NCBI RefSeq assembly: GCF_030848495.1
Contig: NZ_JAVDDT010000002.1
Span: 372,001 to 436,000, forward strand
Direction: 5' to 3'
Origin: Natronospira bacteriovora
GTDB taxonomy: Bacteria > Pseudomonadota > Gammaproteobacteria > Natronospirales > Natronospiraceae
DNA length: 64,000 nucleotides
A program made the translations under genes and the position numbers. The notes under the pieces were generated by a model. That model was not told the origin of the DNA and made no database searches. It saw only the letters and a program-made list of their open reading frames with translations. Positions 1-64,000 of the stretch are shown in pieces (the first letter of the stretch is position 1; each line of letters begins with the position of its first letter).

Positions 1-148
1 GCGGCGCCAGTCAGGGCCATCAGTCGGGTCATCTTCGGGTGGGCCCGGGGCCGGTTGACCTGTGTCAAGGTCAGCCGGGCCCGAAACGGATAGAGTTCCG
101 TTTTTCGGGTTGAGTGTGCCTCCAACGTGACTCTGGGACGCGGGAAAT
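1..148. other. Region upstream of nuoA, no certain gene
   Basis: No complete gene is visible here. On the minus strand an ATG at position 32 opens a frame that leaves the window after about ten codons (it begins MTRLMALTGA), so the first codons of a divergent gene are possible but cannot be judged. One plus-strand frame stays open from position 2 to a TGA at 56-58 with Ser/Gly/Pro-rich residues, and could equally be the end of an upstream gene. I see no good sigma-70 promoter for nuoA, so its promoter may lie outside the window. Confidence 0.4.
80..109 (+). terminator. Hairpin in front of nuoA, possible terminator of an upstream gene
   Basis: The left arm at 80-90 (CCCGAAACGGA) pairs with the right arm at 97-109 (TCCGTTTTTCGGG), with two extra T bases bulged in the right arm and a 6-base loop. 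The run of five T lies inside the right arm, so a shorter 7-bp stem (84-90 with 97-103) followed by TT is also possible. It could end an upstream transcript or be part of the nuo leader. Confidence 0.35.
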
Positions 149-505
149 ATGCTGGAAAATTACATCCCCATCCTTATCTTTCTCGGTATCTCGACCGGGC
201 TGGGCGTGGTACTCCTCCTGGTGGGGCTGATCCTTGGTCCCCAGAATCCGGACTCCGAGAAGAACTCGCCTTACGAGTGCGGCTTCGAGGCCTTTGAAGA
301 TACGCGGATGAAGTTCGACGTCCGCTATTATCTCGTCGCCATTCTCTTCATCATCTTCGATCTCGAGATTGCCTTCCTCTTCCCCTGGGCGGTTGCCCTG
401 GGTGATATCGGGGTGTTTGGTTTCACGGCCATGATGATCTTCCTCGCCGTGCTCGTGGTCGGTTTCATCTATGAGTGGAAGAAGGGTGCTCTGGAATGGG
501 AGTAG
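149..505 (+). CDS. nuoA: NADH-quinone oxidoreductase subunit A
   Basis: This is a small membrane subunit of proton-pumping complex I. The protein has 118 residues, the usual length, and three hydrophobic segments at about 5-30, 60-85 and 88-110. The loop between the first two carries the conserved segment around YECGFEAF, which contributes to the quinone-site region. It is the first gene of a complete nuo operon and its stop lies 8 bases inside nuoB, so the two are translationally coupled. The ribosome site before its ATG is weak. Identification is certain from sequence and context. Confidence 0.97.
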
Positions 506-975
506 AAAACGGTGTCGTAAAACGCGGCTTCGTCACCACTTCCGTGGACAAGCTTTACAATTGGGCCCGTACCGGTTCCATGTGGCCGATGACCTTTGGC
601 CTTGCTTGCTGCGCTGTGGAGATGATGCATGCTGGCGCAGCGCGCTATGACATGGACCGATTCGGTGTCCTGTTCCGTCCCAGTCCGCGCCAGTCAGACG
701 TGATGATTGTTGCGGGTACGCTCTGCAACAAGATGGCCCCCGCCCTGAGAAAGGTTTACGACCAGATGGCCGAGCCCCGCTGGGTGATCTCCATGGGGTC
801 CTGCGCCAACGGTGGCGGCTACTACCACTATTCCTATTCGGTAACCCGGGGTTGTGATCGCGTCGTCCCCGTGGATATTTATGTGCCTGGTTGTCCGCCG
901 TCCGCCGAGCAGTTGCTCTACGGCATCATCCAGCTGCAGAACAAGATTCGCCGAACCAATACCATTGCCCGCTGA
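496..975 (+). CDS. nuoB: NADH-quinone oxidoreductase subunit B
   Basis: NuoB holds iron-sulfur cluster N2, which passes electrons to quinone at the junction of the peripheral and membrane arms. The ligand cysteines are visible as the tandem pair C38-C39, C103 and C133 (in VPGCPPS). I chose the ATG at 496 rather than one at 475. It gives 159 residues, the normal length, and has a GAAGGG ribosome site at 481-486; the upstream start lies inside nuoA and adds atypical residues. It overlaps the nuoA stop and is followed 13 bases later by nuoC. Confidence 0.97.
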
Positions 976-988
976 TCAGGTCGCTGTC

Positions 989-1702
989 ATGAGTAAGTGG
1001 ATCGAATCCCTGCATGAAGCGATTGTTGATCGTTTTGGCGATAAGCTGAAGCGATTTGACAGTCGTGTGGATGAGCTCAGCTATGAGGTGGCACCCGAGG
1101 ATCTGCTCGAGGTCTGTCAGGCCCTTCGGGATGAGTCACCGTTCAATTTCGAGCAGCTCATGGATGTCTGCGGTGTGGACTACCTTGCCTATGGCAAGAG
1201 CCAGTGGGCCACGGACAAGAGTACCTCCATCGGTTTCAGTCGTGGTGTCGAGCGTACGCAAAGTCACGCCTTCGCCAGCAGTGACGAGGTGGAAGAGGGC
1301 AGGAATCGCTTTGCGGTCGTCTACCATCTGTTGTCGATCTCCCGGAACCAGCGTCTTCGTCTTCGCTGCTGGTGCCCCCAGGAAGATCCTCCGGTTGTGG
1401 ATTCCGTGACTCCGGTCTGGAATGGCGCCAACTGGTTTGAGCGAGAAGCCTTTGATCTTTACGGCATCCTTTTCAATGGTCACCCGGATCTGCGTCGTAT
1501 TCTTACCGACTACGGGTTCGTCGGACATCCGTTCCGCAAGGACTTCCCCCTGATCGGGAATGTGGAAGTCCGCTATGACCCGGAGAAACGCCGCGTGGTT
1601 TACCAGCCCGTCAGCATCGAGCCTCGCACAACGGTACCGAAGGTGATTCGCGAAGATCACCAGTATGTGGAAGGCTTCAAGGAGTCGTCCGGCAATGCCT
1701 GA
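989..1702 (+). CDS. nuoC: NADH-quinone oxidoreductase subunit C
   Basis: NuoC is the 30-kDa peripheral-arm subunit that packs against NuoD. The protein has 237 residues; the 30-kDa signature ([11 protein letters not shown], then the [17 protein letters not shown] stretch) lies at about residues 148-188. The reading frame continues upstream to 854, but that part overlaps nuoB and is a shadow; the ATG at 989 begins the conserved sequence. NuoC and NuoD are separate genes here, unlike the fused nuoCD of Escherichia coli. The stop overlaps the start of nuoD (ATG at 1695) by 8 bases. Confidence 0.96.
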
Positions 1703-2948
1703 GATTCAGAGCTATACAATGAACTTCGGGCCGCAGCATCCGGCGGCCCACGGCGTGCTCCGTCTCATCCTGGAGATGGAAGGCGAGGTTATTCGTCGGG
1801 TGGATCCGCATATCGGTCTGCTTCACCGCGCCACGGAAAAGCTTGCGGAGAATAAGCCTTATAACCACAGCATCGGCTACATGGATCGTCTCGACTATGT
1901 GTCCATGATGTGTAATGAGCATGCCTATGTGATGGCCATTGAAAAGCTCATGGGCATTGAGCCGCCGATTCGGGCTCAGTACATTCGTACGCTTTATGAT
2001 GAGCTGACCCGCATTGCCAACCACCTGTTGTGGATTGGCGCCCACGGCCTGGATATCGGCGCCATGACGGTCTTCCTCTATGCCTTCCGTGAACGTGAAG
2101 ACATCATGGATATGTACGAGGCAGTGTCCGGTGCGCGCATGCATGCAACCTATTACCGTCCCGGTGGTGTTTATCGGGATCTGCCCGACAGCATGCCCCG
2201 CTATGATTACTCCAAATGGCGCAGCAAGAAGGAAGTGAATCGTCTTAATGAGGCCCGTGAAGGCTCGCTTCTGGACTTCATTGAAGACTTCGTCGACCGT
2301 TTCCCGGGTTGTGTCGATCAGTATGAGACGCTGCTGACCGACAACCGCATCTGGAAACAGCGTACGGTGGGGATAGCGGAAGTTTCCCCCGAGCGCGCCC
2401 TGCAACTGGGCTTCAGCGGCCCCATGCTTCGGGGTTCCGGTATCGAGTGGGATCTTCGTCGCAAACAGCCCTACGAAGTCTATGACCGCCTGGATTTCGA
2501 TATTCCGGTGGGCACTAATGGTGATTGCTACGATCGCTATCTGGTCCGTATCGAAGAGATGCGCCAGTCCGCTCGCATTGCCAAGCAATGCATCAAGTGG
2601 CTTCGTGAGAACCCGGGGCCGGTGATGGTGGATGATGCCAAGGTGGCTCCACCGAAGCGTGCCGACATGAAGGACAGCATGGAAGCACTCATTCATCACT
2701 TCAAGCTGTTCACGGAAGGGTATGTGCTGCCCGAGGGCGAGGCCTATGCCGCTATCGAGCAGCCCAAGGGCGAGTTTGGCATTTATCTCATTTCCGATGG
2801 GGCCAACAAGCCTTACCGCGTGAAGATTCGTGCATCCGGTTTCGCCCATCTGGCAGCAATGGATGAAATGTGCCGTGGTCATATGCTGGCGGATCTGGTG
2901 GCAGTGATTGGTACACAGGACATCGTGTTCGGGGAGATTGACCGGTGA
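1695..2948 (+). CDS. nuoD: NADH-quinone oxidoreductase subunit D
   Basis: This is the 49-kDa subunit that forms the quinone-binding chamber with NuoB. It has 417 residues and begins [20 protein letters not shown], the typical N-terminus, whose His-containing loop lines the quinone site. The conserved C-terminal segment ends near DIVFGEIDR. The ATG at 1695 was chosen over an in-frame codon at 1665, which would add ten residues encoded inside nuoC. The stop overlaps the nuoE start by 3 bases. Length and conserved ends match unfused NuoD proteins. Confidence 0.97.
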
Positions 2949-3445
2949 AATACAAGGCCACTTCAGAATTCCTGCCCGAAGACATGCGCGCCTACATTGA
3001 TCGCTGTGTGGCCAAGTACCCGGAAGGTCGGCAGCGTTCGGCGGTGCTGGATGCCCTGCGGGAGGCCCAGCATCATAATGGCGGTTATCTGACCGATGAA
3101 TGGATGGACGCAGTCGCCCATTATCTGGAGCTGCCCCCTATCGACGTTTACGAGGTCGCGACCTTCTATTCCATGTTCGAGACCAAGCCGGTGGGGCGGA
3201 ACAAGATCTCCATCTGCACCAACATCAGCTGCATGCTGAACGGCTCAGACGAAATCGTCGAGCATGTGGAGAAGAAGCTGGGCATCAAGGTGGGTCAGAC
3301 CACCGAAGACGACCGCATCTTTCTCAAGTGCGAGGAAGAGTGTCTGGCAGCCTGCAAGGGCGCGCCCATGATGATGGTGAACCACGAGTACCATGAGAAT
3401 CTGACCATCGAAAAGGTGGATCAGATCATTGACGGCCTGGAGTGA
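2945..3445 (+). CDS. nuoE: NADH-quinone oxidoreductase subunit E
   Basis: NuoE is a thioredoxin-fold subunit of the NADH-oxidising module and carries [2Fe-2S] cluster N1a. The likely ligands are C91 and C96 (CTNISC) and C133 and C137 (ECLAAC), with the spacing of the family. The protein has 166 residues. The start is a GTG that overlaps the nuoD stop, so translation is probably coupled. It is followed by nuoF after 5 bases; NuoE, NuoF and NuoG together make the dehydrogenase tip. Confidence 0.96.
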
Positions 3446-3450
3446 TTGGC

Positions 3451-4779
3451 ATGTCGGATCATGAGATCTGCTACAGAACACTGGCCCATGACAACCCCCA
3501 TACCCTTGAGACCTATCTCAAGGTGGGTGGTTATGAAGCCTGGAAAAAGATCCTCAAGGAGAAGATCCCGCCCGAGCAGGTGATCGAAGAGGTCAAGGCT
3601 TCCGGCCTGCGTGGCCGTGGTGGTGCCGGCTTCCCCACGGGGCTCAAGTGGAGCTTCATGCCGAGAGATTTCAAGGGCCAGAAATACGTGGTCTGCAACT
3701 CGGATGAGAGTGAGCCGGGCACCTGCAAGGATCGTGACATCCTGCGATATAACCCCCATGCCGTGATTGAAGGCATGGCCATTGGCGGCTACGCCATGGG
3801 TGCCACCGTGGGTTATAACTACATCCGAGGCGAGTTCGAGCACGAACCCTATCAGCGTTTCGTTGAGGCGCTGAAGGCGGCCTATGAGGCCGGTTTCCTT
3901 GGCAAGAACATCCTTGGCTCTGGTGTGGATTTTGATCTCTATGATCATCTGGGTGCCGGCGCCTATATCTGCGGTGAGGAAACAGCACTGCTGGATTCCC
4001 TGGAAGGCCGCAAGGGCATGCCGCGCTTCAAGCCGCCGTTTCCGGCGCAGAGTGGTCTCTACGGCCAGCCCACGACGGTCAACAACACCGAGTCCTTCGC
4101 CCAGGTTCCCTGCATCATTCGTAACGGGGCCGACTGGTTCCAGAAGTTCGGTACGGAGAAGAGCGGTGGCAAGAAGCTCTTCTCCGTCTCCGGCCATGTG
4201 AACAACCCGGGCAACTTCGAAGTGGACATGGGCACTCCCTTTGCCGAGCTTCTCGAGATGGCGGGTGGTGTTCGTGACGGCCGCAAGCTGAAAGCCGTCA
4301 TTCCGGGTGGTTCCTCGGTGCCGGTGGTCCGCGGCGAAGATATGATGAAGGTCAACATGGACTACGAGTCCGTGCAGTCCGTGGGTTCCATGCTGGGCTC
4401 CGGTGCCGTCATCGTGATGGATGACACCACCTGCATGGTGCGCGCCCTGGAGTGCATCTCCCGTTTCTATTTCGCCGAGTCCTGCGGTCAGTGTACGCCC
4501 TGCCGTGAAGGAACCGGCTGGCTGAATCGGGTGCTGCGCCGCATGCTGGCCGGGCAGGGCAGGTCATCGGATATCGAACTTCTCAAGAGCGCGGCTGACG
4601 GCATCATGGGGCATACCATCTGTGCCCTCGGTGACGCCGCGGCCATGCCTGTGAAGAGTTTCCTGGAACGCTTCCCGGAAGAATTCGAGTACCTGATCAA
4701 GAACGGCAAGACCATGGTTGGGCCGGGTCGGCCCGCCTTGCCGGAGAAAGGTCCCCATAACGCCGGTTTTGCCGCCTGA
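3451..4779 (+). CDS. nuoF: NADH-quinone oxidoreductase subunit F
   Basis: NuoF binds NADH and FMN and carries [4Fe-4S] cluster N3; it is the electron entry point of complex I. The glycine-rich nucleotide site [13 protein letters not shown] lies at about residues 53-66. The cluster motif [10 protein letters not shown] lies near residue 345, with the fourth ligand in HTICALGD further on. I chose the ATG at 3451 (442 residues), with GGAG about 9 bases upstream. A GTG at 3442 would add three residues. Confidence 0.97.
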
Positions 4780-4799
4780 AGGGCAAGCCGCAGGATTCC

Positions 4800-4822
4800 G
4801 ACCCGGGTCTGTTGCCCGGGTC
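4800..4822 (+). other. Perfect hairpin between nuoF and nuoG
   Basis: GACCCGGG (4800-4807) and CCCGGGTC (4815-4822) form a perfect 8-bp stem with a 7-base loop. No T run follows, so it is unlikely to be an intrinsic terminator. It ends 22 bases before the nuoG start, where it could affect mRNA stability or nuoG translation. Function is inferred only from position. Confidence 0.45.
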
Positions 4823-4844
4823 CTGATGAACAGACGTAACGGAT

Positions 4845-7220
4845 ATGAGCGACGATACCGTCAAGTTCGAAATCAACGGCCAGACCGTCGAAGGCCGCAA
4901 GGGACAGATGCTGATTGAAGTGGCGGACGAATATGGCCATCGTATTCCCCGCTTCTGCTATCACCGCAAGCTGTCCGTGGCGGCCAACTGCCGTATGTGC
5001 CTGGTCGAGGTGGAGAAGGCGCCCAAGCCGCTGCCGGCCTGTGCCACACCAGTCGGCGACGGCATGAAGGTCTTTACCCAGTCTCCCAAGGCCCTGTCGG
5101 CACAGAAGAACACCATGGAGTTCCTGCTCATCAATCACCCCCTGGATTGCCCCATCTGCGATCAGGGCGGTGAGTGTGAACTGCAGGATCTTGCCCTGGG
5201 CTTCGGTCGTGGCATTTCCCGCTACACGGAAAGCAAGCGGGTGGTGTCGGATCCGGAACTGGGGCCACTCATCTCCACGGACATGACCCGTTGCATCCAC
5301 TGCACCCGCTGTGTGCGCTTCACCGAGGAAGTGGCCGGCTTCAAGGAGCTGGGTGCCACTGGCCGTGGCGAGCACATGCGCATTGGCACCTATATTCAGC
5401 GCACCGTGGATCATGAACTGTCCGGCAACGTGATTGACCTCTGCCCGGTGGGTGCCCTGAACAACAAGCCCTTCCGCTTCCGGGGCCGTTCCTGGGAGAT
5501 GACCCAGCATGCCACGGTGACCCCGCATGATCCGGTGGGCACCAACATTTATGCCCATACCCTGCGTGGTGATTTCCTGCGCGCCGTGCCGCGGGAGAAT
5601 GAAGGGATCAACGAAACCTGGATTGCGGATCGCGACCGGTTCAGTTGTGAGGGGATTTACAGCGACGAGCGCTTGCGTCAGCCGCTGCTGCGCCGAGACG
5701 GCGAGCTGCAGCCGGTGAGCTGGGAAGAGGCCCTGGAAGCCGCCGCCACCGGACTGCGTGATGCCGTTCAGCAGCATGGTGGTGAACAGCTCGGTGCCCT
5801 GGCATCGCCCACCGCCAGCCTGGAAGAACTGTACCTGTTCCAGTCCCTGGTGCGTGGCCTCGGTTCGGCCAACCTGGATCACCGACTCGGGCAGGCGGAT
5901 TTCCGTTCCGACGCCATCGAACCGGCCTTCCCCGGTCTGGGCATGAAGCTTAGTGAAGTGGAAGACCTGGATGCGGCCCTGGTGGTGGGTTCGAACACCC
6001 GCAAGGAAGCCCCCATGCTGGCGCATCGTCTGCGCAAGGCCGCGCTCAAGGGCGCCGAGGTTGGTTTCGTTAACCCGGCCGACTACGAATTCCTGTTCCG
6101 GCAACATGCCACTTTGGTGCGGCACGGTGCCGAACTGGTCAGTGGGCTGGCCGAGGTGGCCGTGGCGCTGGCATCGGAATCCGGAAAATCTCTGCCGGCC
6201 AGCGTGAAGGCGCTTGTGGACGGTGTCGAGGCCGGCGATGAGGCGCGCAAGCTTGCCGCCGCCCTGAACAGGGGCGGGCGCAGTCTGGTGCTGCTTGGCC
6301 CGCTGGCGCGCAGTCATGAGCATTGGTCGGAACTGCTGGCCCTGGGCGATGCCATCGCCGAGCTGTCTGGTGCGGTTCTGGGGTACCTGGCTGAAGGCGG
6401 CAACGTCGCCGGTGCCTGCCTCGCCGGTGTCCTGCCTCATCGCGGCCCGGGTGCCGCTGAACGGGAAGTGGGCCTGAACGCACGGGAAATGTTCGCCCAG
6501 GCGCGCAAGGCCTACCTGCTTATGGGCTGCGAGCCGGAGCGCGAAGCCTGGGATTCCGCCCAGGCCATGGATGCCCTGGAACAGGCCGGTTTCGTGCTCT
6601 CGCTGAGCAGTTTCCGCACGCCGGAGATGGAGCGCTACGCCAGTGTCGTACTGCCGGTTGGCAGCTATGCTGAGAGTTTTGGCACCCTGGTGAATCTGGA
6701 AGGGCGCTGGCAGAGCAGTGGCGGCGTGATTAACCCGGTGGGTGAGTCCCGTCCGGCCTGGAAGGTGCTCCGCGTGCTGGGCAACCTCCTGGAACTTGAA
6801 GGCTTCGAACAGATGGACGCCGAGGCCGTATTGGCCGATGCCCATGCTGCCATCGGTGAAGTGGTGACGGACATGCGAGTGTCCGGTGGCGTCAAGCTGA
6901 ACAAGCCGGCTGTCAGCAAGGGCCTCTGGCGCCTGGGTGAAGTACCCTTGTATGCCGCAGATGCGCTGGTGCGCCGTGCCGAACCGCTTCAGCGAACCCT
7001 GGACGGTGTGGCGCGGCTGCGAATCAGTGCCGCAGACGCCGGGCGCCTGGGCGTGGAAGACGACAGCCGGGTGGAAGTACGCCAGAACGGTCGCAGCTGC
7101 GTCCTGACCGCCGCCGTGGATGACGGTCTTCCCGAGGGCAGTGTGGTTGTTCCAGCCGGTACGGCGGAAACGGCCGCCCTGGGGCCGCGTCATGGCAGCA
7201 TCGAGTTGAGCAAGGTCTGA
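4845..7220 (+). CDS. nuoG: NADH-quinone oxidoreductase subunit G
   Basis: NuoG is the large iron-sulfur subunit of the NADH-oxidising arm. At the N-terminus are [2Fe-2S] ligands C38, C49, C52 and C66. Next come H98, C102, C105 and C111 (the His-plus-three-Cys N5 type), then C150, C153, C156 and C200 for a further [4Fe-4S] cluster. The rest is the molybdopterin-oxidoreductase-like fold, without signs of a working molybdenum site. At 791 residues it is shorter than the E. coli protein but within the range of other proteobacteria. Two thirds of its length is overlapped on the minus strand by a long open frame that I consider non-coding. Confidence 0.96.
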
Positions 7221-7290
7221 TTACCGGCCGCCACCGGGCGGCACGGGACTCAGGTCAATCGTTCGGAAGAGCACAGGAATCACGAACGCA

Positions 7291-8349
7291 ATGACGGACT
7301 TCTTCATCGAACAATGGGATGCGCTGCCGCCGGCGCTGCAGACGGTCATCACCGTCACGGCACAGATCGGCGTGCTGATGCTGGTGCTGATTCTGATGGT
7401 GGCGTATTACACCTACGCCGAACGGCGCGTCATCGGTTTCATGCAGGGCCGCATGGGGCCTAACCGCGTTGGCCCCTGGGGGCTGTTGCAGCCGTTCGCG
7501 GATGTGATCAAGCTGGTGCTGAAGGAAATTATCGTTCCCAGCAACTCCAGCCGTTTCCTGTTTCTGATTGCCCCGATTCTATCCATTGCGCCGGCGTTTG
7601 CCGCCTGGGCCGTCATTCCCTTTGAAGACGGCATGGTGATTGCGGATATCAATGCCGGCCTGCTGTATCTACTGGCTCTGACCTCCCTGAGTGTCTACGG
7701 TGTGATTCTGGCCGGCTGGGCAGCCAACTCCAAGTACGCCTTTCTGGGGGCCATGCGTTCGGCCGCACAGATCGTGTCCTATGAGATTGCCATGGGCTTC
7801 GCCCTGGTGGGTGTGCTCATGGCGGCGGGTAGCCTGAACCTGAACGATATCGTGATGCGTCAGGACGGGGGTGTGCTCAACTGGTTTCTGATCCCGCTCT
7901 TTCCTCTGTTCGTGGTCTATCTAATTTCCGGCGTGGCCGAGACCAACCGGGCACCGTTTGACGTGCCGGAAGGTGAATCGGAAATCGTGGCCGGTTTCCA
8001 TGTGGAGTATTCGGGCACCGGATTTGCGATCTTCTTCCTGGCTGAATACGCCAACATGATCCTGATCTCGGCGCTCACGGCCCTGTTCTTCTTCGGTGGC
8101 TGGTTGAGCCCCTTCCAGGGTGTGCCGGTGATCGGAGAAACGTTCCTGGGTGAAGGCAGTATCGTCTGGTTCGCCCTGAAGACCTTTTTCTTCATGTTTA
8201 CCTTCCTTTGGTTCCGGGCGACTTTCCCGCGTTACCGTTATGACCAGATCATGCGTCTGGGCTGGAAGGTCTTCATTCCGATCACCATCGTCTGGATCGT
8301 GGTTCTTGGTGGCCTGATCCTTTTCGAAGTCGGACCGTGGTTCAACTGA
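7291..8349 (+). CDS. nuoH: NADH-quinone oxidoreductase subunit H
   Basis: NuoH is the membrane subunit that joins the quinone chamber to the proton-pumping arm. The protein has 352 residues with about eight hydrophobic helices. The conserved charged loops are present: [20 protein letters not shown] near residues 47-66 and the [16 protein letters not shown] segment near residues 216-231, whose acidic residues lead from the quinone site. The 70 bases before it contain a small GC hairpin (7227-7242) and no promoter that I trust. nuoI follows after 7 bases. Confidence 0.97.
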
Positions 8350-8356
8350 GGCTGGC

Positions 8357-8845
8357 ATGAAAGTAATCAGCAGCTACGTTAAAAGTCTTTTTCTGTGGGA
8401 ACTGCTCCTGGGCCTCAAGCTGACCCTGAAGCATTTCTTTCTTCCGAAGAGCACGATTCGCTACCCGGAGGAAAAGACGCCCAAGTCGCCTCGCTATCGT
8501 GGCATGCATGCCCTGCGCCGCTACCCCAGTGGGGAGGAGCGTTGCATCGCCTGCAAATTGTGCGAGGCCGTCTGTCCGGCGCTGGCCATCACCATTGACT
8601 CGGAACAACGCGAGGACGGCACCCGCCGTACCACGCGCTATGACATCGACATGTTCAAATGCATCTATTGCGGCTTTTGCGAGGAAGCCTGCCCGGTAGA
8701 TGCCATTGTCGAAACCAGCTTCACCGAATATCACTTCGAGGAGCGCGGCCAACAGATCATGACCAAGGACAAGCTCCTGGCCGTGGGGGACAAGCTTGAG
8801 TCGCAGATTGCCGCTGATCGGGCAATCGAAAGTCGATATCGCTGA
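8357..8845 (+). CDS. nuoI: NADH-quinone oxidoreductase subunit I
   Basis: NuoI is a ferredoxin-like subunit carrying two [4Fe-4S] clusters, N6a and N6b, in the electron path to N2. Both motifs are complete: C63-C66-C69-C73 ([11 protein letters not shown]) and C102-C105-C108-C112 ([11 protein letters not shown]), each followed by the usual proline. The protein has 162 residues, the normal length. An amphipathic N-terminal region (about 1-30) would lie on the membrane. It sits between nuoH and nuoJ in the standard order. Confidence 0.97.
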
Positions 8846-8892
8846 GGCTCGCAATTCCAGCGCGATTACAACGCAGCGGAGATTAGCAAGGC

Positions 8893-9492
8893 ATGGAACT
8901 GGTTATCTTTTACGCATTTGCCGCCCTGGTCGTGGGTGCCGCCCTTGGGGTGATCACTGCCCGCAACCCGGTGCATTCGGTGCTGTTTCTGATCATGTCC
9001 TTCGTGTTCAGCGCGGGCCTGTGGATCCTTCTGGAAGCGGAGTTCCTGGGGATTGCCCTCATTCTCGTGTATGTGGGGGCGGTGATGGTGTTGTTCCTCT
9101 TCGTGGTGATGATGCTGGACATCAACGTCAGTACCCTGCGTAGCGGGTTTGCCCGTAATGCGCCCCTTGGTGTGGCGGTGGCGGCGGCACTGATTGCCAT
9201 GCTGGCCTACGTCATCTGGGTGCGGGACCTGGGTATCGAGATGATGGCGCGGCCTGAGCGCGCACCGGCGGATTACGACAATACCGGTGCCCTGGGTCAG
9301 CTGATGTACACCGAATACGTCTATCCCTTCGAGATTGCCGGCATCATTCTGCTGGTGGGCATCGTGGCGGCCATTTCACTGACCATGCGCCGTCGGGAAG
9401 GCACCAAGCACCAGGATCCTGCAAAACAGGTTCGAGTACGCCGGGAGGACCGGGTGCGTCTGGTCAATATGCGCAGTGAGAAGAAGGACTGA
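8893..9492 (+). CDS. nuoJ: NADH-quinone oxidoreductase subunit J
   Basis: NuoJ is a membrane subunit of complex I. The protein has 199 residues with five hydrophobic segments. The conserved glycine-rich helix [20 protein letters not shown], whose movement is linked to proton pumping, lies at about residues 55-75. The last 35 residues are hydrophilic and rich in Arg and Lys, as is common for the cytoplasmic tail. It starts 47 bases after nuoI, and nuoK starts 37 bases after its stop. Confidence 0.95.
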
Positions 9493-9529
9493 ATCCCATG
9501 CGACGTCTGACAGGAGTTCAGGGGGTCTG

Positions 9530-9835
9530 ATGATTACGCTCTACCACTATCTGATTCTGAGCGGTGTGCTTTTCAGCATCAGCGTCGCGGGGATCTTTAT
9601 CAACCGCAAGAACGTGCTGTTGCTGCTCATGTGCATCGAGCTGATGTTGCTGGCAGTCAATACCAACTTCATCGCCTTTTCCTATTTTCTCCAGGATCTG
9701 GCGGGCCAGATTTTCGTTTTCTTCATTCTAACGGTGGCGGCGGCGGAGGCTGCCATCGGTCTGGCCATTCTGGTGGTCCTGTTCAGAAACAAGAACAGCA
9801 TCAATGTGGAAGACCTGGATACCATGCGGGGCTGA
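9530..9835 (+). CDS. nuoK: NADH-quinone oxidoreductase subunit K
   Basis: NuoK is a three-helix membrane subunit related to MrpC-type antiporter subunits. From the ATG at 9530 it has 101 residues, the exact family length; an in-frame codon at 9476 would add 18 unrelated residues read through the end of nuoJ. Conserved membrane glutamates of the proton path are visible in [11 protein letters not shown] (second helix) and in [12 protein letters not shown] (third helix). An AGGAG site lies about 15 bases upstream, and a G-rich stretch (GGGGG) lies closer to the start. Confidence 0.96.
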
Positions 9836-9886
9836 TGCCGCCGCCGGTCTTTTCTCAGTGAAAGCACTTCGGATCGGGATTTAGGG

Positions 9887-11839
9887 ATGGAAAACGTCTA
9901 TCTGACAATCGTGCTCGCGCCGCTGATCGCCGCCATCATCGCGGGATTCTTTGGCCGCAAGATAGGTACCGCGGGTGCCCATTGGGTCACCATCATTGGC
10001 GTGGGCATTGCCTTCCTGCTGTCGCTGCGAGTCTTCTATGACCAGTGGCTGGGTGGGGCGGACGTTTTCAACGGCTCCGTCTATACCTGGATGGTGAGCG
10101 AAGGGGTTCGCTTTGAGGTGGGCTTCCTGATTGACCGCCTCTCGTCCATGATGATGTTGGTGGTGACCTTTGTCTCGCTGATGGTTCATATCTACACCAT
10201 CGGCTACATGAAGGGCGACCCCGGCTATCAGCGTTTCTTCGCCTACATCTCGCTGTTCACCTTCGCCATGCTCATGCTGGTGATGGCCAACAACTTTCTC
10301 CAGCTCTTCTTTGGCTGGGAAGCGGTGGGCCTGGTGTCCTATCTCCTGATCGGCTTCTGGTACAAGCGCCCCAGCGCGACCCATGCCAACCTCAAGGCCT
10401 TCCTGGTCAACCGGGTGGGTGACTTTGGTTTCCTGCTGGGTATTGCCGCGATCTTTCTGTTCTTCAACAGCATGGATTATTCGGAAGTCTTTGCCGCGGC
10501 TCCGGGCGTGGAAGGACAGACCATGTCCATCATGGGTGGTTGGGAATGGTCGGTGATGACCGTGATCTGCATCCTGTTGTTCATTGGTGCAATGGGTAAA
10601 TCCGCCCAGGTACCACTGCACGTCTGGCTGCCGGATTCCATGGAAGGTCCGACCCCGATCTCCGCGCTGATTCATGCCGCCACCATGGTGACCGCCGGTA
10701 TCTACATGGTTGCCCGCATGTCGCCGCTATTCGAACTGTCTGTCACGGCGCTGAGTGTGGTACTGATCATCGGTGCCGTCACCGCCCTGTTCATGGGCCT
10801 GCTGGGCCTGGTGCAGCATGACATCAAGCGAGTAGTCGCCTATTCAACACTCTCTCAACTCGGTTACATGACCGTCGCATTGGGGGTGTCGGCTTACGCC
10901 GCTGGTGTCTTCCACCTCATGACCCACGCCTTCTTCAAGGCTCTGCTTTTCCTGGCGGCTGGGTCGGTCATCATCGGCATGCACCATATTCAGGACATGC
11001 GCCAGATGGGCGGTCTGCGCAAGTACATGCCGATTACCTACTGGACGTGTCTGTTGGGTGCCCTGGCGCTGATTGGCTTCCCGGGCTTCTCCGGCTTCTT
11101 CTCCAAGGACGGCATCATCGAGGCAGTCGCGTTGTCGGAGATTCCCGGTGCTACCTTTGCTTACTGGGCCGTTCTCCTGGGGGTGTTCGTCACCGCGCTC
11201 TATACCTTCCGTATGTTCTTCCTCACCTTCCACGGTGAAGAACGCATGGATGAGCATACAAAGCACGATCTCAAGGAAAGCCCCTGGGTGGTCACCGTGC
11301 CGCTGATTCTGCTGGCAATTCCCTCTGTCATAATCGGTGCGCCCTTCGTGAACTCCATGCTGCTGGGCGATTTCTTTGCCGACAGTATCCACGTGGCCGC
11401 CGAACGCGACGTGCTGGGCATGCTGGGTGACAAATATGATGGCGCCATGGCGCTGCTGATGCATGGGCTGGTTGCGCCTCCGGTTTATCTGGCGGCCGCC
11501 GGCGTGATTCTGGCCTGGTTCCTCTGGCTCAAGCGTCCGGACATCCCGGAGATGCTCGCCAGGCGTTTCTCAGGTATCCATCGCTTGTTGGAAAACAAGT
11601 ACTACTTTGACGACCTGAACGAGAGAGTGCTGGCACCGGCCAGCCGTGGTCTGGGCCGCCTGTTCTGGCAGGTGGGTGATGTGCGCATCATCGATGGCGG
11701 CATCGTCAACGGCTCAGCCCGTCTTGTTGGCTGGTTCTCGGGCGTGGCCCGCCGGGTTCAGACCGGGTTCCTCTACCACTATGCGTTCGCCATGGTTATC
11801 GGCCTGACGGCTATGGTTGCCTGGCTGGTCCTGCGTTGA
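9887..11839 (+). CDS. nuoL: NADH-quinone oxidoreductase subunit L
   Basis: NuoL is the distal antiporter-like proton-pumping subunit. The protein has 650 residues with many hydrophobic helices, plus the C-terminal part that forms the long lateral helix along the membrane arm and a last anchoring helix (YHYAFAMVIGLTAMVAWLVL). The conserved core around GWEAVGLVSYLLIGFW (the glutamate of the proton path), GKSAQVPLHVWLPDSMEGPTP (the lysine) and AYSTLSQLGYM is intact. It stands between nuoK and nuoM in the standard order. Confidence 0.97.
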   Translation: MENVYLTIVLAPLIAAIIAGFFGRKIGTAGAHWVTIIGVGIAFLLSLRVFYDQWLGGADVFNGSVYTWMVSEGVRFEVGFLIDRLSSMMMLVVTFVSLMVHIYTIGYMKGDPGYQRFFAYISLFTFAMLMLVMANNFLQLFFGWEAVGLVSYLLIGFWYKRPSATHANLKAFLVNRVGDFGFLLGIAAIFLFFNSMDYSEVFAAAPGVEGQTMSIMGGWEWSVMTVICILLFIGAMGKSAQVPLHVWLPDSMEGPTPISALIHAATMVTAGIYMVARMSPLFELSVTALSVVLIIGAVTALFMGLLGLVQHDIKRVVAYSTLSQLGYMTVALGVSAYAAGVFHLMTHAFFKALLFLAAGSVIIGMHHIQDMRQMGGLRKYMPITYWTCLLGALALIGFPGFSGFFSKDGIIEAVALSEIPGATFAYWAVLLGVFVTALYTFRMFFLTFHGEERMDEHTKHDLKESPWVVTVPLILLAIPSVIIGAPFVNSMLLGDFFADSIHVAAERDVLGMLGDKYDGAMALLMHGLVAPPVYLAAAGVILAWFLWLKRPDIPEMLARRFSGIHRLLENKYYFDDLNERVLAPASRGLGRLFWQVGDVRIIDGGIVNGSARLVGWFSGVARRVQTGFLYHYAFAMVIGLTAMVAWLVLR

Positions 11840-11865
11840 TCGGACGATAAAGGGAAAGCAAAGCA

Positions 11866-13380
11866 ATGTTTGAAACCCTGCCACTGCTCAGTCTCCTGAT
11901 CTGGCTGCCGATCTTCGGCGGGATTGCCGTGCTTGTCGCGGATCGTCTCGGCCTCGGGGAAGCCCGCTGGTGGGCGCTGGGTATTTCTTCGCTCGTGTTC
12001 GTTTTGAGCATCCCCTTGTGGACCGGTTTCGATACCACCACCGCTGCCATGCAGTTCGAGGAGCGGGTGCCGTGGATCGAGGCGTTGGGTGCCTATTACC
12101 ATCTGGGCGTGGATGGCCTGTCCATGCCCATGATTCTGCTTACCACGTTCATGACCGTGCTGGTGGTGATTGCCGGCTGGGTGGTCATTCAGTATCGGCC
12201 GGCGCAATACTTTGCCGCCTTCCTGTTCCTGGAGGGCTTCACCATCGGCGTATTCTCGGCGCTGGATGTGGTGTTGTTCTATGTGTTCTGGGAAGCGCTG
12301 CTGATCCCGATGTTCATCATCATCGGTATCTGGGGTGGCGATAACCGGGTATATGCCACCATCAAGTTCTTCCTCTACACCTTCTTCGGCTCGGTCTTCA
12401 TGCTGGTCTCGTTCATCTATCTGTATGTTCAGACTGGCAGCACAGCGGTGCTTGATTTCCACATGGCACCCCTGGGGATGACCGAGCAGCTGCTGATCTT
12501 CATCGCCTTCATGCTGGCCTTTGCCGTCAAGGTACCCATGTGGCCGGTGCATACCTGGCTCCCGGACGCCCACGTTCAGGCCCCCACCGGTGGTTCGGTG
12601 ATTCTGGCGGCCATCCTGCTGAAGCTGGGTGCCTACGGCTTCCTGCGTTTCAGTCTGCCCATCACGCCTGATGCCAGTAATGAGTTGGCCTGGTTCGTGG
12701 TGGTGTTGTCGTTGATTGCGGTTGCCTACATCGGTTTCGTGGCGCTGGTTCAGTCCGACATGAAGAAGCTGATTGCCTATTCGTCCATTGCCCACATGGG
12801 CTTTGCGACGCTCGGTTTCTTTGTCGGTTTCCTGATTCTTGCCGCGACGGGTGATGATGCCGGTGCCGCCTTCGGGATGCAGGGCGGTATTGTGCAGATG
12901 GTCTCTCATGGCTTCATCTCCGGTGCGCTCTTCCTCTGTGTTGGCGTGATGTACGACCGGGTTCACAGCCGGGAAATCGGTGATTATGGCGGTGTCATCA
13001 ACAAAATGCCCATCTTTGCCGCCTTCATGGTGCTGTTTGCCATGGCCAATGCCGGGCTCCCGGGTACTTCCGGTTTCGTGGGCGAGTTCATGGTGATTCT
13101 GGCCAGCTTCCGGGCGGATTTCTGGATTGCCTTCATCGCTGCGCTGACGCTGATTCTGGGGGCGGCCTACACCTTGTGGATGGTCAAGCGGGTGATGTTC
13201 GGTGAGGTGGCCAACGAGAAAGTGGCGTCGCTGAGCGATATCAACCGTCGGGAAATTCTTCTGCTTGCCGCACTGGCGGTGCCGACGCTGTTGTTGGGTG
13301 TCTGGCCGTCGCCCCTTATCGACGTGATTGCGCCGAGCGTGGAAGCCCTGGTTGAACACATGATGCAGAGCAAGCTCTGA
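11866..13380 (+). CDS. nuoM: NADH-quinone oxidoreductase subunit M
   Basis: NuoM is the middle antiporter-like proton-pumping subunit. The protein has 504 residues and about 14 hydrophobic helices. Characteristic segments are FYVFWEALLIPMFIIIGIWG (conserved glutamate), AFAVKVPMWPVHTWLPDAHV (conserved lysine) and AYSSIAHMGF. It starts 26 bases after nuoL, with a GGGAAAG ribosome site. An 89-base gap without a recognised gene separates it from nuoN; that gap holds only a weak ACGGC/GCCGT hairpin. Confidence 0.97.
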   Translation: MFETLPLLSLLIWLPIFGGIAVLVADRLGLGEARWWALGISSLVFVLSIPLWTGFDTTTAAMQFEERVPWIEALGAYYHLGVDGLSMPMILLTTFMTVLVVIAGWVVIQYRPAQYFAAFLFLEGFTIGVFSALDVVLFYVFWEALLIPMFIIIGIWGGDNRVYATIKFFLYTFFGSVFMLVSFIYLYVQTGSTAVLDFHMAPLGMTEQLLIFIAFMLAFAVKVPMWPVHTWLPDAHVQAPTGGSVILAAILLKLGAYGFLRFSLPITPDASNELAWFVVVLSLIAVAYIGFVALVQSDMKKLIAYSSIAHMGFATLGFFVGFLILAATGDDAGAAFGMQGGIVQMVSHGFISGALFLCVGVMYDRVHSREIGDYGGVINKMPIFAAFMVLFAMANAGLPGTSGFVGEFMVILASFRADFWIAFIAALTLILGAAYTLWMVKRVMFGEVANEKVASLSDINRREILLLAALAVPTLLLGVWPSPLIDVIAPSVEALVEHMMQSKL

Positions 13381-13469
13381 GGGTAGTCACCACCCCCAGT
13401 GGCCAATGATTGTTTCGCGACGGCATTGACAATCGCCGTTGAGACGAGTTTCAGGAGTCTGAGAAGACA

Positions 13470-14906
13470 ATGAACTTCGAGATACCTCAGTTTACGCCGG
13501 TCATTCCGGAAATGTTCATCGCAGGGATGGCGTGCCTGATCCTGCTGGTGGACCTCTACCTGTCTGATCGTAACCGCGTGGTGACCCACTGGTTGACCCT
13601 GGCGACTCTGGCAGGTGGTGCCTTGCTGACCTGGCGCATCATGGGAGATTCGGCCACCTTCACCTTTGGTGGCATGTTTATCGGCGATCAGCTGGCACAT
13701 ACCCTGAAGCTTTTCCTGTACCTGGTGGTTGGCGTCGTGCTGGTGTACTCCCGTGGATACCTTCAGGATCGGGATATGTTCAAGGGTGAGTACTACCTGC
13801 TCAGCCTGACGGCACTTCTCGGCATGATGATCATCGTCAGCGGTCATAATCTCCTTGTGCTGTACCTCGGTCTTGAACTGCTGTCGTTGTCCCTGTACGC
13901 CATGGTGGCGTTCAACCGTGAAAATGCCAATGCCGCGGAAGCGGCCATGAAATATTTCGTCCTGGGCGCCATTGCCTCCGGTGTTCTTCTCTATGGCATG
14001 TCCATTATCTACGGCGTCACGGGTTCTCTGGATGTGGCGGAGATTGCCGCCTATGTCTCCTCGGCGGAACTGTCTCACATCGGCCTGGCACTGGGTCTGA
14101 GTTTCATTCTGGTTGGTCTGGCATTCAAGATTGGTGCCGTGCCATTCCATATGTGGATTCCGGATGTCTATCATGGTGCCCCTACGGCGGTGACGCTGTT
14201 TGTGGGCGCGGCACCCAAGATCGCTGCATTTGCCCTGTTCATGCGGCTGCTGGCTGACGGCATGGGAGGGTTCCACGAAGCCTGGCAGGGCATGCTGATT
14301 GTGCTGGCCATCCTGTCAATGGCCGTGGGTAGTTTCCTGGCCATTGCCCAGACCAATATCAAGCGCATGCTGGCCTATTCAACCATTACCCATATGGGAT
14401 TCATCCTGATGGGCATCATGGCCGGTACCAGCCTCGGTTATCAGTCCGCCATGTTCTATACCCTGGTCTATGTGCTCATGGCCTCCGGTGCCTTCGGCAT
14501 GATCATTCTCATGAGTCGCAAGGGCTATGAGGCGGAAAACATCAGTGATTTTCAGGGTCTGAACGATCGCAGTCCCTGGTTTGCGGCCTGCATGGGCATG
14601 CTCATGTTTGGCATGGCAGGTGTGCCGCCGCTGGCAGGCTTCCACGCCAAGCTGTCGGTCATCAACGCGGCCATTGATGCTGGCTGGGTGTGGGTGGCCG
14701 TGGCCGCCGTTATCTTCGCGATCATCAGCGCTTTTTATTATCTGCGGGTGGTCAAGGTGATGTATTTCGACAAGCCCGAGGTGGACGAGGTGCCCAGTGG
14801 CAGCCTCGGTTTGCGGGCCCTGCTGAGTGTGAACGCCCTGACTGTTCTGGCTCTGGGCATGTTCCCGGGCCTGCTGATGGCGGTTTGCGTGCAGGCCTTC
14901 GCCTGA
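13470..14906 (+). CDS. nuoN: NADH-quinone oxidoreductase subunit N
   Basis: NuoN is the third antiporter-like subunit, next to NuoK and NuoJ, and the last gene of the operon. The protein has 478 residues. Conserved features are LYLGLELLSLSLYAMVAF (the glutamate of the proton path), GLAFKIGAVPFHMWIPDVYHGAPT and the LAYSTITHMGFILMG helix. AGGAG lies about 10 bases before the ATG. After the stop is a stem (TGGCCGG/CCGGTCA, 14915-14937) without a following T run, then the promoter of the initiator tRNA. Confidence 0.97.
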   Translation: MNFEIPQFTPVIPEMFIAGMACLILLVDLYLSDRNRVVTHWLTLATLAGGALLTWRIMGDSATFTFGGMFIGDQLAHTLKLFLYLVVGVVLVYSRGYLQDRDMFKGEYYLLSLTALLGMMIIVSGHNLLVLYLGLELLSLSLYAMVAFNRENANAAEAAMKYFVLGAIASGVLLYGMSIIYGVTGSLDVAEIAAYVSSAELSHIGLALGLSFILVGLAFKIGAVPFHMWIPDVYHGAPTAVTLFVGAAPKIAAFALFMRLLADGMGGFHEAWQGMLIVLAILSMAVGSFLAIAQTNIKRMLAYSTITHMGFILMGIMAGTSLGYQSAMFYTLVYVLMASGAFGMIILMSRKGYEAENISDFQGLNDRSPWFAACMGMLMFGMAGVPPLAGFHAKLSVINAAIDAGWVWVAVAAVIFAIISAFYYLRVVKVMYFDKPEVDEVPSGSLGLRALLSVNALTVLALGMFPGLLMAVCVQAFA

Positions 14907-14992
14907 GGCGTCGTCTGGCCGGGAACTTTTTCCGGTCATGATGCTCTTATCGGTGTCCGGGCAGGGGAGACCAGATCTTCTTGCCTGGGGGC

Positions 14993-15021
14993 TTGAAAAA
15001 AAGGCGCCATGGGAATAGAAT
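14993..15021 (+). promoter_or_regulatory. Sigma-70 promoter of the initiator tRNA operon
   Basis: TTGAAA (14993-14998) and TAGAAT (15016-15021) are separated by exactly 17 bases. Transcription would start near 15028, a few bases before the tRNA. This is the best sigma-70-type promoter seen in the window and fits a strongly expressed stable RNA. GC-rich bases between the -10 box and the start would allow growth-rate or stringent control, which is inference. Confidence 0.75.
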
Positions 15022-15035
15022 GGCGTCTTGCCGGA

Positions 15036-15112
15036 TGCGGGGTGGAGCAGTCTGGCAGCTCGTCGGGCTCATAACCCGAAGGTCGCAGGTTCAAATCCTG
15101 CCCCCGCTACCA
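15036..15112 (+). tRNA. metY: Initiator tRNA-fMet (anticodon CAU)
   Basis: The 77-base gene folds as a full cloverleaf and encodes its CCA end. The anticodon is CAU, and the anticodon stem ends in three consecutive G-C pairs (GGG...CCC around CTCATAA), the mark of initiators. Acceptor position 1 (T, 15036) faces T at position 72, so there is no Watson-Crick pair there, again as in initiators, where the mismatch permits formylation. E. coli has C1/A72, so the U/U mismatch differs in detail. It precedes rimP-nusA-infB, as metY does in E. coli. Confidence 0.95.
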
Positions 15113-15123
15113 CTTTCGATGAG

Positions 15124-15146
15124 AAAGGCCCCTATGGGGCCTTTTT
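15124..15146 (+). terminator. Terminator after the initiator tRNA
   Basis: AAAGGCCCC (15124-15132) and GGGGCCTTT (15136-15144) form a 9-bp stem with a 3-base loop, followed by TT and a short pyrimidine stretch. It lies 12 bases after the CCA end. It should stop or attenuate much of the tRNA transcript before rimP; some read-through would feed the downstream operon. Confidence 0.8.
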
Positions 15147-15165
15147 CGTTACCGGCGGCTCGGCC

Positions 15166-15245
15166 GGTTTCCCGCGGGAAGCCGGATCGGGACGCCCGGC
15201 TTTCGGGCCGGGGTTCCGTACAGTCTGGGCTTCCCACGGGAAGCC
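15166..15245 (+). repeat. Two copies of a palindromic element before rimP
   Basis: Two near-identical 18-base palindromes lie at 15166-15183 and 15228-15245. Each reads GGYTTCCC, two bases, GGGAAGCC. The second copy is a perfect palindrome and the first has one G/T pair. The 44 bases between them contain another GC-rich inverted repeat (CCGGC...GCCGG). They stand between two terminators, so they may be RNA processing or attenuation structures; function is inferred. Confidence 0.6.
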
Positions 15246-15252
15246 AATGCTG

Positions 15253-15275
15253 AAGGGCCGTCTGGCCCTTTTTTT
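15253..15275 (+). terminator. Second terminator, just upstream of rimP
   Basis: AAGGGCC (15253-15259) and GGCCCTT (15264-15270) form a 7-bp stem with a 4-base loop, followed directly by five more T (15271-15275). The rimP start lies only 24 bases further on, so the operon must be read through this site or be transcribed from a promoter that I cannot place. Confidence 0.8.
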
Positions 15276-15298
15276 GTACATGAAATTTGCAGGCGCGA

Positions 15299-15733
15299 AT
15301 GAAGGAAGAACTGTTCAAACTGCTGGAGCCGTCGATCAATGCCATGGGTTTTGATCTGATTGAGCTCGAGTACTCGGCCGGCGGTGAATTGCTGCGGCTG
15401 TACATCGACATTGACCGTGGCGTGACGGTGGATGACTGCGAAGCGGTCAGCCGTCAGGTCAGCGGCATTCTGGACGTGGAAGACCCGATTCCGGGGCAAT
15501 ACACCCTGGAAATTTCTTCCCCGGGCATCGATCGCCCACTGCGAACCCTGGCGCATTTTGCCCATTTCACCGGCGAGCGCGCCAAGGTGCAGATGGATGC
15601 GCCCATTCAGGGGCGCCGCCGCTTCAAGGGTGAATTGCTCGGTGTGGAAGATGACCGAATCCTCATGAATGTGGATGGCAAGCAGGTAGAGCTGCCGTTC
15701 GAACGAATCGAGAAAGCACGACTCGCTCCCTGA
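15299..15733 (+). CDS. rimP: Ribosome maturation factor RimP
   Basis: RimP helps assemble the 30S ribosomal subunit. From the ATG at 15299 it has 144 residues; a TTG at 15287 would add four. The conserved ELVEL-like segment is seen as [21 protein letters not shown], and [23 protein letters not shown] is the family hallmark. The C-terminal half is the small SH3-like domain. It is the first protein gene of the rimP-nusA-infB-rbfA-truB order that is conserved in gammaproteobacteria. Confidence 0.95.
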
Positions 15734-15765
15734 GAGCGATCATCCAAAGAATGGAGACTGGGACA

Positions 15766-17280
15766 ATGAATAGAGAAGTCCTGCTGGTGGCTGAAGCCGT
15801 GTCCAACGAGAAAGGCGTGGACAAGGAAGTCATCTTTGAAGCCATTGAGGCCGCGTTGGCTTCCGCGACCCGCAAGCGTCACGGCGGCGAGATTGACGCA
15901 CGGGTCAGCATCAATCGTGCTGATGGCTCCTATGAGACTTTCCGGCGTTGGCTCGTCCTTGAAGACGAGGAAGAGATGGAGAATCCGGAAAAGGAAATCC
16001 TTCTCAGCGACGCACGTGAGCAGTATGGCGACGATGTGGCCGCCGGTTCCTATGTGGAAGAGCCGCTCGAGAACGTGGAGTTCGGTCGAATCGCCGCCCA
16101 GACGGCGAAACAGGTGATCGTTCAGAAGGTTCGTGAAGCGGAACGCGCCCAGGTTGTGGATGCCTTCCAGGATCGCGTTGGCGAGCTGCTGACCGGTCAG
16201 GTCAAGCGTGTCGAGCGAGGGAACGTCTGGATCGATCTCGGGGGCAATGCCGAAGGGTTCATTCCCCGCGAGGAAATGATTCCCCGGGAAGCTGTTCGCC
16301 CGGGGGACCGGGTTCGCGGTTATCTCAAGGAAGTGCGCTCTGAACAACGCGGTCCCCAGCTCTTCATCAGCCGCAGCGCGCCGGAATTCCTGATCAAGCT
16401 GTTCGAGCTGGAGGTTCCCGAGATTGGCCAGGGCCTGATCGACATCATGGGAGCGGCCCGCGACCCCGGGCTGCGTGCCAAGATCGCCGTGCGCAGCAAT
16501 GATGCCCGAATTGACCCGGTGGGTGCTTGTGTGGGCATGCGTGGCTCGCGCGTTCAGGCGGTCTCCAATGAACTGGCCGGTGAGCGCATCGATATCATCG
16601 TTTGGGATGACAATCCGGCGCAGTTTGTGGTTAACGCCATGTCTCCGGCCGAGGTGTTGTCCATTGTCATGGACGAGGATGCCGGCAGCATGGACATTGC
16701 GGTCGACGAGGAACAGCTCTCCCAGGCCATTGGCCGAGGTGGTCAGAACGTTCGCCTGGCCAGTCAGCTCAGTGGCTGGGAGCTCAACGTCATGACGGAG
16801 AGCCAGGCGACCGAGAAGAGTGAGTCGGAAGCTCGGAGCATTCAGGAAAGCTTCATGAAGCAGCTGGATGTGGACGAGGAGGTTGCCATGATTCTGGTGC
16901 AGGAAGGTTTCTCCAGTATCGAAGAGATCGCCTACGTGCCAGCCAGTGAGCTGCTGGAAGTGGAAGAGTTTGACGAGGACGTGGTGGATGAGCTTCGCGG
17001 TCGTGCCCGCGATGTCCTGCTGACCCAGGCCATTGCCGGCGGTGGTGATGACAAGCAGCCGGCCGAGGATCTGCTCAACATGAAGGGCATGGACGAAGCT
17101 TTGGCCCATCGTCTGGCCGAGAAGGGCATCATCACCATGGATGATCTGGCTGAACAGGCCGTTGACGACATCATGGACGTGGAAGGCCTGGACGAGAAGA
17201 AGGCGGCGGACCTGATCATGGAAGCTCGCGCGCCGTGGTTTGCGGAACAGGACGGTGAGGAGGAACAGCCCCGGAGCTGA
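15766..17280 (+). CDS. nusA: Transcription termination/antitermination factor NusA
   Basis: NusA binds RNA polymerase and nascent RNA and controls pausing, termination and antitermination. The protein has 504 residues from the ATG at 15766 ([16 protein letters not shown], the typical start). The codon at 15751 would add five residues. Domains in order are an N-terminal polymerase-binding part (about 1-125), an S1 domain (about 135-200), two KH domains (about 200-345; [12 protein letters not shown] and [12 protein letters not shown]) and two acidic C-terminal repeats (about 360-430 and 435-500). The second repeat set is typical of gammaproteobacteria. Confidence 0.97.
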
Positions 17281-17371
17281 CGCTCTGTAACCGATTCGTC
17301 CCGCGCCCCGCGCAGCGGGTACACGTGCCGGGCTGGTACCGGCCGGAATGAAAGACGAGGAGCTTTGCCGT

Positions 17372-19981
17372 ATGGCGGAAGTGACCGTTAAGGAATTTGC
17401 AGAAACCGTGGGTGTCCCCGTTGAACGCCTGCTCACCCAGTTGAGCGAGGCCGGTATCGACGTGACGGACCCGGATGGAACCATCAATGACGAGCAGAAG
17501 CTGGAGCTTCTTGCCTATCTGCGTCGCGGAAAGAGTGCGGGCAGTGAGGAAGAAGGTGGCCCCAGCCGCATTACCCTGCGTCGTCGCTCCCGCAGTGAGT
17601 TGCGTACCGCTGGCAGTCAGGGTCGTGCCAAGACCGTGAATGTGGAAGTCCGGCGCAAGCGAACTTACGTGAAGCGGAGTGACATCCTGGAGCAGGAAAA
17701 GAAGCGTCAGGAAGAAGAGCAGGCCCGTCTGGATGCCGAGCGCCAGGCGCGCGAGGAAGTTGAGCGCAAGCAGCGCGAAGAAGAGGAAGCGGCTCGCAAG
17801 GCGCAGGAAGCCGAAGCGGCGCGCGCCGAGGAAGAAGCGGCGGCGGAGGCCGAGGCATCCGTGGAAGCGCCTGGGGAAGCGGAAGCTGCGGTTGCTGCTG
17901 CGGAAGAAGTGGCCGAGGCTGAAGCCGAGGAGTCTGCGGAGGAAGAAGCGGACGATGAAGCGCGCGCTGAAGCCGAGCGAGAGCGTGCCGCAGAAGAAGA
18001 GCGTCGACGTGCAGAGCAGGAAGCGCGTCGTCAGGAAGAAGAAGACGAGAAGCGCCAGCGAGCCCAGGCCGCGAAGGCCAAGCCGAAGAAAGGTCAGAAA
18101 GCCGGTCGGCAGGAGCTGCATGTGGCGCGTGACAAGCAGGGTCGCCGTAAGTCACAGGCGGGTCGCCCCAGTCGTGCTGCCGCCAGTGGTGGTGGCCGTC
18201 ACGGCTTCGAGCGTCCGGCCGGCCCGGTGATTCGTGAAGTGGTGGTGCCCGAGTCCATTACCGTGGGTGATCTGGCTCAGCGCATGGCCATCAAGGCCAA
18301 TGAAGTCATCAAGGTGATGATGAAGATGGGCGTGATGGCCACCATCAACCAGTCCATTGACCAGGAAACCGCCGCCCTTGTGGTTGAGGAAATGGGCCAC
18401 AAGGTGAAGCTTCAGAAGGAGAACGAGCTGGAAGAACGGGTCATGGAAGTGCCCATGGAGGGCGAGGAAGTGCAGCGTGCGCCAGTCGTGACCGTGATGG
18501 GGCATGTGGATCACGGCAAGACCTCCCTGCTGGATCATATTCGCCGCGCCAAGGTGGCCGCTGGCGAGGCCGGGGGCATTACCCAGCATATCGGTGCCTA
18601 CCATGTTGACACCGATTCCGGCATGGTCACGTTCCTGGATACACCGGGCCACGCGGCGTTCACGGCCATGCGTGCCCGTGGTGCCAAGCTGACCGATATC
18701 GTGGTGCTGGTGGTGGCCGCCGATGACGGGGTCATGCCCCAGACCATCGAGGCCGTGCAGCATGCCAAGGCGGCCGGGACGCCCATCGTGGTGGCGGTGA
18801 ACAAGATCGACAAGCCAGAGGCGGATCCCGATCGGGTCAAGAATGAGCTTTCCCAGCATGAAGTGATTCCGGAAGAGTGGGGTGGTGATACCCAGTTCGT
18901 GCATGTCTCCGCCCATACGGGTGAAGGAATCGATACACTGCTGGAATCGCTGGCCTTGCAGGCGGAAGTGATGGAGCTCAAGGCCATCGACAGTGGCGTG
19001 GCCCATGGTGTGGTCATTGAATCCAAGCTGGAGAAGGGCCGTGGCCCGGTGGCCACCGTGCTGGTGCAGCATGGCAAGCTGAAGCAGGGTGAAATTCTGC
19101 TGGCCGGTCGCGAATACGGCCGTGTTCGTGCCATGTTCGATGAAACCGGGAAAGAAGTGAAAGAAGCCGGTCCGTCCATTCCCGTCGAGGTGCTGGGTCT
19201 TTCCGGTGTTCCCGAAGCCGGTGATGACGTGGTGGTGGTCGAGAACGAGCGCAAGGCTCGCGAGGTGGCCGAATTCCGCCAGAGCAAGCAGCGTGATGCC
19301 AAGCTGGCCCGCCAGCAGGCCGCCAAGCTGGACGAAATGTTCCAGCAGATGGGGGACGGCGCGAATGTGGGTATTCTGAATGTCATGCTCAAGGCTGACG
19401 TGCAGGGTAGTGCGGAAGCGCTATCCGAATCACTGCAGAAGCTGTCCACCGATGAAGTGAAAGTGAAGATCGTTGCCACGGGGATCGGCGGGATTACCGA
19501 GTCCGACGTGAACCTGGCAGCGGCGTCGGATGCGGTCATCATCGGCTTCAACGTGCGTGCCGATGGTTCCGCCAAGCGCCAGGTCAGCGAAACCGGCGTG
19601 GATCTGCGTTACTACAGCGTGATCTACGAGGCCATCGACGACGTCAAGGCAGCCTTGTCCGGCATGCTGTCGCCGGAGCTTCGCGAGGAGATCGTGGGTC
19701 TTGCCGAGGTCAAGGATGTTTTCCGTTCACCGAAGTTCGGCAACATTGCCGGCTGCCTGGTAGTGGATGGCAGTGTGAAACGCAACAATCCCATCCGCGT
19801 GCTGCGGGATAACGTGGTCATCTACGAGGGCGAGCTGGAATCCCTGCGCCGATTCAAGGATGACGTCAACGAAGTCCGTGCCGGTACCGAGTGCGGCATT
19901 GGTGTGCGTGACTACAATGACGTGAAGGCAGGTGACCAGATCGAATGCTACGAACGCCACGAAGTGGAACGCAGCCTCTGA
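17372..19981 (+). CDS. infB: Translation initiation factor IF-2
   Basis: IF-2 is the GTPase that brings initiator tRNA to the 30S subunit. The protein has 869 residues from the ATG at 17372, with GAGGAG upstream; a codon at 17348 would add eight. It has an N-terminal IF2N domain (1-50), a long highly charged Glu/Ala/Arg/Lys linker (about 95-250), a second IF2N domain, and the G domain with GHVDHGKTS near residue 377, LDTPGHAAF and NKID. The rest is the beta-barrel and fMet-tRNA-binding part. The linker is low-complexity, and long shadow frames on both strands come from it. Confidence 0.97.
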
Positions 19982-19994
19982 GCCGGGAGGAGTG

Positions 19995-20396
19995 ATGAAG
20001 GAACCGTCCAAGCCAGGGCAGCGAAAGCTGGCGGAAGATATCAAGCGCCGATTGAGTCTGATCATGCGTGAAGAGGTTCAGCATGATGCGGCCTGGCAGA
20101 TCACGGTAACGGACGTGGAAGTGGCCCGGGATCTTTCCCGGGCCAAGGTCTGGGTGGATTTTCTCGGGGAGCCCCCCGAGGCGCTGATCGAGGCCATGGA
20201 GGCCGCCCGCAACAGTCTGCGGGCCCGCCTTGGCCGCACCATGAATATCCGCAAGTCGCCACAGATTGTCTTTGTCCATGATGACAGCCTGAAACGGGGC
20301 GCCCACCTGAGTGCCCTGATTGAAAAGGCGGTGGATCAGGACCGTCGCCGCCGTGGCGACGACGAAGACGGCGAGGAAAGCGACGGCGGACGTTGA
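19995..20396 (+). CDS. rbfA: 30S ribosome-binding factor RbfA
   Basis: RbfA is a small KH-fold factor for late 16S rRNA processing and 30S maturation. From the ATG at 19995 it has 133 residues, with a perfect GGGAGGAG site just before it; the frame's earlier codon at 19932 lies inside infB. Conserved segments are RVAEDIKRRLSLIMREE-like near the start, TVTDVEVARDLSRAKVWV, and the R-KSPQIVFVHDDS part. The C-terminus is acidic (DDEDGEESD). truB starts 4 bases after its stop. Confidence 0.95.
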   Translation: MKEPSKPGQRKLAEDIKRRLSLIMREEVQHDAAWQITVTDVEVARDLSRAKVWVDFLGEPPEALIEAMEAARNSLRARLGRTMNIRKSPQIVFVHDDSLKRGAHLSALIEKAVDQDRRRRGDDEDGEESDGGR

Positions 20397-20400
20397 TTGC

Positions 20401-21315
20401 ATGCCCCGACGTCGACGCGGTCGAGACATTCACGGCATTCTCCCCCTGGACAAGCCGCTGGGCGCAAGCTCCAATGCGGTGCTTCAGCGTGTCCGTCGTC
20501 TGCTGGATGCCCGCAAGGCCGGGCACACCGGTAGTCTGGATCCCCTGGCCAGCGGCGTTCTTCCCCTTTGCTTCGGTGAAGCCACGAAGGTGTCCGCGCT
20601 TCTTCTGGATGCAGACAAGACCTATCGTTTCACCTGTCAGCTCGGGAGCCGCACGGCAACCGGTGATGTGGAAGGGGGGGTGGTGGAGACGGCGCCGGTA
20701 CCGGATCTGAGTGAGGACGCCGTTCGTCAGGCCATGCAGGCCTTCCTCGGAGACATCGAACAGATTCCCCCCATGTACTCGGCGTTGAAGCAGGATGGAA
20801 AACGTCTGTACGAAATTGCCCGTGCCGGAGGCGAGGTGGCGCGTCACCCGCGCCCGGTGCATATCCGACGTTTCGAGCTGCTTGCCCATCGTGGCGATGC
20901 GCTGGATCTGGAAGTGAGCTGTTCAAAGGGTACCTATGTACGGGTTCTGGCCGAGGATCTGGCTCGCGCCCTGGGGAGTGTCGGGCACGTCACGGCCCTG
21001 CGTCGCATTGCCGCCGGCCCCTACCGGGAGCACGAACTGCTCACCCTGGAGCAGATCGAGGCGGCGTCCAGGGAAGGCGATGACGCCCTTCGTGCCTTGC
21101 TGCTGCCGGTGGATTCCGCGCTCCCGGATTGGGAGTCGGTGACGCTTGATCCGGATCTGACGCATTATTTCAAGCAGGGACAGGCAGTTACGGTCTCCGA
21201 TCTGCCGGCTGCCGAGCGCATCCGCGTGTACGGCGAGGGCAGCGGTTTTCTGGGCCTGGGGCGGCGGTTGCCGGACGGGCGCCTGGCGCCCAGACGCCTG
21301 ATTCTCTGCAACTGA
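20401..21315 (+). CDS. truB: tRNA pseudouridine(55) synthase
   Basis: TruB makes pseudouridine 55 in the T loop of tRNAs. The protein has 304 residues from the ATG at 20401; the frame extends upstream to 20320 only through rbfA. The catalytic aspartate is D47 in [15 protein letters not shown], followed by the conserved GEATK. The [13 protein letters not shown] segment and a C-terminal PUA-like domain (ending near RLILCN) are also present. It is the last gene before the internal promoter for rpsO and pnp. Confidence 0.96.
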
Positions 21316-21333
21316 GGTCTGACCGCCCATTGC

Positions 21334-21363
21334 TTGTGGACAACTGGCAGGGGCGCGTACAAT
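21334..21363 (+). promoter_or_regulatory. Promoter for rpsO-pnp
   Basis: TTGTGG (21334-21339) and TACAAT (21358-21363) are separated by 18 bases, just after truB. The transcript would carry a leader of about 135 bases before rpsO. E. coli also has a promoter between truB and rpsO, and S15 regulates its own leader there. Whether this leader folds into the S15-binding form was not shown. Confidence 0.6.
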
Positions 21364-21503
21364 ACGCGGTTTGGGACGGCCCGCACGGTGATCGCTGTCA
21401 CTGTCGGGTTCGGGTAGTGAGTCCGGGTTTGCCCATGTCCGTGGCCCGGTATTCAGAAACCCTTTGCGTAATGGCGCAAAGTAAAACAGGAGCAATTGAA
21501 GCA

Positions 21504-21773
21504 ATGTCTCTGAGTGCAGAAAAGAAGGAAGCCGTGATCCGCGAGTACGCTCGCGACAACAATGACACCGGTTCCCCTGAAGTGCAGGTGGCCCTGCTGT
21601 CCACCCGCATCACCGAATTGACCGACCATTTTGCCAAGCACAAGCACGACCATCATTCCCGTCGTGGCCTGCTGAAGATGGTCAACCAGCGCCGCAAGCT
21701 GCTGGACTACCTGAAGCGAAAGGATCGCAGCCGCTATCAGGAACTCATCAACCGACTCGGCCTGCGTCGCTGA
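21504..21773 (+). CDS. rpsO: 30S ribosomal protein S15
   Basis: S15 is a primary 16S rRNA-binding protein of the small subunit. The protein has 89 residues from the ATG at 21504, the universal length. The conserved [27 protein letters not shown] segment at about residues 46-72 (given here as the stretch from HDHH to RKD) contacts rRNA. The frame upstream to 21330 contains no S15 sequence and is leader. pnp follows after 25 bases, as in E. coli. Confidence 0.97.
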
Positions 21774-21798
21774 GTCCACTGGCAACAGGTTTTCTATC

Positions 21799-23892
21799 GT
21801 GACAGTAACTACGAAGACATTTCAGTATGGCGGTCGTGCCGTAACGCTGGAGACCGGGCGGATTGCCCGCCAGGCCGACGGTGCCGTACTCGTCAACATG
21901 GACGAGACGGTGGTGCTGGTCACGGCCGTGGGCCAGAAGGAAGCCGATCCCGGCCGACCCTTCTTCCCACTGACCGTGAACTATCAGGAACGCACCTACG
22001 CTGCCGGCCGGATTCCCGGTGGCTTCTTCAAGCGCGAAGGGCGTCCCAGTGAAAAGGAAACGCTGACCAGCCGCCTGATCGACCGGCCCATTCGTCCGCT
22101 CTTCCCCAAGGGCTTCATGAACGAGGTCCAGGTGATTGCCACGGTGATCTCCGTCAACCCGGAAGTGGATCCGGATATTCCGGCCCTGATCGGTACCTCC
22201 GCCGCGCTGGCCATTTCCGGGATTCCCTTCAATGGGCCCATCGGTGCGGCTCGTGTGGGTTACCGGGATGGTGATTACCTGCTCAACCCCAGTGCCAGCG
22301 ATCTGGATGAATCCAGACTGGATCTGGTGGTGGCCGGTACGGAGAAGGCCGTCCTGATGGTGGAGTCCGAAGCCAGCGAACTGTCGGAAGACGTCATGCT
22401 CGGCGCCGTTCTCTACGGTCACGAACAGATGCAGGCGGCCATTCAGGCAATCAATGAGCTGGCGGCCGAGGTGGGCAAGCCGCGCTGGGACTGGGAGCCC
22501 GTGGCCAAGGACGAGGAGCTGGCCGGCAAGGTCAGGGAACTGGCCGAGGCCGATCTCAACGAGGCCTACCAGATTGCCGACAAGGTGGCCCGCAATCAAC
22601 GGCTGTCCGATATCCGCAGCGCGATCGTGGAGCAGCTGGCGCCGGAAGGTGAGGAAGAGCCCCGCTGGGCTCGTGGCGATGTGAAAGGTGCCGTGGAAGC
22701 ACTGGAGAAGCACATTGTCCGTGACCGCATCATCCAGGGTCAGCCCCGCATTGATGGTCGTGACACGAAGACTGTGCGCCCCATCAATGTCACGGTGGGT
22801 GATCTGCCGCGTACCCATGGTTCGGCCATCTTTACCCGTGGCGAGACCCAGGCCATCGTGGTGACCACCCTGGGCACCGGTCGTGATGCGCAGATCATCG
22901 ATGCCATCGAGGGCGAGCACAAGCAGCCCTTCATGCTGCATTACAACTTCCCGCCCTACTGCGTGGGTGAAACCGGCTTCATGGGCGGTCCCAAGCGCCG
23001 GGAAATTGGCCACGGCAAGCTGGCCAAGCGCGGCGTGGAAGCCGTCATGCCCAACATGGATGATTTCCCGTACGTCATCCGTGTGGTGTCCGAGATCACC
23101 GAGTCCAACGGTTCCAGTTCCATGGCCTCGGTCTGCGGCACCAGTCTGTCCCTGATGGACGCCGGTGTGCCGATCAAGGCGCCGGTGGCCGGTGTGGCCA
23201 TGGGCCTGATCAAGGAAGACAGCGGCCACGCGGTCCTGACCGACATCCTGGGTGATGAGGATCACCTGGGTGACATGGACTTCAAGGTGGCCGGTACTGC
23301 TGAAGGCATCACTGCGCTGCAGATGGACATCAAGATCGAGGGCATCAACCGTGAAATCATGGAAGATGCGCTGGCTCAGGCCAAAGACGGCCGCCTGCAC
23401 ATCCTCGGTGAGATGAACAAGGTGATCTCGAAGCCGCGCGAAGAGATGTCCGACTGGGCACCGCGTATCATCACCATGAAGATCGATTCCGACAAGATCC
23501 GGGACGTGATCGGCAAGGGTGGTGCGACCATTCGCAGCATCACCGAGCAGACCGGTGCCAACGTGGACATCCAGGACGATGGCACCATCAAGATCGCTTC
23601 GGTGGACCGGGAAGCCGGTGATGCCGCGAAGAAGATGATCGAAGACATCACGGCTGAAGTGGAAGTGGGCAAGATCTACGAAGGCAAGGTGGCTCGCATC
23701 ATGGACTTCGGTGCCTTCGTCACCATCCTGCCCGGCAAGGACGGCCTGGTGCACATCTCCCAGCTGGCCAACGAACGTGTGGAGAAGGTCACGGACGTGG
23801 TTCAGGAAGGCGATGTGGTCAAGGTCAAGGTTCTGGAAGTGGACCGTCAGGGCAAGGTGCGACTGAGCATGAAGGCTGTCGACGCCGCCTGA
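21799..23892 (+). CDS. pnp: Polyribonucleotide nucleotidyltransferase (PNPase)
   Basis: PNPase degrades RNA 3' to 5' by phosphorolysis and is part of the RNA degradosome. The protein has 697 residues with a GTG start. It has two RNase PH domains (about 10-230 and 315-545), separated by an alpha-helical linker, then a KH domain ([18 protein letters not shown], near residues 565-582) and an S1 domain (from about 620, [13 protein letters not shown]). Catalytic-core signatures such as [11 protein letters not shown]-like and [11 protein letters not shown] are present. A strong terminator follows. Confidence 0.97.
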
Positions 23893-23922
23893 TTCCAGCT
23901 TTCACGGAATCGCTGCTTGAAG

Positions 23923-23954
23923 CCGCCCCCGATCTCGGGGGCGGTTTTTTTTTT
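23923..23954 (+). terminator. Strong terminator after pnp
   Basis: CCGCCCCCGA (23923-23932) and TCGGGGGCGG (23935-23944) form a perfect 10-bp stem, followed by ten T (23945-23954). It is a textbook intrinsic terminator and ends the rimP-pnp operon. Confidence 0.93.
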
Positions 23955-23982
23955 GGCACGGCAAAAAACCAGGCACGGCCAT

Positions 23983-24006
23983 CGTAAGCGTAGTCGTAAT
24001 CGTAAT
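23983..24006. repeat. Short tandem hexamer repeat between pnp and yheT
   Basis: Four tandem hexamers CGTAAG, CGTAGT, CGTAAT, CGTAAT run from 23983 to 24006 in the space between two converging genes. On the minus strand this reads as repeated ATTACG. The rest of 23955-24049 shows no gene; it also contains GGCACGGC twice in direct orientation. Such repeats may vary in copy number between strains; no function is implied. Confidence 0.7.
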
Positions 24007-24049
24007 CGGACTTTCCAACAGACCGAAGAAAGCCGACACCGCCCTTCAT

Positions 24050-25015
24050 TCAAACGCCAAGCACCTCGACCAGATGCCCCGTGATCCGCTCCTCCAGCCA
24101 CCAGCGCGGGCGCCATGGCCAGCGGCCGGCCACGAAACCCACGTGGCCACCCCGGGCGCTGATCTCCAGGCGAATGCTAGGGGACAGTTCCTGTTCCGTC
24201 GGTGCGGCTTCCGGCGTCATGAAGGGATCGTCCAGTGCGTGCAGGATGAGGGTGGGGACCCGGATGCCGTGAAGGTAATGCACGCTGCTACTGTGCCCGT
24301 AGTAGTGCTCTGCATTGTCAAAACCATGCAGAGGTGCCGTGATGGCATTGTCGAAATCATGGAAGGATTTGAGGCCGGGCAGTGCTTCCATGGGCAGCGG
24401 GGCATCGTTGCGCCGGGAAAACTTGTCCCGGTAGCTGTTCTTCATCCGGCGCATGAGGAAGCGATTGTATAGGCGCGATATCCCGCGGTTGATGGCATGG
24501 GCACACAGTGACAGACGAAAGGGCACCGAGACGGCAACGGCTGTGCTCAGGGGTGCCGCGCGGCCCTGTTCGCCCAGCCATTTCAAAAGCACATTGCCAC
24601 CCAGGCTGTAACCCACCGCGGCGTCCGGACGGTGATCATGCTCTGCAAGGCATTCCAGCACGGTCTGCAGATCTTCGGAGACGCCGGAATGATAGCCCCG
24701 CCGCAGGCGGTTGGCCTCCCCACTGCAGCCGCGAAAGTGCATGAGTACAGTGCGTAGCCCGGCCCGGTTGAGCGCGCGCATCTGCCCGGCGACGTACTTG
24801 GATTCGATGGAGCCCTCGAGGCCGTGGAGCAGCAGTACCAGTGGCCCTTCCTCCGGCCCGGACCAATCCAGGTCAATGAAGTCACCGTCCGGGAGCTCGA
24901 GTCGTTCCCGGACGGTTGCAAGACGCGGATAGGGCCTCAGCAGGTTCTGGTAAATGGTCTGGGCATGGGCATTTCTGGCCCACCAGGCCGGTCGAAAGCG
25001 GCTGTCGACGATCAC
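24050..25015 (-). CDS. yheT: YheT-type alpha/beta hydrolase
   Basis: This 321-residue protein belongs to the YheT/ABHD1-3 group of alpha/beta hydrolases, predicted esterases of unknown substrate. The oxyanion HG lies at residues 64-65, the nucleophile is S137 in GYSLGGN, an aspartate is in LHALDDPFMTP, and the catalytic His is in ARGGHVGF near the C-terminus. The opening RPAWWARNAHAQTI segment is typical of the family. The start is GTG with AGGAGAG upstream. It begins 28 bases after acs on the same strand and is probably co-transcribed with it. Confidence 0.85.
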   Translation of the reverse strand: MIVDSRFRPAWWARNAHAQTIYQNLLRPYPRLATVRERLELPDGDFIDLDWSGPEEGPLVLLLHGLEGSIESKYVAGQMRALNRAGLRTVLMHFRGCSGEANRLRRGYHSGVSEDLQTVLECLAEHDHRPDAAVGYSLGGNVLLKWLGEQGRAAPLSTAVAVSVPFRLSLCAHAINRGISRLYNRFLMRRMKNSYRDKFSRRNDAPLPMEALPGLKSFHDFDNAITAPLHGFDNAEHYYGHSSSVHYLHGIRVPTLILHALDDPFMTPEAAPTEQELSPSIRLEISARGGHVGFVAGRWPWRPRWWLEERITGHLVEVLGV

Positions 25016-25043
25016 CTTGTACGGCTCTCCTGCTGCTCGTCGC

Positions 25044-26987
<1,944 letters not shown>

Positions 26988-27075
26988 GTCAGCTCCCCTG
27001 TGGCGAGAATCGGATGAAGTGCGAGGCGCGCTTTCTCCTGTTTGAGCTTACCGGCTGTGGCAGTAACTGCAAGGA

Positions 27076-28026
27076 TCAGTGTCCGGGCTGGTAATCGGAT
27101 GCCACGGCAACGGCCTCACCGGTTCGATCCTGACCCGCCAGCGCCTTCATTTGCCAATGGCTGAAGGCCCATTGCCAGATCTCGGGCAGGCTGGCCCGGG
27201 CGAGATGATCGGGTGGTGCCTGACGCAGGTGGCGCAAGGCCTGGAACAGCTGCGGGCCCGGCTGGCTGGGATCCAGTGGCAGGGCGCCGGTCTGCTTGCT
27301 CAGCTTCTGTCCACCGGGACTCAGGGCCAGTGGAATGTGGCCGTAACGTGGCGCTACCAGGCCCAGTTGCTGCATGAGATGGATCTGTCGCGGGGTGCTG
27401 GGCAGTAGATCGATCCCTCGAATGACCTCTCCGATGTCATCGCTGCCGTCGTCCACCGCGGCGGCCAGATGATAAGCCACCAGACCGTCTGCGCGCCGAA
27501 TCACGAAATCACCCATGTTGGCCTCAAGGTCGGTGTCGATCGTGCCCTGGAGGGCATCCTGAAAGCGAATTCGGGCATTTCTGGTCAGGGCTCGGATGGC
27601 CCGGCCCTCGCGTCCTGGGGCAAGACCATGTCGGCAGGTGCCCGGATAGATCGGCCCATCCGGGCCTTGACGGCCCTGCTCTCGGATCTCCCGGCGTGTG
27701 CAGGCACAGGGATAGGCGAGGCCCGCGTCGAGCAACTGGCGGATGGCGGCGTGGTATTGCGCCAGGTGTTGCGACTGGTAGCGGATGGGGCCATCCCACT
27801 GGAAACCGAAAGCCTCGAGTACCCGCGGGATGTCATCACGGGCACCGGGGGCTTCCCGTGGCGGGTCGATGTCGTCAATCCGAAGGTACCAGTGTCCGCC
27901 CTGGCTTCGGGCCTGGAGGTAACTGGCGGTGGCGGCCAGCAGGGAGCCGAAATGCAGTGGACCGGTGGGCGAGGGGGCGAAACGGCCGTCGGCGGACTGT
28001 CTTGCGCGGGATTTGTCGGATGGCAT
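27076..28026 (-). CDS. gluQ: Glutamyl-queuosine tRNA(Asp) synthetase
   Basis: GluQ attaches glutamate to the queuosine base at the wobble position of tRNA-Asp. It resembles the catalytic half of glutamyl-tRNA synthetase without the anticodon-binding part. Key features are the HIGH-like APSPTGPLHFGS near the N-terminus, the zinc-site cysteines in YPCACTRRE and YPGTCRHG, and the KMSKS-like KLSKQTG. I chose the ATG at 28026 (316 residues) because a GTG at 28065 would place a strong hairpin inside the gene. It follows dksA on the same strand, a known arrangement. Confidence 0.9.
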   Translation of the reverse strand: MPSDKSRARQSADGRFAPSPTGPLHFGSLLAATASYLQARSQGGHWYLRIDDIDPPREAPGARDDIPRVLEAFGFQWDGPIRYQSQHLAQYHAAIRQLLDAGLAYPCACTRREIREQGRQGPDGPIYPGTCRHGLAPGREGRAIRALTRNARIRFQDALQGTIDTDLEANMGDFVIRRADGLVAYHLAAAVDDGSDDIGEVIRGIDLLPSTPRQIHLMQQLGLVAPRYGHIPLALSPGGQKLSKQTGALPLDPSQPGPQLFQALRHLRQAPPDHLARASLPEIWQWAFSHWQMKALAGQDRTGEAVAVASDYQPGH

Positions 28027-28036
28027 GGCGAGGACA

Positions 28037-28060
28037 GGCCGGCCCCTCGCGGGGCCGGCC
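28037..28060 (-). terminator. Hairpin between dksA and gluQ
   Basis: GGCCGGCCCC and GGGGCCGGCC form a perfect 10-bp stem with a 4-base loop. It begins 6 bases after the dksA stop and ends 10 bases before the gluQ start on the minus strand. No T run follows, so termination may be partial or need Rho. In Shigella flexneri a terminator between dksA and gluQ-rs is known to limit gluQ expression, and this hairpin occupies the same place. Confidence 0.6.
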
Positions 28061-28066
28061 GACACA

Positions 28067-28639
28067 TCAGCCGATCATCTGTTTTTCGCGGATTTCGTCG
28101 AGGGTCTTGCAGTCGATGCACAGCGTCGCGGTGGGGCGTGCTTCCAGGCGACGAATGCCGATCTCGATGCCACAGGAGTGGCAGAAACCGTAATCGTCGT
28201 CCTTGATGGCCTGCAGGGACTCATCGATCTTCTTGATCAGCTTGCGCTCCCGGTCACGGGCCCGCAGCTCAAGACTGAATTCGGATTCCTGGGTGGCGCG
28301 GTCGCTGGGGTCCGGGAAGTTGGCGGCTTCGTCCTGCATGTGATGCACGGTCCGGTCCACTTCTTCCATCAGCTCCCGTTTCCAGGCCAGAAGGATCTCG
28401 CGGAAGTGCTCCTTCTGCGCCTCCCCCATGTACTCCTCGCCCTTCTTCGGCTCATAGGGCTTGAAGCCGGCAGCGGAAGCAACCGTGCTCTTGCCGGCGG
28501 TTTTCTTCTTGCTCGCCTTCTTGCTGGCCGTCTTCTTGGATGCGGTTTTCTTAGTCACGGTCTTTTTCGTGGCCTTTTTCCTGGATGCAGAGGTCTTCTT
28601 GGCGGTCTTCTTGCGGCTTGTCTTCTTGCTTGCGGCCAT
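28067..28639 (-). CDS. dksA: RNA polymerase-binding transcription factor DksA, with lysine-rich N-terminal tail
   Basis: DksA enters the polymerase secondary channel and, with ppGpp, reshapes transcription in starvation. From the ATG at 28639 the protein has 190 residues. Residues 60-190 are the normal protein: the coiled-coil tip D110-P-S-D113-R-A115, and zinc cysteines C153, C156, C174 and C177. Residues 1-50 form a tail made almost only of Lys, Thr, Ser and Ala, with repeated KKTASKK units, absent from the 151-residue E. coli protein. Such tails resemble histone H1-like or AlgP-like DNA-binding tails. gluQ lies downstream. Confidence 0.93.
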
Positions 28640-28712
28640 GGCCCCTCTCCCATGCGGCAGGCTGTTGAATGCCTTCGGCACCTGGCCCACAACAGGCCGG
28701 ATGCTGGCCTTG

Positions 28713-28724
28713 CTCTGATCAGAG
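28713..28724. promoter_or_regulatory. Palindrome at the predicted dksA transcription start
   Basis: CTCTGATCAGAG is a perfect 12-base palindrome. It sits 5-16 bases downstream of the predicted dksA -10 box, where a bound regulator would block transcription. It may be an operator, but a 12-base palindrome can also arise by chance. Confidence 0.3.
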
Positions 28725-28728
28725 GCAG

Positions 28729-28757
28729 GTTATACAGAAACCGTCAGGGTCGCGCAA
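28729..28757 (-). promoter_or_regulatory. Predicted dksA promoter
   Basis: Read on the minus strand, TTGCGC (28757-28752) and TATAAC (28734-28729) are separated by 17 bases. A transcript would start near 28722, about 80 bases before the dksA ATG. The site lies in the 151-base space between queF and dksA. Confidence 0.5.
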
Positions 28758-28790
28758 GCAAGTCACCTGAGTGGGCAAGATGCTGCCGGC

Positions 28791-29180
28791 TCAGGGCAGG
28801 TCGACCGCTTCCGGCGCTGTCCAGCCGGGCGCGCGGTGCTCAGCGATGACCTTGGTCCAGATGCCGCCCCGAACGTTGAAATCGCCGGTCACGCGGAGAA
28901 ACTTCGGCTGGATGGCCGCGACAATATCGTCCATGATCTGGTTGGTAATGTCTTCGTGGAAGGCGCCTTCGTCGCGGAAGGACCAGATGTAGAGCTTGAG
29001 GGATTTCAGTTCCACGCACAGCTGATCCGGCACATAGGCCAGCTCAATGGTGGCAAAATCCGGCTGTCCCGTCTTCGGGCACAGGCAGGTGAACTCCGGG
29101 ATTTCCATGCGAATGGTGAAATCCCGCCCCGGACGCGGATTTTCGAAGGTTTCCAGGGTCTTGCTGGGCAGCGTACTCAT
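28791..29180 (-). CDS. queF: NADPH-dependent 7-cyano-7-deazaguanine reductase (short type)
   Basis: QueF reduces preQ0 to preQ1 with NADPH in queuosine synthesis. The protein has 129 residues and is the short, single-domain form, unlike the 282-residue E. coli form. The catalytic cysteine is C34 in [10 protein letters not shown], with D41 just after. The substrate signature from E57 to R69 ([13 protein letters not shown]) and the FHEDITN segment follow. It lies upstream of dksA-gluQ, and gluQ acts on the final product of the same pathway. The gene diverges from smc. Confidence 0.95.
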
Positions 29181-29259
29181 TGGCGTGGCTCCATTCTCGG
29201 TGTCTCGGCCTTTGGGGCCGGTGGCGCCGGTGGCCGGCGCCCCGTCGGGCGGATGCGGA

Positions 29260-29288
29260 TTAAACCCGAGCCGCGTTTACTTTACAAT
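29260..29288 (+). promoter_or_regulatory. Predicted smc promoter
   Basis: TTAAAC (29260-29265) and TACAAT (29283-29288) are 17 bases apart, in the 218-base space between queF and smc. The transcript would start near 29295. The same space has GC-rich repeats (GCCGGTGGC twice near 29218-29237) and presumably the queF promoter, which I could not place. Confidence 0.5.
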
Positions 29289-29398
29289 GCCCCGGATACG
29301 ATACTGCATCGTCCAAGGGGGCGTCCGGTACCGAACCGACTGACCCGGGACGGCCTGGTGCCGGTCCCGTCTATCCCATTCTGGAATACGGAACATTC

Positions 29399-32300
29399 AT
29401 GCGACTGAGCAAGATCAAACTGGCCGGATTCAAGTCCTTCGTGGATCCGACGACCATCACCTTTCCCACCGCGCTGACCGGCATCATTGGCCCCAACGGC
29501 TGCGGCAAGTCCAACGTGATTGACGCCGTGCGCTGGGTCATGGGGGAAACCTCCGCAAAACATCTGCGCGGTGCCTCCATGGCGGACGTGATCTTCAACG
29601 GCTCCACCAGCCGCAAGCCGGTTGGCACGGCCTCCATCGAGCTGGTTTTCGACAACTCCGATGGCAGCGTGGGCGGGCAGTATGCCGGTTACAACGAGAT
29701 TTCCGTGCGCCGGCAGGTCTCCCGTGATGGCACCTCCAGTTATTACCTGAACGGTTCCCGCTGTCGCCGCCGGGACATTCAGGACATCTTCCTCGGTACC
29801 GGCCTGGGTCCGCGCAGCTACGCCATCATCGAGCAGGGCATGATCAGTCGCCTGATTGAAGCCAAGCCCGAGGAACTGCGGGTCTTCCTGGAAGAGGCGG
29901 CCGGGATTTCCAAGTACAAGGAACGGCGCCGGGAGACGGAGAACCGCATCCGCCATACCCGCGAGAACCTGGATCGCCTCAGTGATCTGCGCGAGGAAGT
30001 GGAAAAGCAGCTGAACCACCTGGACCGGCAGGCGCGCACGGCCGAGAAGTACAAGGCCCTGAAGGGCGAGGAACGCGAGCTGCGGGCCCAGTTGCTGGCG
30101 CTGCGGATCGGTGATCTGGATGGGGGGCTGGAAAGTCAGGACCGGCGCCTGGCGGAGATTGAGAACCGCATGCAGGCGGAGATCAGTCACCAGCGCAGCC
30201 TGGAAAAGGATCTCGAAGCCGAACGTGAGCGCCAGGCCGAGGCCAGCGAATCCTTCAATTCGGTGCAGGCACGCTATTACAGCACCGGCGCGGAGATCAG
30301 CCGGGTCGAGCAGGCCATACAGCACGCCCGTGAACTGCGCCAGCGCCAGGTGGAAGATCTGGAGCGCGCCGAACACGCCCTGGAACAGACGCGCAGCCAC
30401 ATCCGTCGGGACGAGGAGCACCTGAGCGAGACCCGTGCCGGCCTGGAGGAAATGGAGCCTGGCCTGGAGCGACTGCGCGAGGCGGCCGAGCAGTCGGCGG
30501 TGGCCCAGGAGCAGGCGGAAGCGAAGATGAACGATTGGCAGGAGCGCTGGGACCGCTTCAGCCGTCAGGCCGGGGAGCGCCAGCAGACCGCCGAAGTGGG
30601 CCGCACCCGAATCGAGCACATGGAGAGCCAGATCCGGCGCAGCATGGAGCGGGTCGAGAAGCTGCGTCAGGAAAAGGAGCAGCTCTCCACCCAGGCCATG
30701 CAGGGCCAGCAGGAAGAACTGCGCGAGGAGCGCAGCCGCCAGGGGGAACGGCAGGAAGCCATCGCCGAGCAGCTAGACAGCGCCCGGGAAGCCCTGGAGG
30801 CCAGTCGCGGGGAGGATCGCGACCTGGGCCGTCGCCTGCATGAACGGCGCCAGGAGCTGCAGTCACTGAGTGGCCGCATCAGCTCCCTGGAGGCGCTGCA
30901 ACAGGCGGCCCTGAAGAAGGACGGAGGTGAGAGCGCGGACTGGCTGGCCCGACAGGGTCTGGAGCAGCGTCCGCGCCTGGCCGAACGCATTCAGGTGGAG
31001 AGTGGCTGGGAGCGGGCCGTTGAAACGGTTCTGGCCCATCACCTGGAAGCGGTCACGGTGGACGAAATGGCCCTGGCCCTGGATGAGTTGCCGAGCCTGG
31101 AGCGCGGTTCCGTAGGTCTGGTGACCGCATCCGGCCGCGTTGCGGGTGCCAGCGGCAGCCTGGCCGAAAAAGTGCAGGGGCCGGCCGTCCTGGGCGAGTT
31201 CCTTGCCGGCGTGCGGGTCGCCGAGAGCGTGGAGGCAGGAAATCGCCTGCGGGCAGATTTGCGTGAAGGCGAGTCAGTCATCTGCCCGGACGGCACCTGG
31301 CTGGGCCGTGAATGGCTGCGGGTAACCCGCAGTGAAGACGAGGAAGCCGGTGTCCTGGAGCGTGAGCAGACGCTCAAGCAGCTGCAGGCACGCCACCAGG
31401 CGCTTGAGGAAGAATGCGAACAGCTGACCGAGTCCCTTGAGGCGGCTCGAGGCGGTCTCAAGGAGAAGGAAGGCGCGCTTGAAGACATGCAGCGCGAGTT
31501 CAACCAGCTGCATCGCAGCAACGCCGACCTGGACGCCCGCCTGGAAGCCCTGACCTCCCGCATCGATCAGGCCAATGAGCGGCGCGAGAAGCTGGCCGCG
31601 GAGATTGCCGAGCTGGAGCAGCAGATCGACGAACAGAATACCCAGCTCAAGCAGACCCGTGGAGAGCTGGAGTCGGCGGTGGATTCCATGCAGGCCGGCG
31701 AAAGTGAACGACGCGGCCTGGAAGAAGAGCGTGACGGGCTTCGCGAACAACTGGAGGCCGCACGGCGTCAGGCCCGGGAAGACCGGGATGCCGCCCATGA
31801 ACTGGCTCTCAAGGTGGAAGCGCGGCGTTCCAGCCTGGACTCAACCCAGCGCAGCCTGGAGCGCATGCAGGCCCAGCTTGAGGACCTCAGCGCGCGTCGT
31901 ACGGCCCTGAGCGACAATCTGGAAGCCCATGTCGACCCCGTCGGTGAGCATGAAGAGCAGCTGGAGACGCTGCTGGAACGTCGCAAGCAGGTGGATGAAG
32001 AGCTGGGGCAGGCACGGCGCCAGATGGAGACCATCGACGCCGAGATCCGCGAGAAGGAGAAGCAGCGCGTCGAGCACGAGAAGAAGGCCGCCGAACTGCG
32101 TGAGGACCTGGAAAAGCTGCGGCTCGAGAGTCAGGAAGCCCGGGTCCGGCGCGAGACTCTGGTGGAGCAGCTGGAAGAGCTGGAGACGACGTTGGAGCAG
32201 GTCAAGGCGGGACTTCCGGAAGAGGCGAACGTACGCGACTGGGCCGAATCCCTGGAAGGTGTGGAGCGGCGCATCGCTCGTCTGGGCAATATCAACCTGG

Positions 32301-32896
32301 CGGCCATTGACGAGTTCCGCGAGCAGTCGGAGCGCAAGCAGTACCTGGACGCCCAGTTCGATGATCTCACCGAAGCCCTGGAGACCCTGGAAGCGGCCAT
32401 CCGCAAGATCGACCGCGAGACCCGGACCCGCTTCAAGGAGACCTTCGACAAGGTCAACAGCGGCCTCAAGGAAACCTTCCCGCGCCTCTTCGGTGGTGGC
32501 CACGCCTACCTGGAGATGACAGGCGAGGATTTGCTGGATGCCGGTGTGGCGGTAATGGCGCGCCCTCCGGGCAAGCGCAACAGCAGTATCAGTGCCCTGT
32601 CCGGCGGTGAAAAGGCTCTGACCGCCGTGGCACTGGTGTTTTCCATCTTCGAACTCAACCCGGCACCGTTCTGCATGCTGGACGAGGTGGATGCGCCGCT
32701 GGACGATGCCAATGTGGGCCGCTTCTGTGCCCTGGTGAAGGAGATGAGCGAGCGGGTCCAGTTCATCTTCATTACCCACAACAAGATCACCATGGAGCTG
32801 TCCAACCAGCTGCTGGGTGTCACCATGAACGAGCCGGGCGTCTCGCGCCTGGTCTCGGTGGATGTGGACGAGGCCGTGGAAATGGCGTCGGCCTGA
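29399..32896 (+). CDS. smc: Chromosome segregation protein SMC
   Basis: SMC is the ATPase of the bacterial condensin that folds and separates chromosomes. The protein has 1165 residues. Walker A (GPNGCGKS) is at residues 31-38, followed by a long coiled coil, a hinge at about 500-670, a second coiled coil, the signature LSGGEKALT near 1066 and Walker B (CMLDEVDAPLDDANV) near 1092. ScpA and ScpB are encoded about 11 kb away in the same direction. zipA and ligA follow, as in Pseudomonas. No MukB-type protein is seen. Confidence 0.97.
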   Translation: MRLSKIKLAGFKSFVDPTTITFPTALTGIIGPNGCGKSNVIDAVRWVMGETSAKHLRGASMADVIFNGSTSRKPVGTASIELVFDNSDGSVGGQYAGYNEISVRRQVSRDGTSSYYLNGSRCRRRDIQDIFLGTGLGPRSYAIIEQGMISRLIEAKPEELRVFLEEAAGISKYKERRRETENRIRHTRENLDRLSDLREEVEKQLNHLDRQARTAEKYKALKGEERELRAQLLALRIGDLDGGLESQDRRLAEIENRMQAEISHQRSLEKDLEAERERQAEASESFNSVQARYYSTGAEISRVEQAIQHARELRQRQVEDLERAEHALEQTRSHIRRDEEHLSETRAGLEEMEPGLERLREAAEQSAVAQEQAEAKMNDWQERWDRFSRQAGERQQTAEVGRTRIEHMESQIRRSMERVEKLRQEKEQLSTQAMQGQQEELREERSRQGERQEAIAEQLDSAREALEASRGEDRDLGRRLHERRQELQSLSGRISSLEALQQAALKKDGGESADWLARQGLEQRPRLAERIQVESGWERAVETVLAHHLEAVTVDEMALALDELPSLERGSVGLVTASGRVAGASGSLAEKVQGPAVLGEFLAGVRVAESVEAGNRLRADLREGESVICPDGTWLGREWLRVTRSEDEEAGVLEREQTLKQLQARHQALEEECEQLTESLEAARGGLKEKEGALEDMQREFNQLHRSNADLDARLEALTSRIDQANERREKLAAEIAELEQQIDEQNTQLKQTRGELESAVDSMQAGESERRGLEEERDGLREQLEAARRQAREDRDAAHELALKVEARRSSLDSTQRSLERMQAQLEDLSARRTALSDNLEAHVDPVGEHEEQLETLLERRKQVDEELGQARRQMETIDAEIREKEKQRVEHEKKAAELREDLEKLRLESQEARVRRETLVEQLEELETTLEQVKAGLPEEANVRDWAESLEGVERRIARLGNINLAAIDEFREQSERKQYLDAQFDDLTEALETLEAAIRKIDRETRTRFKETFDKVNSGLKETFPRLFGGGHAYLEMTGEDLLDAGVAVMARPPGKRNSSISALSGGEKALTAVALVFSIFELNPAPFCMLDEVDAPLDDANVGRFCALVKEMSERVQFIFITHNKITMELSNQLLGVTMNEPGVSRLVSVDVDEAVEMASA

Positions 32897-32920
32897 GCCG
32901 GCCGGCGTTGCGGACAAGGT

Positions 32921-32943
32921 GCCCCTGGCCTGAGTCAGGGGGC
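32921..32943 (+). other. Hairpin between smc and zipA
   Basis: GCCCCTG (32921-32927) pairs with CAGGGGGC (32936-32943), with one bulged G and an 8-base loop. No T run follows, so full termination is unlikely. Confidence 0.3.
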
Positions 32944-32975
32944 CCCTCCAACTCAAGACAGAAGGCGAAACATCC

Positions 32976-33917
32976 ATGCCGGAACTGCGACTCGCCCTGA
33001 TCGTCATTGCCGTTGTCCTGGTGGTGGCCGTCTACCTCTTCACCCGCTGGCAGGCCCGGCGAGGGGAGAGTGGGGGATCCTACCCGGATATCGGTGGTTC
33101 AAGCCGTCATCCGGGGTCGACCCGGCCTGGACGGGGGCGGCCGAAACTGGAAGGGGATGAGCTGCCCAGCATCCGGCCCGAGCGGCCGCGCGCGACAGGC
33201 CATGACAGGCATGAGCCGCCGTCCGAGACCCGGGTTCAGGCCCCGCCACGCCGTAGCGCCGAGCAATCGTCACCCGGTCCGGATTTCCGGCGCCAGGCCG
33301 AGGAACGGCTGGCCGGTATTCGCCGGCGTCTGTCCGCTGGCCTGGGTAGTCTCGCCGGTGATCGAGCGGCCGATGAGCCGGAGGCAGCGGAAGCTGTCGA
33401 TGCGCCGCCTGAATCGGCACATGAAGACGATCCGGCGGCTGAAGCGCTGAAAGGCTTTGATCCGGGCTCCCAGAAGATCGTCTCCCTGCATGTTCTTGCC
33501 GTTGGGCAGGACGGCCTCGATGGCGCCTTGCTGCGCAGCCAGCTGGAAGATAATGGTTGCCGCCACGGTCAGTACGACATTTTCCATCGCACCGAGCGTG
33601 CCAGCGATGGCCGGCCGTCCCTGCTGTTCAGCGTCGCCAACGTGGTCGAACCGGGGCAGTTCGATTACGAGGCCATGGAGCAGACACTTTATCGCGGGGT
33701 GACCCTGTTTGCCGTATTACCCGGCCCCTGGCCCGGTGTGGATGCCTTCAGGGAAATGCTGGGCCTGGCCCGCCAGCTGGCCGAGACCCTCGGGGGGGAG
33801 CTCCGTGATGAAGCACGCAATGCCTTTTCACGTCAGCGAGCCGGTCATATTGAAGAGCAGATCACGGAATTCGAGCGCCTGCACCGGCAGCTCGGCAGCG
33901 ATCGTCGCGGGAGCTGA
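32976..33917 (+). CDS. zipA: Cell division protein ZipA
   Basis: ZipA anchors FtsZ filaments to the inner membrane. The protein has 313 residues with the expected plan: an N-terminal membrane helix (about 5-24), a basic then disordered Pro/Arg/Ser-rich linker (25-150) and a C-terminal FtsZ-binding domain from about residue 170 (IVSLHVLAVGQDGLDGALL). Sequence conservation in the linker is low, as usual. It is placed between smc and ligA; the ligA ATG is 3 bases after its stop. Confidence 0.9.
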   Translation: MPELRLALIVIAVVLVVAVYLFTRWQARRGESGGSYPDIGGSSRHPGSTRPGRGRPKLEGDELPSIRPERPRATGHDRHEPPSETRVQAPPRRSAEQSSPGPDFRRQAEERLAGIRRRLSAGLGSLAGDRAADEPEAAEAVDAPPESAHEDDPAAEALKGFDPGSQKIVSLHVLAVGQDGLDGALLRSQLEDNGCRHGQYDIFHRTERASDGRPSLLFSVANVVEPGQFDYEAMEQTLYRGVTLFAVLPGPWPGVDAFREMLGLARQLAETLGGELRDEARNAFSRQRAGHIEEQITEFERLHRQLGSDRRGS

Positions 33918-36245
<2,328 letters not shown>

Positions 36246-36332
36246 GTGCGGCGGGCTTGCCTAAATGTGTCGATCACAGCACACTTGGCAGATATCCTTG
36301 CTGACTGTCCCCGTGGGGCAGGAGGAAGACGC

Positions 36333-36848
36333 TTGAGGCATCGGTCATTCAGGAGGCTGACACCGGCACTGGCCATCGTGCTGGCCGGCTGTGCGGGAAC
36401 CCAGCTGCCCCCCTACGGTATCCGTGAAGGGGAGCTGCCGCCCTGTGCCGATCACCGAACCTGCCTGTCCAGTCATGCGGACGAGCATGAGGCTTCACGG
36501 GTGGATTATCTGGAATATTCCCAGGCCCGGCGTGAGGCTCGCTCGACCCTGGCAGCCATCGTGCAGGGTTTTCCTGGTGCGCGTGTGGTGTCCAGCCACC
36601 GCAATTATCTGCGAGTGGAGTTCACTGGCACCGTGGCCCGTGATGGCGAGGATTTCTTCTTTGAACCCCAGTCAGTGGTGGATGAGGTCGAGTTCTACTT
36701 CCCACCGCAGCGTTCCATCATTCATGTTCGCGCGGCTGCTCGTGCCGGCCCCATCGACAAGGCGGGCGCCCGAGACCGCTTTGCCGCCCTTCAGGTTCTG
36801 ATCGAGGAATACCAGGAACGTCGCGGGCACAGCAGCCTGCGTCTCTGA
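36333..36848 (+). CDS. DUF1499 lipoprotein
   Basis: The 171-residue product begins with a short basic part and a hydrophobic stretch ending in LAGC, so C20 is the likely lipid-modified residue. The rest matches the DUF1499 plan: a Cys-containing LPPCADHRTCLSSHA opening, an Ala-rich helix with ARSTLAAIVQGFPGARVV, then FEPQSVVDEVEFYFPP and RSIIHVRAAARAG. The function of the family is unknown. I chose a TTG start at 36333 because AGGAGG lies 7 bases before it and it produces a clean lipoprotein signal; the frame's first ATG-type codon at 36246 does not. It follows ligA by 87 bases. Confidence 0.75.
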   Translation: MRHRSFRRLTPALAIVLAGCAGTQLPPYGIREGELPPCADHRTCLSSHADEHEASRVDYLEYSQARREARSTLAAIVQGFPGARVVSSHRNYLRVEFTGTVARDGEDFFFEPQSVVDEVEFYFPPQRSIIHVRAAARAGPIDKAGARDRFAALQVLIEEYQERRGHSSLRL

Positions 36849-36870
36849 CACCCCGCTTTTCCACGATGAA

Positions 36871-36898
36871 GAAAAAACGGCGGCCATGTGGCCGCCGT
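36871..36898 (-). terminator. Terminator of the yciI-bolA-ppiC genes
   Basis: ACGGCGGCCA (36877-36886) and TGGCCGCCGT (36889-36898) form a perfect 10-bp stem. Read on the minus strand the stem is followed by TTTTTTC, so it ends the minus-strand operon. The plus-strand lipoprotein gene also ends 22 bases before it and may use the same hairpin less efficiently. Confidence 0.85.
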
Positions 36899-36932
36899 CT
36901 TGTATCAGGCATTCTCGTTCTGCACCGTTTGT

Positions 36933-37748
36933 TCAGTGCTTTTCAACTTCCGCGTTCTCGCGCAGTTCGGAGACATACCGCTGTACCTTCTCCTGACGAA
37001 TGCGGTTGACCAGATCTTCGCGTACCTCCTCCATGGCCGGCGCGTCACCATCGCGACTGTCCACCACCTTCACCAGGTGCCAGCCGAAATTGGTCTCGAC
37101 CACTTCATCGCGAACAGTACCAACCTCGGTGCGGCGAACCGCCTCCGCGAAGGGGGGCACCATCTGATCGGCATTGAACCAGCCCAGGTCACCGCCATCG
37201 GTTGCCGAGCCATCCCGTGAGTATTCAGTGGCCAGATCGGCGAAATCCTCACCGGCCTGCACGCGGGCAAGCAGCTCATTGGCCAGCGTTTCATCGTCCA
37301 CCAGAATGTGTGAGGCGCGATACTCTCGTACGTCACCGAAGCGTTCATCGTAAAGAGCCTGGATTTCTTCGTCGCTGACCGGCTCGTCTTCTTCCAGTTG
37401 GCGAATCATGCGGTCGGCCAGCGTTTGCATCCGCTCCAGCGCGATCGCTGCACGAACTTCCGGATCCCGGGACAGACCGCGACGTTCGGCTTCAGCCGTC
37501 AGAAGAACCAGGTTGATGATGTGATCCGCAAGCTGATCGCGCTGTTCTGTCGGTATGCTGGCGGGATCCACGTTGGGATACTGGGCAATGAAAGCATTCA
37601 GCAGCTCTTCGGAGACGGCTTCACCATTCACGGTGGCAAGCGTGTCGCCGCCCAGGTCGCGGTAATCGTCACCCTCCCGGTCTGTGTCACCGCAGGCGGC
37701 GACAAGGAACAGGGAGCTTGCGGTCAGGCTGACTAGCAGTTTTTTCAT
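36933..37748 (-). CDS. PpiC-type peptidylprolyl isomerase lipoprotein
   Basis: This is a parvulin-type folding factor outside the cytoplasm. From the ATG at 37748 it has 271 residues and a lipoprotein signal ending in VAAC, with C19 as the lipid site. A SurA/PrsA-like N-terminal helical part (about 35-130) is followed by the PpiC domain at about 135-225 (YRASHILVDDET, GGDLGWFNADQMVPPF, NFGWHLVKV). The tail is charged. It is the last of three minus-strand genes, yciI-bolA-ppiC, an order also seen in Pseudomonas. The start at 37778 would add ten unlikely residues. Confidence 0.88.
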   Translation of the reverse strand: MKKLLVSLTASSLFLVAACGDTDREGDDYRDLGGDTLATVNGEAVSEELLNAFIAQYPNVDPASIPTEQRDQLADHIINLVLLTAEAERRGLSRDPEVRAAIALERMQTLADRMIRQLEEDEPVSDEEIQALYDERFGDVREYRASHILVDDETLANELLARVQAGEDFADLATEYSRDGSATDGGDLGWFNADQMVPPFAEAVRRTEVGTVRDEVVETNFGWHLVKVVDSRDGDAPAMEEVREDLVNRIRQEKVQRYVSELRENAEVEKH

Positions 37749-37802
37749 GATTCCCTCGTTTTGCGTCGTCATGGGCATTGAATGAGCATTAAGAAAACGT
37801 GT

Positions 37803-38084
37803 TCAGCTGTTGTCCGGTGTTTGGGCATCGATCTGCAGGGCATGAATGTCCGTCTCCATCAGCTCACCAAGGGCGTCGAAGACCATCCGGTGCCGAGCCA
37901 GTGTTTTCTGCCCCTGGAAAGCGGATGCAATGATGTGAACATGAAAGTGCCCGCGACCATCTCGCGCTCCGGGGTGCCCCACATGGAGGTGACTGTCGTC
38001 CCGGATATGGATCTGCTCGGGCGAAAGAGCCGCTTCAAGGCGTTCGCGAATGATCTGTATTCGATTGTCGTTGCTGTCGTTCAT
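37803..38084 (-). CDS. bolA: BolA family protein
   Basis: BolA proteins have a small KH-like fold, bind monothiol glutaredoxins through Fe-S clusters and affect cell shape and envelope genes in E. coli. The product has 93 residues. The conserved pattern is visible: HIRDDSHLHVGHPG, then HFHVHIIASAFQGQKTLARHRMV (shown here as the part from HFHV to HRMV), and IHALQI at the end. The invariant His in RHRMV is present. It lies between yciI and the ppiC gene, 54 bases before the latter. Confidence 0.88.
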   Translation of the reverse strand: MNDSNDNRIQIIRERLEAALSPEQIHIRDDSHLHVGHPGARDGRGHFHVHIIASAFQGQKTLARHRMVFDALGELMETDIHALQIDAQTPDNS

Positions 38085-38167
38085 GGATTGATGTCACTTT
38101 CTGTGATGGCTTTCACAGGCGCTGACATGATCCCGTCACCTGCTCTTGTCTGCGGATCTCGGCAATT

Positions 38168-38467
38168 TCAGGGCAGGGCCTTGATGAAGGGGCGAACCTC
38201 CACCGAATCGTAAACACCGGCCGCCAGATATGGATCTTCATCCGCCCATTCGCGTGCGGACTCCAGGCTGTCGAATTCGGCAATGATCACACTGCCGCTG
38301 ATGCCGGATGGCCCCGGCGCAGGGGCATCGTCACGGGGGCAGGGGCCGGCAACGAGCAGGCGCCCTTCATCCAGCAGGGCCTTCAGGCGGGCCAGGTGCG
38401 CCGGGCGTGCCTCCTGACGGGCGGCCATGCTGTCCATCTGATCATGACCGACGATGACATACCACAT
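38168..38467 (-). CDS. yciI: YciI family protein
   Basis: The 99-residue product is a ferredoxin-like-fold YciI protein, a family related to dye-decolourising and muconolactone-isomerase-type enzymes with no settled function. The opening MWYVIVGHDQMDSMAARQ, the conserved His in RPAHL and the ADEDPYLAAGVY-PFIKAL end match the family. A GGGAG site precedes the ATG. In several gammaproteobacteria it sits next to an intracellular septation gene (yciB) and bolA; yciB is not in this window. Confidence 0.88.
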   Translation of the reverse strand: MWYVIVGHDQMDSMAARQEARPAHLARLKALLDEGRLLVAGPCPRDDAPAPGPSGISGSVIIAEFDSLESAREWADEDPYLAAGVYDSVEVRPFIKALP

Positions 38468-38664
38468 GATTCATGCTCCCACCGGGTTCGGGGTCAAGGG
38501 GCCGTGAATGGGGACAAAGCCTACCACAGCTTGCTTCCCCGGCTCTCGCTCAGGTGCGCGTAGCAGCCCCCTGGTCCGTTTCCCGATCCGCTGCGTGTTA
38601 CGATTGAGAGTCACCCGGCCGGATTCGTGGCGGGTATGGGGCAAGCAGCCGCAGGGGTTTTGCG
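38468..38664. other. Divergent promoter region between yciI and yciO
   Basis: This 197-base space separates two diverging genes and must hold promoters for both. A possible plus-strand -10 box, TACGAT (38599-38604), has no good -35 partner. No gene or RNA is recognised. Confidence 0.35.
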
Positions 38665-39288
38665 ATGAGCCAGTATTTCCAGATTCACCCGGTCGATCCG
38701 CAGCCACGGCTGATTCGCCAGGCGGTTCGGATCCTGCGGGATGGCGGCGTGATCGCCTATCCCACGGATTCCATCTACGCCCTGGGCTGCATGCTGGATG
38801 CCAAGCCGGCGGTGGAGCGCATCCAGTGGCTTCGCCAGGTGGACAAGGATCACAATCTGACCCTGGTCTGCCGTGACCTGTCGGAGATCGGCAACTATGC
38901 GCGCGTGGACAATGTGGTCTTTCGCCTGCTCAAGGCCCATACCCCGGGGCCCTATACCTTCATTCTCAAGGCCACGGGCGAAGTGCCCCGGCGCCTGCAG
39001 AACCCCAAGCGCAAGACCATCGGTATCCGGGTGCCCGATAACGCCATTGTGCGCGCTTTGCTGGAAGAGCATGGTGAGCCGATTCTCAGTTCGACCCTGC
39101 TCCTGCCCGGTGATGAAATTCCCCTGAGCGACCCCGAGGACATTCGGGACCGGCTCGAGCACCACGTGGATCTGGTCATTGATGGCGGCAATTGCGGCCT
39201 CGAACCGAGCACGGTGGTGGATCTGTCGGACGGGCCTCCGCGGGTTTTGCGGCAGGGACGGGGCGATCCCGGCGTATTTCAGCCCTGA
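38665..39288 (+). CDS. yciO: YciO/YrdC family protein (L-threonylcarbamoyladenylate synthase-like)
   Basis: The 207-residue product belongs to the Sua5/YrdC/YciO family. YrdC/TsaC members make threonylcarbamoyl-AMP for the t6A tRNA modification; the role of YciO members is less clear. Conserved segments are LRDGGVIAYPTDSIYALGC near residue 27, TPGPYTFILKAT, and the RKTIGIRVPDN motif. The C-terminal GGNCGLEPSTVVDLSD is also standard. Its place upstream of trpS, scpAB and rluB points to the YciO branch. A different TsaC probably exists elsewhere. Confidence 0.85.
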   Translation: MSQYFQIHPVDPQPRLIRQAVRILRDGGVIAYPTDSIYALGCMLDAKPAVERIQWLRQVDKDHNLTLVCRDLSEIGNYARVDNVVFRLLKAHTPGPYTFILKATGEVPRRLQNPKRKTIGIRVPDNAIVRALLEEHGEPILSSTLLLPGDEIPLSDPEDIRDRLEHHVDLVIDGGNCGLEPSTVVDLSDGPPRVLRQGRGDPGVFQP

Positions 39289-39302
39289 GTGGACAGACGG
39301 CT

Positions 39303-39331
39303 ACACCCCGGGCCGGGCGTCAACGTATAAT
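39303..39331 (+). promoter_or_regulatory. Possible trpS promoter
   Basis: A perfect TATAAT lies at 39326-39331, 77 bases before the trpS start. The bases 17 upstream of it (ACACCC around 39303-39308) are a poor -35 match, so the site would need an activator or is fortuitous. Confidence 0.35.
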
Positions 39332-39407
39332 GCCGGGTTCGCCTCGGCTTTCGCCGGTCAGGCCGCTTTATTTCATCAAATCAGAGACTTGAACGAGGAG
39401 CATTGTC

Positions 39408-40625
39408 TTGGTTTCCTCCAGTGGACCGAACAACCGGATTGTTTCCGGCATGCGACCCACCGGTCGTCTGCATCTGGGCAATTATCACGGCGCCCTGAAG
39501 AACTGGGTTCGTTTGCAGCATGAATATGATTGCTTCTTCTTCGTTGCCGACTGGCATGCCCTGACCACGCACTACGAGGAAACCGGCGATATTTCCGAAC
39601 GGGCCTGGGATATGGTCATCGACTGGCTGGCCGCGGGGCTCAATCCGGGCTCCTCGACGCTGTTCATCCAGTCCCGGGTGCCGGAGCACGCCGAGCTGCA
39701 TCTGCTGCTGTCCATGATCACGCCCCTGTCGTGGCTGGAGCGTGTGCCCACCTACAAGGATCAGCAGGAAAAGCTCAAGGAGAGGGATCTGTCCACCTAC
39801 GGCTTCCTGGGTTATCCCTTGCTGCAGAGCGCGGATATTCTCATGTACAAGCCGGGGGTGGTCCCGGTGGGGGAAGATCAGGTCGCTCATGTGGAGATCA
39901 CCCGGGAAGTGGCCCGGCGCTTCAACCATATCTTCGGGCGCGAGCCGGATTTCGAAGCCAGGGCAGAGACGGCGCTAAAAAAGACTGGCAAGAAGAATGC
40001 ACGATTGTTCAATGACATGCGCAAGCGCTGGCAGGAGCAGGGTGACGAGGAAGCCCTTGAAGTGGCACGTGCCATGCTGGACAGCCAGCAGAATATCACC
40101 AAGGGAGACCGTGAACGGCTGTTCGGTTACCTGGAAGGCGGTGGTCGGGAAATTCTGGTGGAGCCGGAAGCCAGGCTGACCGAAACCCCCAAGATGCCGG
40201 GGCTGGATGGGCAGAAGATGTCCAAGTCCTATGGCAACACCATTGAATTGCGCGAATCACTGGATTCGGTGGAAGAGAAGATTCGTCGCATGCCCACAGA
40301 CCCGGCACGTGTGCGGCGCTCGGATCCGGGTACGCCGGAGAAATGCCCCGTCTGGGATTTTCACAAGGTGTATTCCGATGAGGACACCCGTGCGTGGGTT
40401 CAGAAGGGCTGCACCACGGCTGGTATCGGCTGTCTGGAATGCAAGGGCCCGGTCATCGACGCCGTGCGCAAGGAGCTGGAGCCTATCCAGGAGCGGGCCA
40501 GGGAATACGAGAACGATCCGGATACGGTGAGGGGAATCATCCAGGAGGGCTGTGAAAAGGCCAGGGCAGAAGCCCGGGAGACCCTGGATGAGGTACGTCA
40601 GGCCATGGGGTTGCAATACCGGTGA
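39408..40625 (+). CDS. trpS: Tryptophanyl-tRNA synthetase
   Basis: TrpS charges tRNA-Trp. The protein has 405 residues, longer than the 334 of E. coli but typical of the long form in Pseudomonas and Xanthomonas relatives. The HIGH-like PTGRLHLGNYHG starts at residue 17, and KMSKSYGNT lies near residue 269. The C-terminal part contains GCTTAGIGCLECK, with three Cys. The start is TTG with GAGGAG 8 bases upstream; no ATG gives the conserved N-terminus. The stop region overlaps a possible scpA start. Confidence 0.94.
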   Translation: MVSSSGPNNRIVSGMRPTGRLHLGNYHGALKNWVRLQHEYDCFFFVADWHALTTHYEETGDISERAWDMVIDWLAAGLNPGSSTLFIQSRVPEHAELHLLLSMITPLSWLERVPTYKDQQEKLKERDLSTYGFLGYPLLQSADILMYKPGVVPVGEDQVAHVEITREVARRFNHIFGREPDFEARAETALKKTGKKNARLFNDMRKRWQEQGDEEALEVARAMLDSQQNITKGDRERLFGYLEGGGREILVEPEARLTETPKMPGLDGQKMSKSYGNTIELRESLDSVEEKIRRMPTDPARVRRSDPGTPEKCPVWDFHKVYSDEDTRAWVQKGCTTAGIGCLECKGPVIDAVRKELEPIQERAREYENDPDTVRGIIQEGCEKARAEARETLDEVRQAMGLQYR

Positions 40626-40636
40626 GCGGTGATGAC

Positions 40637-41662
40637 ATGAACAGTCAGGAAGGCGAAGCACAGGGCAGGGACAGGGCCATGGAAGCCGCTCATGAGGTTG
40701 CCGGCCAGGGTGACCTGGAAAAGGCCGGAGAGCATGAGGGTGTGCAGGCCGCTCAGGAAGAGATGCCTTTCGCACTGGTTCATGGCGAGCCCTATACCAA
40801 TCTGCCCAAGGATCTCTACATTCCCCCGGACGCCCTTGAGGTCTTTCTGGAGGCGTTCGAGGGGCCGCTGGATCTCCTGCTGTACCTGATCAAGCGTCAG
40901 AACCTGGACGTCTGCAATATCCCCATCGCGCAGATCACAAGCCAGTACATGCAGTACGTGGACTTGATGAAGGAACTGCGTCTTGAGCTGGCCGCCGAGT
41001 ATCTGGTCATGGCCGCCATGCTGGCCGAAATCAAGTCGCGCATGCTGTTGCCACGTCCGGTGAGCGACGATGAAGACGACGAGGGCGATCCGCGTGCTGA
41101 GCTCATCCGTCGCCTCCAGGAGTATGAACGATACAAGACCGCGGCCGAGGATATCGATGCCATGCCGCGCATGGAACGGGACTTCTTCCAGGCCGAAGGT
41201 GAGCTGGTCGGGCGCCGGGTGGTTCAGATGGTGCCGGAAGTCACTCTCAAGGAACTGATCTACGCCTTCAAGGAAGTGCTGCGTCGGGCCGACATGTTCC
41301 AGCATCATCACGTTCAGCGGGAAGCGCTCTCCGTACGGCAGCGCATGTCCGAGGTACTCAGCAGCCTGGAAGGCGGTCGTTTCCGGCCCTTCGCCAGCCT
41401 CTTCCCCGGAAACGAAGGGCGCATGGGAGTGGTGGTGACCTTCATGGCCGTGCTGGAACTGGTGAAGGAGCGTCTGATCGAGATTGTTCAGGCGGAATCG
41501 TACGCCCCCATTCATGTGCGCGTGCGCACATCGGCCACCGAGGGAGATTCGCAGGATGAGGTACTGGCTGAGGAAACGTCAGCTGAGGATGCGGTTGAGG
41601 AGCCGCGCGAGGACGGGGATGAAGAAGTCGGCGCGGCCGGTGGGGGAGATCGTCATGGCTGA
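40637..41662 (+). CDS. scpA: Segregation and condensation protein A
   Basis: ScpA is the kleisin that bridges the SMC heads. From the ATG at 40637 it has 341 residues; a GTG at 40622 overlapping trpS would add five. The first 50 residues are an acidic, low-complexity tail. The ScpA core starts at about residue 70 (FEGPLDLLLYLIKRQNLDVCNIPIAQI, here named from FEGP to IAQI) and includes YLVMAAMLAEIKSRMLLP. The winged-helix C-terminal part (about 225-285) is followed by another acidic tail. The stop overlaps the scpB start by 8 bases. Confidence 0.93.
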   Translation: MNSQEGEAQGRDRAMEAAHEVAGQGDLEKAGEHEGVQAAQEEMPFALVHGEPYTNLPKDLYIPPDALEVFLEAFEGPLDLLLYLIKRQNLDVCNIPIAQITSQYMQYVDLMKELRLELAAEYLVMAAMLAEIKSRMLLPRPVSDDEDDEGDPRAELIRRLQEYERYKTAAEDIDAMPRMERDFFQAEGELVGRRVVQMVPEVTLKELIYAFKEVLRRADMFQHHHVQREALSVRQRMSEVLSSLEGGRFRPFASLFPGNEGRMGVVVTFMAVLELVKERLIEIVQAESYAPIHVRVRTSATEGDSQDEVLAEETSAEDAVEEPREDGDEEVGAAGGGDRHG

Positions 41663-42674
41663 GGATCCGATGGAGGCACAGACATCCGACAGTGGGGTGG
41701 ACACGGTTTCCGGATCTGATCGCGGCGATCAGGAGCTGCACCGACTGAAGACCATTATCGAAGGGGCGCTCCTGGCGGCGGCCCGTCCCGTTCGCCTGGA
41801 AGAACTGGAGGGGCTGTTTCAGGACGATGAGCGTCCGGACAGGAATCGCCTTCGTCAGGCCATTCAGGCGCTACAGGCCGATTACGAAGATCGTGCCATG
41901 GAGCTGCGTCAGGTGGCCAGTGGCTTCCGCATCCAGGTGCGCGAAAAGGTTTCGGACTGGGTGTCCCGCCTGTGGGAGGAACGACCCACTCGCTATTCCC
42001 GGGCCCTGCTGGAGACTCTGGCGCTGATTGCCTATCGCCAGCCCATTACCCGGGGTGAGATCGAAGAGGTGCGGGGTGTGAGTGTGTCCAGCTCCATTAT
42101 CCGTACCCTGCAGGAGCGGGGATGGATCAAGGTGGTGGGCCACCGTGATGTACCGGGTCGGCCGGCCATGTTTGGCAGCACCCGGGAATTTCTGGACTAT
42201 TTCGGGCTCAAGAGCCTGGATGAACTGCCGACCCTGGCCGAGATTCGTGACATCGACAGCATCAACGTCGAGCTGGAGCTCGACAACGATGCGGATGAGG
42301 GTCGCCCGGAGGCATCGAGCGAGGGCACCGGACAGGATGCCGGAGCATCAAACGAAGCAGTGGAGGGTGCCGAGGACGGCATCATTGAAGACGCCGAGCA
42401 GGGTGACAGTGTGGATGAACGTCACCTGGGCCAGGTTGCCAGCGAAGACCCATTTGAGGAAGCTGCCTTCGAAGAAGGGAATGGCGGCGAAGAACTGGAT
42501 TTCGAGGACGCCGATGAGCAAACGCAGGACGAAGAAGACCGCCTCGAAACCCGGGGCGAAGCCGAAGAGACGCAAGGGGCCGGGTCCGAAGCATCCGCCG
42601 AAGAAGGCGACGAGGAAGCCGACCGCGAGCCGGACGGGGAAGACGTTGCCGAACGAGGACGTTCCGGCCACTGA
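41655..42674 (+). CDS. scpB: Segregation and condensation protein B, with long acidic tail
   Basis: ScpB is the second regulatory partner of SMC and has two winged-helix domains. From the ATG at 41655 it has 339 residues. GGGGGAGA lies just before it, and the frame upstream to 41484 is a shadow of scpA. The conserved core covers about residues 30-200, including RYSRALLETLALIAYRQP and GRPAMFGSTREFLDYFGLK. After about residue 210 the protein becomes a 130-residue tail dominated by Glu, Asp and Gly, absent from short ScpB proteins. The last 161 bases overlap rluB in another frame. Confidence 0.93.
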   Translation: MAEDPMEAQTSDSGVDTVSGSDRGDQELHRLKTIIEGALLAAARPVRLEELEGLFQDDERPDRNRLRQAIQALQADYEDRAMELRQVASGFRIQVREKVSDWVSRLWEERPTRYSRALLETLALIAYRQPITRGEIEEVRGVSVSSSIIRTLQERGWIKVVGHRDVPGRPAMFGSTREFLDYFGLKSLDELPTLAEIRDIDSINVELELDNDADEGRPEASSEGTGQDAGASNEAVEGAEDGIIEDAEQGDSVDERHLGQVASEDPFEEAAFEEGNGGEELDFEDADEQTQDEEDRLETRGEAEETQGAGSEASAEEGDEEADREPDGEDVAERGRSGH

Positions 42675-43566
42675 GACACTGCCGCGCCAGCGTATCCAGA
42701 AGCTGTTGGCCAATGCCGGCTACGGTTCGCGGCGGGAGATCGAAGGCTGGATCACGGCGGGCCGGATTCTGATCAATGGCCGACCGGCCGGTCTGGGTGA
42801 TCAGGCCGGGGAAGGGGATCACCTGACGCTGGACGGCAATACCCTGAGTCTGGACGCCGGGATGATGCCTGAGCGTCGGGTCATCCTTTACCACAAGCCC
42901 ATCGGCGAGATTACCACTCGCAAGGATCCCGAGGGTCGCCCCACGGTTTTCGAGCAGCTGCCGCGTCTTCGCCGCGGCCGCTGGGTGGCGGTTGGCCGGC
43001 TGGATTACAATACCTCCGGCCTGATGGTCCTGACCACCGATGGGCAGCTGGCAGCACGCCTGATGCATCCCTCCCGCCAGTTGGTCCGCGAGTATGCAGT
43101 CCGTATCTGGGGAGAGATCAGTGACGAGGCCATTGAACGCCTGATTCGCGGCGTGGTGCTAGACGATGGTCCGGCACGCTTCGAATCCATTACCCAGGCG
43201 GGTGGCGGCAGCAGCAACCAGTGGTTTCACGTCATCCTCCGGGAAGGCCGCTATCGGGAAGTGCGTCGCCTGTTCGAGGCCGTCGGCGTAACGGTCAGCC
43301 GTCTGGTGCGGGTGCGATACGGGCCGGTCAGCCTGCCCCCGGACCTGCCCCGCGGACATTGGCGGGATCTCAAGGCCGGCGAAATCCGTGGCTTGATGGA
43401 TGCGGCCGGCCTGGAAGCGGATGCGCCCTTGGCAGAGGCACCGGAAAAACAGCACTCCCGTCCGTCACGGGATTCCCGGGCAAAAAAGGGGGCGCGAGCG
43501 GGTACTGGCCGGAAAAGAGAAAACGGCAAGAGGACGCCTGGCCAGGGTGGGTCGCGGCGCGGCTAG
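42514..43566 (+). CDS. rluB: Ribosomal large-subunit pseudouridine synthase RluB
   Basis: RluB makes pseudouridine 2605 in 23S rRNA. An S4 domain (RIQKLLANAGYGSRREIE) is followed by the RsuA-type catalytic domain with the active aspartate D164 in GRLDYNTSGLMVLT. The C-terminus is a basic Arg/Lys/Gly tail. The ATG at 42514 gives 350 residues and a basic N-terminal tail, but overlaps scpB by 161 bases. A TTG at 42646, with GGGGA 5 bases upstream, gives 306 residues and a 29-base overlap and is a real alternative. The frame upstream to 42082 is a shadow of scpB. Confidence 0.92.
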   Translation: MSKRRTKKTASKPGAKPKRRKGPGPKHPPKKATRKPTASRTGKTLPNEDVPATETLPRQRIQKLLANAGYGSRREIEGWITAGRILINGRPAGLGDQAGEGDHLTLDGNTLSLDAGMMPERRVILYHKPIGEITTRKDPEGRPTVFEQLPRLRRGRWVAVGRLDYNTSGLMVLTTDGQLAARLMHPSRQLVREYAVRIWGEISDEAIERLIRGVVLDDGPARFESITQAGGGSSNQWFHVILREGRYREVRRLFEAVGVTVSRLVRVRYGPVSLPPDLPRGHWRDLKAGEIRGLMDAAGLEADAPLAEAPEKQHSRPSRDSRAKKGARAGTGRKRENGKRTPGQGGSRRG

Positions 43567-43571
43567 GGAGG

Positions 43572-44198
43572 CTAGACCCAGTCGAGATTGACGTGATGGA
43601 TCTCCTCATCCGCCAGACGCCGACGCAATTTCCGGGTCGCCTGGCGCATGGAGGGGATCTTGCTCTCGTGCGTTTCGCAGAATACCTGGTCGATCCGGTG
43701 GATGAGACCCGTGTCCAGAAGGCGCTCAAGCACCGCGTATTCGCCGCCTTCGATATCCAGTTTGAGCAGGCGGATCCGTTCGCCGGCGGATTCCACCACA
43801 TCGGCAATATCCACCAGTTCAATTTCCACACCCTGATCCTTGTCCACGTTTTTCTTGTCGGCGATCAGGGAGGAGGCTTCGGAATAGTGCAGTCCGTGTT
43901 CCTGGTGACGACGGTGCAGGTAGAGTGTTGCCTGGCCGTTTTGGTCAGAAAGGCCCTTGGGAATGCATTCCACCTGGGGGTGCTCACCGAATGCCCGGTT
44001 CAGATGTTTGAAAGCGACCGGGTTGGGTTCGAAGGCCTTGATCTGCGCTCCGCAGCCAATGAGTCGCAGGGTAATACGCCCGTAGTTGGCGCCCCCGTCA
44101 ATAACCACGTCACCCGATTCAATCGGGAATTGATGGAAGGCACGAACCGCCGATTTCTGGCGGCGGCGCTTCAGGAATTTTCGGATCGGGTTGTTCAT
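43572..44198 (-). CDS. FkbM family methyltransferase
   Basis: The 208-residue product has the SAM-binding motif VVIDGGANYGRITL at about residues 31-44, the acidic residue of the second strand in IKAFEPNP, and the LLKLDIEGGEYAVLERL segment typical of the FkbM family. Such enzymes O-methylate sugars, lipids or secondary metabolites, but the substrate cannot be read from this gene. It converges with rluB, with 5 bases between the two stops, and diverges from the glycosylase gene. No glycan or polyketide genes surround it, so its role is open. Confidence 0.85.
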   Translation of the reverse strand: MNNPIRKFLKRRRQKSAVRAFHQFPIESGDVVIDGGANYGRITLRLIGCGAQIKAFEPNPVAFKHLNRAFGEHPQVECIPKGLSDQNGQATLYLHRRHQEHGLHYSEASSLIADKKNVDKDQGVEIELVDIADVVESAGERIRLLKLDIEGGEYAVLERLLDTGLIHRIDQVFCETHESKIPSMRQATRKLRRRLADEEIHHVNLDWV

Positions 44199-44275
44199 GG
44201 CGGATCAGAGTACTGCAATCCCGATTCCGAGTCACGTTCCAGTATCTTGCCGATGCATCGAGCGGGGGGAAGAGC

Positions 44276-44938
44276 GTGAGAGAGAGGGAGCCGGACCTCA
44301 GAAAGCTGTTCAGCTGGCTCTTGCGACAGCACGGCCCCCAGGGTTGGTGGCCATGCCAGGGTGGCCCCTTCGAGGTCATGGTGGGCGCCGTGCTCACCCA
44401 GAACACCGCCTGGGTCAACGTGGAAAAGGCCATCCATAATCTCCATCAAGCCGAAGCACTGGATGCCGGTACAATCCTTGGTATGCCGGAAACGAGGCTG
44501 GCACAACTGATACGCCCATCCGGCTATTACAATATCAAGGCTGGTCGGCTGCGCAATCTCTGTCGCTGGTATGTGGGTGCGGGCGGCTTCGAGCGGCTGC
44601 GGCAGCAGGATACTGGCGTGCTTCGCCGGGAACTCCTATCCATCAAGGGGGTGGGGCCGGAAACAGGTGATGATATTCTGCTCTATGCCTTTCACCGGCC
44701 TGTTTTCGTGGTGGATGCCTACACCTTTCGTCTGTTTGAGCGAACCGGCCTGATAGATTCCGGTCATGATTATGAAAGCCTCCGGGCCTGGGTGGAATCC
44801 CGCCTGGGGCCGGATGTGAAGACTTTCAATGAGTTGCACGCCCTGATCGTTCGGCACGGCAATCGAGTCTGTCGACCAAGGCCACTGTGTGATGACTGTG
44901 AACTCCGCAGTCATTGTCGATACAATCAGGCGGATTGA
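44276..44938 (+). CDS. Endonuclease III-related DNA glycosylase, MagIII-like
   Basis: The 220-residue product is a helix-hairpin-helix glycosylase with an iron-sulfur loop at C199, C205, C208 and C214. The hairpin is LLSIKGVGPETGDD (about 121-133), and the conserved catalytic aspartate is D147 in FVVDAYT. Endonuclease III has a lysine in the hairpin (GRKTA) that gives AP-lyase activity; here that position is E129, so lyase activity is unlikely. W24-W25-P26 and GAVLTQNT recall MagIII-type 3-methyladenine glycosylases. The start is GTG with GGGGGA upstream. The family is clear, the substrate is inferred. Confidence 0.85.
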   Translation: MREREPDLRKLFSWLLRQHGPQGWWPCQGGPFEVMVGAVLTQNTAWVNVEKAIHNLHQAEALDAGTILGMPETRLAQLIRPSGYYNIKAGRLRNLCRWYVGAGGFERLRQQDTGVLRRELLSIKGVGPETGDDILLYAFHRPVFVVDAYTFRLFERTGLIDSGHDYESLRAWVESRLGPDVKTFNELHALIVRHGNRVCRPRPLCDDCELRSHCRYNQAD

Positions 44939-44963
44939 CCCGACCTCTTACCGGAGCTGAACG

Positions 44964-47066
44964 ATGAGCAAGCGCCTGTCCCTGCTTTTCTTCTTTCTCA
45001 CTGCAATGATTCTGGTGTTGCCCGCAATGGCTGACAATGACGACCCTTATCTCTGGCTGGAAGACGTGGAAGGCGAGCAGGCCCTTGCCTGGGCCGAAAA
45101 GCAAAATGAGCGCTCCTTGGCTTATCTGGAGGCGCATCCCCTGTTTGATTCCTTGCACGAGCGGGCTTTGCAAATTGTCACTTCCGACGACCGCATCGCC
45201 TATCCCAGCCTCATGGGTGGCGCCATCTACAATTTCTGGCGTGACAGTCAGCACGTTCGCGGTATCTGGCGAACGGCCACGCTGGAGGCCTATCGTGAAG
45301 GTGACCCGGAGTGGGACGTCATCCTGGACGTGGACAAGTTGGCGAAAGCCGAGGATGAGAACTGGGTCTGGGCCGGCGCCAGTTGCCGCTATCCGGATTA
45401 TGATCGCTGCATTATCGGGCTTTCCCGCGGGGGTGCCGACGCGGCGGTGCGCCGGGAATTCGATCTCGAAAAGCGTGAGTTCGTCAAAGACGGTTATTGG
45501 CTGCCGGAGGCCAAGAGCCGGATCAGCTGGCGTGATCGTGACAGTGTCTTCGTGGGTACCGACTGGGGTGATGACAGCCTGACCACCTCCGGTTATCCGC
45601 GCCAGGTACGTATCTGGGAGCGTGGCACACCGGTTCAGGAGGCCAAGCTGGTATTCGAGGGCGAGCGGGATGATGTGGCTGTCACGGGTGTGCGCGTCTG
45701 GGACAGCGAGACGCCCCATGACCTGATTGTCCGTTCGCCAGGGTTCTTTACCCGCCACTATTATCTCTACCGGGATGGTGAGACTCATCACATCCCGATC
45801 CCGGATGATGCCGCACTCGCCGGCATTGTGGGTGGCCAGTTGCTGGTAGAGCTGAAATCCGACTGGAAGACGGGCAGCCACCAGTTTGCCCAAGGTGCCC
45901 TGATCAGTACCAGCATGGAGAGCCTCAACAAGGGCAAGCCCGAATTCGAACTGGTGTATCAGCCGACGGTTTCGCAGGCCCTGGTGGGTGTGAGCACCAC
46001 CGAGAATCGCATCATCGTTGGTGTGCTGGAGAATGTGATTGGTCGTCTCTATACCTTCCGTCGAGAGGAGGGGGAGTGGAAACGTGAACGCCTCGCCGTT
46101 CCGGACATGGGCACCATCAACGTGGTCAGTACCGACGACAAGAGCGACCGCTTCTTCTATAACTATACGGGCTTCCTGACCCCTTCCACCCTGTATGAGG
46201 CCGATGCGGCCGCCGACAGTCACCAGTCGATTCGTTCCGAGCCGGAGCGTTTCAGCAAGGAAGGCCTGGTTGTTGAGCAGCTGGAAGCGCGTTCGGCAGA
46301 TGGCACCCGGATTCCCTATTTCATCGTCAAGCCAGATGGTCTCAAGGAAGGTGATACCCGGCCGACTCTGCTGGGTGCCTATGGTGGCTTTGAAGTATCC
46401 CGCACCCCGTTTTATTCCGGCATCATCGGCAGTTCATGGCTGGAGAAAGGAAATGTCTATGTTTTGGCCAACATCCGTGGCGGCGGGGAGTTCGGGCCGC
46501 GATGGCATCAGGCCGCGCTGAAGGAAAACCGTCAGCGTGCTTTTGATGACCTTGTTGCCGTGGCCGAGGATCTGGTCGAGCGGGGCATTACGACGGCCGA
46601 ACAGCTGGGTATCCAGGGCGGCAGCAACGGCGGTCTTCTGGTCGGCGCTGTTTTCACTCAACGGCCGGAGCTCTTCAACGCGGTTGTCAGCCAGGTCCCA
46701 TTGCTGGACATGAAGCGCTATCACAAGCTGCTGGCTGGTGCGAGCTGGATGGCTGAGTACGGGAATCCGGATGATCCGAATGAATGGGCCTTTATCCGCG
46801 AGTATTCGCCCTATCACAATCTTCACGAAGACGCGGATTATCCCAAGGTGTTCTTTACCACCTCAACCCGGGATGACCGGGTACACCCGGCCCATGCCCG
46901 GAAGATGGTGGCAAGGATGATGGAAATGGGGCATGACGTGCTCTATTACGAAAATATTGAAGGCGGCCATGGTGGTGCGGCGAACCTCAAGCAACAGGCG
47001 TACATTGCGGCACTCATCTATAGTTATCTGCATGGCCGTCTGGGTGGCGAGAACGCTGCACCGTAG
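44964..47066 (+). CDS. Exported prolyl oligopeptidase family serine peptidase (S9A)
   Basis: The 700-residue product starts with a signal peptide (about 1-23, ending PAMA). It then has the N-terminal beta-propeller of prolyl oligopeptidases and a C-terminal alpha/beta-hydrolase domain. Catalytic residues fit: S554 in QGGSNGG, an aspartate at D637/D638 in TRDDRVHP, and H669 in EGGHGGA. ANIRGGGEFGPRWH is the usual pre-catalytic motif. Family members cleave after proline in short peptides; export suggests use of external or periplasmic peptides. The choice-of-anchor gene follows after 15 bases, probably in the same transcript. Confidence 0.92.
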   Translation: MSKRLSLLFFFLTAMILVLPAMADNDDPYLWLEDVEGEQALAWAEKQNERSLAYLEAHPLFDSLHERALQIVTSDDRIAYPSLMGGAIYNFWRDSQHVRGIWRTATLEAYREGDPEWDVILDVDKLAKAEDENWVWAGASCRYPDYDRCIIGLSRGGADAAVRREFDLEKREFVKDGYWLPEAKSRISWRDRDSVFVGTDWGDDSLTTSGYPRQVRIWERGTPVQEAKLVFEGERDDVAVTGVRVWDSETPHDLIVRSPGFFTRHYYLYRDGETHHIPIPDDAALAGIVGGQLLVELKSDWKTGSHQFAQGALISTSMESLNKGKPEFELVYQPTVSQALVGVSTTENRIIVGVLENVIGRLYTFRREEGEWKRERLAVPDMGTINVVSTDDKSDRFFYNYTGFLTPSTLYEADAAADSHQSIRSEPERFSKEGLVVEQLEARSADGTRIPYFIVKPDGLKEGDTRPTLLGAYGGFEVSRTPFYSGIIGSSWLEKGNVYVLANIRGGGEFGPRWHQAALKENRQRAFDDLVAVAEDLVERGITTAEQLGIQGGSNGGLLVGAVFTQRPELFNAVVSQVPLLDMKRYHKLLAGASWMAEYGNPDDPNEWAFIREYSPYHNLHEDADYPKVFFTTSTRDDRVHPAHARKMVARMMEMGHDVLYYENIEGGHGGAANLKQQAYIAALIYSYLHGRLGGENAAP

Positions 47067-47081
47067 TCTTGAAGGGGGGGT

Positions 47082-48878
47082 ATGAAGGCTCTCATTGCGA
47101 CTTTTCTGGCTCTGGCCTTGTCCATTCCAGCCTCGGCGCAGGCATTTCTCAGTGCTGAATGCGAGGATGGCATGGCAGGGCCTTATCCCTGCAGCCGGGT
47201 GGATCTGCTGGCCTTCATGCCGGCGTCCAGCCTGGGTGGCGGCACGTTCAACGATGTCTGGGGCTGGACGGATCCGGAAACCGGGCGCGAGTATGCCATC
47301 GTGGGCCGTTTCGGCGGCACGAGTTTCGTGGACATCACCGATCCGTCGGATCCCGTTTTCCTCGGGCAGCTGCCTACCCGCAGCGTGAGCAGTGGGGCAG
47401 CCTCCCGGTCGCCGGACAAGTCCCGCTCACAGTTGCTGTGTCACGATGACTGCGAGGCACCAACGCCGGGTGACGGTTCTGCCGGGTCGGCATGGCGGGA
47501 TGCCAAGGTGTACGCGGATCATGCGTTCATTGTGAGTGAGGAGGCCGGACATGGCATGCAGGTCTTCGATCTGCGCCGACTTCGGGATGTGAGTGATCCC
47601 CCGGTGACTTTCGATGAAGATGCCCATTACAGCGGTTTTGGCAATGCCCACAACATCGAGCTGAATGTTGCAACGGGCATGGCCTATGCCGTGGGTTCCC
47701 AGACTTTCAATGGCGGCCCTCATTTCATTGATGTCACTGATCCGCAAAATCCATCGCCTTCCGGGGGATATGGCGGTGACGGATACACCCATGACGCTCA
47801 GTGTGTCATCTATTCAGGCCCGGATGAGGATTTTCACGGGCATGAAGTCTGCTTCAACAGCAATGAGAACAGCTTGACCCTTCTGGACGTCAGTGACCAT
47901 TCTTCCCCAACAATGATCAGCCGTACCGTTTACCCCAATGTGGCCTATACCCACCAGGGATGGTTGAGCGAAGACCAACGTTGGTTCTACCTGAATGATG
48001 AAATGGACGCCCGCTCGCACAATACCCGAACCCGAACCGTGGTCTGGGATGTATCGGACCTGAGGAATCCGGTGGTGGCTGACCAGTATTACAGCCCCGA
48101 TATCGCGATTGCTCACAATAACTATGTGCGAGGGGGGTTCCTCTACCAGAGCAACTACACCAGCGGCTTGCGAATTCTCGACATCAGCCGCCCGGATCGT
48201 CCGGTGGAGTATGCCTATCTGGATTCACAGCCGGGTACGCACGCGCACCAGTTTCGTGGAACCTGGAGCAATTTCCCCTGGTTTGAGAGTGGTACCGTGG
48301 TGTTCACGGATATCGAAGATGGTCTTTTCATCGTCAAGCCACTCTTGCCCCTGGATGAGATTGTGGAGGCGAACCTCCAATTAACAGCCAATCTGCAGGC
48401 GCCGATGGCCATAAGAATGGGTAACTGGACTAGAGGTGCTCGTGTTCGTGTGCAGATAGAGAACGCCGGGCCATTTCCGGCTGGCGGTGTCGAGCTGCTG
48501 GCCAGTCTCCCCGTGCGTGGGGAAATTCGCCTGCTTGAGTCCGCAGATGCGGATTGCATCGATGGGGGGCGAAAATTGCGGTGTCGACTCGATTCTCTGC
48601 AGGCAGGGGCTGCAGTGGTGCTGGATCTGGATGTGCGCAGTGAAGATGCCGTGGACGAGGGGCTGATTGTCTCTGTCACCAGTGAACTGAATGATCCGGA
48701 CATGGGGGACAATCGCGTTCATGTTTCCTTGCCAAGGCCCGATCTGGCCTTGCCCTTTGCTCAGCTGGAGGAGGGGGGAAGTGGTTGCAGCCTCGCTCAG
48801 CGGGACCCACTTTTGGCGGCACTTCTGCTAATTGCTTTTTCTGGTCTGTTTCGGGCTCGTCGTCGACGCAGCCCCTGA
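47082..48878 (+). CDS. Choice-of-anchor B family protein with C-terminal sorting signal
   Basis: The 598-residue exported protein (signal ending near residue 20, PASAQA) has LVIVD-type repeats: FVDITDPSDPVFLG, FIDVTDPQNPSPSG, VWDVSDLRNPVV and ILDISRPDRPVEYAY. It also carries SAWRDAKVYADHAFIVSEEA and HAHQFRGTW, the marks of choice-of-anchor B proteins. Residues about 430-560 form a DUF11-like immunoglobulin domain. The end is GSGCSLAQRDP, a hydrophobic helix and RARRRR. This resembles tripartite sorting signals such as JDVT-CTERM (GC...DP...helix...RR). The function of the family is unknown. Confidence 0.85.
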   Translation: MKALIATFLALALSIPASAQAFLSAECEDGMAGPYPCSRVDLLAFMPASSLGGGTFNDVWGWTDPETGREYAIVGRFGGTSFVDITDPSDPVFLGQLPTRSVSSGAASRSPDKSRSQLLCHDDCEAPTPGDGSAGSAWRDAKVYADHAFIVSEEAGHGMQVFDLRRLRDVSDPPVTFDEDAHYSGFGNAHNIELNVATGMAYAVGSQTFNGGPHFIDVTDPQNPSPSGGYGGDGYTHDAQCVIYSGPDEDFHGHEVCFNSNENSLTLLDVSDHSSPTMISRTVYPNVAYTHQGWLSEDQRWFYLNDEMDARSHNTRTRTVVWDVSDLRNPVVADQYYSPDIAIAHNNYVRGGFLYQSNYTSGLRILDISRPDRPVEYAYLDSQPGTHAHQFRGTWSNFPWFESGTVVFTDIEDGLFIVKPLLPLDEIVEANLQLTANLQAPMAIRMGNWTRGARVRVQIENAGPFPAGGVELLASLPVRGEIRLLESADADCIDGGRKLRCRLDSLQAGAAVVLDLDVRSEDAVDEGLIVSVTSELNDPDMGDNRVHVSLPRPDLALPFAQLEEGGSGCSLAQRDPLLAALLLIAFSGLFRARRRRSP

Positions 48879-48899
48879 TTGTCCTCACGGCAAAATAGA

Positions 48900-48933
48900 A
48901 GGGGCTGACCCTGTCGGGGCAGCCCCTTTATTT
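48900..48933. terminator. Terminator between converging genes
   Basis: AGGGGCTG (48900-48907) pairs with CAGCCCCT (48920-48927), and the inner ACCC/GGGG part can extend the stem. TTATTT follows on the plus strand; on the minus strand the stem is followed by TCTATTTTG. It probably ends both the choice-of-anchor transcript and the minus-strand lipoprotein transcript. Confidence 0.8.
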
Positions 48934-48960
48934 GAGTCTGATTCATTTCAAGCGAACAGG

Positions 48961-49782
48961 TCAGAAGCTGCCCTGCCCGGAAAGGAATACCCGGCAATCC
49001 TCGGCATTATCAAACCACATGGGAGCCTCGTCATTGCCGCTCCAGTGGCCGACCTGCTCGAAGTTGCCTGAGGAGTCGGCCTGTACAGCGAAGAATCGCT
49101 CATCCGGACAGTCATTTTCCCCGTCACAATTCAGGCCATGGCGGAAGATGTAAAAATGGAAATCACCGCGAACGGCAAGACAGATGTCATCACCATCCGC
49201 CGGAGGCTCGCGGTGGGTGGTTTCTATGATCCCGTCCAGGGCCAGGTATTCCTCTGCCAGGCGATTGGTATTGTAGCGACCGTCGAAGCGAAGTGACGCC
49301 CGGCGTTCGTCATCGTTGAGGGTGAAAGTGGTTCGCAGGAATTCATTCAGTTCATCCCAATCTTGGTACTCCCCAGCCAGCAAACGATCATAGGCTTCTT
49401 CCGAAAAGAAGGCTTCGATACGATTCGGCGGCCGGCAGCTCCTGATGCGGCCGTGGGCGGAATCGGGGTAACGTGACGTGATGCCTACCATTTCGGCTAC
49501 CACCCGGTTGTAAACCGAGGTCGGGGCCATCACTTCGCCACTGGCCTCCAGGCTCAGGGTCTCGGCAACACGATCAATCCGCGGCGTTTCACTGTTGTCC
49601 AGGTCAAAAAGGTTTTCGGGTTCTTCCGCGACACTTTCGCAGTCCATGGTGGCCGGGAAGAACTCACTGAAATCGTCGTCAGCGTCGTTACTGGAACTGT
49701 TGAAGCAGCCGCTGAGCAGAAAGGCAGTGCTCAGCAGGGCGCTCAAGCCGATGACGAAACGGCGGTTTCGGATGGTGTTCAT
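48961..49782 (-). CDS. Lipoprotein of unknown function
   Basis: The 273-residue product has a clear lipoprotein signal: a basic start, a hydrophobic stretch and LLSGC with C26 as the lipid site. A Ser/Asn/Asp linker follows. The mature part is acidic and has several Cys (MDCES, SCRPPN, DICLAVR, GLNCDGENDCPD, DCRVFL) that could form disulfides. I do not recognise a known domain. The ATG at 49782 has AGGATCAGGG upstream; the frame to 49893 overlaps yciK. It is downstream of yciK in a minus-strand run and converges with the choice-of-anchor gene. Confidence 0.75.
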   Translation of the reverse strand: MNTIRNRRFVIGLSALLSTAFLLSGCFNSSSNDADDDFSEFFPATMDCESVAEEPENLFDLDNSETPRIDRVAETLSLEASGEVMAPTSVYNRVVAEMVGITSRYPDSAHGRIRSCRPPNRIEAFFSEEAYDRLLAGEYQDWDELNEFLRTTFTLNDDERRASLRFDGRYNTNRLAEEYLALDGIIETTHREPPADGDDICLAVRGDFHFYIFRHGLNCDGENDCPDERFFAVQADSSGNFEQVGHWSGNDEAPMWFDNAEDCRVFLSGQGSF

Positions 49783-49849
49783 AATGCCCTGATCCTCCCG
49801 TGGGTTTTTCCCACGATTGATTGCTTGAAGCTGGATGGGTGGCGTGTAT

Positions 49850-50602
49850 TCACTGCGCATCAAAGGATTTTCCGGTGATTCCACGACTTTCACGGCCGAA
49901 GAGAAACAGGTAGGTACCCATGATCTCTTCCGGCGTCAGCAGTTCATTCGGGTCCTCGGCCGGGTAGGCATCTGCCCGCATGTCGGTGCGGGTTGCCCCC
50001 GGGTTGATGGCGTTGATCCGGATGTTCTCCTTGTTGGTGAGCTCATCCGCCAGGGTTTCCATCAGGCCTTCGGTACCGAACTTCGAAACGGCATAGGCGC
50101 CCCAGAATGCCCGGCCCTTGCGACCGACGCCACTGGAGGTGAAGACCAGGGAGGCGTCGTCCGAAGCCAGCAACAGGGGCAGGCAGGCCTTGGTCATGAC
50201 AAAGGGGGCAGTCAGGTTGACGTGCATGACTTTCTGCCACTCTTCCTCGTCGTAATGGTCGATGGGCGCCCGGGTGCCCAGTATGCCCGCATTATGCAGC
50301 AGACCATCCAGGCGGCCCCAGGTTTCATTGACCTTCTGGGCGAGTTCCTGGTAATCCTCCAGGTTCGCCCCCAGCAGGTTCATGGGGTAGATCGCCGGTG
50401 TGGGGCTGCCATCCGCCTCGATCTGGTCGTAGACACTTTCCAGCTTGCTCACGGTGCGGCCCAGCAGGATCACCGTGGCGCCGTGGCGCGCGAAGGTGCG
50501 CGCGGCTGCACGGCCGATACCATCACCGGCACCAGTGACCAGGATGACCCGGTCCTTCAGCAGGTCAGGTGCAGCTTCATAGTTGCGCAGATTGCGTGCC
50601 AT
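49850..50602 (-). CDS. yciK: Short-chain dehydrogenase/reductase YciK
   Basis: The 250-residue product has the NAD(P)-binding motif VTGAGDGIGRAAA near residue 23, NAG in LLHNAGILG, and the active Tyr-Lys pair in GAYAVSKFG. The ILGTRAPIDHYDEEEWQKVMHVN stretch (here named from ILGT to HVN) is typical of the YciK group, whose substrate is unknown. In Pseudomonas the same gene lies next to mupP, ubiG and mtaD. In this window it is separated from mupP by the squalene-synthase-like gene. 67 bases downstream the unknown lipoprotein gene begins. Confidence 0.9.
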   Translation of the reverse strand: MARNLRNYEAAPDLLKDRVILVTGAGDGIGRAAARTFARHGATVILLGRTVSKLESVYDQIEADGSPTPAIYPMNLLGANLEDYQELAQKVNETWGRLDGLLHNAGILGTRAPIDHYDEEEWQKVMHVNLTAPFVMTKACLPLLLASDDASLVFTSSGVGRKGRAFWGAYAVSKFGTEGLMETLADELTNKENIRINAINPGATRTDMRADAYPAEDPNELLTPEEIMGTYLFLFGRESRGITGKSFDAQ

Positions 50603-50649
50603 TCTTCGATATCCTCGTTGATTCCATTTGATTGTTCGTGACAGGGCGG

Positions 50650-51498
50650 TCAGCCGCTGATCCCGGCCTCCCGTCGAGCGACCCGCCAGACGGCCAGTAG
50701 CCTGGCCAGGGGGCCGATTCCACCTTCTCGAAAGTCCTTCCGCCGCAGTCTCTGCAGTTGTCGAAGGGGCAGGGCTGTCATCAGGGCAGCCATTCGCAAG
50801 GTTTTCCTTTCCTGCCCGCTCGGTGCCATTTCCAGTGCCTGGGCATGGCGCGCCTCAGCCAGCACCGCGATACCCTCCAGCAATTCGGCACGGCGGTCGG
50901 GTTCGATGCCGTCCGTGATCAGACCGGCAGCGTCGCCCCCAGCCATACGAATACGTTCTGCTGGAATCCAGCAACGCTGCTGCTGCCGTTCCTCTTCAAA
51001 GCCAAGGACGATATGCAGCAACGCCCGGGCCAGACCCAGGTCGCGAGCCGCTCTCAGGGTCGCGCCTTCTGCGGCTCCGGCCAGTCGGGCGCTGCAGACA
51101 GCCGCGGCGCCTTCATTGCGCCAGCAGTGCAGCAGCATTTCGTCATCATCATTATAAAGGCGAGCCTCGAGACGCATCAGCACGCCCTCCAGCAGCTCGC
51201 CCAGTTCCTCGCCGTCCAGTCGCTGCCAATCGGCCCGACGGGCCAGCGATTCAGTCAAGGGATGACTGGCGCGGCCATTCAGCAGGCGTTCCAATTCATC
51301 CCGCCACCAGGCCAGTTTTACCCGGGCGATGGATTCGTCGCTGACCGAGAATACGCTTTGCCGGATTTCGTTCAAGAGGGCGTGCAGAGCGATCTGGCCA
51401 TCACGCTGGCCCTGCGGCAGAAAGGGTCGGACGAGGCTGAGTTCCGGATCGCGGGCAATGGCATCCCGCAGCGCATCATGAGTTGCCATATCTGCCAT
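50650..51498 (-). CDS. Squalene/phytoene synthase-fold protein lacking Asp-rich motifs
   Basis: The 282-residue product has the all-helical fold pattern of squalene/phytoene synthases (COG1562). The two Asp-rich motifs that bind magnesium-diphosphate in active enzymes are missing. The first would fall at LHALLNEIRQSV, and the second at LGLARALLHIVLGFEEERQQ, where DxxxD is absent. RVKLAWWRDELERL and the CWIPAERI and LLAVWRVARR segments resemble NDUFAF6, a mitochondrial complex I assembly factor of the same fold. A non-enzymatic role is therefore likely. Its start is 9 bases after mupP, in the ubiG operon. The second ATG at residue 4 is also possible. Confidence 0.75.
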   Translation of the reverse strand: MADMATHDALRDAIARDPELSLVRPFLPQGQRDGQIALHALLNEIRQSVFSVSDESIARVKLAWWRDELERLLNGRASHPLTESLARRADWQRLDGEELGELLEGVLMRLEARLYNDDDEMLLHCWRNEGAAAVCSARLAGAAEGATLRAARDLGLARALLHIVLGFEEERQQQRCWIPAERIRMAGGDAAGLITDGIEPDRRAELLEGIAVLAEARHAQALEMAPSGQERKTLRMAALMTALPLRQLQRLRRKDFREGGIGPLARLLAVWRVARREAGISG

Positions 51499-51507
51499 GA
51501 ATCTGGT

Positions 51508-52206
51508 TCAGCCGTGGCCGCTGACGGTGTCAGTGCGACTCATGGCGAGGTGCGGACTCAGCCATTGCCGCAGGGCTTCAGGGCTTGCCAGGATCGCCTG
51601 CGCGCCCCAGCGGCCGGGATCGTCATCCTCCGGTAAATAGCCCCAGCCGGCCACCAGTGCCGGCATGCCCGCGGCAATGGCCGCCTCAATGTCTCTTGCC
51701 GCATCCCCCACATAGAGGCATTCCTGCGGTGCGCAGCCAATCGCCCGGGCCGCATGCAACAGCGGTGCCGGGTGGGGCTTGGCGTGCTCAGCCGTGTCGC
51801 CGCAGACCACGCAGGCAGCGGGCGGTTCCACGGCCAGGGCGCTCATCAGGGGTTCGGTCAACCAGGTGGGCTTGTTGGTGACAATACCCCAATGCATGCC
51901 GGCTTCGGCCACGCGGGCAAGCAGTGTCTGCATGCCGTCGAACAGGCGGGTTTCGGCGGCAATACGGGCCATGTAGGCGTCCAGCAGGCGCTCCCGGAGG
52001 CCGGCAAAACGGGCATCCTCATGACTCACGGCAAAACCGAGGGAGAGCAGGCCCCGGGCCCCGTCCGAGGCCACTGGTCGAATGCGCTCGGGCGGCAGCG
52101 CAGCACGGCCTTCCTCCAGCAGCAAGGCATTCAGGGCAGCGCCCAGGTCGGCGGCGGTGTCCGCCAGGGTGCCATCAAGATCCAGCAGCAGGGCACGATA
52201 GCGCAT
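51508..52206 (-). CDS. mupP: HAD phosphatase, probably N-acetylmuramate 6-phosphate phosphatase MupP
   Basis: The 232-residue product is a HAD-type phosphatase with the nucleophile motif LLLDLDGTLADT at about residues 6-17, the Thr and Asn of VTNKPTWL, the Lys of HAKPHP, and YVGDAARDIEAA. By sequence alone it would be called phosphoglycolate phosphatase (gph). In Pseudomonas the gene in this position, next to ubiG and mtaD, was shown to be MupP, which removes phosphate from MurNAc-6-P in peptidoglycan recycling. I infer the same here from gene order; substrate was not proved. Its start overlaps the ubiG stop by one base. Confidence 0.8.
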   Translation of the reverse strand: MRYRALLLDLDGTLADTAADLGAALNALLLEEGRAALPPERIRPVASDGARGLLSLGFAVSHEDARFAGLRERLLDAYMARIAAETRLFDGMQTLLARVAEAGMHWGIVTNKPTWLTEPLMSALAVEPPAACVVCGDTAEHAKPHPAPLLHAARAIGCAPQECLYVGDAARDIEAAIAAGMPALVAGWGYLPEDDDPGRWGAQAILASPEALRQWLSPHLAMSRTDTVSGHG

Positions 52207-52922
52207 CAGTCCGTCTTTCCGAAATGCATGAAGTAGTTGACGTCCACATTGCCGCCCATGTGGTAATCGCGGGTGAGCGGGTTGTAGTGCAGGCCAGTAC
52301 TGTCATGGTGTGTCAGCCCGACCTCGGCCGCCCAGCGGCGCAGTTCCGAGGGGCGAATGAACTTGTCATATTCATGGGTGCCCCGGGGTAGCAGCCCAAG
52401 CACGTATTCCGCACCCACGATGGCCATCAGCCAGGCCTTGGGGGTGCGGTTGATGGTGGAAAAGATGAGCTGGCCGCCGGGTTTGACCAGGCGGGCGCAG
52501 GCGGCCACAACGGAGGCCGGATCGGGCACATGCTCGATCATCTCCAGGCAGGTGACGATATCGTATTCCTGCGGCCGCTCATCGGCGTGCTCCTCCACAC
52601 TGCGACGCAGGTACTCTACCTTGAGGCCGGATTCCAGCAGATGCAGGTCGGCCACCGAGAGGGCGGTCTGGCCGAGGTCGATACCGGTGACGTCTGCGCC
52701 GTCGGCCGCCATGCCTTCGCACAGCAGGCCACCGCCGCAGCCCACGTCAAGCACGCGTCTGCCCGACAGGGGGCCGCAGCGCCGGCGGATGTAATCCAGA
52801 CGAAGGGGGTTGATCTCGTGCAGGGTACGGAACTCGCCTTCCGCATCCCACCAGCGCGAGGCCGTGGCTTCGAATTTCTCGATTTCGCCCGGATCCACGT
52901 TGCGGGCGGTGCGCTCACTCAT
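52206..52922 (-). CDS. ubiG: Ubiquinone biosynthesis O-methyltransferase UbiG
   Basis: UbiG performs both O-methylations of the ubiquinone ring with SAM. The 238-residue product has the SAM motif [16 protein letters not shown], then the acidic VTGIDLG strand and [15 protein letters not shown]. The C-terminal [18 protein letters not shown] is typical of UbiG. The ATG overlaps the mtaD stop by 4 bases, so coupled translation is likely. Complex I, encoded at the left of the window, uses the ubiquinone made by this pathway. Confidence 0.95.
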
Positions 52923-54271
52923 GATTGTTTACCCGTTGGCTGCCTGCTGCGGCGATTCTCGTCAATCTTCCGGCCCCACTCGCGTGCCCGTCGAGCAACG
53001 TCCTGTTCATCCATGGCGGTCAGACGTCCCGTCTGAAGCAGCCGTCGGCCGGCCACCCAGACGTCGCTGACCTGATCCCGGCTGGCCGCGTAGACGAGCT
53101 GGGAGACAGGGTTGTAGACCGGCTGGGTGGAAAAACGATCCAGATTAACGGCGGTCAGATCCGCCCACTTCCCGGTCTCCAGCGAGCCAATCTGGTCGTC
53201 AAGACCCAGGGCTCTGGCCCCGCCCAGGGTCGCCATGTGCAATACGCGACTGGCGGGGAGGGCAGCGGCATCGCCGGCTACGGTCTTGGCCAGCATGGCC
53301 GCGGTGCGCATTTCCCCGATCATGTCCAGGTCATTGTTGCTGGCCGCACCGTCGGTGCCAAGGCCCAGATTGACGCCGGCCGCATCCAGGCGGGCCGTCG
53401 GGCAGAAGCCACTGGCCAGCTTGAGGTTGGATTCCGGGCAGTGCAGCACCGAGGCGCCATGGGTCGCCACCAGTTCAACTTCTTCATCGGTGAGCTGGGT
53501 CATGTGAACACACAGCATGCTTGGGTTCAGCAGGCCGAGGCGCGCGAGGCGGGCCAGCGGCCGTTCTCCGTTCTGTGCCTCGGCATCAGCCACTTCCTGG
53601 GCCGTTTCATGCACGTGCATGTGCACTGCACAATCCAGTTCATCCGCATAGCCCCGAAGTTTTTCCAGGCTGTCGTCGGACACGGTGTAGGGGGCGTGCG
53701 GGGCAAAGACGAAGGAAATCAGGGGGTCGGCCTTGAAGTCATCACGCACCGCAAGACCCTTGCTCAGATACTCCGCGGGGTTCTGCGCCCAAGCACTGGG
53801 AAACTCGATCACAATCATCCCGACCGAGGCGCGCATGCCGTGACGGCTGGCCGTGCGTGCCACCACATCCGGGAAGAAGTACATGTCGTTGAAACAGGTG
53901 GTGCCACCTTTCAGCATCTCGGCGATGGCCAGCTCCGTGCCGTCACGCACGAAGTCCGGCCCCACGAAGGCACCTTCCGCCGGCCAGACATGCTCGTTGA
54001 GCCAGGTCATCAGTGGCAGGTCGTCGGCAAAACCACGCAGCAGGCTCATGGCGGCGTGGGTGTGGGCATTGACAAAGCCCGCGGTGAGCACATGATCAGG
54101 AAGGTTCACCGTCTCTTCCGCCACAAACCGTCGGCGCGCCTCGTCGATGGGTAGGACGTCCACGATTCGGCCATCGCGAACGGCCACGGCATGGTTGTCC
54201 AGCACCGTATCCTCGGGTGCCACAGGTACCACCCAGGCGGCTTCGATCAGGGTATCCACGGACTGGCTCAT
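52919..54271 (-). CDS. mtaD: Methylthioadenosine/S-adenosylhomocysteine deaminase
   Basis: This 450-residue TRZ/ATZ-type amidohydrolase has metal ligands in [10 protein letters not shown], the [10 protein letters not shown] His, and the aspartate of [14 protein letters not shown]. The homologous Pseudomonas aeruginosa gene, also next to ubiG and mtnA, deaminates methylthioadenosine to methylthioinosine. I infer the same reaction here, with mtnA a few genes away. It overlaps the mscS stop and the ubiG start by 4 bases each. The SAH-deaminase activity of some relatives cannot be excluded. Confidence 0.88.
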
Positions 54272-55101
54272 GGCGTGGGGTTCTCTCCGTACAGGTGCAC
54301 ATCCCGCTGCGGGTAGGGGATGGTGATGCCGCGCTCGTCAAAGCGCTTCTTGATGTTCTCCAGCAGGTCGCTGCGGGCATCCCAGAAGGGATCCAGATCG
54401 GTCCAGACCTTGACCCACAGATCGATGCTGCTGTCCGCCATCTCACCCACCCAGATGATGGGGGCCGGCTCCGGGTGCAGACGTTCATCATCAGCAATCA
54501 CTTCGCGGATGATCTGCTTGGCCTCGGCGATGTCATCGTCATAGCTGATGCCCACGGTGACATCGATGCGACGGCGCTCGCGGGCCGAGTAGTTGGTGAT
54601 CACGTCGCCATAGATGCGGCTGTTGGGGATGATGATTTCCTGGTTGGTGGTGGTGCGAATCCGGGTATGAAAAATACCCACCGCTTCCACTACGCCCATC
54701 TGTCCGCCGGCCTCGACGAAGTCACCGGCCTTGAAGGGGCGATAGCCCATCAGCATGGCACCGGCCGCAAAATTGGACAGGGAATCGCGCATGGCCAGGC
54801 CAATGGCCAGGGTGGCGGCACCGAGAATGGCGACCAGGGACGTGACCTGGATGCCCAGATGGGTGAGGGCGGCGATCAGGGCGATCACGGTGATGAGCGC
54901 GCCGGCGACCGTACCGCCGAACTGGGCCAGGGTCGGGTCCATATTGGCCCGCGTGAGCGCCTTCTCCAACTGCCGGCCAACCATGCGGGCGATCCAGCGC
55001 CCGATGATGAAGATCAGCAGGGCAACCGCAATACGGCCGGTCCAGAGCAGGAACATCTCCAACAGATTCGGCCGGGTCAGGACATCCACGACGTCATCCA
55101 T
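54268..55101 (-). CDS. mscS: Small-conductance mechanosensitive channel (MscS family)
   Basis: MscS channels release solutes on osmotic downshock. The protein has 277 residues, close to the 286 of E. coli. Membrane segments are at about 15-40, 62-82 and 88-120. The third is the pore helix, AAILGAATLAIGLAMRDSLSNFAAG-type, with the Ala/Gly pattern that lines the pore. The cytosolic vestibule follows (FKAGDFVEAGGQMGVVEAVG, PNSRIYGDVITNYS). It starts a tight run with mtaD, ubiG and mupP, though its role is unrelated to theirs. Confidence 0.92.
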   Translation of the reverse strand: MDDVVDVLTRPNLLEMFLLWTGRIAVALLIFIIGRWIARMVGRQLEKALTRANMDPTLAQFGGTVAGALITVIALIAALTHLGIQVTSLVAILGAATLAIGLAMRDSLSNFAAGAMLMGYRPFKAGDFVEAGGQMGVVEAVGIFHTRIRTTTNQEIIIPNSRIYGDVITNYSARERRRIDVTVGISYDDDIAEAKQIIREVIADDERLHPEPAPIIWVGEMADSSIDLWVKVWTDLDPFWDARSDLLENIKKRFDERGITIPYPQRDVHLYGENPTP

Positions 55102-55185
55102 AGCGACTCTCCAGCGTGAGGGTGAGTTTCTGCGTCATCTTGCGTGCGTGCTGAGGGGCGTCACTATACCATCCACGCTGCCGGC

Positions 55186-55818
55186 CTATTCCGGCAGCAG
55201 GCGGATCTCCCCATACCAGCCCCGGATGTGTTCACCGGTGTCGTCGCAGTCGCTCATGATGGCAATGGCGTCGATGGTCTGCGGGCGCTCACCGTGCAGG
55301 CGTTCGAAATCATCGGCGATGAGACGACGTTCGCGCACCCATTGCCCGGCCTTGTCCTCGCCGGATTGCAGGGCCAGCATCATGGCGCGGCGGGTGTAGG
55401 CATTCGGCCACTCGCTGTCCTTCTCCTTGGCGCTGGCCCAGACGTAGTTCACCGCGCGGGTCTGCCAGCGCCGCCAGCCGCCGTCCTTGACCAGGTAGAG
55501 CCGGACCGGGTAATCGTCGCCGGCGCGACGGGTCTCGTCGATGTCCTCACCGAAGGTGGATTCAATGCGCCAGTACCACTCGATGATCGGTGTCTTGCCG
55601 AGATCGATGTTGGCTTCACGGTAGAGGCCGGAGGCGCTGTCCTCGCAATCGGCCTGCAGGGCGGGCCGACCGTCCACGTCTTTCACCGCATAATGTGTTT
55701 CACCCTGAAAGCTGCGTGACTCCCAGTCCAGGATGTCCTCGGGGCTGAATCGCTGTTCATTGGCCAGCACGCTGGCCGGCACGATCAGGGCGAGGAGCAG
55801 GGGCGTTTTCCACGGCAT
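55186..55818 (-). CDS. DUF3047 family exported protein
   Basis: The 210-residue product has an N-terminal signal peptide ending near VLA (residues 1-19). The rest matches the DUF3047 pattern, WYWRIESTFGEDIDETRRAGDDYPVRLYLV (named from WYWR to LYLV), then AVNYVWAS, NAYTRRAMMLALQSG, VRERRLIADDFERLHG and IAIMSDCDDTGE. The function is unknown. The ATG at 55818 gives the cleanest signal; one at 55836 adds six residues. It is the first gene of a minus-strand run and diverges from mtnA by 69 bases. An 84-base gap separates it from mscS. Confidence 0.82.
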   Translation of the reverse strand: MPWKTPLLLALIVPASVLANEQRFSPEDILDWESRSFQGETHYAVKDVDGRPALQADCEDSASGLYREANIDLGKTPIIEWYWRIESTFGEDIDETRRAGDDYPVRLYLVKDGGWRRWQTRAVNYVWASAKEKDSEWPNAYTRRAMMLALQSGEDKAGQWVRERRLIADDFERLHGERPQTIDAIAIMSDCDDTGEHIRGWYGEIRLLPE

Positions 55819-55887
55819 GGCGCTATCCGGTTCCAAGGGGATGATGGGGTACCATAACGCCCCTCAATCGCTTTCGGGAGACCCCTC

Positions 55888-56928
55888 ATGCTGGTGCCCC
55901 TGCAATGGGAAGAAGACAAACCCTGTCTGCGGGTGCTGGACCAGCGCCTGCTGCCGGGCGAGAACCGCTGGCTGGTCTGCGAGAACAGCCGGCAGGTGGC
56001 CGATGCAATTCATGTGATGGCAGTGCGCGGCGCCCCGGCCATTGGCATTGCCGCCGCCTGGGGCGTGGTGCTGGCCCTGCATGAGGTGGCAGGCCGCGAG
56101 GATTGGTCGGCGGCCCTGCAGGAGCGTCTGAGCCAGCTGGCCGGGGCCCGCCCCACGGCGGTCAATCTGCATTGGGCCATTACTGCCACGCAGCGCCAGA
56201 TTGCCGGCTGCGAAACCGCCGCGGCCGCCCTGGCGGTGGCCGGACGGCTGGCGGCCCATATCCAGGCCGCCGATCTGGCCGCCAACCAGCGCATCGGTGA
56301 GCTGGGGGCGGCCCTGCTGCCCGAGCGGGCCCGTGTGCTCACCCATTGCAACACCGGGGCTCTGGCCACCGGCGGGCACGGGACCGCACTCGGGGTGGTG
56401 CGCACCGCCTGGTCGTCCGGTCGCCTGCAGTCGGTCATGGCCACCGAGACCCGGCCCTGGCTGCAGGGGCTGCGTCTGACCAGTTGGGAATTGGCCGAGG
56501 ACGGCATCCCCGTCACCCTGATCGTGGACAGTGCGGCGGCGGCCATGATGCAGGCGGGAGAGGTGGACGCGGTGATCATCGGCGCGGATCGCATCACTCG
56601 GCGCGGCGACGTGGCCAACAAGATTGGCAGCTACGCCCTGGCCCTGGCGGCCCGCGCCCACAAGATTCCCTTCTATGTCGCCGCGCCGGCCAGCACCGTG
56701 GATGTGAGCCTGGAATCCGGTGAGGACATCGAAATCGAAGACCGCGAGGCGGGTGAAATCTGGCGGGCGGCCGGTCTGGAGCACGGCATTGCCGGTGTTC
56801 GCACCCGCAATCCCGCCTTCGATGTCACGCCAGCTTCTCTGGTGACCGCCATCATCACCGAAAATGGCGTGTCCTGGCCGGCGTCCGGCGAGGGCATGGA
56901 GTTGTTGGCCGAGCCGGCCCGGCCCTGA
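55888..56928 (+). CDS. mtnA: Methylthioribose-1-phosphate isomerase
   Basis: MtnA converts methylthioribose 1-phosphate to methylthioribulose 1-phosphate in methionine salvage. The protein has 346 residues. The substrate motif AVRGAPAIG lies near residue 45. The catalytic cysteine is C154 in LTHCNTGALAT and the catalytic aspartate is D234 in IIGADRI. Its position before gyrA, and its neighbourhood to mtaD, match Pseudomonas; here the pair is split by mscS and DUF3047 and diverges. A GGGAG site precedes the ATG. Confidence 0.95.
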   Translation: MLVPLQWEEDKPCLRVLDQRLLPGENRWLVCENSRQVADAIHVMAVRGAPAIGIAAAWGVVLALHEVAGREDWSAALQERLSQLAGARPTAVNLHWAITATQRQIAGCETAAAALAVAGRLAAHIQAADLAANQRIGELGAALLPERARVLTHCNTGALATGGHGTALGVVRTAWSSGRLQSVMATETRPWLQGLRLTSWELAEDGIPVTLIVDSAAAAMMQAGEVDAVIIGADRITRRGDVANKIGSYALALAARAHKIPFYVAAPASTVDVSLESGEDIEIEDREAGEIWRAAGLEHGIAGVRTRNPAFDVTPASLVTAIITENGVSWPASGEGMELLAEPARP

Positions 56929-56996
56929 TCCCCAGGCTGTGCCGGAGGCGCTCCGTGCCGGCCCGGCTGTGGTAACATTGACCCTTTATATCCGCG

Positions 56997-57013
56997 CCGG
57001 GCGTCTCGCCCGG
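56997..57013 (+). other. Hairpin in the gyrA leader
   Basis: CCGGGCG (56997-57003) and CGCCCGG (57007-57013) form a perfect 7-bp stem with a TCT loop, 68 bases before the gyrA start. The 153-base space after mtnA has no convincing promoter; TAACAT at 56973-56978 might be a -10 box without a good -35. No T run follows the stem. Confidence 0.35.
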
Positions 57014-57081
57014 TAGCAGGCGGTCCGGGATGGATCGCTTGCCTGTCACCGCGTTGATCAACCGGGGAGCGAGCCTGCCCA

Positions 57082-59670
57082 ATGGCCGATATCGCACGCG
57101 AAATTGCCAATGTGAATCTCGAAGACGAGATGCGCCAGTCCTACCTGGATTACGCCATGAGCGTGATCGTGGGGCGCGCACTCCCGGACGTTCGGGATGG
57201 TCTCAAGCCTGTCCACCGTCGCATCCTGTACGCCCAGAAGCAGCTGGGCAACGACTTCAACAAGCCCTACAAGAAATCGGCCCGTGTGGTCGGTGATGTG
57301 ATCGGTAAATATCACCCACATGGTGATTCGGCGGTCTATGACGCCCTGGTGCGCATGGCGCAGCCCTTCTCCATGCGCTATACCCTGGTGGACGGTCAGG
57401 GCAACTTCGGTTCCATCGACGGTGATGCCCCGGCCGCCATGCGTTACACCGAAGTGCGCATGGACAAGATTGCCCACGAGATGCTGGCTGACATCGACAA
57501 GGAAACCGTCGATTTCATCCCCAACTATGACGAAACCGAATGGGAGCCGGGCGTACTGCCGGCCAGGCTGCCCAATCTGCTGGTCAATGGCTCATCCGGC
57601 ATCGCGGTGGGCATGGCCACCAACATCCCGCCTCATAACCTGCGCGAGACCATCAGCGCCTGCATCGCGCTGTTGCAGAACCCGGAACTGGATGTGGAAG
57701 GGCTGATGGAGTACCTGCCCGGCCCGGATTTTCCCACCGCCGGGATCATCAACGGTGCCCGGGGTATTCACGAGGCCTATCGCACCGGTCGTGGGCGCAT
57801 CTATATCCGCGCCCGCACGGAGATCGAAAGCGACGAGAAGAGCGGCAAGGACACCATCGTCGTCACCGAGCTGCCCTATCAGGTCAACAAGGCCCGCCTG
57901 CTGGAAAAGATCGCCGAGCTGGTCAAGGACAAGAAACTGGAAGGCATCACCAATCTGCGCGACGAGTCCGACAAGGACGGCATGCGCATGGTGATCGAAC
58001 TGCGCCGGGGCGAAGTGACCGACGTGGTGCTGAACAATCTGTATCAGATGACCCAGATGCAGCAGGTGTTCGGCATCAACATGGTGGCCCTGGTGGACGG
58101 CCAGCCGCGCCTGATGAACCTCAAGCAGGTGCTGGAAGCCTTCCTGCGTCATCGCCGGGAAGTGGTCATCCGCCGTACCATCTTCGATCTGCGCAAGGCG
58201 CGTGAACGCGCCCATGTGCTGGAAGGCCTGGCGGTGGCCCTGGCCAATATCGACCCGGTCATCGAATTGATCAAGCAATCCCCCGGTCCGGCCGAGGCCA
58301 AGGCCGCACTGGTGGCCCGTCGCTGGGCGCCGGGGATTGTGCTGGACATGCTTGAACGCGCCGGTGCCGAAGCCTCTAGGCCGGAAGGGCTGGGCCCCGA
58401 GTTCGGTCTGGTGGATGGCGAGTACCAGCTCACCGAGACCCAGGCCCAGGCCATCCTGGACCTCAAGCTGCATCGCCTGACCGGGCTTGAACAGGATAAG
58501 ATCCTCAATGAATACAAGGAATTGCTGGAACGTATTGAGGATCTGCGTGAAATACTGAACAACGAAGACCGCCTGAACCAGGTCATCCGCGAAGAGCTGG
58601 AAGCGATCATGGAGCAGTACGGTGACGAGCGCCGTACCGAGATCCAGGCCAGTCACAGCGACCTGTCCATCGAAGACCTGATTTCCGAAGAGGACATGGT
58701 GGTGACCCTGTCCCACACCGGCTACGTCAAGTCCCAGCCCCTGGATGCCTACCGGGCCCAGCGACGGGGCGGGCGCGGCAAGGCGGCGACCCAGGTCAAG
58801 GACGAGGACTTCATCGACAAGCTCTTCATCGCCAATACCCATGACACGGTGCTGTGCTTCTCCAGTGCCGGCAAGGTGTACTGGCTGAAGGTCTACCAGC
58901 TTCCCCAGGCGGGACGTGGCGCCCGCGGCAAACCCATCGTCAATCTCCTGCCGCTGGAGCCGGAGGAGCGCATCACCACGGTGCTGCCGGTGCGCGAATA
59001 CGATCCGGATCACTTCGTCTTCATGGCCACCCGTCAGGGTGTGGTGAAGAAGACCTCCCTGGAGCAGTTTTCCCGGCCCCGCAGCAACGGCATCATTGCC
59101 GTTGGCCTGAAGGACGACGATGCCCTGGTGGGCGCGGCCATTACCGATGGCGGTTCGGACATCATGCTGTTCGGCACCAATGGCAAGGCCATCCGCTTCA
59201 AGGAATCGGATGTGCGCGTCATGGGCCGCACCGCCTCGGGCGTGCGCGGCATTCGCCTGCCCAAGGGCGAGCAGGTGGTCAGCCTGCAGATCGCCAGCGA
59301 GGAATGTCAGGTGCTCACCGCCACCGAGAACGGTTACGGCAAGCGCACGCCCGTGAGTGAGTACTCCGTGCAGGGTCGCGGTGGTCAGGGCATCAAGTCC
59401 ATTCAGACCTCGGCCCGCAATGGCGGCGTGGTCGGTGCCCAGCTGGTGTATGACGACGATGAGATCATGCTGATCAGCAACGGCGGTACTCTGGTGCGGA
59501 CCCCGGTGGCGGACATTTCCGTGGTCGGTCGCAACACCCAGGGCGTGCGCCTCATTCGTCTGGCGGACGGCGAGAAGCTGGTGGGGGTCGAGCGAATCGA
59601 AGCCCTCAACGGTGACGAGGAAGCCGAAGGCGAAGAGGGTGGCGACGGCGAAGCCACCTCGGAGGAATAA
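57082..59670 (+). CDS. gyrA: DNA gyrase subunit A
   Basis: GyrA cuts and rejoins DNA in gyrase. The protein has 862 residues. The catalytic tyrosine is Y122 in AMRYTEVRM, numbered as in E. coli. The quinolone-resistance positions S83 and D87 (GDSAVYD) are the sensitive residues. The N-terminal domain covers about 1-520, and the C-terminal beta-pinwheel begins with the GyrA box QRRGGRGK near residue 557. The tail is Glu/Asp/Gly-rich. It is followed by serC, as in Pseudomonas, after a strong terminator. Confidence 0.97.
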
Positions 59671-59709
59671 GCCCGGGCTTTCCCAGGCTCGCGCTATGCT
59701 CTGTATAAG

Positions 59710-59741
59710 CGGCCCTCACTGGTGTGAGGGCCGTTTTTTTT
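59710..59741 (+). terminator. Terminator after gyrA
   Basis: CGGCCCTCAC (59710-59719) and GTGAGGGCCG (59724-59733) form a perfect 10-bp stem with a 4-base loop, followed by eight T (59734-59741). It separates gyrA from serC, so serC needs its own promoter, which I could not place in 59742-59792. Confidence 0.93.
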
Positions 59742-59792
59742 GCAAGATGGAATGAAACCACCAGACCCGGTCGTTCAAAGGGGATTGCCCGA

Positions 59793-60872
59793 ATGAAGCG
59801 TGCATGGAATTTCAGTGCCGGCCCGGCCATGTTGCCGGAGGCCGTGTTGCAGCGCATTGCCAGTGAGCTGCTGGATACCAACGGCAGCGGCATGTCCGCC
59901 ATGGAAATGAGTCACCGGGGAAAGGAGTTTCTCGCCATCGCCGAACAGGCCGAGGCGGATCTGCGTGAGCTGATGGCCATCCCCGACGATTACCGGGTGC
60001 TGTTCCTGCAGGGCGGGGCTACCGCCCTGTTTGCCACCCTGCCGATGAACCTGGCCAATGGCAGCGGGCGGGCCGATTACGTGCGCTCGGGGCACTGGTC
60101 GGACAAGGCGATCCGGGAAGCCAGTCGCTTCTGTAAGGTCAACGTGGCGGCAGACTGCGAGGGCAATGGCTTCAGTCGTGTGCCGGCGGCCGATGAATAC
60201 CGCTTCGACCCGGAGGCCGACTACGTCCACATTACCCCCAACGAGACCATCCACGGCCTGCGTTTTCCCGAGCTGCCCTCGGTGGAGGCGCCGCTGCTGG
60301 CCGATTATTCCTCCTCCATTCTGTCCGAGCCCGTGAATGTGCGTGACTATGGCCTCATCTATGCCGGGGCCCAGAAGAACATCGGCCCGGCGGGGCTGTG
60401 CATTGTCATTGTCCGTGAAGACCAGTTGCAGGGTGCGCGGGAAGGCACGCCGTCGCTGATGGATCTGCAGGCCCAGGCAAAGGCCGGCTCCATGCTCAAC
60501 ACGCCGCCCACCTTTGCCTGGTACGTGGCCGGCCTGGTCTTCCAGTGGCTGAAGGCGGAGGGTGGTCTGACTGTCATGGCCGAGCGCAATGGTGAAAAGG
60601 CGGCCCTGCTGTATGGCGCCATTGATGCCTCGGATTTCTATTCCAACCCGGTAGCGGCCGAATGCCGTTCACGGATGAATGTGCCGTTCTTCCTCGCCGA
60701 CCCGGCGCTGGAAGACACCTTCAAGGCGGAAGCCAAACAGGCCGGCCTGCTGACCCTCGGCGGCCACCGCGCCCTGGGCGGCCTGCGCGCCAGCATCTAC
60801 AACGCCATGCCCAAGGAGGGCGTCCAGGCCCTGGTGGACTTCATGAGCGACTTCGAACGTCGTTATGGTTGA
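59793..60872 (+). CDS. serC: Phosphoserine aminotransferase
   Basis: SerC makes 3-phosphoserine in serine synthesis and also acts in vitamin B6 synthesis. From the ATG at 59793 it has 359 residues (MKRAWNFSAGPAMLP); the frame's codon at 59724 lies in the terminator. The PLP lysine is K195 in YAGAQKNIGPAG. The conserved LLFLQGG-type segment is seen as RVLFLQGGAT. The next gene, serA, is the preceding step of the same pathway, so the pair acts together. A GGGGA site precedes the start. Confidence 0.95.
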   Translation: MKRAWNFSAGPAMLPEAVLQRIASELLDTNGSGMSAMEMSHRGKEFLAIAEQAEADLRELMAIPDDYRVLFLQGGATALFATLPMNLANGSGRADYVRSGHWSDKAIREASRFCKVNVAADCEGNGFSRVPAADEYRFDPEADYVHITPNETIHGLRFPELPSVEAPLLADYSSSILSEPVNVRDYGLIYAGAQKNIGPAGLCIVIVREDQLQGAREGTPSLMDLQAQAKAGSMLNTPPTFAWYVAGLVFQWLKAEGGLTVMAERNGEKAALLYGAIDASDFYSNPVAAECRSRMNVPFFLADPALEDTFKAEAKQAGLLTLGGHRALGGLRASIYNAMPKEGVQALVDFMSDFERRYG

Positions 60873-60875
60873 TTA

Positions 60876-60975
60876 GCCACAGATGGACACAGATAAACAC
60901 AGATGCGAAGCAACCATGTGTACCAGAGCTGACTGCATTCATATCCATCTGTGTTTATCCGTGTTCATCTGTGGC
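60876..60975. repeat. Large inverted repeat between serC and serA
   Basis: The 30-base left arm (60876-60905, starting GCCACAGATGG) and right arm (60946-60975, ending TCATCTGTGGC) match at 28 of 30 positions as reverse complements, around a 40-base loop. Each arm is itself built of about three CACAGAT units, 10 bases apart. It starts 4 bases after the serC stop. T-rich bases after it (GATTTTATTTG) could make it a terminator. It may also be a dispersed repeat; similar CACAGAT/ATCTGTG units are familiar from other bacterial genomes. Confidence 0.75.
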
Positions 60976-60997
60976 GATTTTATTTGAGGGTTGATCA

Positions 60998-62185
60998 ATG
61001 GTTTTCAGGATTCGCACCTACAACAACATCGCCGAGGCGGGCCTGGAGGCGTTTCCGCGCAGTCAGTATGAGGTGGGCGCCAGTATCGAGCAGCCGGACG
61101 GGATTCTGGTGCGCTCCGCCAATCTGCATCAGGAGCCTTTGCCGGAGACGGTGCAGGCGATTGCCCGGGCCGGGGCAGGGGTGAACAACATCCCGGTGGA
61201 GAAACTCTCTGAGCAGGGCATTCCCGTATTCAATGCGCCGGGGGCCAATGCCAATGCCGTCAAGGAGCTGGTGCTGGCGGGGCTGTTCATGGGCTTTCGG
61301 CACATCGCCCCCGCACTGGCGTTCGTGGCGGAGCTGAGCGGCGAGGGCGAGACCTTCGAAAAGGCGGTGGAGGCCGGCAAGAAGCGATTCGTCGGGCGTG
61401 AACTGCCCGGGCGCCGTCTGGGTGTGGTCGGTCTGGGGGCGATCGGCGGGCAGGTGGCCAATGCGGCCCGAGCCCTGGGCATGGAGGTGGTGGGCTACGA
61501 TCCCGGCATTACCGTGGAGCACGCCTGGCGGCTGGCCTCGGATATTCGTCAGGCGCGCAGCCTGGATGAGCTACTGGCGGAATGCGATGTGGTCAGCCTG
61601 CATGTGCCGCTGATCGAGGCGACCCGCGAGCTGATCAATGAACGGCGCATTGCCGTGATGCCGGACTCGGCTCTCTTGCTGAACTTCGCCCGTGACGGTC
61701 TGGTGCGGCGCTCGGCCGTGCTGGCGGCCCTGGCGGAAGGGCGGCTGGGGGCCTATGTCACCGACTTTCCCCACCCGGAGCTTCAGGGCCAGCCAGGGGT
61801 GGTGGCCCTGCCGCATCTGGGGGCTTCCACCGGGGAGGCGGAGGCCAATTCGGCGGTTCTGGCGGTCCAGAACCTGCGAGAATTTCTCGAGCACGGTAAC
61901 ATACGCAATTCCGTGAATTTTCCGGATGTCGTCATGCCCCGCACCGACGGGGGGCGGCTGGCGGTGGCCAATGCCAATGTGCCCAATATGGTGGGGCAGG
62001 TGGGCACCACCCTGGCCGAGGCCGGGCTCAATATCGTGGATCTGCTCAATCGATCCCGGGGCGAGCTGGCCTATACCCTGATCGATGTGGATGGTGAAGT
62101 GGCGCCCGATATCGCCGGGCGCATACTGGCCATTGATGGCGTCCTGAAAGTCCGAAGCATTCCGCCGGTCTCCGGGCGGGGCTGA
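60998..62185 (+). CDS. serA: D-3-phosphoglycerate dehydrogenase
   Basis: SerA catalyses the first step of serine synthesis. The 395-residue product has the NAD-binding motif GVVGLGAIGGQVA, the catalytic Arg in LNFARDGLV, the catalytic Glu of the substrate domain, and the His in LPHLGAST. A C-terminal ACT-like domain (about 320-390) would sense serine. GAGGG precedes the ATG. In the Pseudomonas-type gyrA-serC-hisC-aroA cluster this place is held by pheA; here serA replaces it. Confidence 0.94.
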   Translation: MVFRIRTYNNIAEAGLEAFPRSQYEVGASIEQPDGILVRSANLHQEPLPETVQAIARAGAGVNNIPVEKLSEQGIPVFNAPGANANAVKELVLAGLFMGFRHIAPALAFVAELSGEGETFEKAVEAGKKRFVGRELPGRRLGVVGLGAIGGQVANAARALGMEVVGYDPGITVEHAWRLASDIRQARSLDELLAECDVVSLHVPLIEATRELINERRIAVMPDSALLLNFARDGLVRRSAVLAALAEGRLGAYVTDFPHPELQGQPGVVALPHLGASTGEAEANSAVLAVQNLREFLEHGNIRNSVNFPDVVMPRTDGGRLAVANANVPNMVGQVGTTLAEAGLNIVDLLNRSRGELAYTLIDVDGEVAPDIAGRILAIDGVLKVRSIPPVSGRG

Positions 62186-62224
62186 GCCCTGCCGGGCCGG
62201 CATTCCGCAACTTCTGGAGACATC

Positions 62225-63355
62225 ATGGCCAAGCGTTTTCTGGAGCAGGCCCTGCCGGGTGTGCAGAGCCTCAAGCCCTATGAGCCGGGCAAACCCATCA
62301 GTGAACTTCAGCGAGAGCTGGGGCTGGATGACATCGTCAAGCTGGCGTCCAATGAAAACCCCCTTGGACCCAGCCCCAAGGCCCAGGCCGCCATTCGCGA
62401 CGCCGTGGGCGATCTCGCCCTGTACCCGGACGGCAACGGTTTCGATCTCAAGCGTGCCCTGTGTGAGAAGCATGGCGTCGACGCCAGTCAGATCACCCTG
62501 GGTACCGGCTCCGACCATATCCTCGAGCTGATTGCGCGGGTTTTCCTCGGGCCGGGCCGCAATGTGGTGTTCTCGAAGTACGCCTTTGCCATCTATGCCA
62601 TCGTTTCCCAGGCCGCCGGCGCCGAGCTGCGCGTGGCATCGGCCCTGCCGGAAGACCACGCCGACATGCCCTATGGGCATGACCTGGAGGCCATGGCCGC
62701 CGAGATTGACGAGAACACCCGGGTGGTGTTCATCGCCAACCCGAACAACCCCACGGGCACCTGGCTGGATCGCGCCCGCCTCGAGGCCTTCCTGAAGCGG
62801 GTGCCTTCGGACTGTCTGGTGGTGCTGGATGAGGCCTATTTCGAATACGTGGAAGAAGCCGACTACCCGGATGGGCAGAGCCTGCTGGCCAGCTATCCCA
62901 ACCTGCTGGTCATGCGGACCTTCTCCAAGGCCTATGGCCTGGCCGGCATCCGTGTGGGTTACGCCCTGGCCAGTGCCGAGATCACCGACCTGCTCAATCG
63001 GGTGCGACTGGCCTTCCACCCCAACAGCCTGGCCCAGGTGGCAGCCACCGCGGCCCTCGCGGATGAGGATCATATCCGTCAGTCCGTGGACATGAACCGC
63101 GAAGAGTTGGCCAAGATGCAGTCGGGCCTGCGTGAGCGGGGCTTCACCACCATTCCCTCGGTCTGCAACTTCGTCACCGTGGATACCGGACGCCCGGCCC
63201 GCGAGGTTTTTCAGGCCCTGCTCAAGCAGGGGGTCATCGTGCGGCCGGTGGACGCCTACGGTCTGCCGACCCATATCCGGGTGTCGGTTGGTCTGCCGCG
63301 CGAAAACGAGCGCTTCTTCCAGGCCTTTGACGCGGTCATGGGCGTCAGCGCCTGA
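62225..63355 (+). CDS. hisC: Histidinol-phosphate aminotransferase
   Basis: HisC converts imidazole-acetol phosphate to histidinol phosphate; some members also transaminate aromatic keto acids. The 376-residue product has a PLP lysine at K235 in TFSKAYGLAG, KLASNENPLGPSP near residue 40 and NPNNPTGTW. In Pseudomonas the gene at this locus is called hisC2 and serves aromatic amino acids. The 39 bases after serA hold only a TGGAG site. aroA begins 8 bases after its stop. Confidence 0.93.
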   Translation: MAKRFLEQALPGVQSLKPYEPGKPISELQRELGLDDIVKLASNENPLGPSPKAQAAIRDAVGDLALYPDGNGFDLKRALCEKHGVDASQITLGTGSDHILELIARVFLGPGRNVVFSKYAFAIYAIVSQAAGAELRVASALPEDHADMPYGHDLEAMAAEIDENTRVVFIANPNNPTGTWLDRARLEAFLKRVPSDCLVVLDEAYFEYVEEADYPDGQSLLASYPNLLVMRTFSKAYGLAGIRVGYALASAEITDLLNRVRLAFHPNSLAQVAATAALADEDHIRQSVDMNREELAKMQSGLRERGFTTIPSVCNFVTVDTGRPAREVFQALLKQGVIVRPVDAYGLPTHIRVSVGLPRENERFFQAFDAVMGVSA

Positions 63356-63363
63356 GTCGCCGG

Positions 63364-64000
63364 GTGACGCGGAACTGGCAGATCGATGCCGCCCCCTTCC
63401 TGCCGGAAGGGGGCGAGCCCGTGCTCAGCGTGCCGGGGGACAAGTCCATTTCCCACCGGGCCCTGATGTTTCTGGCGGTGTCTGCCGCCGGTGGGCGCAT
63501 CGACGGTCTGCTGGAATCAGCCGATTGCCTGGCCACCCTGCAGGCCCTGCGAACCCTTGGCGCCGAGATTCGTGCCCTTGGGCACGGGGCCTATCAGGTC
63601 AGTGGCGGTGGCCTGCGCAACCCCTCCACCCCACTGGATCTGGGCAACTCGGGCACCGGTCTGAGGCTGCTGGCCGGGCTGCTGGCCGGGCAGGGCATTG
63701 CCGCCGTGCTGGATGGCGATGCCTCCCTGCGGGGCCGGCCCATGGGCCGCATCGTCACGCCCCTGCGGACCATGGGGGCGGTGATCGAGGACAGCGAGGG
63801 CTGTCCCCCCCTGCGTCTGCATGGCGGGGGGCGGCTCCAGGGTATTGATTACACCTTGCCGGTGGCCAGCGCACAGGTGAAATCGGCCATCCTGCTGGCC
63901 GGCCTCAATGCCGACGGTGACACCGTGGTGCGTGAACAGGCCCCCAGCCGTGATCACACTGAACGCATGCTGGCTGGCCTGGGCGCGGACATCGAGTTCG
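63364..64000 (+). CDS. aroA: 3-phosphoshikimate 1-carboxyvinyltransferase (EPSP synthase), partial
   Basis: AroA joins phosphoenolpyruvate to shikimate 3-phosphate on the way to aromatic amino acids. The window ends after about 212 codons of a protein usually near 430. The N-terminal PGDKSISHRALMFLAV binds the substrates, followed by LGNSGTGLRLLAG and GRPMGRIVTPL. SAQVKSAILLAG lies near the cut. The start is GTG, 8 bases after hisC. No tyrA domain is fused or intervening, unlike the tyrA-aroA arrangement in Pseudomonas. The 3' part is outside the window. Confidence 0.93.
   Translation, partial: MTRNWQIDAAPFLPEGGEPVLSVPGDKSISHRALMFLAVSAAGGRIDGLLESADCLATLQALRTLGAEIRALGHGAYQVSGGGLRNPSTPLDLGNSGTGLRLLAGLLAGQGIAAVLDGDASLRGRPMGRIVTPLRTMGAVIEDSEGCPPLRLHGGGRLQGIDYTLPVASAQVKSAILLAGLNADGDTVVREQAPSRDHTERMLAGLGADIEF

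Follow-up and report, generated by a model that had tools for sequence, protein, structure and literature searches.

The gene that we followed up in a window of 64,000 nucleotides from Natronospira bacteriovora (the window being the whole stretch of DNA analysed) encodes what we read from its sequence as a catalytically dead descendant of HpnD, retained for a non-enzymatic role. In many gammaproteobacteria this former squalene-precursor gene is dead as an enzyme yet survives next to a ubiquinone gene, and its product probably has a second task other than catalysis. More specifically, we give a probability of about 0.6 to a reading in which hpnD decayed in place, its retained residues dock a partner, and the protein, no longer an enzyme, serves as a scaffold or assembly factor, most likely in the quinone/complex I branch. 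For dead-HpnD genes, the label squalene/phytoene synthase is misleading. Our literature search, weak in that it covered few subscription papers, returned no report of a dead HpnD in gammaproteobacteria.

Table 1. Features of the window, with positions counted from its first nucleotide.
Feature	Position	Strand	Basis or remark
nuoD and nuoH	2052-2945 and 7366-8307	+	in the window, ~43-48 kb from the dead copy
YciK-family oxidoreductase	49850..50602	-	model over cut-off
Predicted catalytically dead HpnD-derived SQS/PSY-fold protein, 282 aa	50650..51498	-	open frame, profiles, fold, alignment
Retained C-terminal helix, P263 to W271	50686..50712	-	71 dead copies
Second DxxxD motif site, now G166 to E170	50989..51003	-	alignment
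Retained A58, K61, L62, W64, W65, E68, H79, P80, L85	51244..51327	-	conserved in 71 dead copies
First DxxxD motif site, now R46 to F50	51349..51363	-	alignment
MupP/Gph-like HAD phosphatase	51508..52206	-	MupP and phosphoglycolate phosphatase models below cut-offs
ubiG	52206..52922	-	UbiG model 279.8 bits, cut-off 102.95
TRZ/ATZ family hydrolase (mtaD-like)	52919..54271	-	model over cut-off

The open reading frame is real and lies on the minus strand, which the earlier note on this DNA had left out; the three words quoted there, WWRDELERL (residues 64-72), CWIPAERI (176-183) and VWRVARR (270-276), are all present in the protein. Divergence from the nearest named relative, in a Natronospira genome (L025), is 0.39/0.34/0.62 at codon positions 1/2/3, and in neutral simulations, run at a chosen substitution level and without indels, the frame stayed open in 3 of 2000. 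This codon-position bias, together with the rarity of open frames under neutrality, indicates that the frame is more than chance. A functionless, decaying remnant of hpnD would fit the fast divergence of the gene (50% identity to the Natronospira relative, versus 86% for YciK and 83% for UbiG) and the HpnC-like frames that also appear decayed at the same place; open frames, the codon-position bias and a WW pair and HP turn that are near-invariant over 71 dead copies speak against it, and we consider such a remnant very unlikely.

The protein is matched by Pfam PF00494 (SQS_PSY) at 96.6 bits (cut-off 26). Its best NCBIfam match is HpnD (TIGR03465), with 121.2 bits, under the cut-off of 278.6, and it falls below the thresholds of both HpnC (TIGR03464; 29.2 bits, cut-off 250.45) and CrtB (NF042419; 35.3 bits, cut-off 480). 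No second PF00494 gene, and so no HpnC partner, was found in the genome (G000; 2,998,048 bases, 97.3% complete). An AlphaFold2 model built on an alignment of 61 sequences reached a pLDDT of 95.3, and the fold search gave whole-length matches to solved structures of CrtM/CrtB-type synthases (8is8, 5iys, 2zco; Z 26-27, rmsd 2.5-2.9) at an identity of 14-18%. The catalytic Asp motifs that we take these synthases to carry are missing in the dead copy. An NDUFAF6 structure was absent among the solved-structure matches listed, an absence that is uninformative. The proposal of a squalene-synthase-fold pseudoenzyme thus held, with the fold kept according to profile, model and solved relatives, and both DxxxD motifs gone.

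The absence of the two Asp motifs was confirmed column by column: where 18/18 active HpnD rows have DxxxD, this protein has R46/F50 at the first site and G166/E170 at the second. All four Asp are retained in none of the dead rows (0/38 in the first set, 0/20 among intermediates, 0/14 in an extra set), as opposed to 18/18 active ones. Two of the four remain, by alignment, in 10 dead rows, where residual activity may be conceivable. With the fold intact and E169 and E170 persisting in the second-motif region of the window copy, the protein might still be a prenyltransferase with unusual metal ligands, but the loss exceeds the Asp residues: of the positions that never vary in 15 active beta/gamma HpnD rows, many others are gone from dead copies too, and the replacements vary between lineages. 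We regard continued prenyltransferase activity as extremely improbable.

Other residues have been kept. WW is found in 70/72 dead rows and HP in 71/72 (one protein counted twice); over the 71 distinct dead rows, conservation is 0.99 for W64, 1.00 for W65, 0.90 for E68, 1.00 for H79, 0.99 for P80 and 0.93 for P263. Near-invariance of WW and HP in spite of the Asp loss suggests selective retention, even if a need for folding alone could explain the conservation. The motifs said to recall NDUFAF6 turned out not to be specific to it, since active beta/gamma HpnD also conserves KLxWWRxE, HP and the C-terminal helix, which are therefore HpnD words; across 14 alphaproteobacterial NDUFAF6-like rows, K is replaced by R in 14, E is kept in 0 and HP in 2. 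The dead copy thus shares with HpnD (TIGR03465) its descent, fold, operon slot and these motifs, and differs from it in lacking DxxxD, in scoring below the model's cut-off and in being the sole PF00494 gene in its genome.

The operon itself points to the same ancestor. The linkage to ubiG given in the earlier note is real, ubiG being the second gene upstream and likewise on the minus strand; what did not stand is the functional weight placed on this linkage, which was inherited from the slot of active hpnC-hpnD. One genome (G037, locus L138) carries HpnC (341 bits) and HpnD (390 bits), both over their cut-offs, in the slot mupP-rmuC-...-yciK, and another (G004, L126) has HpnC (331 bits) and HpnE (398 bits) over cut-off, with HpnD recognized by its motifs, in the same ubiG-mupP-rmuC-...-yciK slot. 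In three relatives (L127, L129, L133), a single dead copy occupies the slot with rmuC; in the window, the single dead copy stands without rmuC. Among 60 fetched dead-copy neighbourhoods, some of them cut by contig ends, UbiG was matched in 44, MupP in 43, YciK in 36 and RmuC in 18, and at least one of ubiG, mupP, yciK and rmuC was present in 54/60 and none in 6/60; HpnC counts were left out, as the HpnC query also matches dead HpnD copies. An accessory factor of ubiquinone synthesis, working with UbiG and binding polyprenyl intermediates, would agree with the UbiG count and with the retained isoprenoid-synthase fold. Active hpnD in the same operon makes the linkage older than the loss of catalysis, so that linkage to ubiG is not in itself a sign of a role with quinone or complex I, and some dead copies lie outside the ubiG operon; we hold this alternative to be quite unlikely.

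Remnants of the neighbouring pathway genes were seen at several loci. In L220 (G258), where the gene order is rmuC, dead copy, hpnE-like, yciK, and in L143 (G291), an HpnE-like match still adjoins the dead HpnD, and no HpnC was seen there. In L272 (4158-5726), the dead HpnD directly follows an HpnC-like frame lacking clear Asp motifs, and at the corresponding place in L213 (4458-5201) and L223 (8167-8796) lie frames that resemble HpnC remnants, either on visual inspection or through a weak match of 28% identity. An apparently degenerate HpnC frame and a dead HpnD at these three loci possibly form a pair of pseudoenzymes.

Intermediates that are 33-53% identical to active HpnD and lack the full Asp motifs bridge HpnD and the strongly diverged copies, which suggests that hpnD decayed in place. 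A first tree, with many long branches, was superseded by two later ones to which 17 intermediates were added and from which L023, L024, L084, L088, L090, L092, L158, L159, L163, L164, L166, L167, L180, L185, L199, L204 and 4 SQS rows were left out; long branches persist in the trees, and bootstrap values were still unsettled. With catalytic columns removed, all dead rows, the alphaproteobacterial ones included, formed one group (100/98), which joined the active gammaproteobacterial HpnD of L115 (97/97) within beta/gamma HpnD, while HpnC, CrtB and alphaproteobacterial HpnD fell outside. The earlier note had counted a place inside HpnC/HpnD against its own reading, and the dead copies do nest in gammaproteobacterial HpnD. 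In the all-column tree, the dead rows formed a ladder with weak forks, and nesting in HpnD became clear only after the catalytic columns were taken out. Dead copies and strong family matches also exclude each other: 0/58 dead-copy genomes were among the 98 with a PF00494 match of at least 263 bits (lists compared by eye; the 98 were chosen by score alone, also by eye, with most genes unread and perhaps a few CrtB-like ones among them), as expected if the two are states of one locus. Synteny, intermediates, motif counts and tree together support a loss of catalysis in place with the frame, the fold and a limited number of residues kept.

The earlier note had proposed that the protein resembles a complex I assembly factor, NDUFAF6. 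NDUFAF6 belongs to the SQS/PSY family and is without DxxxD motifs (PMC8007014). The 14 alphaproteobacterial rows share the lack of Asp motifs and the retained WW with the gammaproteobacterial dead copies but carry R in place of K61 and lack E68 and, in most cases, HP, and 13 of them form a clade of their own (100/99 or better, in two trees). In the two alphaproteobacterial loci examined (L202, L186), the NDUFAF6-like gene adjoins a PF04430/DUF498 gene, presumably of the NDUFAF3 family. In view of this neighbour, we take these Asp-less bacterial proteins to be the putative NDUFAF6 line. The best trees place them within the dead group. In AU tests without catalytic columns, holding the gammaproteobacterial dead rows apart gave p 0.124 and holding these together with beta/gamma HpnD apart gave p 0.121; in the first tree (all columns, other rows), the values were 0.075 and 0.024. 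A separate origin of the alphaproteobacterial proteins is thus not clearly excluded, and their common origin with the gammaproteobacterial dead copies is possible, being the best tree but not significantly so.

Complex I was compared across genomes. NuoD was over cut-off in 318/370 genomes; NuoH was checked in the 52 with missing or weak NuoD, and 8 of these gave a strong match, so that 43/370 count as lacking complex I (the 52 less those 8 and less G382, where NuoD is matched and NuoH is not). The three apparent exceptions with no or weak NuoD (G125, G383, G071) all have NuoH. The 58 dead-copy genomes are those inspected among the 370, further matches to query A2 not being counted, and in keeping with the earlier note 0/58 lack complex I by NuoD/NuoH profiles. 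A possible exception is G175, without NuoD and NuoH yet with a match to A2 (1.7e-56). Complex I is present in 58/58 dead-copy genomes versus 269/312 others (Fisher p 0.0006, genomes treated as independent; p 0.007 with G175 counted as a dead copy). As proof of a role this co-occurrence was rejected, because genomes with PF00494 matches of at least 263 bits show it equally: 96/98 have complex I (lacking in G130 and G205), with p 0.53 against dead copies. A complex I role for dead HpnD is possible.

On these data, the protein might belong with NDUFAF6 proper as its bacterial relative, in which case every dead copy, the alphaproteobacterial and mitochondrial ones among them, would share a single loss of catalysis and a function in complex I assembly. 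The trees that join the alphaproteobacterial rows with gammaproteobacterial dead copies, the DUF498 neighbour and the complex I count favor this reading. The AU values, the equal co-occurrence of strong PF00494 genomes and the alphaproteobacterial lack of E68 and mostly of HP weigh against it, as do the many genomes that have complex I without the gene, the E. coli control among them with a complex I family match and no PF00494; we think it unlikely. Rather doubtful, too, is the related conjecture that one proteobacterial loss of HpnD catalysis gave rise to a respiratory assembly factor, with gammaproteobacterial dead HpnD and alphaproteobacterial/mitochondrial NDUFAF6 as one family. If true, this would make the human complex I assembly factor a descendant of a squalene-pathway enzyme of gammaproteobacterial type.

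In our preferred reading, decay in place with retained docking, the ancestor would be the presqualene diphosphate synthase HpnD in an operon ubiG-mupP-rmuC-hpnC-hpnD-hpnE-yciK. Many gammaproteobacterial lineages, this one included, would have given up squalene synthesis by the HpnC-HpnD-HpnE route; hpnC and hpnE would have vanished or decayed, and hpnD would have shed its metal- and diphosphate-binding residues while staying in the slot. The set kept, namely helix 55-73 (W64, W65, E68), the H79-P80 turn and the C-terminal helix, may dock a putative partner, and such docking may have been a second role of HpnD that predated the loss of catalysis, leaving a protein that today would act without catalysis, as a scaffold or assembly factor, close to the respiratory membrane. 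Its partner would most likely belong to the respiratory quinone/complex I branch (complex I, ubiquinone enzymes or other). Since active, intermediate and dead forms share one operon slot, it can be asked which residues outlast catalysis, and should a respiratory partner dock on the retained residues, a bacterial system would be at hand for testing the unexplained role of NDUFAF6.

Hopanoid loss as an explanation was dropped: squalene-hopene cyclase was found in 2/38 genomes, and most genomes with active-type HpnD were also without it. In the active-type genomes of that set without the cyclase, squalene may have a use outside hopanoid synthesis. Two loci (L141 in G029, L142 in G005) carry, besides dead HpnD, a separate SQS-type gene of ~360 aa, a possible replacement of the pathway.
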